Notes: generated by a model from the sequence alone, not told the origin. DNA of 44,561 bases from Thermodesulfobacteriota bacterium (GCA_036397855.1 DASWID010000130.1:1-44561); one strand, 5' to 3'. Numbered from the stretch's first letter, positions 1 to 44,561 are shown. Numbers and translations are program-made.

Positions 1-57
1 CTACGAGGTTAACACAATCTGGTCATTACAGAAGAAGATATTTATCTATTTTTTCCC

Positions 58-140
58 TTTCTTCGTCTTTATACTGAAACAGGCATGTCCTGATGTAGAT
101 CAGGATTCAGCACAGCGTACAAAGAAATAATCCTTCGATC
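58..140 (+). repeat. Dispersed repeat, copy 1
   Basis: This segment aligns by eye with 36224-36305. Both read CTTCGT/CTTTGT, then TACTGAA, a short hairpin around a TCCTGA...TCAGGA core, TTCAGCACAG, and finally TACAAAGAA followed by CAATCCTTCGA or TAATCCTTCGA. The hairpin half-sites differ while the flanks are kept, as expected for a folded element under drift. A second conserved block follows at 361-466, so the two blocks may form one larger element. Confidence 0.6.
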
Positions 141-319
141 CTTCGATAAACTCAGGACAGGCCCTTAGATAAATCTCAGGGCTCAGACAAGGCTGTCCCC
201 TTGTTGTCCCTAATGCCTTAATAGGGAATCCATATTCTCCCTAATGCTACCCGATAGAGACGTTCGAGTACGGGCTTAATAGGGAATCCGGAGCCTGTCC
301 CCGCACGTTTGTGGCGGGG

Positions 320-352
320 ATGGATCCCCGACTATTGATTTCGGGGATGACA
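320..352 (-). repeat. Extragenic palindromic repeat (TGTCATCCCCGA type)
   Basis: Read on the minus strand this is TGTCATCCCCGAA, a short spacer, then GGGGATCCAT. The same arrangement occurs on the plus strand at 6406-6438. The CCCC and GGGG arms can pair. It is a small interspersed element and not part of a gene. Confidence 0.55.
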
Positions 353-360
353 TAACAACT

Positions 361-466
361 AAAAAATTTAATTCAACCGCGACCCGCAAATTTTTTTTAC
401 ATATTCGTTCCTGATTTTCTTAACCTAATTTTTGCAATGCCGTTCAGGTCCTTTTCATTCCGAAAA
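361..466 (+). repeat. Dispersed repeat block shared with 36360-36485
   Basis: AAAAAATTTAATTCAACC, GACCCGCAAATTTTTTT, a TTCGTT/CTGATTTTCTTAA stretch and a TTTTTG(C)AATGCCG...CCTTTTCATTC end line up closely with 36360-36485. The second copy has about 25 extra bases, including CAAGTTCAGCACAGG, inserted after TTCTTAA. That looks like one repeat having been inserted into another. Confidence 0.6.
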
Positions 467-866
467 GTATTAATAACAACAAATCTATTCACGAAATTGT
501 AAGAATTTTCCCCACGAAATATCTAACATCTGCAGCAATGACACCTCTTGGGTCATGCGAGGAACCCTGAGGTAGGTCCACGAGGATGAAGCAATCTAAT
601 TTTGCAGTGTGTCGCACTCAATTGAAAGACCCATTAACTATAAGTAAATTTCTGCCGTTGTAAATTATTCGATTGTATCTAATTGTAAAAATCTTAATTT
701 CTATAGTGAGCAAAAGACGGGATTTGAGAAAAAGTTAATATTATACAGGCACTAATATCACTGTACGTAGCAGGCGCACAATCAAAATTTCCCGTATGAT
801 TCGGTAAATGATCCTCCTGCTTCAGTATCAGCGGTAGCCAATTTATGCAACTGGCTCATATTTAGG

Positions 867-2363
867 CTAAACACTCGATTGAATTGAGAGTTGCATCTTA
901 TCTGATTTAAGATATACGTCGGAATCGTAATACAACGCACCTTTTGGAAGCCACTCCCATAAAGGACCCAGGTCATTTCGCACCTTATCCACATAGAATT
1001 GTGGAAGTTCTGTTGTCTCCTGTTCGAAAAAGTCCCTGAACTGCCTATCAGTGCGGAGCCGGTTAAGCACTTCGGTGTGGTACTTGACGCGACCAGTACC
1101 TTGCGAAGAAAATGCCCTCAATACGTTCATACATCTCCAGAGGATGGGTTTAATCACTCTGAAGCGATTGATTATCGCTCGCCCTGAAAACGTATGTTTT
1201 GTAACGTCAATTACATGTTCGTAAAACTCAGGCCACGAATAGTTTTTCGGCTTGACGTTCATGGCCTGTTGAGTATTCAGGAAATGGAATGGAAACGGAA
1301 GGATACGATTGGCACGCTCGTATTCGAGATTGAGCGGTGCTGACTCTCCAAACGCAGAGAGTAGGGAATAGGCGGGGAAAGCCCCTTGTGCGATGTCCAC
1401 AAATCGTTTTGTGAGTTCAAAAGGCTCTGGTCCTTCGTCTACGTCGAGTCCGAGCACAAAATTGGCCTGTAGGTATGGTATGTAGCTCAAGATCATGTTG
1501 ATGTGCTCTGAGACCTGCAGGACTTTATCCATTCCTCCCTTCTTACCCGTCTTTGATTTGTTGCCCATGTCGTACCACGACTCAATTCCGGGCATGATTA
1601 CCTTGAACCCAATTCGTTTGAGCCGCTTGAGATGCGGTTCGGAGAGCAAGGAGAGACTGCTTTCTGCATAGAAATCAATACTACCCGGAGGTACGACATC
1701 CTCAATAGCGCCTATGCATTCGTCAAACCGCACACCGAAGTTTGGATCGAACCAGCCCACACGCGGCCTGTTGAACTTCTGTAATAGGAAGCGCAGATCC
1801 TCCTTCATCATATCCAGGCTAAGCTGCTGATAAGGTACGACTGAGTCTATACAAAAGCTGCATGTGTAGGGGCAACCTAGACTAGATAGCATCGGAACAA
1901 CCTTGATAACGGGTGAGTTATGAAGATTTTTCTCAATAAACTTCCAGCGCTCGCGTACGCCAGGAAGCGTCGAGGGCTGCTGCTTGGCACTGATTCGTAA
2001 ACCAAGCGGTCGGTGCTGCGAGCAATCCTGTAAGACATCGCGAATCTTATCCCTGTCAGTTAAGCCGAAAACATAGTCAAAGTATTTGGACGCATCCTGC
2101 GGGTAGCTGCGTGCATGGGGGCCCCCGAGTGCGGTAACTGCGCCTTTCGATCGAAAGAGGCTGCTTAGCGCATACGCCAGCTGGGCACATTGAGTATACG
2201 CTCCAATGAAGACAATGTCGTAGTCATTCTGTAATTCTTCAGCCAAGTTTTCAAATCCCCTGTAACACAGGTATGTAACATCATGACCCTCTTCTACACA
2301 CCATACAGCTATCGCTTGTGGCATGATATTCGCGAAATTGGCATACATGACGCGAGCCCACAA
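867..2363 (-). CDS. Radical SAM protein with N-terminal B12-binding-like domain; true start probably upstream
   Basis: An iron-sulfur SAM-radical enzyme of unknown substrate. The CxxxCxxC cluster signature is visible at C164, C168 and C171 (GCPYTCSFC). It is preceded by a Rossmann-like region of the cobalamin-binding type that lacks the DxHxxG motif of base-off B12 proteins. The given start is a TTG. In-frame coding runs upstream to about 2420 and adds a convincing first beta strand (LRIGIIELV). An AGGAG ribosome site lies about six bases before an ATA codon at 2418-2420, and no ATG, GTG or TTG is found there. The real start may be a rare ATA, or an ATG lost by mutation or sequencing error. 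The gene stands alone, and by eye is more GC-rich than its neighbours, which suggests transfer. The radical SAM call is firm; the role is unknown. Confidence 0.85.
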   Translation of the reverse strand: MWARVMYANFANIMPQAIAVWCVEEGHDVTYLCYRGFENLAEELQNDYDIVFIGAYTQCAQLAYALSSLFRSKGAVTALGGPHARSYPQDASKYFDYVFGLTDRDKIRDVLQDCSQHRPLGLRISAKQQPSTLPGVRERWKFIEKNLHNSPVIKVVPMLSSLGCPYTCSFCIDSVVPYQQLSLDMMKEDLRFLLQKFNRPRVGWFDPNFGVRFDECIGAIEDVVPPGSIDFYAESSLSLLSEPHLKRLKRIGFKVIMPGIESWYDMGNKSKTGKKGGMDKVLQVSEHINMILSYIPYLQANFVLGLDVDEGPEPFELTKRFVDIAQGAFPAYSLLSAFGESAPLNLEYERANRILPFPFHFLNTQQAMNVKPKNYSWPEFYEHVIDVTKHTFSGRAIINRFRVIKPILWRCMNVLRAFSSQGTGRVKYHTEVLNRLRTDRQFRDFFEQETTELPQFYVDKVRNDLGPLWEWLPKGALYYDSDVYLKSDKMQLSIQSSV

Positions 2364-2429
2364 AGAACGAGTAGGAGCGTTAGTAACGAGTTCAATGATT
2401 CCGATTCGTAGCTTTCTTATACTGGTCTC

Positions 2430-2950
2430 CTAAGTATATGTATAGCCTCGCCCTCCGATACATATTTCAAATATTATTAAATTGCTAATCTAAGGAAAAA
2501 GTAATGAAAATACTAAATGCCACGTCTTTTAAATTGGGACTATTATTTCTCCTTGCTGTTCAGCACTCTTATTCAATATACAACTATTGACAGTTTTCGC
2601 CTTCAACTAAACAGCATACTATTACAAATAACTGTTTGAAAATCATCCTTTGGTTAGCACATACAATGATAAATTAATATCGCTTTGTCAATACCCTCGA
2701 TTAATATCCATCAAATTGTTAAATAAATATTTAAGAAATTTGCAAAATTTGAAGATTCTAGAGTATGAGGAAATATTCTATGATCATATTTACATACCCG
2801 TTATCATCTAAATTGGCTATCTCTGAGTTTGGAACCGATTAGATCTTTTTAAAAGGAACTCGAAGAAATTATTATCACTTGAAAGCCATTACTATACGAA
2901 GTCTATTGTATTGTTGAATCCGCAAATAATATTGGATCTTAGACCCAAAG
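2430..2950. other. AT-rich intergenic gap
   Basis: About 520 bases between the radical SAM gene and the 3' end of thiC. It is very AT-rich and holds only ORFs of about 25 codons or fewer. No RNA gene, strong terminator or repeat is apparent. Confidence 0.5.
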
Positions 2951-5308
<2,358 letters not shown>

Positions 5309-6349
5309 ATGAACACTTTAGTCTTGGGAATAGAAACCTCTTGTGATGAAACAGCGGCCGCAGTAATTAAGGATGGAAAACATGTGCTTTCAAACATTGT
5401 TTCATCTCAAATTGAAATTCATAAGAAATACGGTGGCGTAGTGCCTGAATTGGCATCGAGAAACCACCTCGAGAAGATCATCCCCGTAATTGAGCAAGCA
5501 CTAGAAAAAGCAGAAGTCTCACTTAGCGATATCTGCAGGATCGCCGTCACAAGTGGGCCCGGTCTTGTTGGATCCCTGCTTGTGGGACTTTCAACTGCAA
5601 AAGCCATTTCATTCGGCTTGGACATCCCATTTATTGGGATTGACCATCTTGAGGCACATATCACCGCAGCTCACTTAGAATATAATGTACCGTTTCCCTT
5701 TTTAGGTCTCATAGTATCCGGCGGACATACAAGCCTCTATACGGTGAATAGTTATACCGAGTTTCGTCTGCTCGGAAAAACGAGGGACGATGCGGCTGGA
5801 GAGGCATTTGATAAGGCATCAAAACTATTAGGGCTTGGTTACCCGGGAGGGGCAGAGATCGACAGAATTTCCAAGGAAGGAAACCCTCAATCAATTAACT
5901 TTCCACGGCCATTTAAGAAGGCATCATCATTTGATTTTAGCTTCAGTGGAATAAAGACATCCTTGGTTTATTTCGTAAAGAAAACCCCTGTTATTGACAA
6001 GGACAGACTACCGGATATCTGCGCAAGCTATCAGGAGGCAATTGTCGAGACACTGGTCGAAAAGACATTGAGCGCTGCTAAATTAAACAGAATTAAGAAC
6101 GTTGTAATATCTGGAGGAGTAGCAAGCAATTCACGTCTCAGAGACCTTGCAAAAGAGAGATTTGAACAAGACGGTATTTCACTTTTCATCCCATCGCCAG
6201 AGTATTGTACCGATAATGCAGCGATGATTGGAGCCTTAGGATTTCATAAAAGCAGAAACGGAGAGTCCTCATCTCTGGGCTTAGCTCCATATTCCACTAC
6301 GAGACCAAAGTATATCAGAGGAAAAGGGTTGGTCTTGGACAATGAGTAG
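5309..6349 (+). CDS. tsaD: tRNA N6-adenosine threonylcarbamoyltransferase TsaD
   Basis: TsaD transfers threonylcarbamoyl to A37 of tRNAs that read ANN codons, acting with TsaB and TsaE in the cytoplasm. The 346 residues match the family length. Visible marks are the N-terminal GIETSCDETAAAV, the metal-binding HxxxH at H113 and H117 (IDHLEAH), the nucleotide-binding VSGGHTSL, GLGYPGG, VISGGVASN and the late CTDNAAMIG. The ATG at 5309 gives the canonical N-terminus; an overlapping ATG at 5305 is out of frame. It is transcribed alone, divergent from thiC. Confidence 0.97.
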   Translation: MNTLVLGIETSCDETAAAVIKDGKHVLSNIVSSQIEIHKKYGGVVPELASRNHLEKIIPVIEQALEKAEVSLSDICRIAVTSGPGLVGSLLVGLSTAKAISFGLDIPFIGIDHLEAHITAAHLEYNVPFPFLGLIVSGGHTSLYTVNSYTEFRLLGKTRDDAAGEAFDKASKLLGLGYPGGAEIDRISKEGNPQSINFPRPFKKASSFDFSFSGIKTSLVYFVKKTPVIDKDRLPDICASYQEAIVETLVEKTLSAAKLNRIKNVVISGGVASNSRLRDLAKERFEQDGISLFIPSPEYCTDNAAMIGALGFHKSRNGESSSLGLAPYSTTRPKYIRGKGLVLDNE

Positions 6350-6405
6350 CCCAGGACTTTCATTCTCCATTTATGTTACGATGAAATTACTTCAGGCTCG
6401 CTCAT

Positions 6406-6438
6406 TGTCATCCCCGAATGTTTTTACCGGGGATCCAT
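6406..6438 (+). repeat. Extragenic palindromic repeat (TGTCATCCCCGA type)
   Basis: TGTCATCCCCGAA, a short AT spacer and GGGGATCCAT match the minus-strand element at 320-352. A looser mirror, GTGGATTCCCGC...AAATGACA, follows to about 6475. It lies in the gap between tsaD and the next gene. Confidence 0.55.
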
Positions 6439-6555
6439 AAAAACAATGAAGTGGATTCCCGCATACAAATGACAAGGCGGCGTGGATTAACACTTAATGA
6501 TTGTGTGTTGAAAAAGGGACGCGGATTTCCAAATATGCAATAGGGAAAGATCAAA

Positions 6556-6575
6556 TCGGGACTGGAAAGTCCCGA
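6556..6575. repeat. Perfect 8-bp inverted repeat in the tsaD-downstream gap
   Basis: TCGGGACT, loop GGAA, AGTCCCGA. The arms are perfect. The core GGGACTTTCCA(C/G)TCCC recurs at about 38334-38352 in the repeat field beside the RAYT transposase. The rest of 6350-6707 holds no gene that I can support; a 67-codon frame there runs through this repeat and is not convincing. Confidence 0.55.
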
Positions 6576-6707
6576 CTATCGCAATTAAAATTTCCAAAAA
6601 TAATGATAGGCGTGGTTTTCCAACCGCGCATGAAAATCCATACGTTTCCTTTAATAAAAATTCAACTTTTTTTTCACAACCTCATCGGCATGATAAAATA
6701 TTAGGAA

Positions 6708-7166
6708 ATGACTGAATCACGCTTTATTGCCGATTCAATGCTTGGAAAGCTTGCAAAGTGGCTGAGGCTGGCTGGCTTGGATGTAAGTTACAAAAATGAT
6801 ATTGAAGATCATGTGTTGATTGATCGAGCATTATCGGAGGACCGTATAATCCTTACAAGGGATAGAAATATAAACAAAAGAAAGATCGTAAAAAAGTGTC
6901 TGCTCATACACAGCGACCATTTAGAAGAACAAATCAGACAATTTTTTGAAACCTACAAAATAAATGGCACTGAAAAATCCTTTTGCAGATGTATTCGTTG
7001 TAATACGCTTTTAACGGATGTTAATAAACATGAATTACCAGGCAAAGTCCCCGCTTATGTGTTTGAAACTAAGGATAAGTTTAAGCAATGTGACTCATGC
7101 CATAGGATATACTGGGCAGGAACACACAGGGAAAACGCCGAGAGGTTTTTGAGAAAGTTTACCTAG
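6708..7166 (+). CDS. Mut7-C RNase-domain protein with zinc ribbon
   Basis: A 152-residue protein of the Mut7-C family (PIN-like fold), predicted to be a ribonuclease; its substrate is unknown. Features are FIADSMLGKLAKWLRLAGL at the N-terminus with the likely acidic metal ligand D9, ALSEDRIILTRD at residues 44-55, and a C-terminal zinc ribbon of two CxxC pairs (CIRC and CDSC) ending in YWAGTH. The length is that of complete stand-alone members. The ATG at 6708 follows TAGGAAA closely. It converges on carA with an 11-base gap. The family call is firm; the biological role is not known. Confidence 0.88.
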   Translation: MTESRFIADSMLGKLAKWLRLAGLDVSYKNDIEDHVLIDRALSEDRIILTRDRNINKRKIVKKCLLIHSDHLEEQIRQFFETYKINGTEKSFCRCIRCNTLLTDVNKHELPGKVPAYVFETKDKFKQCDSCHRIYWAGTHRENAERFLRKFT

Positions 7167-7177
7167 AGTTCTAGCAA

Positions 7178-8326
7178 TTAAGTGCTAAACTCCTGCACCA
7201 GTCTTATAAATTCATCAAAAAGATATGATGAATCATGGGGCCCTGGAGAAGCTTCTGGATGATACTGGACTGAGATTATTGGATATTTTGTGTGCCTTAG
7301 TCCTTCTACTGTTTTATCATTAAGATTTATATGAGTAATCTCCACATCGGATCCCAACGAGTCTGGGTCAACCGCAAACCCGTGATTCTGTGATGTAATT
7401 TCTACCCTCCCAGTCGATAAATTCTTGACCGGTTGATTGCCCCCCCTGTGTCCGAATTTTAATTTAAAGGTTTTCCCACCAAGTGCCAATCCAAGTATCT
7501 GATGCCCTAAACAAATTCCAAATATCGGTTTCTTGCCCACTAGTTTTTCTACATTCTTTATAGCGTAGGAAACGGCAGAGGGATCTCCCGGTCCATTAGA
7601 CAATACGATACCATCCGGATCCATTGAGAGGACTTCCCCGGAAGAGGTTCGAGAAGGAACAACCTTCACTTCACAACCCACGTCAACCAGCCTTCTCAAA
7701 ATATTCTGTTTTATCCCATAATCATAAACTACTATTTTGTTTTCTTTTAATGGCTTATGCTCCATATTTGGAGACTGAGCTAAGACTTGGCTTCCCTTTT
7801 CCCAAGTATAGGGCTTCTGGCAGCTTACCTCTGTCACAAGGTCTGCGTCCAGGATTGAGGGCGACGAATGTACTTTCTTCAATAAGCTATCATGCGAAAA
7901 GTCAACTGTAGAAATCACTGCTCGCTGGGCTCCTTGAGAGCGTATTCTCCTTGTGATATCCCTTGTGCTGACATCCTGAATACCGACAATGTTGTAATTT
8001 TTTAAATAGGATTCCAGATCTCCCGATGATCTCCAGTTACTGGGTTTACTGCAGTATTCACGAACGACAAAGCCCCTGACAAAGGGTCTTCTTGATTCTA
8101 CATCCTCGAGATTTACCCCATAGTTCCCGATCTCGGGATAGGTCATTACAACAATCTGCCCGTTATAAGATGGGTCGGTGAGTATTTCCTGATAACCATA
8201 CATTGATGTGTTAAATACAATCTCTCCATAGGATTCACCATCCGCCCCGAAACCAAGGCCCTCGAACTTTGTACCATCTTCTAAAACAAGTATCGCTTTA
8301 TTCACGAGATGGTTGGGAAAATACAC
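7178..8326 (-). CDS. carA: Carbamoyl-phosphate synthase small subunit
   Basis: CarA is the glutaminase subunit that passes ammonia to CarB to make carbamoyl phosphate for arginine and pyrimidines. The 382 residues are typical. The class-I amidotransferase triad is complete: C272 in GICLGHQ, and H356 and E358 in YHPEASPGPHDS. The N-terminal small-subunit fold carries the hallmark FNTSMYGYQEILTDPSY. The ATG at 8326 is used; the conserved core begins around residue 10, so a slightly later start is possible. carB, pyrB and arg genes are not adjacent. Confidence 0.97.
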   Translation of the reverse strand: MYFPNHLVNKAILVLEDGTKFEGLGFGADGESYGEIVFNTSMYGYQEILTDPSYNGQIVVMTYPEIGNYGVNLEDVESRRPFVRGFVVREYCSKPSNWRSSGDLESYLKNYNIVGIQDVSTRDITRRIRSQGAQRAVISTVDFSHDSLLKKVHSSPSILDADLVTEVSCQKPYTWEKGSQVLAQSPNMEHKPLKENKIVVYDYGIKQNILRRLVDVGCEVKVVPSRTSSGEVLSMDPDGIVLSNGPGDPSAVSYAIKNVEKLVGKKPIFGICLGHQILGLALGGKTFKLKFGHRGGNQPVKNLSTGRVEITSQNHGFAVDPDSLGSDVEITHINLNDKTVEGLRHTKYPIISVQYHPEASPGPHDSSYLFDEFIRLVQEFST

Positions 8327-8410
8327 ACGAAAGGTATGACTGTCAAATATAAATATATTCTCGATCAGAAAATGTTAATACGTCAATCCACTGGACAACT
8401 AATATTGAGA

Positions 8411-8440
8411 AGATGGAGGACTGAAGTCCTCCGCTACGAA
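8411..8440 (+). repeat. Palindromic repeat GGAGGACT/AGTCCTCC, copy 1
   Basis: A perfect 8-bp palindrome (8415-8422 with 8425-8432) flanked by AT and GCTACGAA. The same unit, in the opposite orientation, lies at 10125-10152 on the other side of gatB. It sits in the 160-base gap between gatB and carA. Confidence 0.7.
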
Positions 8441-8486
8441 ATATTCTTAACTACTCAACAGGATTGGGAAAATCAAATTCAGGAGA

Positions 8487-9917
8487 TCAATTCTCTAATA
8501 ACTTTCTCTTTAAGGTTTCATTAACAATTTTTGGATTCGCTTTACCTTGCGTCGCCTTCATAACCTGACCAACAAAAAAGCCTATCAGCTTTTCCTCACC
8601 GGCCTTATACCTGGATGCTTGGTCAGGATTTTTTTCAATAACATCATTTATGATGTCCTCAATTTCACCCAGATCGGAAATTTGCTTTATGCCCTTCTCG
8701 TTTATTATCTCATTCGCCGCCTTCCCATTAATAACCATGTCACCAAAAACTTCCTTTGCGATCTTTCCACTTATCGTGCCGTCTTCAATCAGATTCAATA
8801 ACTCACAGAGCATCTTTGGAGTAACATTAAAAGACTTGATCTCCTCCTCGGACTTTAATTCCCTCAAAACCTCTGTCATGATCCAGTTACTAACTGACTT
8901 AGGTTTATTACAATAATTCAAGCATTCCTCAAAATAGTCCGCCACATCTCTCGATGCAGTTAAGACTCCTGCATCGTATAGGGGGATCTCAAAATCCCTA
9001 ATATATCTCTCAAACCTTTGATCGGGTAATTCCGGAAGGGATTTCCCAATTTGTTCAACCCATTTATCGTCTATGATCACAGGAAGCAGATCAGGGTCAG
9101 GAAAGTACCTGTAATCATGGGCTTCCTCTTTTGACCTCATTGAAAAGGTCAGATTTCGATTTGAATCAAAAAGTCTGGTCTCCTGTTGCACTTTCTTGCG
9201 GTCTTCCAAAAGCATTATATGTCTATCAATCTCATACTCGAGTGCCTTATGTATAAACTTAAAGGAATTCACATTCTTAATCTCAGTTTTCGTCCCCAAC
9301 TCCTTAACACCCTTGAGGCGAACGGAAACATTTGCATCACACCTCAAGCTACCCTCCTCCATATTCCCATCGCAGACACCAATATACATCAATATGGAGC
9401 GAAGCTTTTTCATATATGCTACGGCTTCATCAAGGGTACTTATATCAGGTTCACTCACAATTTCTATAAGCGGAACACCTGCGCGGTTGAGGTCAACGTA
9501 GCTCATGCCCTTAGAATTTTCATGAACCAGTTTTCCCGCATCCTCTTCAAGATGAATTCTCGTTATTCCAATCCTTTTCTTCGAACCGTTGGATTCAATC
9601 TCAAGCCAGCCATTCTTTGAAAGAGGCTCTTCGTATTGAGAAATTTGATATCCTTTTGGCAGATCTGGATAAAAATAGTTTTTACGGGCAAATCTTGATC
9701 TCTTTGAGACCTCACAGTTTGCTGCAATTGCCGCTCGGACAGCAAATTCAAGAGCCTTCTCGTTTAAAACAGGGAGAACTCCAGGCATCCCTAAGCATAT
9801 CGGGCATACCTGAGAATTGGGGTTCGCTCCAAATCTTGTCGAACAAGCACAGAAGATCTTGGTTTCCGTCAATAATTGGGCATGGACTTCCAGTCCAATT
9901 ACAGGTTCATATTCCAT
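8487..9917 (-). CDS. gatB: Aspartyl/glutamyl-tRNA amidotransferase subunit B
   Basis: GatB activates and amidates Glu-tRNA(Gln) and/or Asp-tRNA(Asn) together with GatA and GatC. The 476 residues show the whole family pattern: [12 protein letters not shown], the cysteine-rich [31 protein letters not shown], the ExDAGK-type [30 protein letters not shown], and the C-terminal YqeY-like helical domain ending [16 protein letters not shown]. gatA and gatC are not in the window, so they must be encoded elsewhere. It is flanked on both sides by the same palindromic repeat in inverted orientation. Confidence 0.97.
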
Positions 9918-10220
9918 TTTTCAAATCTCCAACTTGTTAGATTAATGTGATTTAATAGAGAAAGGTTGTCAAGCAGAATTTCTTTAGTTGGACAGATTAC
10001 TTCAGACTATCTTAGAATAAGTTCCTTAAAACCTGTTAAAAATAGTCCCCGCAGCCGCTGCAACCAACCCTGTGCCCTTCGATTCTTCAGTGTAAACTCC
10101 GGCGGATCAATCTCATGTTAATACAATGTAGCGGAGGACTTTAGTCCTCCATTTTTTCTTTCATCATATTGTGCGACCTAACCTGTCCAGCATAGTCGAA
10201 GGGAGGTCGCCGCTACGAAT
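9918..10220. other. Intergenic gap upstream of gatB with repeats
   Basis: The gap contains the GGAGGACT palindrome and, at about 10182-10215, a GTCCAGCATAGTCGAAGG piece ending CGCTACGAAT, related to sequences beside the RAYT gene (for example 38232-38252). The gatB promoter should lie near 9920-9960 but is not clear. No small gene is supported. Confidence 0.45.
10125..10152 (-). repeat. Palindromic repeat GGAGGACT/AGTCCTCC, copy 2
   Basis: Arms 10133-10140 and 10143-10150 are perfect. On the plus strand they are followed by ATTTTTTCTTT, so the unit could also terminate plus-strand transcription. On the minus strand it matches 8411-8440, with only the two loop bases differing inside the palindrome. 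Confidence 0.7.
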
Positions 10221-10886
10221 CTATTTGGGTATATGCCCGGTTCTTTCGCTCCAGAGTAAAAGGTCAAGTTCATCAATACTGATCTCAATAGTATCAGCAA
10301 ACTGCTTCATCTTCCCTTCTATTTCAAGATATCGCTTTCTGGTCGTTGGAGGTTTAAGACTCTCAAGAATTCCATATTCATAGAGCGATCTTAGAATGTT
10401 TTTATCAAGGAGCGCATAACCAAAGAACCCGATATTCCTTAAAAAGTGGCTTGCCTGTAAATATCCTATCCCTTTAATATCTTTGTTCGATCCGAAAAAA
10501 TCCCTCCTATCAATAGAATCCTTAAACGATAGAATCAATCCCTTTAATTCAAAATTGCATTCCCTCCTAAGATATTCCCTTGTACGAATAATATATCCAG
10601 CTTTTTCCGGATACTTGTGTTGATCTTTAAGCCTCATGTAGAGCTCTTCCTCATCCGCATACATCAATGACTCTTTCAAGGCATTAAGAGCTTTCAAACC
10701 CATTCTGGGTCCCACTGCCGAGGTCAATATACAAAATGTAAGCTCCTCAAAAATTCTTCTATCATCACCTTTTTCGAATACCTCTTTAAACTCTTCGAGA
10801 AGTGATTTGATTATATCCTTCTTCTCTTCATAACTCACTTTGAGCTCAGAAAAATGTTTATCACTTTCAGAAAACCTGGCTGACAT
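10221..10886 (-). CDS. Ogg2-type N-glycosylase/DNA lyase paralogue lacking the catalytic lysine
   Basis: A helix-hairpin-helix glycosylase of the archaeal-type 8-oxoguanine glycosylase family (Ogg2; base excision repair), 221 residues. The hairpin and GPD region is at about residues 136-165. In active members the sequence is GIGYKEASHFLRN, where the lysine aligns with K249 of human OGG1. Here it reads GIGYLQASHFLRN, so position 143 is leucine (TTA codon). The catalytic-type aspartate is kept at D161 (LLDKNILRS). The protein is otherwise well preserved and is a tandem duplicate of the next upstream gene, 54 bases away. It may be a glycosylase without lyase activity, a binding protein, or inactive. 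The ATG at 10886 is followed by about ten non-conserved residues. Confidence 0.88.
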   Translation of the reverse strand: MSARFSESDKHFSELKVSYEEKKDIIKSLLEEFKEVFEKGDDRRIFEELTFCILTSAVGPRMGLKALNALKESLMYADEEELYMRLKDQHKYPEKAGYIIRTREYLRRECNFELKGLILSFKDSIDRRDFFGSNKDIKGIGYLQASHFLRNIGFFGYALLDKNILRSLYEYGILESLKPPTTRKRYLEIEGKMKQFADTIEISIDELDLLLWSERTGHIPK

Positions 10887-10940
10887 CTATTAGATACAAA
10901 AAAAGCTAAATAGTCGTTGGTTGATTCTTGTTACCTGAAT

Positions 10941-11591
10941 TTATTTTATAATTTCCCCCGTCTTCTCACTCCATAAGAGGAGATCGAGCTCATCAAAATC
11001 AATTTCCAACAAAGCTGCTAATTTCTTCAATTTCCTCTCAATCCTCATATAACTAGACCTTGATGTAGGGGGTTTAGGGTCATCAATTAGCTCAAATTCG
11101 TGAATTGATCTCAGAATATGCTTATCGAGGATCGCGTATCCCCTAAAACCGATATTTCTCAAAAAGTGGCTTGCCTCTTTATAACCTATTCCTTTTATAC
11201 CTCTGTAATTCGCGAAAAAATCCCTCCTTTTTACTGGACCATTTAAATAAAGTATCAAATCCTTTAGTCTAAAATCGTAATCTTTCCTGAGCCATTCCCT
11301 TGTGTGTAATATATAATTAGCCCGGCTATTTGGAAACCTATGGACTCCCTTAAGCCTCCTCGAAAGTTCTTGAGAGTCTGCCCTCATCAGCACTCCTTTC
11401 ACCGATTCTACTGATTTGACAGCCATCCTTGCACTCGCACCGGCAGCAAATATGCAGAATGCAAGCTCTTCGAATATTTTTTCATCATCACCTTTCGCAA
11501 ATATATTTCGAAATTCACCGAGACGGTATTTGATTAGTTTTCTTTTTGCGACGTAACTACTCTTGAGTCTTAATACAAGATCATCATTCAT
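10941..11591 (-). CDS. ogg: N-glycosylase/DNA lyase, Ogg2 family (8-oxoguanine DNA glycosylase)
   Basis: Predicted bifunctional glycosylase that removes 8-oxoguanine and cuts the abasic site. The 216 residues carry the intact hairpin GIKGIGYKEASHFLRN, with catalytic lysine K138 and aspartate D156 (ILDKHILRS). The C-terminal ELDLLLWSEKTGEIIK is a family hallmark. It and the downstream paralogue share most of the pattern (for example EELxFCI and RRDFF), so they arose by tandem duplication and are probably co-transcribed leftward. It starts just beyond the 3' end of the MltD-like gene, with a 57-base gap. Confidence 0.9.
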   Translation of the reverse strand: MNDDLVLRLKSSYVAKRKLIKYRLGEFRNIFAKGDDEKIFEELAFCIFAAGASARMAVKSVESVKGVLMRADSQELSRRLKGVHRFPNSRANYILHTREWLRKDYDFRLKDLILYLNGPVKRRDFFANYRGIKGIGYKEASHFLRNIGFRGYAILDKHILRSIHEFELIDDPKPPTSRSSYMRIERKLKKLAALLEIDFDELDLLLWSEKTGEIIK

Positions 11592-11648
11592 ACAGGAAGT
11601 ATAATAGGAAGGAATAGATAAGATAAGACGATTTTGACACTAAAGATA

Positions 11649-13868
11649 CTAATCCATATTGATACTAAGCCTTTCACCCGCGACAAGTTTGGTAGTCTTG
11701 AGGTTGTTCCACTTTTTAAGGTCGGATACGGATACATCATATTGGCCTGCGATCTTCCAGAGGGTTTCACCCTTCCTGACACGATGGGAAACTGAACTGC
11801 GTGTTCTGGTAGGTGAATTGACAGCAACCCTCTTTCCATTTGGTATATTTAGTGCTTGGCCCACCCTTATTGTGGAACCCTTTAGACCGTTTGCTGATTT
11901 TATCGAGGCTACACTCACACCATGACCTACTGCTATCGTCCCCAGTGTATCCCCACTCTTAACCTTGTATTTTACTGGTGTACTACCGGCTGAACTCGAA
12001 TAACTGCGACCAGAGCCACCTGGTATCGTAAGCGTCTGACCTACCATTATTTTCGACCCACTGATATTGTTTGCAGACTTTACCGATGAGACGCTCACTC
12101 CATAACGTCTGGCGATTGTACCAATAGTGTCCCCACGGTTGACCTTGTACTTAACCGTTGCTTTGCTATCACTGGCGCTTCCAGTGCCCGAGCCATTAGT
12201 ACCGGGAATTCTAATGGTCTGACCAGCCATTATAGTCGATCCCTTGATATTGTTTGCAGATTTTATAGAAGATACACTCACACCATGGCGTTCGGCGATT
12301 TTCCCTAATGTATCTCCCCTACTTACCCTGTACTTACCAGATGCGGTACTACTCGCAACATATTTTGGGGTTACGGCACCTGGTATGCCAAGAACCTGAC
12401 CTACAAATATCGTAGAACCCTTGAGGTTATTTGCTCTCTTGATTGTTGATATACCTACCTGGTGTCTTGCAGCTATTGCTCCAAGGGTATCGCCGCTATT
12501 GACCCTATATCTAACCGTAACCCTATCATTACTCGCATAACCATAATCACCACCGGGAGTATAGCCCCTGCCTGGTATAGTAAGAACCTGACCAACCGTG
12601 ATAGTTGACCCCCTTAAACTGTTTGCTTTTTTTATCGAGGACACACTGACATTGTAGCGGTTAGATATCTTACCGAGCGAGTCGCCCCTATTAACCCTGT
12701 ATCTTAGAGAATTACCAGAGCCCGAATAACCTATTGAGGCTATAGTCCTCAGCGATGAGATTTCTAACTGTCTAGAAGCTACGATCCTTCCATATCCAGG
12801 CGGGACCTTAATTTCATATAAGCCTCCAGGCGGAGTGACACCATGCATTAAATTAGGATTAAGTTCCATAAGGGTATAATTACTAGCGCCGATAATCCTC
12901 GCAATATCAGTAAGATTCTTTTGCGCTGGCACAGAAACCTTCTCGTATCTCAATGGCTCACTGTAATATATACCAGTAAAACCATACTTTTGAGGATCCT
13001 TTGCAATTATCAATGCTGCCATGAGCTTTGGAACATAATCCTGTGTTTCCTTCGGAAGGGCAAGATCTGAAATCAACCAATAATCATAGATATTATATGT
13101 ATCAATGGCTGCCTGAACCCTGTGTTCTCCACAATTATAACCTGCAGCGGCAAGTTCCCAAGACTGAAACATTTCATAGAGGTCACCGAGATAACTTGCA
13201 GCTGCAATAGTAGATTTTTCAGGATCCATTCTCTCATCAACCCATGAATCGACCCTGAGTCCATATCGTAATGCCGTAGGTCTTATAAATTGCCATGGTC
13301 CCACGGCAGCCGCGTGAGATTTTGCCCTGACGTTAAATCCACTCTCAATCATGGCTAGGTACACTAAGTCAGGTGGCAATCCCTTATTCTGCAAGATCTC
13401 AGACATCATTGGTATATACTGCCCAGATCTCTGAAGCCATTTCTCAAAAAACTTGCGACCCGATGTTTGAAAATAACCCATATAGTACGTGACCCTGGAA
13501 TTCATGACCACAGGTAACTGTTTCCTTTTGGGATCATACTCAGGGTAGTTTTCAAAAATCTCATCCCTGAGATAGAAGAAATAATAATAGGCTCTCCAAG
13601 TTTGAGAATTAGGTTCTAGAAGAAAAAAACGCGAATCCTTGTCTTTTACAAATAAATCCTCGCTTTCTGATGGAAGAGCGTATTTCCTCCCTAATGAATC
13701 CATTCCAAGAGGGACTTCTGATCCTTTCCCATTCGGAACTCCATACAGAGTAATTCCACTTGATAACGATGATTGATTATAGTTATTACGTGCACAACCA
13801 AATAGAATTAGTATTATGAGGCTTAGAACACAGGGATACCGTGAAAGCATTGGCACTCTTTTTATCAC
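11649..13868 (-). CDS. mltD: MltD-like lipoprotein lytic transglycosylase with six LysM repeats
   Basis: A murein lytic transglycosylase, predicted to be anchored in the outer membrane, that cleaves glycan strands. A lipoprotein signal ends in LFGC with the lipidated cysteine at C25. The SLT domain spans roughly residues 150-290, with catalytic E175 in AMIESGFN and the typical AVGPWQF and AAGYNCGEHRV. From about residue 390 to the end there are six LysM peptidoglycan-binding repeats of about 45 residues (YRVxxGDTLGxIA...GQxLxIPG), joined by Gly/Ser-rich linkers. That is more than most MltD proteins, and 739 residues is long for the family. An internal ATG at residue 7 is an alternative start. 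It diverges from tamA. Confidence 0.93.
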   Translation of the reverse strand: MIKRVPMLSRYPCVLSLIILILFGCARNNYNQSSLSSGITLYGVPNGKGSEVPLGMDSLGRKYALPSESEDLFVKDKDSRFFLLEPNSQTWRAYYYFFYLRDEIFENYPEYDPKRKQLPVVMNSRVTYYMGYFQTSGRKFFEKWLQRSGQYIPMMSEILQNKGLPPDLVYLAMIESGFNVRAKSHAAAVGPWQFIRPTALRYGLRVDSWVDERMDPEKSTIAAASYLGDLYEMFQSWELAAAGYNCGEHRVQAAIDTYNIYDYWLISDLALPKETQDYVPKLMAALIIAKDPQKYGFTGIYYSEPLRYEKVSVPAQKNLTDIARIIGASNYTLMELNPNLMHGVTPPGGLYEIKVPPGYGRIVASRQLEISSLRTIASIGYSGSGNSLRYRVNRGDSLGKISNRYNVSVSSIKKANSLRGSTITVGQVLTIPGRGYTPGGDYGYASNDRVTVRYRVNSGDTLGAIAARHQVGISTIKRANNLKGSTIFVGQVLGIPGAVTPKYVASSTASGKYRVSRGDTLGKIAERHGVSVSSIKSANNIKGSTIMAGQTIRIPGTNGSGTGSASDSKATVKYKVNRGDTIGTIARRYGVSVSSVKSANNISGSKIMVGQTLTIPGGSGRSYSSSAGSTPVKYKVKSGDTLGTIAVGHGVSVASIKSANGLKGSTIRVGQALNIPNGKRVAVNSPTRTRSSVSHRVRKGETLWKIAGQYDVSVSDLKKWNNLKTTKLVAGERLSINMD

Positions 13869-14040
13869 ATATTAAATAGTATGTCAACCATTTTTTTAAG
13901 AATTTGATAAAGAAAGTGAAAAAATCATTCAACTCTCGCCGGAGATTTAAGAGAAACAGCTCAATAGGTTGATATAATTTATTATCCTGAGCCATCCAAA
14001 ATTCTATCTTTTTCATTTATCTTGAATCTTAAAGTCAACT

Positions 14041-15939
14041 ATGGATAATTTAGATTCGACTTTGAGAATTTTAGACTCAAACACTCGTGGTTGTGTTCCT
14101 TTAATGTACAAACTACTGAGAAATCCTATTTTACTAACGATATTTTTTTATAATATCTCTTTATTTTCAAATAACTCCTTCGCCGAAAATAACTCTCTTA
14201 ACAATGACTCTGAAGTAATTAGAATTTCAGGAATTAAAATTGAAGGTGCTAAGGCTATTTCCGCAAAAAAAATTAAAGAAAGTATAGCAACCGAGTTTCC
14301 TTCGTTAAAGCCATGGATAAAAAAACCCGAGTTTGATGAAGAAGTCCTGAAAGATGACATGCTTCGAATTAAATCCCTGTATGCGAACAATGGATATTAT
14401 GATGCGACAGCAGAATACAAATTAAAGTTAAATGAAAAGGAAAACAATGTAGATATCACAATCATCATTAAAGAGGGAGAACATGTCATCGTTACCGTAT
14501 TAGAATTTGATTATAAAGAACAAGTTGACGATAAAACCAAAAAACTGATTTTAAAATCGGTACCGCTGAAGATAAATAAGGCATTTTCAGCAAAAGACTA
14601 CGAAGCAACGAAGGATGTTATATCGGAACACTTATCTGATGATGGATACCCAAAGGCGGAAATCAAGGGTGAGGCACTCGTAAACAGAAAGGGAAAATGG
14701 GCAAAGGTTAGTTATAAAATTAACCCTGGACCACTTTACAGATTCGGTTCAATAAGGATCGAAGGTAACGAAAAAGCAAAAAAATCATTAATCGAGAGGG
14801 AGATCTTATATAAAAATGGCGAGATATACTCCGAACAGAAAATAGACGATACACAGAGCAAGATATTTCAATTAGGTGTATTTAGATCAGTGCTCATAGA
14901 TACGAATTTTAATGAAGAAAATAAGACCGCAGATACCTTAATCAGATTGTCGGAGAGAGATTTTGGAACAGTGAAAATAGGTGGAGGATTTGGTACTGAG
15001 GATAAGTTAAGAGGGCAAATCGTTTGGACTCAGAGAAATTTATTTGGCAGTGGAAGAACTCTTCAAACATCTGCTAAAGCCTCATTTATAACTCAAAGGT
15101 TCCAAACGGAATTGATTCAACCGTATATAGTTGGCAGAAATTCGGCGCTCTCCACAAGTCTTAATATAGCTAGAGACGACGTACCAAGCTTTGAAGGCAC
15201 AACACTTCTTAGCGCGACTACGGTGAGAAAAAGTTTTAAAAGAAAATACAGTACATTTGGGTCTTTTAATATACAATACGCAAAGATTGACAGCAGTACA
15301 ACTAGGACACCCCAAGAACAGAGCAGTGATAACGTCTTTCTAACATTTTTCAACTTCGGATTTGATAGAATTACGACCGATAACGCACTAAACCCCACAA
15401 GGGGGACATCATTGTCTGTAGGTCTAGAATCGTCATTCAGAGCACTCGCTTCTGATGTAAATTACTTAAAGGGTATAATCGACCTCAGAGGTTATAAGAC
15501 TATTTCAGATATAGTTTTTGCAAAAAGGCTCAGTCTCGGGGTAATTCAACCATTTGGATCTACGGGCACATTCGATGTGCCGATATTCAAAAGATTTTTT
15601 GCAGGTGGTAGCACCAGCATGAGGGGATTTCCTTTCCAAAAGCTTGGCCCTCTTGCCAGGAACGATGATCCACTTGGAGGAAATTCGTTCCTCATCGGAA
15701 GCTTCGAGGCAAGATATCCAATTTACAAGGGTCTCGGCGGGGCGGTTTTTTTCGATTATGGAAACGTCTATGCAAGGCAATGGAACTTTAAACTAGGTGA
15801 GATGAAATACGCACCGGGTGCCGGTCTGAGGTATGACACCATAATTGGACCGGTCAGATTTGATGTTGGTTATGCACTCAACCCTGAGCCAGGGATCAAG
15901 AGGGTTCAGTTTTGGATCAGCATAGGTCAGGCATTCTGA
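14041..15939 (+). CDS. tamA: Outer-membrane Omp85-family protein, TamA-like
   Basis: An Omp85 barrel that, with the inner-membrane protein TamB encoded just downstream, is expected to serve envelope lipid transport or outer-membrane assembly. There are three POTRA-like modules at about residues 60-310, then a C-terminal 16-strand barrel. The loop-6 (V/M)RGF motif is seen near residue 530 (STSMRGFPF) and the chain ends in the aromatic SIGQAF. The signal peptide (KLLRNPILLTIFFYNISLF...SFA) begins only at residue 22, so the true start is probably the ATG at 14104. BamA is the main alternative; three rather than five POTRAs and the tamB neighbour favour TamA. Confidence 0.88.
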   Translation: MDNLDSTLRILDSNTRGCVPLMYKLLRNPILLTIFFYNISLFSNNSFAENNSLNNDSEVIRISGIKIEGAKAISAKKIKESIATEFPSLKPWIKKPEFDEEVLKDDMLRIKSLYANNGYYDATAEYKLKLNEKENNVDITIIIKEGEHVIVTVLEFDYKEQVDDKTKKLILKSVPLKINKAFSAKDYEATKDVISEHLSDDGYPKAEIKGEALVNRKGKWAKVSYKINPGPLYRFGSIRIEGNEKAKKSLIEREILYKNGEIYSEQKIDDTQSKIFQLGVFRSVLIDTNFNEENKTADTLIRLSERDFGTVKIGGGFGTEDKLRGQIVWTQRNLFGSGRTLQTSAKASFITQRFQTELIQPYIVGRNSALSTSLNIARDDVPSFEGTTLLSATTVRKSFKRKYSTFGSFNIQYAKIDSSTTRTPQEQSSDNVFLTFFNFGFDRITTDNALNPTRGTSLSVGLESSFRALASDVNYLKGIIDLRGYKTISDIVFAKRLSLGVIQPFGSTGTFDVPIFKRFFAGGSTSMRGFPFQKLGPLARNDDPLGGNSFLIGSFEARYPIYKGLGGAVFFDYGNVYARQWNFKLGEMKYAPGAGLRYDTIIGPVRFDVGYALNPEPGIKRVQFWISIGQAF

Positions 15940-16034
15940 ACAAATAGATAAAAAATCCGAATCTTGCAAGAAAATCTCTAATCAAAAAGCTATTCAACGA
16001 TTGATTTCATGTTAAACTTCAAGTCAGATTTAAG

Positions 16035-19000
16035 ATGCGTTCAAAAATCCTGACGACAATTGGCATATTCTTTTTATGCTTGATCATTTTATTTATTGGT
16101 TTCCTTATATTTACTCAAACAGATTTTTTCAGAGACACTATTAAAAAAGCTGCGGAAAGGGCCGTAAGTTCTATCACGAATCAGAAATTCACCATTGGCA
16201 GGATCGAAGGAAACCTTTTTAATAGAATTAATGTTAAAGATATTAAATTCTCAATCGAAAATGAACCGTTTGTCTATATAGCAGAGCTCTCGGTCGACTA
16301 TTCACTCCCGATAATTCTCGATAGATTTATGTCATTCAGCAAGGTGATACCCGTGAATGACATTCGGATAAGTGGATTAGATGTAAACCTAATACAATAC
16401 AGAGACGGCAATTGGAACTTCCAAACCCTTGTTTCGGAAAAGGAAAAGGCGGTAGATGAAAAAGATGTAAAAAAGGAAGATGTCCAAACTAACTGGAGCA
16501 TCATCCTTTCGAACTTTTCACTTAGAAACGCCAATATAAAAATTGACGAACGTGGAAAAAACGAAGTCGCGAATATTGACATTCGTGAATTAGAGCTCGC
16601 CGTAAAGTTATTAGGCATTACCAAAAAAATTGAACTCGAATTGAAAAAGGCAAATGTAAATGCACCCAAACAACATATCGAACTGAAAGAGCTATCGGCA
16701 AATGCCTTATATTCGAAAGAAAAGGCAAGCATAGAAAACCTAAAGGGAATAATAAACGGAGCGAAAGTTAATTTCGATGGAGAGGCAATAAATCTCAAGC
16801 AGCCTGAATTTAGATTTCAGGCCTCCGCCTATGGTTACAATTTCGAAAAGATAGGTGCTATAAACGCAGAAATAGAGGGTTCAGGGAAGTATATAAGCCC
16901 CGAGAACTTCGATGCTGAGATAAAAATAAATGTGCCGGAATCAAAGATTTTCGAAAGAAAGGTTCGGGGCTCGATTGAAAAAATTAAAATGAGCGGTACC
17001 GATATTACGATAAATAATGCAAACGTCAAAACTGAATTTGGAGAGGCGAAATTCAGTGGCAATGCTGACCTAAAAAGATTATTGGCCAAGCATGGAACAA
17101 ACGACTTTGGCGTTAAACTCTCTTTGCAAGATATAAGCACATCCGAAGTACTCACAACATTGGACAGAAAAATAAAAAAATGGCCAGATATATTAAAGAA
17201 CGATCTTAGTGCAACTCTTAATACTAGTCTAAATATCGAGGGGTCTTGGAAGGAGCTTGATGACTTTAAAGTTAAAGCCACTACAGAGCGTTTGACCATA
17301 AATGGCAACAGCCTGGGCGAGATTGAAACAAAAGGGACGGTAGAAGTTACAAGGTTGAATGTCAAATTGGATTTGGTTTCATCTCTGAAGAATATAGATG
17401 TGGCATCTGTATTAGTTCAGGAGAATCTCAAAAGCAACATAACTGCGAACCTAGCAACTAAAGAGTCAATACCCATTAAAGGAGCCTTCTTTGATAATTT
17501 TGTAGCAAGCGTAAAGGGAGAGTTTCTTCCATCAAGCTTTTCAGGTTTAAGAATATCGGATGGAAAGATAGATGCGGTCTATAGCGATAATACATTGGAT
17601 GTCCAAACACTTTTTTTAAACTCAGACTCCTTCACATTCAAGACAACAGGGGCAAAGGTAAAAGGTAAAGGTGTGGATTTGGGATATGAATTAAAGGTCA
17701 ATAATCTGAACCTTGTTTCAGAATTCGTTCCCAATGCTAACTTCAAGGGCACACTAAAGGCGCAAGGGAAGGTTCAAGGGAAGATAAACAGACCAAAAGT
17801 TACAGTTTCAGCAGATGTTTCCGATTTTGAGTTCGACGAAAAATACAAAGCGAAATCTATAGAACTCAGGGGTAAGGGAAGTTTAGATCTAAATAACCCC
17901 AATCTTGATGCAGAGATAACAATCAATAAAATTTCAATCAAAGACAATAATTTTGAAAGCATCAATCTTCTTGCAAAAAGCATCGGAAAGGACATTACGG
18001 CGGAAATCTCTATCATAGAAGACGCTGTCCGACAATATCAGGTTGATCTGAAACTGAAAGACCTTAAATCCAAAGAAAAGAAAATAGAAATGGGCAAACT
18101 AGAGCTAAATCTTGATGATAAGGTTCTAAAAAATAGAGAAATTATATTAATTACTATAGCACCAAAAAAACTTATCGTAGACAAATTTAACATTCACTAT
18201 AACAATAGCTCAGCTATTGCCAACGGACTCTTGGTTTTTAATGGCATGATTAACGCTGATTTAAATGTAAGTAATCTAAATCTTGATGAAATTTCGGGCG
18301 TCCTGCAACTTGAACCTCCATTAAAAGGCATTGCTTCCGCAAACATTGCAATGAATGGAACAGTAGATGCATTAACTATCAAAGCAAATGTTAATACTCA
18401 AAACCTTGCTTATAGTAAGTTTGAAAGCGACAACACTAACTTGAATATCAATTACCTGGATAAAAGACTCGAGCTCAAATTTGAAATTGTTAAAGACAAA
18501 AGAGAAATCTTTTCGGCAAACGGCATAATCAATGCAGATCTTAATTTAAAAAACATAGTCCCTAACATTAAAAGAGGTACTTTGAACTTCAAAATAAGTT
18601 CAAACGGGGTTGACCTAAGTCCACTCGCTGGTCTAATTGAAGAGATCAAACAAATAAGTGGAATTCTAATCGCTGATTTAACTGTCACGGGAAGCGTGGA
18701 GCTTCCCAGCATGAATGGCCGGTTAAAGCTTGAAGATGTTGATTTAAGGTTACATTCGCTCAGAAATGAATTTAAAATCGTCAGTTCACTTATCGAATTC
18801 CAGGGACAAAAGGGTTTGCTAAGATCTGCTGAAATATTATCAGACGGAGGTAAAGGCACATTTAGCGGTGAAATTGACCTTGATACACTCTCATATACCA
18901 TCAATGGAACCCTGGATGATCTTCTAATCAAGCCGAAAGCTGTTTCCGCAAACATCGATGGAAACATTGAACTCAAGGGAAGCAAAGGGAAAATAAGTAT

Positions 19001-19874
19001 TGAGGCTGACTTAAAAATTCCGAGGGCACGGATTATCATTCCTGATGAGCCAAAAAAAAAGTTGCCAGAAATCAAATTCGTAGATGAAGATGAGAAAGAG
19101 GAGTTTGTCATTCAGGACACCAAGGAAACAGATTTTTTTGAAGACAATGTCGCGATGGATGTTCAAGCATCCATTCCCCGGAACACATGGGTAAAGGGGA
19201 GAGGTGCAAACATCGAAATAAAGGGGACATTCGATATCAAAAAGGAATACGGTGGACATATTAAAATATTCGGTACTGCAAACACAGTTCGAGGAAGTTA
19301 TAAAATTTTGGGAAAGCTATTTACAATTCGGCGAGGAACTGTGAGTTTTCGCGGACAGGATGAAATCAATCCTTTACTCGATATCCAGGCTCTTTATGAG
19401 GTATCAAATGTAAACGCATTCATTAATATCGTTGGTACTGCCAAGAAACCTGAAATAAAGTTCAGCAGTGATCCTCCTATGCAAGAATCCGATATTTTAT
19501 CTTATATCGTATTTGGTACTTCTACCGATAAGATCGGCTCGGGTGAGAGAAACTCACTGCAGGGCATTGCAACAGGAATTGCAGGAGGCATAGCGGTAAA
19601 TGAACTCAAGGGCGTCCTTGGCGAGGATTTATCGCCGGATGTTTTGAGAATCGGTAGCGGACAGGGCGGGACCGAAATCGAAGTAGGGAAGTACTTAACA
19701 GAAAACTTGTATGTTTCGTATCAAAGAGGCTCGCAGGACTCTGCACTTGGAACTAGCACCCTTACCACCGATTGGGTTTTTATCGAATATGAAATTTTTG
19801 ATTTTTTAACATTGGATAGTCAAGTTGGCGGTGAGAATTCAGGTGCAGATTTATTTTATAATTTCAACTTCTGA
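16035..19874 (+). CDS. tamB: Translocation/assembly module protein TamB
   Basis: A very long AsmA/VPS13-like periplasm-spanning protein thought to form a lipid-conducting groove between inner and outer membranes. At 1,279 residues it is close to E. coli TamB (about 1,260). There is an N-terminal membrane anchor at residues 5-28, then a beta-rich, low-complexity body. The conserved C-terminal DUF490 region shows ILSYIVFGTSTD, the KYLTENLYVSYQRG stretch and a terminal aromatic FYNFNF. It lies 95 bases after tamA on the same strand, the usual tamAB pairing. It is unusually lysine- and asparagine-rich, which fits the AT-rich genome. Confidence 0.92.
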   Translation: MRSKILTTIGIFFLCLIILFIGFLIFTQTDFFRDTIKKAAERAVSSITNQKFTIGRIEGNLFNRINVKDIKFSIENEPFVYIAELSVDYSLPIILDRFMSFSKVIPVNDIRISGLDVNLIQYRDGNWNFQTLVSEKEKAVDEKDVKKEDVQTNWSIILSNFSLRNANIKIDERGKNEVANIDIRELELAVKLLGITKKIELELKKANVNAPKQHIELKELSANALYSKEKASIENLKGIINGAKVNFDGEAINLKQPEFRFQASAYGYNFEKIGAINAEIEGSGKYISPENFDAEIKINVPESKIFERKVRGSIEKIKMSGTDITINNANVKTEFGEAKFSGNADLKRLLAKHGTNDFGVKLSLQDISTSEVLTTLDRKIKKWPDILKNDLSATLNTSLNIEGSWKELDDFKVKATTERLTINGNSLGEIETKGTVEVTRLNVKLDLVSSLKNIDVASVLVQENLKSNITANLATKESIPIKGAFFDNFVASVKGEFLPSSFSGLRISDGKIDAVYSDNTLDVQTLFLNSDSFTFKTTGAKVKGKGVDLGYELKVNNLNLVSEFVPNANFKGTLKAQGKVQGKINRPKVTVSADVSDFEFDEKYKAKSIELRGKGSLDLNNPNLDAEITINKISIKDNNFESINLLAKSIGKDITAEISIIEDAVRQYQVDLKLKDLKSKEKKIEMGKLELNLDDKVLKNREIILITIAPKKLIVDKFNIHYNNSSAIANGLLVFNGMINADLNVSNLNLDEISGVLQLEPPLKGIASANIAMNGTVDALTIKANVNTQNLAYSKFESDNTNLNINYLDKRLELKFEIVKDKREIFSANGIINADLNLKNIVPNIKRGTLNFKISSNGVDLSPLAGLIEEIKQISGILIADLTVTGSVELPSMNGRLKLEDVDLRLHSLRNEFKIVSSLIEFQGQKGLLRSAEILSDGGKGTFSGEIDLDTLSYTINGTLDDLLIKPKAVSANIDGNIELKGSKGKISIEADLKIPRARIIIPDEPKKKLPEIKFVDEDEKEEFVIQDTKETDFFEDNVAMDVQASIPRNTWVKGRGANIEIKGTFDIKKEYGGHIKIFGTANTVRGSYKILGKLFTIRRGTVSFRGQDEINPLLDIQALYEVSNVNAFINIVGTAKKPEIKFSSDPPMQESDILSYIVFGTSTDKIGSGERNSLQGIATGIAGGIAVNELKGVLGEDLSPDVLRIGSGQGGTEIEVGKYLTENLYVSYQRGSQDSALGTSTLTTDWVFIEYEIFDFLTLDSQVGGENSGADLFYNFNF

Positions 19875-19927
19875 CCAATAATTAAGATTATATCTATTTA
19901 ATTTTGGTGTAGATCTAACTGTAACTA

Positions 19928-21124
19928 CTAGATACTATTTGATAATACCTTTCTAATCCCCCTGACAGCCTGCATTATACGTTGCTCATTCTCAACAAGG
20001 GCAAACCTCACAAAACCCTCACCATATGTTCCAAAGCCGATACCCGGGGATACAGCAACTTTTGCCTGCTCAATTAGCAACTTAGAGAATTCAAGAGAAC
20101 CAATTTTTTTAAATCTCTCAGGAATCTCTGCCCATACGAACATCGTTCCCTTTGGTTTTGCAATTTCCCACCCGGATCGTGTAAGACCCTCAATAAGCTT
20201 ATCCCTCCTCAACTTATATCTCTCTCTAATCTGATTAACGCAATCCTGTGGGCCATTCAATGCCAAAATCCCAGCAATTTGAATCGGTTGAAAAATACCA
20301 TAGTCGAGATAACTTTTAACCCTCTTTAGAGCAGATATTACTTGAGAATTTCCCACCATAAAACCAACTCGCCACCCAGGCATGCTATAGCTCTTTGAAA
20401 GCGAATAGAATTCCACACCTACCTCTTTTGCACCAGGTGCTTCAAGAAAGCTTGGAGCCTTGTATCCATCAAAACATAGATCAGCATAAGCAAAATCGTG
20501 AACGACAATCAATCCAAATTCCCTAGCGAGTTCTGTGATATCTTTAAAGAAATTGAGGTCCACAACACGGGTGGTTGGATTGTTGGGAAAAGATATTATC
20601 AATACCTTGGGTTTAGGCCAAACCTCTCTAACAGTTTGGTCTATAGACTCAATAAAATCCTGACCTTCTATAAGAGGCACGCTTTGAACTTCTCCCCTAG
20701 CAATTATTACCGAATATGAATGAATCGGGTAAGACGGATTGGGGACTATTACTGTATCTCCAGGTGCGATAATAGAAAGAATCAAATGAGAAATACCCTC
20801 TTTTGAGCCAATTGTTACGACTGCTTCAGACTCAGGATCGAGAGCAACCCCATAGTTTCTCTTATACCAATTACAGATAGCAAGTCTCAATTTTGGGATA
20901 CCCGCAGAAGCAGAGTACCGGTGATTTTTGGGACTCCGCGAAGCCTCAACTAGTTTATCAACTATGTGCTTTGGGGTTGGTTGATCGGGATTGCCCATCC
21001 CCATATCTATGATATCTTCTCCCCTTGCCCGCGCCTTCGATTTAATATCATTTACAATTGCAAACACATAGGGGGGCAGCCTTTGAATTAGAGAAAATTC
21101 TTCAACTGTATCCTGCATAAGCAC
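19928..21124 (-). CDS. alaC: PLP-dependent aminotransferase, AlaC-like (alanine transaminase)
   Basis: A class I/II aminotransferase that most resembles the glutamate-pyruvate transaminase AlaC (YfdZ), which links alanine to the glutamate pool. Of 398 residues, the PLP lysine is K244 in [15 protein letters not shown]; the cofactor-contact motifs [17 protein letters not shown] and VVHDFAYAD are all present. MGNPDQPTP near the N-terminus is typical of the AlaC/LL-diaminopimelate aminotransferase group. The second ATG at residue 3 may be the real start. It converges with tamB and has no biosynthetic neighbours, so the exact substrate is inferred. An alanine dehydrogenase also lies in this window. 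Confidence 0.88.
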
Positions 21125-21226
21125 TTACCATCTACAAATTAAATAATTTAATAATCTTATTATAATCACAAATAAACTCAAGAAACGTTGAAAAAACCTA
21201 TGATATTGTGTTAAATAAAGGCCGGT

Positions 21227-21601
21227 ATGATACTAAAATTGGTCTTGCTAATTTTTCTTCTTTCTGTTCAATTTTATCAAAATAAAAGTTTTGCTCTTGA
21301 GAATCATTCAAATATTGGACTTGCTTCCTGGTATGGGATCGAGTTTCAGGGAAAAATAACAGCCAGTGGAAGGCTCTTCGATATGCACAAATTTACAGCA
21401 GCCCACAAATTCTTACCATTCGGGACGATAGTTAAAGTTGTCAATCTACGTAACGGTAAGGAAGTCATTGTAAACATAATCGATAGAGGTCCATTTTCGA
21501 AAAAACGGATTATTGACCTCTCACATGCTGCTGCCAAGACTATCGGATTGGTGAAGAGGGGAATTGCAAGAGTAAAGATCGAAGTAATTTCTTCTCCATG
21601 A
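21227..21601 (+). CDS. RlpA-like double-psi beta-barrel protein, short form
   Basis: A 124-residue exported RlpA-family protein, related to septal lytic transglycosylases that cut peptidoglycan lacking stem peptides. It has a signal peptide (ILKLVLLIFLLSVQF...SFA) followed directly by the barrel. Motifs are GLASWYGIEFQG, the histidine in TAAHKFLPFGT, and the aspartate in DRGPF, the two residues linked to activity in this family. It lacks both a lipobox and a SPOR domain. It is followed 64 bases later by a full-length paralogue, so the two look like a tandem duplication with different anchoring. Confidence 0.9.
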   Translation: MILKLVLLIFLLSVQFYQNKSFALENHSNIGLASWYGIEFQGKITASGRLFDMHKFTAAHKFLPFGTIVKVVNLRNGKEVIVNIIDRGPFSKKRIIDLSHAAAKTIGLVKRGIARVKIEVISSP

Positions 21602-21665
21602 GTGAATATTCACAGATACTTTAGAAAGAATCTTCAAAATCATTTTTCATTATGATACAATCCTA

Positions 21666-22337
21666 GTGATTATGGAAAGAGAAACTGGTCTCCTCCTATT
21701 GGCCCTGCCCCTCCTTTTTTCGTGTGCTGCATTTTCAAAAAAAAGCGGCGATTCTGCAAAAGGCATAAAAGAACATCCAATAGGTGAGAATTCTCAAATA
21801 GGCGTAGCATCATGGTATGGGATTGATGAGCACGGTTTGCCAACAGCTACCGGCGAACGATTTAGTAAGAACACTTTGACCGCAGCTCATAAGACCCTTC
21901 CAATGGGGACAATGGTGAGAGTGACTAATTTAGAAAATGGTAGAGATGTTATTGTCAAGATTAACGATCGGGGTCCCTTTATCGAAGGTCGTATGATAGA
22001 CCTTTCATATGCAGCCGCAAAGTCAATCGGTCTAATAAGAAATGGGACCGCTAACGTAAAAGTAGAAGTAATCTCGGCCCCGGGACGGTCGAGTAATTTC
22101 TTTGATCCCAAATACACCATACAAGTGGCTTCCTTTAGCGATAAAAATAATGCTCTGATGTTCAAAGACGAGTTGGCTCATCGAATTGATGAAGAGGTAA
22201 GGGTAGAGACTTTTTATATAGAAGGAAAATACTATTACAGGGTAAGAATTGGACATTATGAGCAAAGAGCAACGGCTGAAGAACTTTCACTCAAGTTAAG
22301 GAACCATGGTTTTACGGGAAAGGTCATTTTGGAGTAA
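21666..22337 (+). CDS. rlpA: Septal ring lytic transglycosylase RlpA (lipoprotein with SPOR domain)
   Basis: A full RlpA of 223 residues. The lipoprotein signal ends in LLFSC, followed by the double-psi barrel (VASWYGIDEHG, TAAHKTLPMGT, NDRGPF) and a C-terminal SPOR domain from about residue 150 (YTIQVASFSDKNNA...). SPOR domains bind denuded septal glycan, so this copy should localise to the division site. The predicted start is GTG at 21666, with ATG at 21672 an equally good choice. A 9-bp perfect hairpin overlaps its stop codon. It is likely co-transcribed with the short RlpA upstream. Confidence 0.93.
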   Translation: MIMERETGLLLLALPLLFSCAAFSKKSGDSAKGIKEHPIGENSQIGVASWYGIDEHGLPTATGERFSKNTLTAAHKTLPMGTMVRVTNLENGRDVIVKINDRGPFIEGRMIDLSYAAAKSIGLIRNGTANVKVEVISAPGRSSNFFDPKYTIQVASFSDKNNALMFKDELAHRIDEEVRVETFYIEGKYYYRVRIGHYEQRATAEELSLKLRNHGFTGKVILE

Positions 22338-22355
22338 TAACCTCGCTATTACTCC
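22331..22355 (+). other. Hairpin overlapping the rlpA stop codon
   Basis: GGAGTAATA (22331-22339), loop ACCTCGC, TATTACTCC (22347-22355): a perfect 9-bp stem that includes the TAA stop. No T-tract follows, so it is not a standard intrinsic terminator. It may protect the mRNA 3' end or assist Rho. Confidence 0.5.
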
Positions 22356-22597
22356 TCCATCCAATCGCAGACTTATCGACGATTATAATATGATTTCAAT
22401 CGATTAGAAATTACAAAGCACAAAGCTTTCGTGGATGGAAGAAAGTACGAATCATGAGATCTTGGTTAAGACCGCCTGAGAAATTCATTTAATTATCATA
22501 GTCAAGGTACCTATTTGACTTTTTTCCAGTCTTCTTTACTCTATAGTGTAAATTCTTGCATTTGCGAAGTATATTCTCGTTCTTAGGAGTCCATTTA

Positions 22598-22758
22598 AAA
22601 TCCCGCTCTGATCACCTGTTGTGACCGAGACGGAGGCGCGGTTTGAACGCAATGAAAAAAGGACGGAACAAGATCCGTACCTGGCTAAGAGATTCAATTA
22701 CAATACCAGCAAGGGGAATTTATCCTTTTGCTGGTTTTTTTATATCTTAATTACTCAA
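22598..22758 (+). promoter_or_regulatory. Putative structured 5' leader of panBCD
   Basis: The DNA before panB folds into several small hairpins and ends in an intrinsic terminator only 18 bases before the panB ATG, the layout of an attenuator or riboswitch. One stem pairs GGACGGA (about 22661-22667) with TCCGTACC (about 22674-22681), leaving a single bulged A. Structured 'pan' RNA motifs with bulged adenosines have been described upstream of pantothenate genes in several phyla, including Deltaproteobacteria. I cannot confirm a match to that consensus by eye. No Shine-Dalgarno precedes the panB ATG. Confidence 0.45.
22705..22741 (+). terminator. Intrinsic terminator-like hairpin just before panB
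   Basis: ACCAGCAA (22705-22712) pairs with TTGCTGGT (22728-22735), and the stem continues inward through GG/TT wobbles and GG/CC to about 13 bp. It is followed by seven T residues. Being inside the panB leader rather than after a gene, it is likely regulatory (premature termination), though it could also insulate panB from upstream transcription. Confidence 0.7.
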
Positions 22759-23559
22759 ATGTCAAAAATAACAGTTCCAACTATTGTTGAGAAGAAAAAA
22801 CAAAATGAAAAAATAGTTGTCTTGACCGCTTATGATGCGTCTACTGCAAACATCATCGACGAAACAGGCGTTGATATTATATTAGTCGGTGATTCCCTTG
22901 GTAATGTTATTCAGGGTCTAGGAAACACCCTCCAAGTGACGATGGATGAAATGCTTTACCATACTAAAATTGTCTCAAGGGGAGTTAAGACTGCACATCT
23001 CTGTAGCGATATGCCTTTTATGTCTTATCAAGCTTCAAAACATGATGCTGTAAAAAATGCCGGCCGAATTATTAAAGAAGGCGGCGCAGAATCAGTAAAG
23101 ATTGAATTAACAGATACTTACGTTGAAACTGTATATGCTATACAGAAGGCTGGTATACCCGTAATTGGCCATATCGGACTTTGTCCACAATCGGTACTTA
23201 AAATGGGTGGCTATAAGATACAAGGCAGGGAGGAAATCGAGGCACAAGGTCTCTTTGAACTCGCAAAAAAAACGGAAGACGCCGGCGCTTTTTCGATTGT
23301 TTTGGAGAGTATCCCGCAGGGACTTGCAAAAAAAATAACAGAATCTATCAACATTCCAACAATAGGTATTGGCGCCGGACCCTTTTGTGATGGTCAGGTA
23401 CTTGTGATTAACGACATGGTTGGACTGTCACCAGAGCCCATTCCAAAATTTGTTAAAAAATACGCGAACTTGAGGCAGATTATGACGAGGTCGGTTGAAG
23501 AGTTCAGAGACGAGGTAAGGGGTGGAGTATTTCCAAGCGTGAATCACTCTTACGATTGA
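22759..23559 (+). CDS. panB: 3-methyl-2-oxobutanoate hydroxymethyltransferase
   Basis: PanB adds a hydroxymethyl group from methylene-THF to ketoisovalerate to form ketopantoate, the first step of pantothenate synthesis. The 266 residues from the ATG at 22759 begin MSKITVPTI, the normal family N-terminus. An in-frame GTG at 22621 would add 46 residues that look non-coding and read through the terminator hairpin, so I reject it. Motifs are VLTAYDASTA, DIILVGDSLGNV, VIGHIGLCPQS and PTIGIGAGPFCDGQVLV. It starts the panB-panC-panD operon; panC follows after ten bases. Confidence 0.96.
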   Translation: MSKITVPTIVEKKKQNEKIVVLTAYDASTANIIDETGVDIILVGDSLGNVIQGLGNTLQVTMDEMLYHTKIVSRGVKTAHLCSDMPFMSYQASKHDAVKNAGRIIKEGGAESVKIELTDTYVETVYAIQKAGIPVIGHIGLCPQSVLKMGGYKIQGREEIEAQGLFELAKKTEDAGAFSIVLESIPQGLAKKITESINIPTIGIGAGPFCDGQVLVINDMVGLSPEPIPKFVKKYANLRQIMTRSVEEFRDEVRGGVFPSVNHSYD

Positions 23560-23569
23560 TGTTGGTTCG

Positions 23570-24409
23570 ATGAAAATTTTGAGCTCCGTAAATAAAATGA
23601 AGGAAGTAGCAAATGAGATAAGGAAAGAAGGGAAAACCATCTCCTTTGTTCCCACGATGGGGGCTTTACACGCAGCTCATCTAAGTCTAGTAGAGGAAGC
23701 AACGAAAAGAGCGGATGTCTGCGTTGTCAGCATTTTTGTAAATCCCACACAGTTTGGCCCTGACGAAGACTATATGAAGTATGCACGGGATTTAGACGGT
23801 GATATAAAAAAATTGGATAAATTTGGTGTACATCTTGTATTTGTACCCGAGACAGAAGAAATTTATCCAAAAGATTTTCAAACTTTTGTGGAAGTAGAAA
23901 AACTCGAGAACCATCTATGCGGACGCCACAGAAAGGGCCATTTCAGGGGTGTCGCTACCATAGTTCTAAAGTTATTTAATATCGTAAAACCACACATCGC
24001 AATATTTGGAGAAAAGGATTACCAGCAACTGAAGGTAATTCAAAGGATGGTAAAAGATTTAAATATCGATATCGACATCGTTAGCTGTCCGATCGTTAGA
24101 GACGAATCTGGTTTAGCATTAAGCTCTAGGAATTCGTATCTTTCGAGCGATGAGAAGGAATCGGCCAGGTCTATTATCAGAACGCTTCATAAAATGAAAG
24201 AAGAATTTGATACGGGTTCCAACCTATCGACAATGATAAAAGGGACAGGCGGAAAAATTCTAAAACAGTCTAATATTTTTGATATAGATTATCTGGAAAT
24301 TTGTGATCCAGAAACGCTGGAGAGTAAGGATTTGGCCGAAAGGGGCGACTTATTAGCCATTGCGGTGAGGCTCGGTAGTACGCGGCTTATTGATAACATC
24401 AGGCTCTAA
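23570..24409 (+). CDS. panC: Pantothenate synthetase
   Basis: PanC joins pantoate and beta-alanine using ATP, through a pantoyl-adenylate. It has 279 residues with [54 protein letters not shown] and the KMSKS-equivalent [12 protein letters not shown]. The HxGH nucleotide-binding signature reads HAAH here: the usual glycine is alanine (codons CAC GCA GCT CAT). All other active-site motifs are kept, so activity is still expected. It lies between panB and panD. Confidence 0.96.
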
Positions 24410-24423
24410 GGAGGAACAAGAAG

Positions 24424-24813
24424 ATGGAGAGGGTACTCCTCAAATCAAAAATCCATAGGGTTACGGTAACTGAAGCGGACGTCGAATACGAAGGAAGCAT
24501 AACGATAGATAAAAACCTGATGGATGCTGCTGATTTAAATCCCTACGAAAGGGTTGATATATTTAACGTGACTAATGGCCATAGATTTTTCACATATGTC
24601 ATCGAAGGGAAGAGGGGATCTAACGCAATATGCGTGAACGGAGCGGCTGCCCATTTAGCAAGAAAAGGCGATTCGCTAATAATCGCAAGCTTCGCAACGT
24701 ATGGTGACGAAGAATGCAGGCACCACGAGCCACGATTGGTATACGTTGATCTCAAGAACAGAATAAAAAGGATAAAACCTGAATTACCGAAGCTGAGTGT
24801 AGCCAAGAACTGA
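24424..24813 (+). CDS. panD: Aspartate 1-decarboxylase, pyruvoyl-dependent
   Basis: PanD makes beta-alanine from aspartate for PanC. The 129-residue pro-enzyme self-cleaves at Gly24-Ser25 (YEGSITID) to create the pyruvoyl group. Other motifs are [16 protein letters not shown] at the start, [19 protein letters not shown], and [21 protein letters not shown] strong ribosome site (AGGAGGAA) precedes the ATG. It closes the pan operon 14 bases after panC. Confidence 0.97.
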
Positions 24814-25014
24814 CTATATTGCAATTCAAACTGTAATTAATTTATGAGATTTCGGGGTGACTTAGATTTTTTTTCAACCTTGACTCACTAAAATTTAATT
24901 AATCTGGGTATTCAAACCGCCTGGACAAAAATTAATAATTGCGAGGATTTTATATAATCTCACAAGCAGACCTCAAAAATTTGACACAAAAAGTCAGAAA
25001 AGACATTAAATATA
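24814..25014. other. Gap between panD and the next operon
   Basis: AT-rich DNA with no ORF. No clear terminator hairpin for the pan operon could be found. The promoter of the next operon begins at 25015. Confidence 0.4.
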
Positions 25015-25043
25015 TTGACATAATCATTTTGAGAGGTTATAAA
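25015..25043 (+). promoter_or_regulatory. Sigma70-type promoter for the cytidylyltransferase/CDP-alcohol operon
   Basis: TTGACA (25015-25020), exactly 17 bases, then TATAAA (25038-25043). The -35 box is perfect and the -10 box matches five of six. It lies about 120 bases upstream of the nucleotidyltransferase gene and just before a strong AAAGGAGG ribosome site. Confidence 0.65.
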
Positions 25044-25073
25044 TGTTAGCTATAAAAGGAGGAAGGATCAAGG

Positions 25074-25166
25074 GTGTACCTTAATCGTTTATTTCCCTCT
25101 AACGACCTTCTAATTAAATTCGAAAGGTTCGAAGAAATCACACTAAGGACGGAGAAGATTATATGA
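25074..25166 (+). CDS. Possible leader peptide coupled to the nucleotidyltransferase gene
   Basis: A 30-codon frame from GTG (VYLNRLFPSNDLLIKFERFE...) follows the strong ribosome site AAAGGAGG at 25055-25062. It ends in ATATGA, so its TGA overlaps the ATG of the next gene, the layout of translational coupling. A second mini-frame from ATG at 25043 (13 codons) uses the same region. I recognise no family; it may be regulatory or chance. Confidence 0.35.
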   Translation: MYLNRLFPSNDLLIKFERFEEITLRTEKII

Positions 25167-25936
25167 AAGCAGTGATACTAGCAGCGGGCAGAGGTAAAAG
25201 ATTATATCCCTATACAAAATATATACCAAAGTGCCTACTCGACATCGGAAGCGAAACAATTCTTGAGCACCAAATAAATCATATAAGAGATTGTGGTATC
25301 GACGAAGTAGTAATAGTGGTAGGATTTGGTTTTGAAAAAGTTGAGAATTTTCTTCGGAATTACGATGGGTTAGGGATGAAAATAAAGACACTCTATAACC
25401 CCTTTTATCAATCTACCAATAGCCTCATTTCACTTTGGATAGCCAGGGGAGAAATGGAGCAGGATATAGTTGTTATGAACGGTGATGATGTTTTTGAGAT
25501 TGAGGTGCTCGAACTGGCTCTTGGGGGCAGGGAAGAGAAGATCTGTTTGCCCATCAAGGTTAAAAAAAATTATGAAGAAGAAGATATGAAGGTTCATATG
25601 CGGGGAAAAAGAATTATCGAAATTGGTAAATCCCTAACAAACCGTTCATCCGCTGAATCGGTTGGTATTAGGGTTTTTAGAGACACCGGAGTCGAATTCC
25701 TTAAAAGAGCAATTGAAGAAGAGATGAGGATCGATGGCGCAGAAAATAAGTGGTATATATCTGCTATACACAGACTAATTAAGAAAGGGTATAAGATAAA
25801 ATCACTCGACATCAATGATTTGTTTTGGATGGATGTAGATTATCCTAGTGACCTATTTAAAGCACGTTTCAATTCCAATAAATTTCTTAAGAAACCATTT
25901 ACAGAAAGGATACTACGAGTTGTAGATTCGAATTAA
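25163..25936 (+). CDS. NTP transferase, cytidylyltransferase-like (LicC/inositol-1-phosphate type)
   Basis: A 257-residue nucleotidyltransferase predicted to activate a phosphorylated alcohol, such as inositol-, glycerol- or choline-phosphate, as a CDP derivative. The N-terminal signature LAAGRGKRLYPYTKYIPKCLL is complete. NPFYQSTNSLISLW is the arrangement seen in LicC and inositol-1-phosphate cytidylyltransferases. Metal-binding acidic sites are MNGDDVF and WMDVDYPSDL. The substrate is inferred mainly from the neighbour, a CDP-alcohol phosphatidyltransferase five bases downstream that would consume a CDP-alcohol. A GGAG ribosome site lies eight bases before the ATG. Confidence 0.85.
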   Translation: MKAVILAAGRGKRLYPYTKYIPKCLLDIGSETILEHQINHIRDCGIDEVVIVVGFGFEKVENFLRNYDGLGMKIKTLYNPFYQSTNSLISLWIARGEMEQDIVVMNGDDVFEIEVLELALGGREEKICLPIKVKKNYEEEDMKVHMRGKRIIEIGKSLTNRSSAESVGIRVFRDTGVEFLKRAIEEEMRIDGAENKWYISAIHRLIKKGYKIKSLDINDLFWMDVDYPSDLFKARFNSNKFLKKPFTERILRVVDSN

Positions 25937-25941
25937 TTAAG

Positions 25942-27261
25942 ATGGACCATGCAATAGTTGTAGCAGCCGGCACCGGCTTGGATGGGGAAAAGCTAAGCCC
26001 ATTTGGTCAAATCGTATTTGGAGAAATACCCCAATTTAAACGTCTTATCATTACGGCTCAGAGGGCCGGTATAAAAAGATTTTCTATTATAATTGAAAAG
26101 GACGATACATCCTTAAAGAACCTACTGGTTAATGACAAACGGATAGAAAGCGATATCGAGTGGCATCCCCTTGGAACACCGGTGAGTTTTAGCTCAACTC
26201 CCTCATTAATTCTACAATCAAATCTGGTAACTACACCCAGTGCTCTATCAGATTTGATTAACCATAAAATCAATCAAGAAGAAATCTTACTACTGATAGA
26301 CCAAGCTCGGGATGCGTGGCTAAAATCAAAAGGCGACCGTATAGAGGACATATTCCTAAGCGGGGGTAAAGCAGTTGGAGCCTTCATGGCTTCGGGCAAA
26401 CTCCTCGAAAAATCTATAATGAACTCTATGGATCTTAAGTCCTGGGTCCAGGAACTAATCAGTAGAGATAAAGTAACATTCACAAATTTTTCAGATGGTT
26501 ACTGGATGAGACTTACCTCGGATGACAAATCAGCTAAGATGGCAGAAGATCTTTTATTTTCACACGTCGGTAAAACAATGACCGGGTGGATATCAAAAAA
26601 CATAAACAGCAAAATTTCTCTGCGCTTAAGTCGGTATCTAGTTCGCACGCCACTTTCACCAAACATGCTCAGCATTTTAATTAACATAATCGGAATGCTC
26701 TGTGGTCCGTTTTACGCGATTGGACACCCAGTATGGGGTGCCGTTTTTCTTCAGATTGCAACCGTACTCGACCGGTGTGATGGAGAGGTGGCTCGGATAA
26801 AGCTTTTGGAAACAAAGAGGGGCCAATGGGTAGATACCGTCTCGGACCAGTTGACTATACTCTCATTCATAATTGGTGTGACATTTGGATATTATAATAT
26901 CACGAAGAGTCCGTTGGTTTTGGTATTTGGCGCGCTGAACCTGGGGATTTTTATATTCTTTTTAATCTGGTCATTCTATTTCCTACATAAATATACAAAC
27001 TCCGGCAGTTTGGTATCATACTTCAAAGTGGATAAACTGGTAGGGAAAGAAAACAGGACGATCCTTCATAAATTGATTTTGATCATTCGTCCGATGGGCA
27101 GGAGGAACTTCTACTCTCTCGCCTTTCTAGTAGCCGCTATCTTAGTGGGTTATCCTCTGGTTTTTCTTGGTCTTACAATATCCTTGATACTATTTTTGAT
27201 ACACCAAGTCGAAGATATTATCTTGATCAAAAGACTAAAGCCTGCCACCTCAACCGAATGA
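25942..27261 (+). CDS. CDP-alcohol phosphatidyltransferase with degenerate N-terminal nucleotidyltransferase-like domain
   Basis: A 439-residue integral membrane enzyme. The catalytic motif DxxDGxxARx8Gx3Dx3D is perfect at D277-D302 (D277, D280, G281, A284, R285, G294, D298, D302), followed by several membrane helices to about residue 430. Residues 1-205 look like a nucleotidyltransferase fold but lack the LAAGxGxR...PK signature (VVAAGTGLDGEKLSPFGQ), so they are probably inactive. The order resembles bifunctional inositol-1-phosphate cytidylyltransferase/di-myo-inositol-phosphate phosphate synthases. Here, though, an active nucleotidyltransferase is supplied by the separate gene just upstream. 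The product could be a phospholipid head group or a polyol phosphodiester; which one is unknown. Confidence 0.88.
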   Translation: MDHAIVVAAGTGLDGEKLSPFGQIVFGEIPQFKRLIITAQRAGIKRFSIIIEKDDTSLKNLLVNDKRIESDIEWHPLGTPVSFSSTPSLILQSNLVTTPSALSDLINHKINQEEILLLIDQARDAWLKSKGDRIEDIFLSGGKAVGAFMASGKLLEKSIMNSMDLKSWVQELISRDKVTFTNFSDGYWMRLTSDDKSAKMAEDLLFSHVGKTMTGWISKNINSKISLRLSRYLVRTPLSPNMLSILINIIGMLCGPFYAIGHPVWGAVFLQIATVLDRCDGEVARIKLLETKRGQWVDTVSDQLTILSFIIGVTFGYYNITKSPLVLVFGALNLGIFIFFLIWSFYFLHKYTNSGSLVSYFKVDKLVGKENRTILHKLILIIRPMGRRNFYSLAFLVAAILVGYPLVFLGLTISLILFLIHQVEDIILIKRLKPATSTE

Positions 27262-27288
27262 TATAGGCTTCCCTTGGAGTTTTCTTTG

Positions 27289-28095
27289 ATGAATGAACCA
27301 ACAAAATACACAGACACCGGTCAGTATTCTAAAGGAAACTCGTCAAACATAAATCAAAAAGAACCATATAACCCTCCTAAGAATTATGCACCGAAGTATA
27401 TCTCAGCCATCATAAATTGGGCTGAGGGTCTCATTGAGAGGTTTTCAGTCTATGGCAACCCTCGTATCTATGACAATTCTATTTTCCCCTGGGTCAGAGA
27501 AGTAGAGGATGAATGGATGAAAATTAGAGCCGAGCTTGAAAATGTTATGCTAAGAAGAGAGGAGCTTCCTAATTTTCATGAAATAACGAGTCAGGCAAAG
27601 CCCATTACAAATGACAATCAATGGAAGACATATATGCTCGCAGGTTATGGATTAGAAGGTGAAATGAATTCTAAGAGCTGCCCCGAAACAGCTCGTATCC
27701 TGAAGAAAATCCCTGGTATGAAAACTGCTTTTTTTTCTATTCTTTCGCCAAATAAACATATCCCTGCTCATAAGGGACCCTATAATGGGGTGCTTCGCTA
27801 CCATTTAGGCCTAATAGTACCTGAACCCAAAGAGCAATGCCGCATCCGTATCGGTGATGAAATAGTGCATTGGGAAGAAGGAACAAGCCTGATCTTTGAT
27901 GACACGTTCAATCATGAGGTTTGGAATGACACATCTGGATTCCGGGCCGTCTTGTTCGTTGATTTCGTAAGACCAGTGAAATTTCCTATAAACATCCTGA
28001 ATAAGATCATATTAAAAGCCGCTATATTCACACCTGTTATAAGAGAGGCTGCCGAGAACTACAAGAGATGGGAAAAGAAATTCTACAAGCAGTAA
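27289..28095 (+). CDS. Aspartyl/asparaginyl beta-hydroxylase-family dioxygenase (LpxO-like)
   Basis: A predicted Fe(II)/2-oxoglutarate dioxygenase of 268 residues. Spacing of the active-site residues matches the family: iron ligands H161 (AHKGPY) and H209 (TFNHEVWN), R170 and H172 in RYHLGL, and the 2-oxoglutarate-binding R219 (SGFRAVLFVDFVRP). Numbering is from the ATG at 27289, chosen because GGAG lies nine bases upstream; a TTG at 27274 is possible. Bacterial relatives include LpxO, which hydroxylates lipid A acyl chains. As the third gene of the CDP-alcohol operon it likely hydroxylates the same lipid or head group. The substrate is inference. Confidence 0.85.
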   Translation: MNEPTKYTDTGQYSKGNSSNINQKEPYNPPKNYAPKYISAIINWAEGLIERFSVYGNPRIYDNSIFPWVREVEDEWMKIRAELENVMLRREELPNFHEITSQAKPITNDNQWKTYMLAGYGLEGEMNSKSCPETARILKKIPGMKTAFFSILSPNKHIPAHKGPYNGVLRYHLGLIVPEPKEQCRIRIGDEIVHWEEGTSLIFDDTFNHEVWNDTSGFRAVLFVDFVRPVKFPINILNKIILKAAIFTPVIREAAENYKRWEKKFYKQ

Positions 28096-28156
28096 GGATT
28101 TTAAGGAATTAAACGGTTCTCAATTCATATTAGCAGTGCTTCTTTGGTCTATTTTT

Positions 28157-28796
28157 TCATTGCTTCTCATTGCTATTATTATAGATTAAAATAGCTAGAG
28201 ATTCGGGATTTCTAAAAAGCATCATAAAGCAAAAAACAAGTATTCCAATTTTAACACCCCACGAAGAAAGCATAAATATGATAAGCTCTAGAAATCCGAA
28301 CAAAACGATGCCTATTGTACCAGCCCAAAAGTCCATCTCATCAAGGGTTCTATTTATGAATATTATTAAGGGTGCGCTTATAAGAATAATGGCCCCAGTG
28401 AGCAATACAGCAGGTCTCCTTGATAACCTAAACTCATCTTGAAAAAACGATATTACCGGTTTGATAATAGCAACGGAAGAGGTCAATCCCGCAAATATCG
28501 CCGGAAGGCTGATGAAACCCAGGTTGAACACCCCCGATTTCGCGATTGATACAGCTCCTGCGATACCAAAAAAAGCGATAATATAGCGATAATATAAGGT
28601 ATCATGAAGGCGCCACCCCCGTTTTCTGCAGCTTGGACGGGAAACCGCAAGAAATTTCCCAAACCAATCGCATTGCCGGCCATGGCTAAAATAAGTCCGG
28701 TCCTGCTTAGCCAAAACTCTCTTTTATTTGGTACCTTTCGTGGACACCGTGGTTTCTTAGCAAAAATCGCTGTTACTTTAAGTAATTATTTTCCAT
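28157..28796 (-). pseudogene. Decayed neurotransmitter:sodium symporter (SNF/NSS) family transporter
   Basis: The first membrane helix, with [25 protein letters not shown], is encoded around 28600-28700, but the C-terminal half ([16 protein letters not shown]...[10 protein letters not shown]...) sits in a different frame. Helices of the middle of a normal protein of about 450-500 residues are missing. An 11-bp tandem duplication (GCGATAATATA at 28575-28585 and 28586-28596) lies exactly at the frame break; removing one copy would join both parts in frame. So a large in-frame deletion came first, then the duplication. The N-terminus near 28700-28796 also shows a frame change. The gene is non-functional. 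Confidence 0.85.
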
Positions 28797-28973
28797 TTGC
28801 AAGAAGGAAAATCAGATAGCTAACTAATCTAATTCACTATGCTTTCCTGCTGTTACCAGCAAATTTATCGCTTCCTTTATGTACATCTTTCCTAGATCGG
28901 ATCTTACCTTATGATTGCTCCAAATTTTTGGAAAGAAAAAAATGAGTTTTAATGCAAAAGTTAATAAATACTC

Positions 28974-29001
28974 TTGACAAACTTATTAATAGACTTATCT
29001 T
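28974..29001 (+). promoter_or_regulatory. Probable promoter of the DksA/TraR gene
   Basis: TTGACA (28974-28979), 16 bases, TATCTT (28996-29001). It is about 70 bases upstream of the lysine-rich zinc-finger gene; the -35 is perfect and the -10 moderate. Confidence 0.45.
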
Positions 29002-29070
29002 AATATGCTTCTTATTGATAGTATAAGATAGCCAAATCCAAAAAATCTCAATAAGTCAGGATCAGAACTT

Positions 29071-29583
29071 ATGGCTCAAAAGAAAAATCTGAGGAAACCT
29101 AAAAAAGTAATGAAAGATAAGAAGATCGCAAAAAAAGCATCTAAGAAAGGAGCTACAAAACCACTTGCCAAAAATAAAAAGGTGTCTAAAGCGACTCCCA
29201 AGCAGAAACAAAACAAAGGAAAAACATCAAAATCGCGATTCAAAAATCAAATTAAAGACATCCTCTTCCAGATGAGAAAGGAGCTTATTGATGACGTTTC
29301 TCAATCTATCAAGACGGAAACCGATTATCTCCGGTTTGACGTAGGGGACTTTTACGACCATGCGACGAGCGATAGGGCTCGTGAGTTATCTCTCATGCTC
29401 ACCGACAGAGAACGACAGAAGCTCGTACAGATAGAAGAAGCCCTAAAGAAGATTGACGAAGGAAGTTATGGAATTTGCGAAAGCTGTGGTGACGAAATAG
29501 ACGAGGAGAGGCTAATAGCAATGCCGTTTGCAAGGCTTTGCCTTTCATGCAAAATTGATTTAGAAACGCAGGGTAACTTATAA
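29071..29583 (+). CDS. DksA/TraR-family zinc-finger protein with lysine-rich N-terminal tail
   Basis: A 170-residue protein whose C-terminal half is a DksA/TraR C4 zinc finger: CESC, 17 residues, CLSC. DksA proteins bind the RNA polymerase secondary channel and adjust transcription, often with ppGpp. Residues 1-60 are almost entirely lysine, alanine and other polar residues, like a nucleic-acid-binding tail; that is unusual for DksA. A coiled-coil segment (about 60-135, with LTDRERQKLVQIEEALKKIDEG) precedes the finger. A second, shorter family member is encoded at 31754. Its stop codon directly abuts that of the convergent mtnA. Confidence 0.87.
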   Translation: MAQKKNLRKPKKVMKDKKIAKKASKKGATKPLAKNKKVSKATPKQKQNKGKTSKSRFKNQIKDILFQMRKELIDDVSQSIKTETDYLRFDVGDFYDHATSDRARELSLMLTDRERQKLVQIEEALKKIDEGSYGICESCGDEIDEERLIAMPFARLCLSCKIDLETQGNL

Positions 29584-30621
29584 TCAGTACAATAGCTCTT
29601 TTAGACTTATCGTATATGGTGCCCTTGCGATACCCTTTTCAGTAATAATAGAACTTATATTCTCATTTGGGGTGATATCAAAGGCAGGATTCAATACGTT
29701 GACTTCAGGAGCAATCCTATTCCCCATTATATGGGTAATCTCCTTTGTATCACGTTCCTCAATGGGGATTAGTTCCCCACTCGGGCAATCAAAATCTATT
29801 GTAGACATAGGAGCGGCTACATAAAACGGAATCCCGTGAACCTTCGCCAGAACAGAGAGTGAATAGGTCCCGATTTTATTGGCAACATCTCCATTTGACG
29901 CAATCCGGTCTGCCCCAACGATCACAGCATCTATCATGCCCTTGCTCATCACATATCCCGCCATACCGTCCGTTATTAGTGAAACTGGAACTCCGTCTTT
30001 ATACAACTCCCAGGCAGTAAGCCTGGCACCCTGAAGAAACGGCCTGGTTTCCGTTACAATCACCTTAATCCTTTTCCCTCTTTCAATTGCATTCCTCACT
30101 ACCCCAAGTGCGGTTCCATAATCTGCGGTTGCTAGAGAACCGGCATTGCAGTGTGTAAGAACGACAGAGCCATCCTCGATAAGCTGTCCACCCACACTGC
30201 CGATCTTCTTACATGTTTCAACATCCTCTTCGTATACCCTCTTCGCCTCTTCAACCAAGCTCATTTTTATACGCTCAATATCCCCTGCATAATTCTTATC
30301 TACTACATCCTTCATTCTTCTCAACGCCCAAAAAAGATTTACTGCCGTAGGCCTAGTCTTTGAGAGTACCATCGATATTTCTTCGAGCTCTCTAAGAAAA
30401 TCACCTTTATCCTTTCCCTCACTTTTCAATGCGCCAAGTGCAACCCCCATCGCAGCAGCAACCCCGATAGCCGGAGCACCACGTATAACCATTTCCTTTA
30501 TCGCCCTAGCTACATCTTCATATGTTAGACATTCTACGTAGGCTTCCTCCATGGGTAATTTCCTCTGATCGATCATCACTACCCTATCATCTTTCCATTC
30601 AATAGTTTTAAAGGAAGACAT
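29584..30621 (-). CDS. mtnA: S-methyl-5-thioribose-1-phosphate isomerase
   Basis: MtnA isomerises methylthioribose-1-phosphate to methylthioribulose-1-phosphate in the methionine salvage route. It belongs to the eIF-2B alpha-like family. The 345 residues show RGAPAIGVAAAMGVAL, the catalytic cysteine in THCNAGSLATADYGTALGV, and the catalytic aspartate in VGADRIASNGDVANKIGTYSL. The start at 30621 (MSSFKTIEWKDDRVVMIDQ) is the usual N-terminus. Other salvage genes are not adjacent. It is convergent with the DksA/TraR gene with no intervening bases, and lies 69 bases after prmA. Confidence 0.95.
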   Translation of the reverse strand: MSSFKTIEWKDDRVVMIDQRKLPMEEAYVECLTYEDVARAIKEMVIRGAPAIGVAAAMGVALGALKSEGKDKGDFLRELEEISMVLSKTRPTAVNLFWALRRMKDVVDKNYAGDIERIKMSLVEEAKRVYEEDVETCKKIGSVGGQLIEDGSVVLTHCNAGSLATADYGTALGVVRNAIERGKRIKVIVTETRPFLQGARLTAWELYKDGVPVSLITDGMAGYVMSKGMIDAVIVGADRIASNGDVANKIGTYSLSVLAKVHGIPFYVAAPMSTIDFDCPSGELIPIEERDTKEITHIMGNRIAPEVNVLNPAFDITPNENISSIITEKGIARAPYTISLKELLY

Positions 30622-30690
30622 GTCGAAGACCTCTTATACAAGACCCGTTAACTCATACAAAAATCTCTTAAGTTTACGCCAGTGAAGATT

Positions 30691-31563
30691 TTAATCAACA
30701 CCGAAAACCAAGGCTATCCAATCGCCATCCCTAAATTCTTCCCGTAAAATTAATGAAGACGTTTCCATTCCAATAAGCACCTCATCCCTTCTCGAAAACG
30801 GGATTCCCGAAAATATCAGCAAACCCTCCTCGCTCAACCTTGATTTGAGCTCATCCCTCATATTTAACAACTCCTCCACTGATATATTCGCAACCACCAA
30901 ATCATATTTTCCTTTGATGCTTTCTATGTACCCACAAACCAGATTCACATTGTCGGAAATGGAGTTTATTTTCAAATTCTTTTTTGTCTCCCTTACAGCA
31001 ATTTCGTCTATATCAAAGGCAACAACTCGTCTCGCACCAAGTTTCGCCGCAACGATCGAAAGTATTCCGCTTCCACAACCCGCATCGAGCACACTCTTAG
31101 AATCGGCATCTTCCAGCAAACGCTCGATGAGCTTTATACACAGTCTTGTTGATTCGTGATGACCGGTCCCAAAAGCCAGAGAAGGGTTAATTTCAACTAC
31201 AATTTCTAGACCGGTTGGACGATATTTTTCCCATGGAGGTCTTATAATTATCCTGTCGCTGACCTTTACTTTCTCCAATTTCGTCTTCCACAAGTCCCAA
31301 CTCGATTTATCAAATTCTTCCACATTCATATTATCGATTGAAATTCCCTGCATAATGCTATCCAAGAAGCCGACATAATCCTCTAACTTCTCCATGACAT
31401 GATTAATATCAATAACCTGCGAGAAATATCCAGAGACCTCAACTTTCCCATTATCCAGTGGATCCTCGGCCACAGAAAAGGCATCGAGTCCGAGAAGAAA
31501 ATCGGAAACTAATGATTTACCCTCTTCGGGGACAACGACAGACAATTTCACGAGTTTGAACAT
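30691..31563 (-). CDS. prmA: Ribosomal protein L11 methyltransferase
   Basis: PrmA methylates ribosomal protein L11. The 290 residues match the family: an N-terminal L11-recognition domain (to about residue 105), then a Rossmann methyltransferase. The SAM-binding glycine motif is LDAGCGSGILSI, preceded by FGTGHHESTRLC and followed by the post-motif ANISVEEL. A divergent DksA/TraR gene lies on the other side. It may be co-transcribed with mtnA downstream. Confidence 0.95.
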   Translation of the reverse strand: MFKLVKLSVVVPEEGKSLVSDFLLGLDAFSVAEDPLDNGKVEVSGYFSQVIDINHVMEKLEDYVGFLDSIMQGISIDNMNVEEFDKSSWDLWKTKLEKVKVSDRIIIRPPWEKYRPTGLEIVVEINPSLAFGTGHHESTRLCIKLIERLLEDADSKSVLDAGCGSGILSIVAAKLGARRVVAFDIDEIAVRETKKNLKINSISDNVNLVCGYIESIKGKYDLVVANISVEELLNMRDELKSRLSEEGLLIFSGIPFSRRDEVLIGMETSSLILREEFRDGDWIALVFGVD

Positions 31564-31718
31564 TATTCCTTCTCAATAGCCCATTTTTAATTAAATTAAG
31601 TATACATGAGTAAGGGGCTTACCTTTGCCTCCATTTCTGGGCTAGCAATATTCTCTTGCACCTTGGATGAGAGAAGGCCCCTTCAGGCTCATCCTTTTGG
31701 TGATTGACAATAAGTACA

Positions 31719-31746
31719 TTTACAGATCATTCTCAAATGATATAAT
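31719..31746 (+). promoter_or_regulatory. Promoter placing transcription start at the DksA/TraR ATG (possible leaderless mRNA)
   Basis: TTTACA (31719-31724), 16 bases, TATAAT (31741-31746). The -10 box is perfect. A start site 7-8 bases beyond it falls at 31753-31754, which is the ATG itself, and no ribosome site precedes this ATG. Confidence 0.5.
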
Positions 31747-31753
31747 TTTTCCC

Positions 31754-32116
31754 ATGGAGTTTTCGAAGCTTCGCTTTTTTAAGGACATTTTAGAAGGAAA
31801 AATAATCCAGCTTTTAGGCTCTGCAGGAAAGACCATGAGTCAAATGATCAACGAAGGCGACCCATTTCCCGACCCAGTCGATAGAGCTATGTCTGAATCC
31901 GGAAGAAACATTGAGCTAAGAAAACGTGATCGAGAAAGAAAGCTGATTCAAAAGATTACAAAAGCAATTCAAAAGACCGAAGATGGAACCTATGGTATTT
32001 GCGAAGAATGTGGAAATGAAATCTCCGAAAGTAGACTTAGAGTGAGACCAGAAGCTACACTTTGTATCAAATGCAAAGAAGAACAAGAAGAAAAAGAAAA
32101 GCAGTTTGGCTTATAA
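31754..32116 (+). CDS. dksA: DksA/TraR-family C4 zinc-finger protein
   Basis: A 120-residue DksA/TraR protein, the usual DksA-like size, predicted to bind RNA polymerase. The zinc finger is CEEC, 17 residues, CIKC near the C-terminus; the coiled coil is before it (KRDRERKLIQKITKAIQKTEDG). I chose the ATG at 31754 (MEFSKLRFFKDILEG). A frame extending upstream to 31667 would add 29 residues that overlap the promoter and do not look conserved. The gene diverges from prmA. Confidence 0.87.
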   Translation: MEFSKLRFFKDILEGKIIQLLGSAGKTMSQMINEGDPFPDPVDRAMSESGRNIELRKRDRERKLIQKITKAIQKTEDGTYGICEECGNEISESRLRVRPEATLCIKCKEEQEEKEKQFGL

Positions 32117-32131
32117 GGGAATTAATTACCT

Positions 32132-32587
32132 TCATCTTTTCCCCCCAAAAACAAAACCATCAAGAAAGTCAGCATCCGATTCTTTAATTATTCTCCATTT
32201 ACCGTCTATCTTCTCAAATACAAGGTTTTCACTCAGTCTGAAGGCACCTTTATCCTTGTCAATTCGCAATTTCACATCCGTCCTCTGGGCAACATTCGCC
32301 GTGTTACCCTCTATATAAATGCTTTGATCCTTGCTACTTATTTGAATATCATCAAAAAGCGATACGTTTGTCTCAAACTGCTTCTTTAACGCATCAAGAT
32401 CAATTACCTCGCCGTTTTTTTCCGCACGGTAGCCAGGCGAAATACATTCGAGATAGAGTTCAAGGTTTTTCGTTTCTAAGGCACTCTGCCTTTGTGAAAG
32501 TATCGATTCTATCCCTTTTCTATCAGAGTTGCCGCAAGAATCCAGCAATATTATCAAGCATATAATGAGTACGGATATTCTGATCAT
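32132..32587 (-). CDS. NTF2/SnoaL-like lipoprotein coupled to bamD
   Basis: A 151-residue predicted lipoprotein: signal ISVLIICLIILLDSC with the lipidated cysteine at C18. After it comes a small alpha+beta domain of NTF2-like type (IESILSQRQSALETKNLELYL..., then alternating strands to KWRIIKESDADF). Such domains often serve as ligand-binding or assembly modules; the function here is unknown. Its ATG overlaps the stop codon of the BamD gene by four bases (ATGA), so the two are translated together, which hints at an envelope role. Confidence 0.75.
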   Translation of the reverse strand: MIRISVLIICLIILLDSCGNSDRKGIESILSQRQSALETKNLELYLECISPGYRAEKNGEVIDLDALKKQFETNVSLFDDIQISSKDQSIYIEGNTANVAQRTDVKLRIDKDKGAFRLSENLVFEKIDGKWRIIKESDADFLDGFVFGGKR

Positions 32588-33399
32588 CCCTCTTTCGATT
32601 CTTCTTTCGTGTTGGTGTCAATTTCCTGCAGTAAACTTTCGGCTTTTTTCCGGTATTCCGTGTCAGGAAATTCATCTACAACCCGTTTAAGAGTAGCTCT
32701 AGCTAAGATATTATCACCCATTTTGAAATAAGAATTTCCCAAAAGATAAAGCGCTTCTTCAAACTCCTTTGTATCACTATACTGGCTCACAACCACATTA
32801 TATCTATTGGCAGCAGCTTTGAAGTTTTTTCTCTTTGCATAATAATTACCTATATATATTTCACGCATTGCCAGCCTGTTCCGGCATCCTGAAATCTTTT
32901 CATTAGCTTTGCCTATCAGAGGCGATTCGGGATATTTTTCAACAAAAAATTCAAACCATTTCAGTGCTTCTCTCGTACTAGTAGGATCTCTATCCGGCTT
33001 TTTCACCTGCTTATAGTGCGAAAGTGCTAACCTGTACGTCGCGTAAGGCGCTTCTTCACTCCCCGGATGGCGTTTTAAAAATTCTTCATATTCTATAGCC
33101 GCTTGCTCATACTCTCCTTTTTGAAAATAGGCGTCAGCGGTTTTAAGTTCGGCAAGAATAGAATACTTGCTATATGGATCTCTTAGCTGTATCTCCTTTA
33201 ATATCTTAAACAAGGTTTTATATTCCGTTCCAGAAAATACCCAGGGAAATCCCCTCTTTTTACTTTCAAGCATTTCAACAGCCTGCTGATACAGTTGTTC
33301 ATCACTCAAACCCTGGTCAAGCCTCTTTTTCCCACAGCCAAATGATAACAGAACAAATAGTGTTAAAACTATAGATAATCCCTTCGATAATTTCATCAT
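32584..33399 (-). CDS. bamD: Outer membrane assembly lipoprotein BamD
   Basis: BamD is the essential lipoprotein partner of BamA in inserting outer-membrane proteins. From the double ATG at 33399 the product is 271 residues, with signal KLSKGLSIVLTLFVLLSFGC and a lipidated cysteine. An upstream frame to 33471 lacks a signal peptide at its end, so I discard it. Tetratricopeptide-like repeats follow: AYFQKGEYEQAAIEYEEFLKRHP..., FEFFVEKYPESPL..., GNYYAKRKNFKAAANRY, and ALYLLGNSYFKMGDN. A coupled NTF2-like lipoprotein follows. bamA was not found in the window, unless the Omp85 protein at 14041 serves. Confidence 0.88.
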   Translation of the reverse strand: MMKLSKGLSIVLTLFVLLSFGCGKKRLDQGLSDEQLYQQAVEMLESKKRGFPWVFSGTEYKTLFKILKEIQLRDPYSKYSILAELKTADAYFQKGEYEQAAIEYEEFLKRHPGSEEAPYATYRLALSHYKQVKKPDRDPTSTREALKWFEFFVEKYPESPLIGKANEKISGCRNRLAMREIYIGNYYAKRKNFKAAANRYNVVVSQYSDTKEFEEALYLLGNSYFKMGDNILARATLKRVVDEFPDTEYRKKAESLLQEIDTNTKEESKEG

Positions 33400-33584
33400 T
33401 TTAATATGTTTTACATCGTTAATGTGATAATAATTTCGTAACAATATACCAATTACGAAAATATTAAACAAATGATCAGAGTTTTAGTCCTGTTTATCAC
33501 CTACCGGCTCAAGCGTTTAACATAAGAATTTTATCTAGATGAACATAACAGAAAATTATTATTCAATAATATTCCTTTTAGTTC

Positions 33585-34649
33585 CTAACCTAAATCTATC
33601 AGCAATTTCCCATTGTCTACATTAATTCCCTTTGAAAGAGCACTGTCATGATCGATACCGCTTTCAGCTAGCCTCAATACATAGGGCAATACCGAGTTTG
33701 ACAATGATTCAGTAGCAGTTCTAGAGACGAGTGAAGGTACATTAGTAGCGCAGTAATGTATAACACCATCTAATTGATATACGGGTGACTCGAGGGTAGT
33801 CGGGCGACTTGTTTCGGAACATCCTCCCTGATCTATCGCTATATCAACCAAAACGCTCCCTGGTTCCATGACTTTGATCATATCTTTTGTTATAACTTTG
33901 GGCGCCTTAGCCCCCGGTATGAGAACGGCACCTATCACTAAATCTGAGTCACTCATTTCTTTACCTACCAACTCTGGATAAGCTGGCACCGTGCTAACCT
34001 TTCCCTCAAACCTTTCATAATAAAATTCTAGCTTTTTAACACTCTTATCAATGACAGTGACTTCTGCACCATTGCCTAATGCTGAAACCACCGCATTGTA
34101 ACCTACCGTACCCCCCCCTATGACTGTAACCTTACCGGGTTTTACACCGGCCGTACCCCTTACTAATTTGCCCTTTCCACCATTCGGTTTTTCCAAAAAA
34201 TGGAGACCAATTTGGATGGAAAGTAGTCCCGCAATCCTGCTCATAGGAATCAATATCGGGAGTGAGCCATCTTCTTCCTGAACTGTTTCGTAAGCGACAG
34301 CCCTTGATTTACTTTTAATGAGCGCTCCCAATAGCTCCTTATTTGCAGCAAGATGTAAAAAGGTAAATAGTATAAGATCCTTATGAATGAGATCAAATTC
34401 CTCAGGCAACGGCTCTTTAACCTTTAGAATCAGTCTAGACTTCGTAAAAACCTCTTCTTCATCACGTGCTATAATAGCACCTGCAGCCTTAAAATGTTCG
34501 TCGCTTATTCCACTTCCGTTTCCGGCCCCCTTTTCTAAGATGACTTTGTGTCCCCTTTGCACTAAGACATTAACAGTGATGGGTGTAACGGGAACCCTAT
34601 ACTCGTGGATCTTTCTCTCTTTGGGCACTCCAATTATCATATTTAACAA
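33585..34649 (-). CDS. ald: Alanine dehydrogenase
   Basis: Ald interconverts alanine and pyruvate plus ammonia with NAD. It has 354 residues; family members are usually about 370. Seen are MIIGVPKERKIHEYRVPVTP, the substrate-binding lysine in ILKVKEP, the active-site histidine in FTFLHLA, and the NAD-binding VTVIGGGTVGYNAV. The C-terminal GVIHYCATNVPSLVSRTATESL is a family mark. The second ATG at residue 4 is an alternative start. With the AlaC-like aminotransferase at 19928 the cell has two routes between alanine and pyruvate. Confidence 0.95.
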   Translation of the reverse strand: MLNMIIGVPKERKIHEYRVPVTPITVNVLVQRGHKVILEKGAGNGSGISDEHFKAAGAIIARDEEEVFTKSRLILKVKEPLPEEFDLIHKDLILFTFLHLAANKELLGALIKSKSRAVAYETVQEEDGSLPILIPMSRIAGLLSIQIGLHFLEKPNGGKGKLVRGTAGVKPGKVTVIGGGTVGYNAVVSALGNGAEVTVIDKSVKKLEFYYERFEGKVSTVPAYPELVGKEMSDSDLVIGAVLIPGAKAPKVITKDMIKVMEPGSVLVDIAIDQGGCSETSRPTTLESPVYQLDGVIHYCATNVPSLVSRTATESLSNSVLPYVLRLAESGIDHDSALSKGINVDNGKLLIDLG

Positions 34650-35012
34650 GTATAATCTTTGATTTTTATAAACATAACCTATTAAAATTATTAATACTAA
34701 TTTTACCTAAAAACTCGGGTAATAATCGTTTACGTAGGAGATATGAAAATTATATTTTTATGATGATATAATTTAAGATGCATAACACTACAGAAAGCCG
34801 TCGGTGACCTTATTAAAAAAGACAAGACTAATGGTGCGATGACACACTGCGTCAGGGGATCGCTTCGCGGAGTTCAGGCTGAACCTTTATCCTAAGTCAA
34901 ATCGAAGGATCGAAGTGCTCACAACAACTATGGAGAACATGTAGCAAGCTACTGGGAACTTTCAAATTCAATCCCATATCAAAAAGGCAAAAGGGTGCAA
35001 AATAGAGATAAA
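34650..35012. other. Intergenic region between ald and obgE with a repeat fragment
   Basis: Between 34840 and 34925 is GC-richer sequence with GATCGCTTCGCGGAGTTCAG...GAACC and TCGAAGGATCGAAG, related to the dispersed repeats elsewhere. The rest is AT-rich. No gene is supported. Confidence 0.45.
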
Positions 35013-36035
35013 ATGATCAGATTTATGGACGAGGCAAAAATATACGTTCGATCAGGCATGGGGGGAAAGGGATGTGTGAGCTTTAGACGTGAAAAATTCG
35101 TCCCCCGAGGAGGTCCAGACGGCGGTGACGGAGGTAATGGTGGTGATGTTGTGATCAAAGCAATGGCCAACAAGTATTCCCTTCTGGACCACAGATATAA
35201 ACAGCATTACAGGGCAAAAAATGGTCAACATGGAAGGGGTAAGAATCAGCACGGGAAAACAGCACCGTCCCTGACAATCCCCGTCCCGATTGGCACAGTT
35301 GTCAAGAATTATGAAACGGACGAAATCATGGGAGACCTTACATTAGATGGTCAAGAAATAGTGCTGGCGAGGGGTGGACGAGGTGGGAGGGGAAACTCAC
35401 ACTTTAAAACGTCAGTAAACAGAGCCCCAAAGTATGCTGAGCAAGGTGAGGAAGGAGAAGAAAAGACCATCAAGCTCGAGCTCAAACTCCTTGCCGACAT
35501 AAGCGTCATCGGTTTTCCAAACGCGGGGAAATCGACCCTGATCTCCAAAATATCTGCAGCACGTCCAAAAATCGCAGACTATCCCTTTACGACACTCACC
35601 CCAAATCTGGGAGTCGTAAGCTACGACGAGGGTAAAACATTTGTAGTAGCTGACGTACCCGGCCTGATAAAAGGGGCACATGCGGGCGCTGGTTTGGGCG
35701 TAAGATTCCTAAAACACATAGAAAGAACCAAGGTCATTATTCACCTTATCGATATATCACCCCTTACTAAAAGAGATCCTGTAGAAGATTACAAAATCTT
35801 GAACAATGAGCTTGAAGCATACAGCCCCGACCTTAAAAAAAAGCCTCAGATTGTCGCCTTAAACAAGATCGATATCAAGGAAGCAAATGAAGGACTGGTA
35901 GAGATAAGAAAAAGGTTTAAAAAAATTGGAGTCGAAGTCTTCCCCATTTCAGCGGTGACCGGAGAGGGAATAAATGAGCTGATCAGAGAGGTGGCTAGGC
36001 AATTAAAAGTTCTCGAGGCTCGGAATTCTATGTAG
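35013..36035 (+). CDS. obgE: GTPase ObgE/CgtA
   Basis: Obg is a GTPase in late 50S assembly and the stringent response. From the ATG at 35013 it has 340 residues; the GTG at 34995 and ATG at 35025 are alternatives. The glycine-rich Obg domain (DEAKIYVRSGMGGKGCVSFRREKFVPRGGPDGGDGG) is intact. G motifs are GFPNAGKST, ADYPFTT, DVPGLIKGA, NKID and the SAVTGEG end. It has no C-terminal OCT domain, as in the short forms. rplU and rpmA, its usual neighbours, are not here. Confidence 0.96.
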   Translation: MIRFMDEAKIYVRSGMGGKGCVSFRREKFVPRGGPDGGDGGNGGDVVIKAMANKYSLLDHRYKQHYRAKNGQHGRGKNQHGKTAPSLTIPVPIGTVVKNYETDEIMGDLTLDGQEIVLARGGRGGRGNSHFKTSVNRAPKYAEQGEEGEEKTIKLELKLLADISVIGFPNAGKSTLISKISAARPKIADYPFTTLTPNLGVVSYDEGKTFVVADVPGLIKGAHAGAGLGVRFLKHIERTKVIIHLIDISPLTKRDPVEDYKILNNELEAYSPDLKKKPQIVALNKIDIKEANEGLVEIRKRFKKIGVEVFPISAVTGEGINELIREVARQLKVLEARNSM

Positions 36036-36223
36036 CATATTCAAATCGGGTTCACCCATCACCGTCACTGTAGGGTGCGATTCCTAGTAAATGACCCTGC
36101 GGGACGCGGCGGTCCATCAGTACCTAAACATTCAGTCTCGCATGTCATTGGTGTAAAAGCCAGGCATTCCGAGGACATAATGCGAAATATTATTAGCTTC
36201 ACTTATCTTAATGTTCCATTAGA
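36036..36223. other. Gap after obgE, left flank of the repeat segment
   Basis: About 190 bases with GTAGGGTGCGATTC...GACCCTGCGGGACGC near 36073-36105, probably another repeat fragment. No gene. Confidence 0.4.
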
Positions 36224-36225
36224 GC

Positions 36226-36284
36226 TTCTTTGTCTTGATACTGAATAGATCCTGACCTATCGTCAGGACTTGGTTCAGCACAGG
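36226..36284 (+). repeat. 59-nt inverted repeat, left copy
   Basis: Reverse-complement identical over 59 bases to 38477-38535. The element contains its own small palindrome (TCCTGACCTATCGTCAGGA). It is also the best-preserved member of the family that includes 58-140. Confidence 0.85.
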
Positions 36285-36359
36285 TACAAAGAAGCAATCC
36301 TTCGACATCGCTCAGGACCAGGCTACCCAAAAATTCGCTAAAAATCATAAACTCCGACT

Positions 36360-36485
36360 AAAAAATTTAATCCAACCACAACCCGCAAATTTTTTTAACG
36401 TCTTCGTTTCTGATTTTCTTAATACTGAAACAAGTTCAGCACAGGCCGCAATTTTTGGAATGCCGCTCAAATCCTTTTCATTCAG
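36360..36485 (+). repeat. Dispersed repeat block shared with 361-466, with nested insertion
   Basis: The block aligns with 361-466 but has about 25 extra bases (TACTGAAACAAGTTCAGCACAGG-like) in the middle. That insert matches the 59-nt repeat ends, so one repeat has landed inside another. Confidence 0.6.
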
Positions 36486-36528
36486 TAAACCTATACTAAG
36501 CTATTCAAGAGAATTTATATCTTTCTTT

Positions 36529-36837
36529 TCAGGCTTCCAATTCTTTGTTTATCCTCTCCGCTGTTTTTTTCGCGTCTATTATCGCATATATCCACAATAT
36601 AAGCCCGGCCACTGTATAACCTAGAACGATATATAATGTCGACATGTCAGCCGTTGAACCCACAGACTCCATAATAGCCTCAAGTGGGTTAATCAAAAGG
36701 AAATTAATAATCAAATTCAGAACGATAAGAATCACACCCTTTGGTATCTGCTTGACATAGATATGTCCAAGACCAGGAAATATCGCGGAGAGAATAAGAG
36801 CAATAGTAGGATTCTTTCTTTTTTTTTCGTCAGCCAT
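36529..36837 (-). CDS. Small membrane protein with TM2/DUF5683-like layout
   Basis: A 102-residue protein with a short charged N-terminus (MADEKKRKNP), a first helix with PGLGHIYVKQIPKG (the 'PGLGhhY' turn seen in TM2-like proteins), a second helix (VILIVLNLIINFLL), a third (LYIVLGYTVAGLILWIYAIIDA) and a charged tail. I picked the ATG at 36837 because GGAGAT lies eight bases upstream; a frame back to 36900 is less likely. No function is known. It lies inside the 59-nt inverted-repeat segment. Confidence 0.7.
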   Translation of the reverse strand: MADEKKRKNPTIALILSAIFPGLGHIYVKQIPKGVILIVLNLIINFLLINPLEAIMESVGSTADMSTLYIVLGYTVAGLILWIYAIIDAKKTAERINKELEA

Positions 36838-36981
36838 TTTTCTTATCTCCATATGAATAACGATCTCTATTATCGCATTTTTTGAGACATATTCTAACAC
36901 ATAAGGAGAAAATTATATCCCCGGTTTTTTCTTTGATTATTTGGCTGATAGGACGTAGAATAAATAGCATCGTCAGTTTAA

Positions 36982-37398
36982 AGGAATCCTAAGAGTATCT
37001 CAAAGATTATAACACTCACAGTAGACCCTATTATAATTACAAACGATAAAAAGCTAATCTTAGTAAAAAGGAGTTTTGACCCCTATAAGGACCAGTGGGC
37101 ATTTCCAGGCGGAATCGTCGAATACGGTGAAACTGTCGAGAATGCGGCAATAAGGGAAGCAAAAGAGGAAACCGGTCTCGATGTAAGAATAGAAAAGCTT
37201 CTCGGTGTCTATTCCGATCCAAAGAGAGACCCCAGGGGTCATTATGTGTCGGTTTGTTTTCTATGCGAGCCGGTGGGTGGAACATTAAAGACTAGTGAGG
37301 AAACAAAAGAGGTAAAGGCATTTACAAAAGAGGAATTGATATCGCTAGAACTTGCATTTGATCATAGAAAAATCCTCGCCAACCTAAATTTAATCTGA
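36982..37398 (+). CDS. Nudix hydrolase with no canonical start codon
   Basis: The frame 36982-37398 encodes a complete Nudix domain. From residue 13 it reads TVDPIIITNDKKLILVKR, WAFPGG, then the Nudix box GIVEYGETVENAAIREAKEETGL (Gx5Ex7REAxEExG), followed by CFLCEP and a closing helix. It resembles MutT/ADP-ribose pyrophosphatase-type hydrolases; the substrate is unknown. No ATG, GTG or TTG occurs in frame upstream of the domain. Candidates are ATC (36997) or ATT (37006), with AAAGGA about 11 bases ahead of the ATC. It may be a rare-start gene, a mutated start, or a sequencing error; the body shows no stop or frameshift. Confidence 0.75.
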   Translation, partial: RNPKSISKIITLTVDPIIITNDKKLILVKRSFDPYKDQWAFPGGIVEYGETVENAAIREAKEETGLDVRIEKLLGVYSDPKRDPRGHYVSVCFLCEPVGGTLKTSEETKEVKAFTKEELISLELAFDHRKILANLNLI

Positions 37399-37655
37399 AT
37401 CATCAAGATTATGTCCGTAAACGCTACCCAACGTGGGAAGTCGTTCAGAATCTCCTGGGAGCCCACCAGTCCCTGCCCTGAGCCTGTCGAAGGGTCGCCC
37501 CTGGTGTGGTAATTTGCAACGAGCAAGCATGTACTGAGCAATGCCGAAGGTTTGCCGGTGGGAATATAAATCGTCACTAGCAAGCCTGCACTGAGTCCAA
37601 CCGAAGGGACTCGTGACCTACCCGACGGTTTTTTCACTCATTTATTAAATCGGGT
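37399..37655. repeat. REP-like repeat field upstream of the RAYT gene
   Basis: GC-rich pieces include CCTGAGCCTGTCGAAGGG (37483-37500), GCAACGAGCAAGC (37516-37528), TGCCGAAGG (37541-37549), CAACCGAAGGGACTCG (about 37598-37613) and CCTACCCGACGG (37617-37628). Matching pieces (GCAACGAGCAAG, CTACCC, GTCGAAGG) recur downstream of the transposase at 38160-38260. Frames crossing it are not genes. Confidence 0.65.
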
Positions 37656-37681
37656 AGCCCGCCAGTCTTGCTGGCGGGGCT
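37656..37681 (+). repeat. REP-like hairpin before the RAYT gene
   Basis: AGCCCGCCAG, loop TCTTG, CTGGCGGGGCT: an almost perfect stem with one bulged base. It sits 17 bases before the transposase start, and a partial mirror (GGGTAGTCCGCCAGTCCCTG) lies on the far side at about 38211-38230. Such paired palindromes are typical RAYT substrates. Confidence 0.7.
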
Positions 37682-37698
37682 ATAATTATAATTATATT

Positions 37699-38154
37699 GT
37701 GTCAAAACTAAAACGCTATAATGTTGAAAACTACGTCTACTTCGTTACTTCAAAAACACTAAATAATAAGCCGATTTTTCTTAACCATGCGTATGCAGAA
37801 TTATTCATTAACAACCTATTCTCTTGTAGGCAAAGGTATGGATTTCTACTTTTGGGATTCGTCCTAATGCCTGACCATTTTCACGCCCTAATAATGCCAA
37901 AGAAGGGTTTTACGATATCATCGGTGATTCAGAAAATTAAGAGCTTATTTGCTTACAGGTTAAGAAGACTCGGTGTCAAAGGTACCATATGGCAAAAGAG
38001 CTTCTATGATTTTGGGATTTATTCAGAGGAAAAGTGTAGGCAGAAGCTAGATTATATTCACGCAAATCCCGTAAGGAAAGGGATAGTTGATGATCCGGTT
38101 GATCACAGGTTTTCGTCTATGAATTATTCCGACCAAATGGACGTGATTGATTAA
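37699..38154 (+). CDS. REP-associated tyrosine transposase (RAYT, IS200/IS605-type Y1 superfamily)
   Basis: A 151-residue single-strand DNA transposase that nicks and joins DNA at palindromic REP sequences. The HUH motif is H60-F61-H62 in LMPDHFHALI, and the likely catalytic tyrosine is Y119 in KLDYIHANPVRKGIV, both classic RAYT sites. Start is GTG at 37699. It is flanked by REP-like repeats, as expected for a 'REPtron', and lies inside the 59-nt inverted-repeat segment. It appears intact. Confidence 0.92.
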   Translation: MSKLKRYNVENYVYFVTSKTLNNKPIFLNHAYAELFINNLFSCRQRYGFLLLGFVLMPDHFHALIMPKKGFTISSVIQKIKSLFAYRLRRLGVKGTIWQKSFYDFGIYSEEKCRQKLDYIHANPVRKGIVDDPVDHRFSSMNYSDQMDVID

Positions 38155-38476
38155 TCTAATGCAACGAGCAAGACTCGTTGCCTACCCAAAGTGCGAACTT
38201 CAGAACCCCCTCGGGTAGTCCGCCAGTCCCTGTCCAGCACAGTCGAAGGATGCAAGCCCTACGTATGACCGCGCTTCGACCCTTCGATCAGACTCAGGGC
38301 TCAGCGCGAACGGATTTAACTCTTGACTCACCAATCGCTAGGCGGGACTTTCCACTCCCGCTTCAAGGCCTCTGTACCCCTTCGAACCCCCCAAATCTAT
38401 GTCGCAACAACACCGGAAACACTACTGCAAGCTACAAGGGATTCGCTTGTTAAATCGGCCTTTCAAAAATTGCAGC
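38155..38476. repeat. REP-like repeat field downstream of the RAYT gene
   Basis: It contains GCAACGAGCAAGACTCGTTGC (about 38161-38181, palindromic), CTCGGGTAGTCCGCCAGTCC (38209-38228), CAGTCGAAGGATGCAAG, CTTCGATCAGACTCAGGGCTC (about 38279-38299), and GCGGGACTTTCCACTCCCGC (about 38333-38352), which resembles the palindrome at 6556. No gene is supported. Confidence 0.65.
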
Positions 38477-38535
38477 CTGTGCTGAACCAAGTCCTGACGA
38501 TAGGTCAGGATCTATTCAGTATCAAGACAAAGAAA
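38477..38535 (-). repeat. 59-nt inverted repeat, right copy
   Basis: Reverse-complement identical to 36226-36284 over all 59 bases. Just inside it the minus strand reads CTGCAATTTTTG, also present (CCGCAATTTTTGG) after the nested repeat near 36447. Confidence 0.85.
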
Positions 38536-38610
38536 TAACCGCAAATAATAGATAGTCAGTGGATAACCCAGCAGCAAGCTGCAGGACATTAACGAGTTAA
38601 CTTCTGTGAA

Positions 38611-39393
38611 TTAATTGCATTCAAGGAGCAGTTTTCTCAGCTCTTCACCGGGCTCGGGAGCCCTCATAAATCTTTCTCCGATAAGTAAAACATTTACACC
38701 CTCCGATTTCAATCTCTTTATATCGGCGCTAGACCTTATACCACTTTCGCTGACGATGATTTTATCCTTTGGGATTAATTTGCAAAGTTTTAAAGAAGTC
38801 TCAAGACTCACATCGAAAGTCTTTAGGTCCCTGTTGTTTATCCCGATTATTTTGCTACCCGCTTGAATCGCTTTATCCAGTTCCGCTTCGTCATGTATCT
38901 CCACTATTGCATCCATATCCAATGAATGACCAAGTTCCAAAAGTTTTTTTAGAATCGTTGAACCCAAAGCAGCTACTATAAGAAGAATCGCATCGGCTCC
39001 ATAAAATCTCGATTCATAGACCTGGTAAGGATCAATAATAAAATCTTTTCTCAAAAGGGGTATTTCTACAGAAGATCTAACATCCCTCAGGTGATTTAGG
39101 CTACCCTTAAAAAATCTAGAATCTGTAAGGACTGATATAGCACTAGCTCCGCCTCTCGCATAGCTTATTGAAATCTCAACAGGATTAAAATCCTGTCGCA
39201 ATACCCCCTTCGAAGGAGAAGCACACTTAATTTCAGCTATAACCTTGGTACTTCCATTAGGACTTATGCTCTCATAGAAGCCCTTTGTCTTCTCAAGATT
39301 TTGTAACTCACTTTTCAGGAAATCGATTGGTTTGGATTTTTTGGCCCTCTCAACCTCGACCCTTTTGTTTTCGATGATCTTGTTAAGAATCAT
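38611..39393 (-). CDS. trpC: Indole-3-glycerol-phosphate synthase
   Basis: TrpC closes the indole ring from carboxyphenylaminodeoxyribulose phosphate in tryptophan synthesis. The TIM barrel of 260 residues shows the catalytic set: lysine and glutamate in AEIKCASPSKG, LLRKDFIID, VEIHDEAEL, IGINNRDLKTF, SESGI and LLIGERFM. It is the last gene of the leftward ribBA-ribH-nusB-trpD-trpC run, 31 bases after trpD. trpE, trpG, trpF, trpB and trpA are not in the window. Confidence 0.96.
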   Translation of the reverse strand: MILNKIIENKRVEVERAKKSKPIDFLKSELQNLEKTKGFYESISPNGSTKVIAEIKCASPSKGVLRQDFNPVEISISYARGGASAISVLTDSRFFKGSLNHLRDVRSSVEIPLLRKDFIIDPYQVYESRFYGADAILLIVAALGSTILKKLLELGHSLDMDAIVEIHDEAELDKAIQAGSKIIGINNRDLKTFDVSLETSLKLCKLIPKDKIIVSESGIRSSADIKRLKSEGVNVLLIGERFMRAPEPGEELRKLLLECN

Positions 39394-39424
39394 GTCGGAG
39401 AAGATGTCAGGAATTTGCTGCTAT

Positions 39425-40450
39425 TTAGTTATCTTTCCAAGAAACTGTAAATTTGGTCAGGCTATTTAGTTTGTTTAATGCGCTCCCAGTATCAATCGAC
39501 TCTTCTGCCAAAGCAACCCCCTCTTTCATATCGGATGCTTTTCCCGCGACAACTAGAGCTGCCGCCGCATTCAAAACTGAGATATCCCTTTTTGCTTCTC
39601 TCTCTTCGCCTTTGAGGACTGACAGTAAAGTCTTCGCATTTTCGACAGTATTCCCACCCCTTAGCTCTTCCAATTTCCTCCTTTTGAAACCCAGATCTGC
39701 GGGATCAAGTTGATACGCTTTAACCATTCCATCCTTTAACTCAGCTATGTCCGTCTTTCCCGTAACAGTAATCTCATCGAGTGAGTCGGAACCGTATACT
39801 ACCATTGATCTTACGCATCCCAAGTTCCGGAGCACCTTAGCCATAGGCTTAAGTAAAACCCCGGAATATACCCCCATAACCTGATGTTTAACACCAGCGG
39901 GATTCGTAATTGGACCCAATAAGTTAAATATTGATCTGATGCCTATATCCTTCCTCGGCTGAGAGACAAATCTCATCGCCGGATGATAAATTGGAGCGAA
40001 AAGAAAGACAATTCCCACTTCGTTCAGACAATTTTCGGCTCCCGCAGGAGAAATATTTATATTGACACCCAACTCTTCTAAAACATCGGCACTACCTGAC
40101 TGACTGGATACAGAGCGATTCCCATGTTTTGCAACTGGAACTCCAGCCCCCGCAGTGATTAATGAAGCAACTGTTGAAACATTAAAAGTCATTTGCTGAT
40201 CGCCTCCAGTGCCACAAAGGTCCACAACAGTGCTGTGTCTCGATATAATCCTCTTTGATTTATTAATCATTACCTTGGCAGCACCCGTAATCTCTGGTAT
40301 GGATTCCCCTTTCATCCTGAGTCCCACAAGCAGTGCAGAAATCTGGCTCGGAGTCGCTATCCCCTCCATCATCTTCTCCACTACCTCAGACATCTCATCC
40401 TCTTCAAGGTCAATTCTCTCAACAACTTTATAAATCGCCTCCTTCAGCAT
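39425..40450 (-). CDS. trpD: Anthranilate phosphoribosyltransferase
   Basis: TrpD joins anthranilate with PRPP. The 341 residues show the PRPP-binding VDLCGTGGDQQMTFNVST, AKHGNRSVSSQSGSADVLEELG, the HPAMRFV region and FNLLGPITNPAG. The ATG at 40450 lies one base after the nusB stop, so the genes are very likely translationally linked. Only the trpD-trpC part of the pathway is here, embedded after riboflavin and nusB genes. Confidence 0.96.
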   Translation of the reverse strand: MLKEAIYKVVERIDLEEDEMSEVVEKMMEGIATPSQISALLVGLRMKGESIPEITGAAKVMINKSKRIISRHSTVVDLCGTGGDQQMTFNVSTVASLITAGAGVPVAKHGNRSVSSQSGSADVLEELGVNINISPAGAENCLNEVGIVFLFAPIYHPAMRFVSQPRKDIGIRSIFNLLGPITNPAGVKHQVMGVYSGVLLKPMAKVLRNLGCVRSMVVYGSDSLDEITVTGKTDIAELKDGMVKAYQLDPADLGFKRRKLEELRGGNTVENAKTLLSVLKGEEREAKRDISVLNAAAALVVAGKASDMKEGVALAEESIDTGSALNKLNSLTKFTVSWKDN

Positions 40451-40451
40451 T

Positions 40452-40892
40452 TCAGAGCTCCTGTCTTTCGAGTGCTATCCTAATTCTATCCAGAATTCCG
40501 TTGATGAATGATCCTGACTCTTCTGTCCCAAATTTCTTTGCCAGTTCCACGGCCTCGTTTATGGTAACAGGGGGCGGTATATTCCTCAAGTATGCCAGCT
40601 CGTAGATCGCCATGCGTAGAATATTTCTGTCGATCGTTGGCATACGTGATAGTCGCCAATGCTTTGAATACTTATTTATGATACAATCAATGCCATCCAT
40701 ATTTTCACATGAACCTGCTATAAGAATGGTCGCAAACTCTTTTACCTCTTCGTTGATTGAAGCATCTTTTGCCGACCAGAATAGATCGACCTGTTGTTTT
40801 ATATCTGAGTGGTCCGAGCGGGTTTCTCTTTGGGAGTCGTATTGGTACAGAAATTGAAGTGCAATTTCTCGAGCTCTTCTCCTTTTACCCAT
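40452..40892 (-). CDS. nusB: Transcription antitermination protein NusB
   Basis: NusB, with NusE (S10), binds BoxA RNA and supports rRNA antitermination. It has 146 residues, RRRAREIALQFLYQYD at the start, then the helical bundle with DRNILRMAIYEL, PPPVTINEAVELAKKFGTEESGSFINGILD. It follows ribH by 12 bases; the ribBA-ribH-nusB order is common across bacteria. Confidence 0.96.
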   Translation of the reverse strand: MGKRRRAREIALQFLYQYDSQRETRSDHSDIKQQVDLFWSAKDASINEEVKEFATILIAGSCENMDGIDCIINKYSKHWRLSRMPTIDRNILRMAIYELAYLRNIPPPVTINEAVELAKKFGTEESGSFINGILDRIRIALERQEL

Positions 40893-40904
40893 GTTAGCGG
40901 GATA

Positions 40905-41381
40905 TTATTTCTTCTTTGGAAGAACCTTCTTAAGATTTGCCATCTCTATGGCGCTAAGAGCAGCCTCTCCACCTCTATTTCCAGCCTTAGTACCTCCCCT
41001 CTCAATAGCCTGTTCTAAGGTTTCTGTGGTTAACACACCAGAAACAATTGGGATGCTATATTCCAAACTTAATGAAGCAAGATCATTAATAACAGTCGAG
41101 GATAAATAGTCGAAATGAGGGGTTTCTCCTCTTATAATTACCCCTATAGCAATTATTGCGTTGTAAATTGAAGAGCTAGCGGCTACCTTCGCAGCAAAGG
41201 GAATCTCAAATGAACCAGGCACCTTGATAATATCAACATCCGACTCCGAAGCGTTATGCCTCTTAAGCACATCCATTGCACCTTCAACCATGTGATTTGT
41301 AATAAAGTCATTGAACCTGCTCACGACAATAGCAAATTTAAGCCCTTTTGCGTCAAGTTTTCCTTCATAGATCTGAGGCAT
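40905..41381 (-). CDS. ribH: 6,7-dimethyl-8-ribityllumazine synthase
   Basis: RibH condenses ribityl-aminouracil with dihydroxybutanone phosphate, the penultimate riboflavin step. It has 158 residues with IVVSRFNDFITNHMVEGA, the substrate-binding VPGSFEIPFAAK, the catalytic histidine in RGETPHFDYL, and the closing PIVSGVLTTETLEQAIERGGTKAGNRGGEAA. Its partner substrate is made by RibBA, encoded 12 bases upstream. Confidence 0.97.
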   Translation of the reverse strand: MPQIYEGKLDAKGLKFAIVVSRFNDFITNHMVEGAMDVLKRHNASESDVDIIKVPGSFEIPFAAKVAASSSIYNAIIAIGVIIRGETPHFDYLSSTVINDLASLSLEYSIPIVSGVLTTETLEQAIERGGTKAGNRGGEAALSAIEMANLKKVLPKKK

Positions 41382-41393
41382 GTGCTTCCCTTC

Positions 41394-42602
41394 TCAGTCT
41401 ACCATCGATAAAAGGTGTCCGAGTTTGTCCTTTTTTACCTTGAGATAATTGGAGTTTCTTTCATTAGGCGGGATCTCGATAGGTACCCTTTCAACGATCT
41501 GAAGACCAAAGCCCTCTAGTCCCTTTATCTTTTTGGGGTTGTTAGTCAAGAGCCTCATATTTCTCACACCGAGATCATACAGAATCTGTGCGCCTATACC
41601 GTAATCCCTCAAATCTGGTTTAAATCCCAAAACTTCATTAGCCTCTACTGTATCAAAGCCATTATCCTGAAGCGCATACGCCTTTATCTTATTGATCAGG
41701 CCAATTCCTCTTCCCTCCTGACGCATATAGAGAACAACACCCATTCCCTCCTCTTCAATTATACGCATCGCCTGACGAATTTGCGGACCACAATCACACC
41801 TCAGTGAACCAAACACATCGCTCGTCAGACACTCGGAATGCACCCTCACGAGTATATCCTTTTCAGAATCGATTTCTCCCTTTACGAATGCAACATGATG
41901 CTGAGGATCTATTTCATTCTCGTAGACTATTGTTTTGAAGTCCCCAAAAGAGGTCGGGACAATAGCCATTGCAGCCCTTCTCACCAGGCACTCGGCCCTG
42001 AGTCGATAACTGATAAGCTCTGCGATTGTTACTATCTTGATATCATGCTTTTCTGCAAATGTTTCTAGATCGGGCAATCGTGCCATGTCACCGTCATCTT
42101 TCATAATCTCACAAATCACCGAAGCAGGTTGCAATCCTGCAAGTCTAGCAATATCAACAGATCCCTCAGTGTGTCCAGCCCTAACCAGTACGCCTCCCTT
42201 CCTGCAAATAAGTGGAAAAACATGCCCCGGCCTGACAAAATCGTCTGGCCTAGCGTGGTCCGAGATTGCTAATTGAATAGTGAAAGATCTGTCATAGGCA
42301 GATATACCAGTCGTAATTTCTTTTCTCGCATCGATCGGAATTGTAAATGCGGTATACTGAGGAACCGTACTGTTTTCTGGTTTAATTAGTTGGAGGCTTA
42401 GACAATCCGCCTTTTCTTGAGTAATCGCTAAGCATATCAATCCCCTACCGTGTTTTGCCATAAAATTTATTACTTCAGGTGTGGCAAACTCAGCAGCGAT
42501 AACGAGGTCACCCTCATTTTCCCTGTCCTCATCATCCACAAGGATGACCATTTTTTTATTCCTAATGTCTTCAATAACCTCTTCAATCGAAGAAATCGCC
42601 AT
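41394..42602 (-). CDS. ribBA: Bifunctional DHBP synthase/GTP cyclohydrolase II
   Basis: The fusion of RibB (ribulose-5-P to dihydroxybutanone phosphate) and RibA (GTP to the pyrimidine precursor), which supplies both branches of riboflavin synthesis. Residues 1-200 are RibB (DDEDRENEGDL, RPGHVFPL, RAGHTEGSVD, SVICEIMKDDG); residues 205-402 are RibA with the zinc site CLTSDVFGSLRCDC, MRQEGRGIGL, and the active LTNNPKK. Both halves look catalytically complete. It is the first gene of the leftward operon. The preceding bases lack a recognisable FMN riboswitch. Confidence 0.97.
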   Translation of the reverse strand: MAISSIEEVIEDIRNKKMVILVDDEDRENEGDLVIAAEFATPEVINFMAKHGRGLICLAITQEKADCLSLQLIKPENSTVPQYTAFTIPIDARKEITTGISAYDRSFTIQLAISDHARPDDFVRPGHVFPLICRKGGVLVRAGHTEGSVDIARLAGLQPASVICEIMKDDGDMARLPDLETFAEKHDIKIVTIAELISYRLRAECLVRRAAMAIVPTSFGDFKTIVYENEIDPQHHVAFVKGEIDSEKDILVRVHSECLTSDVFGSLRCDCGPQIRQAMRIIEEEGMGVVLYMRQEGRGIGLINKIKAYALQDNGFDTVEANEVLGFKPDLRDYGIGAQILYDLGVRNMRLLTNNPKKIKGLEGFGLQIVERVPIEIPPNERNSNYLKVKKDKLGHLLSMVD

Positions 42603-42824
42603 ATCACTGCCTTCTTATCTCTTGAAAAGAAGAAAAGGAGCCTAAATTTGTAGACTAAAATAATAAGCTAATAAGTGATTTTGTCAACTAAATCACGTAA
42701 TATCAAATGTATCGATCCTTAAAGATAGGAAACCACAATTAATGATTTTTTTTGTCAAACCATACCGTGAATTATAGAAACACCTTGGCACATTCGACAT
42801 TAATATAAAGCAAAGTAGGAGTTG

Positions 42825-43814
42825 TCAGTTTGTCAACCTAAAATCTTCCACAAGTTCCTTAAATTTCTCATTGTAAAAAATCCCGCCGTCAGAAAAAACA
42901 ATGAAAGCTCCAACTTTGTTATGGTTCTCCAGAAAATTGATTGCCCTCTTCCTCCCCATAGCAAACAGTGCCGTTGAATAAGCATCGGCAAGGGTACTAT
43001 TACCTTCCATAACCAAAGTTATACTTTGAAAATCATTTCCAGACGAACCCACTTCGGGAACAAGAATGTGGTGATAACTCTTCCCACCCACCTTCACCCT
43101 TCGTTCATAATCACCGCTTGTTGAGATTGATAGATCCTTTCCTCCGTTTGTAAAAGAGGCTATAAACCCCTCCCTCCTGGGATGTTTAACATATATAATC
43201 TGATTATTTCCGAATACCCTTAAGTCACCCGAAATGGATACAGAACCCTTTGTAATTCCTCGCTTCTTAAGCATGCCTACAGCCTTATCCACCGCAAATC
43301 CTTTTCCAATTCCACCCAGGTCCAGCATCATTCCTTCCTTTTCAAGAAAAGCCTTATTATCATGTAAACTAAGCAGCCTAAAATCAACCAATTTCTTTAC
43401 CTCATTTAAGTTATCAAATCTTCTCACTTTAGAATCCTCCCTGCCGAACCCATAAAACCCAATCGTGAGTGCACCGATTGTAGGGTCAAAAGCCCCTTGA
43501 GTTTCCCTAGCTACCTCAACAGAAATTTCGAGGACTTCTTTCAATTCATTACTAATATCTACGATATTTTCCCCTGAATAACGGTTAATTCTAGAAAGTT
43601 CGCTGTCCTGATCAAAGTCAGACATCAAGCCTTCTAAATACCTCATCTTTGAAAATGCATTATCCATATCTTCGTTCGTTCCTTCGTATAACACGATTCT
43701 AGCATGTGTTCCCATAAGAAACTGAACCCTTTCCAGTGGTCTCTCGTTGAAACAGGTGGATAACAAGCCCAGATTGAAGCATAGTAATACAAAGATTCTG
43801 ATTCTCCTTAACAT
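42825..43814 (-). CDS. apbE: FAD:protein FMN transferase, ApbE-family lipoprotein
   Basis: ApbE attaches FMN covalently to threonines of partner proteins such as Rnf or Nqr subunits. From the ATG at 43814 the product is 329 residues with lipoprotein signal RRIRIFVLLCFNLGLLSTC. The frame also reaches a TTG at 43850, but that would put a charged stretch ahead of the signal, so I prefer the ATG. Family motifs are MGTHARIVLY, FDPTIGAL, LDLGGIGKGFAVD, SISGDLRVFG, STSGDYERR, and the metal-binding TLADAYSTALFAMG. Its flavin substrate ties loosely to the ribBA/ribH genes nearby. Its target protein is not in the window. Confidence 0.95.
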   Translation of the reverse strand: MLRRIRIFVLLCFNLGLLSTCFNERPLERVQFLMGTHARIVLYEGTNEDMDNAFSKMRYLEGLMSDFDQDSELSRINRYSGENIVDISNELKEVLEISVEVARETQGAFDPTIGALTIGFYGFGREDSKVRRFDNLNEVKKLVDFRLLSLHDNKAFLEKEGMMLDLGGIGKGFAVDKAVGMLKKRGITKGSVSISGDLRVFGNNQIIYVKHPRREGFIASFTNGGKDLSISTSGDYERRVKVGGKSYHHILVPEVGSSGNDFQSITLVMEGNSTLADAYSTALFAMGRKRAINFLENHNKVGAFIVFSDGGIFYNEKFKELVEDFRLTN

Positions 43815-43941
43815 TCTAAAACCATATAATTTGTAGTCTGCCTTGTACAACTCTGCGAATTAGCTGATAAAGCACACCTTGACTTTTTAATGCAAAAATG
43901 TAATGTAAGGTTTTAGTTAAATTATATATGGGAGAAGTGAA

Positions 43942-44121
43942 ATGGTCATTTTCTCTGGGTTAATTACAAAAGACGACGAATTGGACAAAGAGGAAGAAGA
44001 GGAATCTGACGAAGACGAAGACGAGGTATGGGGTGAAGATGACGAAGATTTTGACAATGAAGAAGAATGGGAAGAGGAGGAGGAGGAAGAAGAAACCGAT
44101 GATGAAAAAAGCATAAATTGA
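43942..44121 (+). CDS. Small, extremely acidic protein
   Basis: A 59-residue frame from ATG at 43942 with a good GGGAG ribosome site seven bases upstream. After a short hydrophobic start (MVIFSGLIT) it is mostly glutamate and aspartate, including runs of E and D between two tryptophans. The reverse strand therefore reads as a serine-rich frame, which I regard as its shadow. Highly acidic small proteins can act as nucleic-acid mimics, polymerase- or chaperone-associated tails, or be disordered. I cannot assign a family. Confidence 0.6.
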   Translation: MVIFSGLITKDDELDKEEEEESDEDEDEVWGEDDEDFDNEEEWEEEEEEEETDDEKSIN

Positions 44122-44281
44122 TAAAGCTATAATTAGAGATACTTACACCGAAATTTAAAACACTTACCTAGACATATATCCATCTTTTTCTTGATCAAAA
44201 TCCTTTTAATTCAAAATTACTATTAGAATAACCAATCTTTACTTGAGTATTTTTAAATAACCTGAATTTCCTTTTTTAGCA
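44122..44281. other. Short gap before the tRNA genes
   Basis: AT-rich, no gene or strong signal seen. Confidence 0.4.
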
Positions 44282-44367
44282 TGCCCGGGGCCGGGGTCGA
44301 ACCGGCACGGGCCGTAAAGCCCATTGGATTTTAAGTCCAATGCGTCTGCCTATTCCGCCACCCGGGC
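44282..44367 (-). tRNA. tRNA-Leu (TAA)
   Basis: A complete 86-base class II tRNA on the minus strand. Acceptor arms GCCCGGG/CCCGGGC pair perfectly, the anticodon stem is TTGGA/TCCAA with loop CTTAAAA (anticodon TAA), there is a long variable arm, and the T arm is GCCGG-TTCGACC-CCGGC. The discriminator is A, as expected for leucine. The CCA end is not encoded. Confidence 0.95.
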
Positions 44368-44435
44368 TAATTCATGTAATGCATGATTTTAATTTAGAGT
44401 AAAAACACTTGTTGAACCCAATTAAATATTCTTAG

Positions 44436-44510
44436 TGGAGGCGGCGCCCGGATTCGAACCGGGGCATTGCGGTTTTGCAGACCGCTGCCTTACCACTTGG
44501 CTACGCCGCC
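44436..44510 (-). tRNA. tRNA-Cys (GCA)
   Basis: The acceptor stem is GGCGGCG/CGCCGCC, the anticodon stem GCGGT/ACCGC with loop CTGCAAA (anticodon GCA), and the T arm CCCGG-TTCGAAT-CCGGG. The discriminator is T (U73), the cysteine identity base. Here CCA is encoded (44436-44438), unlike the neighbouring tRNA-Leu. The two tRNAs lie 68 bases apart on the same strand. Confidence 0.95.
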
Positions 44511-44561
44511 CTGATCAATAATTGCGATAGTATGAATAAAATTTATCGGCTTTTCAAGTTG

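What the first reader, a model, noticed from the sequence alone, without database searches (positions are those of the whole stretch)
24961..28095. Cytidylyltransferase / CDP-alcohol phosphatidyltransferase / AspH-type dioxygenase operon
Three intact genes sit close together behind a near-consensus promoter. They encode an active-looking nucleotidyltransferase, a membrane CDP-alcohol phosphatidyltransferase and an Fe/2-oxoglutarate dioxygenase of the LpxO/AspH family. Each family is known, but I know of no described pathway with this trio. Read in order: activate a phospho-alcohol with CTP, transfer it to a lipid or polyol, then hydroxylate the product. A novel hydroxylated head-group lipid or a di-inositol-phosphate-type solute is possible.
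Basis: partly seen in the sequence, partly recalled or inferred. Interest (0 to 1): 0.62.

Follow-up and report, generated by a model that had tools for sequence, protein, structure and literature searches.

The report
CDP-inositol-type head-group pathway plus acyl hydroxylase
Three neighbouring bacterial genes most likely activate inositol phosphate with CTP, attach it to a still unknown acceptor (perhaps a membrane lipid), and, in some species only, hydroxylate a lipid fatty acid; the first two genes are kept by nearly every member of a bacterial class that appears to have an outer membrane without lipopolysaccharide.

Summary
The trio is real and intact. NT (25163-25936) is an active-looking COG1213-type cytidylyltransferase. 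CAP (25942-27261) is a six-TM CDP-alcohol phosphotransferase fused to a dead nucleotidyltransferase-like domain, as in AF2299. OH (27289-28095) is an OlsC-like Fe/2-oxoglutarate acyl hydroxylase. NT and CAP form the unit: CAP is found in 55 of 58 genomes of the class, NT lies directly upstream in every locus read, and in three genomes the pair has moved together without its neighbours. OH is accessory (22 of 58).

The likeliest substrate of NT is inositol-1-phosphate. The genome encodes MIPS. An unrelated genome carries MIPS, a stand-alone NT and a CAP with a degenerate N-domain in one operon, and seven others carry MIPS next to fused versions. CAP lacks one of the arginines that hold inositol phosphate in PIP synthases, so its acceptor is probably not phosphorylated; lipid or soluble is unresolved. 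OH is not LpxO, because the class lacks LpxC, and it cannot act only on ornithine lipid, because 12 OH-bearing genomes lack OlsB.

Kin are known (IPCT/DIPPS; the putative Prevotella NTP-transferase/CDP-AP route), so this is a new variant. No activity was tested.

The parts
25015..25043 (+). promoter-like site TTGACA-17-TATAAA
   Evidence: only match of TTGACAN16-18TATAAW in the window, 0.06 expected; consensus only
25163..25936 (+). NT: stand-alone COG1213-type cytidylyltransferase, 257 aa, predicted CTP:inositol-1-phosphate cytidylyltransferase
   Evidence: Pfam; R13, K23 and D108 invariant in 29 sequences, matching R16/K26/D112 of IPCT by motif (PMC12275187); AF2 pLDDT 88.9; fold hits IPCT 4jd0, LicC 1jyk, IPCT 2xme
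25942..27261 (+). CAP: CDP-alcohol phosphotransferase with N-terminal nucleotidyltransferase-like domain, 439 aa
   Evidence: AF2 pLDDT 84.6, six TM helices; fold hits IPCT-DIPPS 4mnd and AF2299 4o6n
25942..26586 (+). CAP residues 1-215: degenerate (dead) nucleotidyltransferase-like domain
   Evidence: aligns with NT by profile (95.9% probability) but without the Arg/Lys/Asp catalytic residues
26770..26847 (+). CAP residues 277-302: CDP-alcohol phosphotransferase signature D277xxD280G281xxA284R285x8G294xxxD298xxxD302
   Evidence: all eight residues invariant in 39 sequences
27100..27114 (+). CAP residues 387-391 RRNFY, at the place of the RxxR acceptor motif of PIP synthase/DIPPS
   Evidence: alignments; the same GRRNxY motif in L135 CAP beside MIPS
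27289..28095 (+). OH: OlsC/LpxO/AspH-type Fe(II)/2-oxoglutarate acyl hydroxylase (TTG start at 27274 also possible)
   Evidence: PF05118 3.1e-53; NF052565 OlsC 341 bits; H166, H214 and R224 (numbered from the TTG) align with the AspH active site

Best explanation
NT and CAP are a two-step head-group pathway. NT joins CTP and L-myo-inositol-1-phosphate (made by the genome's MIPS) to give CDP-inositol; NT supplies the cytidylyltransferase activity that the decayed N-domain of CAP has lost. CAP, in the membrane, transfers phosphoinositol from CDP-inositol to an acceptor that carries no phosphate at the site where PIP and DIPP synthases hold one, giving a phosphodiester without a phosphatase step. 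The acceptor is more likely a membrane lipid or envelope alcohol than inositol-1-phosphate. OH is an accessory, later-acting enzyme that 2-hydroxylates an acyl chain of a membrane lipid (possibly the NT-CAP product, possibly ornithine lipid). Shown: gene content, catalytic residues, conservation, joint movement of NT-CAP, and MIPS operons with related pairs elsewhere. Inferred: substrates, acceptor and order of steps.
For: NT keeps the IPCT catalytic residues (PMC12275187), and its nearest folds are IPCT and LicC. CAP keeps the whole CDP-AP signature, and its best folds are IPCT-DIPPS and AF2299. Relocated NT-CAP pairs lie without panD or OH in L035, L012 and L038. NT is usually the most conserved gene of the neighbourhood, 82-89% where panC is 53-65%. 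MIPS is in 54 of 61 genomes searched, including the window's own. In other lineages, MIPS, a stand-alone NT and a CAP with degenerate N-domain form one run (L135), and seven fused NT+CDP-AP genes sit next to MIPS (L124, L125, L127, L128, L129, L132, L137). Choline kinase is over cut-off in 1 of 61. The TM6 arginine of PIPS and of the fused paralogues is D425, invariant in CAP.
Against: The class also has a PIPS-like CDP-DAG enzyme, so MIPS presence alone does not prove that NT uses inositol. COG1213 enzymes also use phosphocholine, phosphoglutamine and phosphoglycerate (PMC12275187), and AF2299 bound CDP-glycerol (PMC4634129). MIPS is not next to NT-CAP in this class (own copy on contig C187). 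Six TM helices were said to go with soluble acceptors (PMC4634129). The RxxR alignment near R388 is ambiguous, and L135 CAP is only 22% identical to CAP.
Confidence: 0.55

Rival explanations
1. NT-CAP makes a soluble phosphodiester solute (di-inositol-phosphate, glycerophosphoinositol or the like), as in hyperthermophiles.
For: CAP fold is closest to IPCT-DIPPS; six TM helices, which PMC4634129 links to soluble acceptors; both enzyme types occur in DIP synthesis.
Against: An acceptor-site arginine kept by PIPS and the fused paralogues is replaced (D425; Y391 possibly another). The pair is kept in 1-Mb genomes, where a dispensable stress solute would be an odd thing to retain (inference).
Confidence: 0.25
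2. NT activates another phospho-alcohol (glycerol phosphate, phosphoglycerate, ethanolamine phosphate) and CAP builds the matching head group.
For: COG1213 enzymes are substrate-diverse; CpgD makes CDP-glycerate for an anionic lipid (PMC12275187); AF2299 bound CDP-glycerol (PMC4634129).
Against: MIPS operons with related NT/CDP-AP genes in eight other genomes; choline kinase almost absent; PE is served by PssA and PSD.
Confidence: 0.25
3. OH is simply OlsC acting on ornithine lipid; its place after CAP reflects local synteny, not a shared pathway.
For: Best NCBIfam match is OlsC; OlsB is in the own genome; OH and OlsB are associated (10 both, 2 OlsB only, 12 OH only, 34 neither; Fisher p 0.0005, not corrected for kinship).
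Against: 12 genomes have OH without OlsB, for example G017 (97% complete), with no other PF13444 gene there; the score is below the OlsC cut-off.
Confidence: 0.4
4. OH is LpxO acting on lipid A.
For: Weak LpxO match (116 bits, cut-off 500).
Against: LpxC is absent from all 58 class genomes while control genomes such as E. coli ring.
Confidence: 0.02

Closest known systems
IPCT/DIPPS (bifunctional inositol-1-phosphate cytidylyltransferase / DIPP synthase, 4mnd, NF041135)
   Same: CTP activation plus CDP-AP transfer; same two folds; related genes beside MIPS in other lineages
   Different: here two proteins, with a dead N-domain in CAP; acceptor-site arginine changed; 93 bits against a cut-off of 580
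AF2299 CDP-alcohol phosphotransferase (4o6m)
   Same: cytidylyltransferase-like N-domain plus six-TM CDP-AP; best PDB sequence match
   Different: I know of no settled physiological substrate for AF2299; it was seen with CDP-glycerol in its donor site (PMC4634129)
putative alternative inositol-lipid cluster of Prevotella/B. vulgatus (PMC9246714; an apparent example is L003)
   Same: NTP transferase next to a CDP-alcohol phosphatidyltransferase, MIPS in the genome; Kennedy-like logic proposed
   Different: no HAD gene here; CDP-AP of a different subfamily (24% identity) without N-domain; MIPS not adjacent; unconfirmed in Bacteroidetes too
CpgD (PMC12275187)
   Same: COG1213 cytidylyltransferase with 4jd0 as nearest fold; feeds an anionic lipid that supports growth without LPS
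   Different: uses phosphoglycerate; sphingolipid pathway; a CDP-AP partner is not described in the parts read
OlsC ornithine-lipid acyl hydroxylase
   Same: family and catalytic residues
   Different: below the equivalog cut-off; occurs without OlsB

Membership tests
IPCT/DIPPS | one protein with active cytidylyltransferase and CDP-AP domains | tested here: not met
   CAP N-domain has lost the catalytic residues; that activity is in the separate NT
IPCT/DIPPS | curated NF041135 score | tested here: not met
   87 and 93 bits against 580
IPCT/DIPPS | acceptor-site arginines for inositol phosphate | tested here: inconclusive
   TM6 Arg replaced by invariant D425 (Arg seen in PIPS-like proteins and fused paralogues; the DIPPS fragment available ends before it); RxxR alignment ambiguous
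IPCT/DIPPS | makes DIPP from CDP-inositol and inositol-1-phosphate | not testable with these tools
   needs enzymology
Class I CDP-alcohol phosphotransferase | DxxDGxxAR...GxxxDxxxD signature in a six-TM fold | tested here: met
   all eight residues invariant, six TM helices, fold match
AF2299-like CDP-AP | cytidylyltransferase-like N-domain fused to CDP-AP | tested here: met
COG1213-type cytidylyltransferase | catalytic Arg, Lys and Asp (R16/K26/D112 in T. maritima IPCT) | tested here: met
   R13, K23, D108 invariant in 29 sequences; positions matched by motif
Prevotella-type alternative inositol-lipid cluster | NTP transferase and CDP-AP adjacent | tested here: met
   adjacent in 39 relatives
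Prevotella-type alternative inositol-lipid cluster | HAD hydrolase and MIPS in the same cluster | tested here: not met
   neither at the locus; MIPS on another contig
OlsC | curated NF052565 score | tested here: not met
   341 against 450 bits
OlsC | ornithine-lipid synthase in the genome | tested here: inconclusive
   OlsB in own genome, absent from 12 of 22 OH genomes
LpxO | lipid A made by the host | tested here: not met
   no LpxC in 58 class genomes

The most novel reading that the evidence does not exclude
In a class of LPS-less diderm bacteria, NT-CAP makes the main inositol-phosphate lipid (or envelope glycolipid) of the outer membrane by a Kennedy-type CDP-inositol route, which in part of the class is 2-hydroxylated by OH, taking the structural place of lipid A.
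Probability: 0.15. Interest if true: 0.78.

Novelty: new variant of a known kind. Interest (0 to 1): 0.5.

Why it matters
Inositol lipids are rare in bacteria and the CDP-inositol route to them is only hypothetical. A split NT plus dead-domain CAP, kept through an entire class down to 1-Mb genomes, with MIPS operons in other lineages, gives a defined enzyme pair on which that route can be tested. It may also show what LPS-less diderm bacteria use as outer-membrane lipid.

Tried and rejected
The genome-contig scan with CAP found only one weak Bacteroidales locus. LpxO function was rejected (no LpxC). A choline pathway was made unlikely. The 551-aa PF13444 protein (G000:C110) was considered as OlsF; its N-terminal part looks like GNAT, so it was set aside without a formal test. 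MIPS co-occurrence within the class was rejected as proof by itself, because a PIPS-like enzyme also needs inositol phosphate. MAFFT placed TM5-TM6 of CAP badly against the paralogues, so RxxR was compared by hand and is marked ambiguous. A tree of OH showed that extra copies do not form one clade, so no functional split was inferred.

Full report
Observation. The three ORFs are present and intact: NT 25163-25936, CAP 25942-27261 and OH, whose likelier start is the ATG at 27289. Pfam assigns NTP_transferase, CDP-OH_P_transf and Asp_Arg_Hydrox. Upstream lie panB, panC and panD; downstream lie a broken transporter gene and dksA.

NT. The protein has the residues of an active cytidylyltransferase: R13, K23 and D108 are invariant in 29 sequences and correspond by motif to R16, K26 and D112 of the T. 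maritima inositol-1-phosphate enzyme named in PMC12275187. The AF2 model (pLDDT 88.9) matches that enzyme best (4jd0), then LicC and the A. fulgidus inositol-1-phosphate enzyme. Members of this family use several phospho-alcohols, so fold alone does not settle the substrate.

CAP. Residues 1-215 align with NT by profile (95.9% probability, 21% identity) but have lost the catalytic Arg, Lys and Asp residues. The C-terminal part carries the whole CDP-alcohol phosphotransferase signature, invariant in 39 sequences, and has six TM helices in the model (pLDDT 84.6). Nearest folds are IPCT-DIPPS 4mnd and AF2299; nearest sequences AF2299, then IPCT-DIPPS. PMC4634129 reports that PIP synthase holds the phosphate of inositol phosphate with two arginines, one in an RxxR motif and one further on. 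In CAP the position of the second (TM6) is Asp425, invariant, with His421 also invariant; the fused paralogues and the class's PIPS-like proteins keep the arginine. At RxxR, CAP has RRNFY; R388 may or may not correspond to the functional arginine. I infer an acceptor without that phosphate. The same paper links six TM helices with soluble acceptors, which speaks against a lipid acceptor.

OH. H166, H214 and R224 (numbered from the TTG) line up with the AspH active site. The best NCBIfam match is OlsC at 341 bits, cut-off 450; LpxO gives 116 of 500. Hydroxylation of ornithine lipid by OlsC has been shown for Brucella microti and Ochrobactrum (PMC5767591).

Distribution. In 58 genomes of the class (G000-G057), CAP is found in 55; the three without are G023, where the contig carrying the locus ends 60 bp past OH, G037 (77% complete) and G043 (59%). 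NT lies directly upstream of CAP in all 39 relatives whose flanks were read. Because the surrounding pan-dksA-mtnA order is itself conserved, adjacency alone is weak evidence; but in G003 and G006 (L035, L012) the pair lies beside ABC-transporter genes, and in G007 (L038) beside a different set, each time without panD or OH. NT is usually the best conserved gene there. OH is present in 22 of 58 genomes and is always next to CAP or at a contig end there; G000, G004 and G005 have an extra copy elsewhere. The family with the smallest genomes (f8) keeps NT-CAP and lacks OH.

Which alcohol? MIPS is in 54 of 61 genomes searched, including the own one at C187. This alone is not specific, since the class also has a PIPS-like enzyme (own: 155 of 180 bits for archaetidylinositol-phosphate synthase). 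The stronger evidence is outside the class. A sample of 75 genomes from other lineages holds no close CAP (best 128 bits), but genes of the same kind turn up beside MIPS: L135 has MIPS, a stand-alone NT and a CAP with degenerate N-domain and the motif GRRNIY, in one run; L124, L125, L127, L128, L129, L132 and L137 have a fused NT+CDP-AP gene next to MIPS. Four of these MIPS genes were confirmed with Pfam (L125, L132, L135, L137); the others are judged from evident sequence similarity. Six further loci of the sample had no MIPS next to them in the DNA read (L130, L131, L133, L134, L136, L138). Choline kinase is over its cut-off in 1 of 61 genomes.

Which substrate for OH? LpxC is absent from all 58 class genomes, so lipid A is excluded. 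OlsB is strong in 12; OH occurs with OlsB in 10 and without in 12, among them G017 at 97% completeness. OH therefore has, at least in some genomes, a substrate other than ornithine lipid. That it is the NT-CAP product is suggested only by position.

Mechanism proposed. MIPS makes inositol-1-phosphate; NT makes CDP-inositol; CAP transfers phosphoinositol to an unphosphorylated acceptor; OH, where present, hydroxylates an acyl chain. Only the gene facts are shown; substrates and order are inferred.

Comparison. The logic equals that of IPCT/DIPPS and of the putative CDP-inositol plus DAG route proposed, unconfirmed, for Prevotella (PMC9246714), of which L003 is apparently an example. It is not a member of either by the features tested: the fusion is broken up, an acceptor residue differs, HAD and MIPS are not in the cluster. 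The class has Omp85 in all genomes and no LpxC, so it looks like an LPS-less diderm group; CpgD in Caulobacter, also of the NT family, feeds a lipid that helps survival without LPS. That parallel motivates the novel case but is not evidence for it.

Verdict. A real, deeply conserved two-gene pathway with an accessory hydroxylase; new variant of a known kind; interest 0.5.

Noticed in passing
window 28157-28743 (-): Remnant of a sodium:neurotransmitter-symporter-like transporter that is about 518 aa in relatives (e.g. L036:7070-8626); residues 2-54 and 306-427 align next to each other, so about 250 residues are missing.
   Followed up: partly
G000-G057 (whole class): Omp85 in every genome but LpxC in none: apparently diderm bacteria without LPS.
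   Followed up: partly
G000 (C26, C67, C130): Only three CDP-OH_P_transf genes: PssA beside PSD, a PIPS-like one and CAP; no clear PgsA, while the small-genome family (f8) has a 187-aa PgsA-like gene.
   Followed up: partly
L124, L127, L129, L133, L057, L058, L060, L061: A DUF4202/HD-type gene follows the fused NT+CDP-AP gene in many lineages (DUF4202 confirmed by Pfam for L124; others by similarity): a possible further partner in the inositol cluster.
   Followed up: partly
L136:1756-5663: Three consecutive CAP-like proteins (396, 404 and 474 aa) with degenerate N-domains in one contig of G110.
   Followed up: no
L130:1599-2957: Fused gene with intact NT domain and an RRDFF acceptor motif like CAP's, between a radical SAM gene and an MMPL/RND-like transporter gene.
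   Followed up: no
L098:5100-5924 (G000:C43): Second OlsC-like hydroxylase of the own genome (369 bits for OlsC), away from NT-CAP and OlsB.
   Followed up: partly
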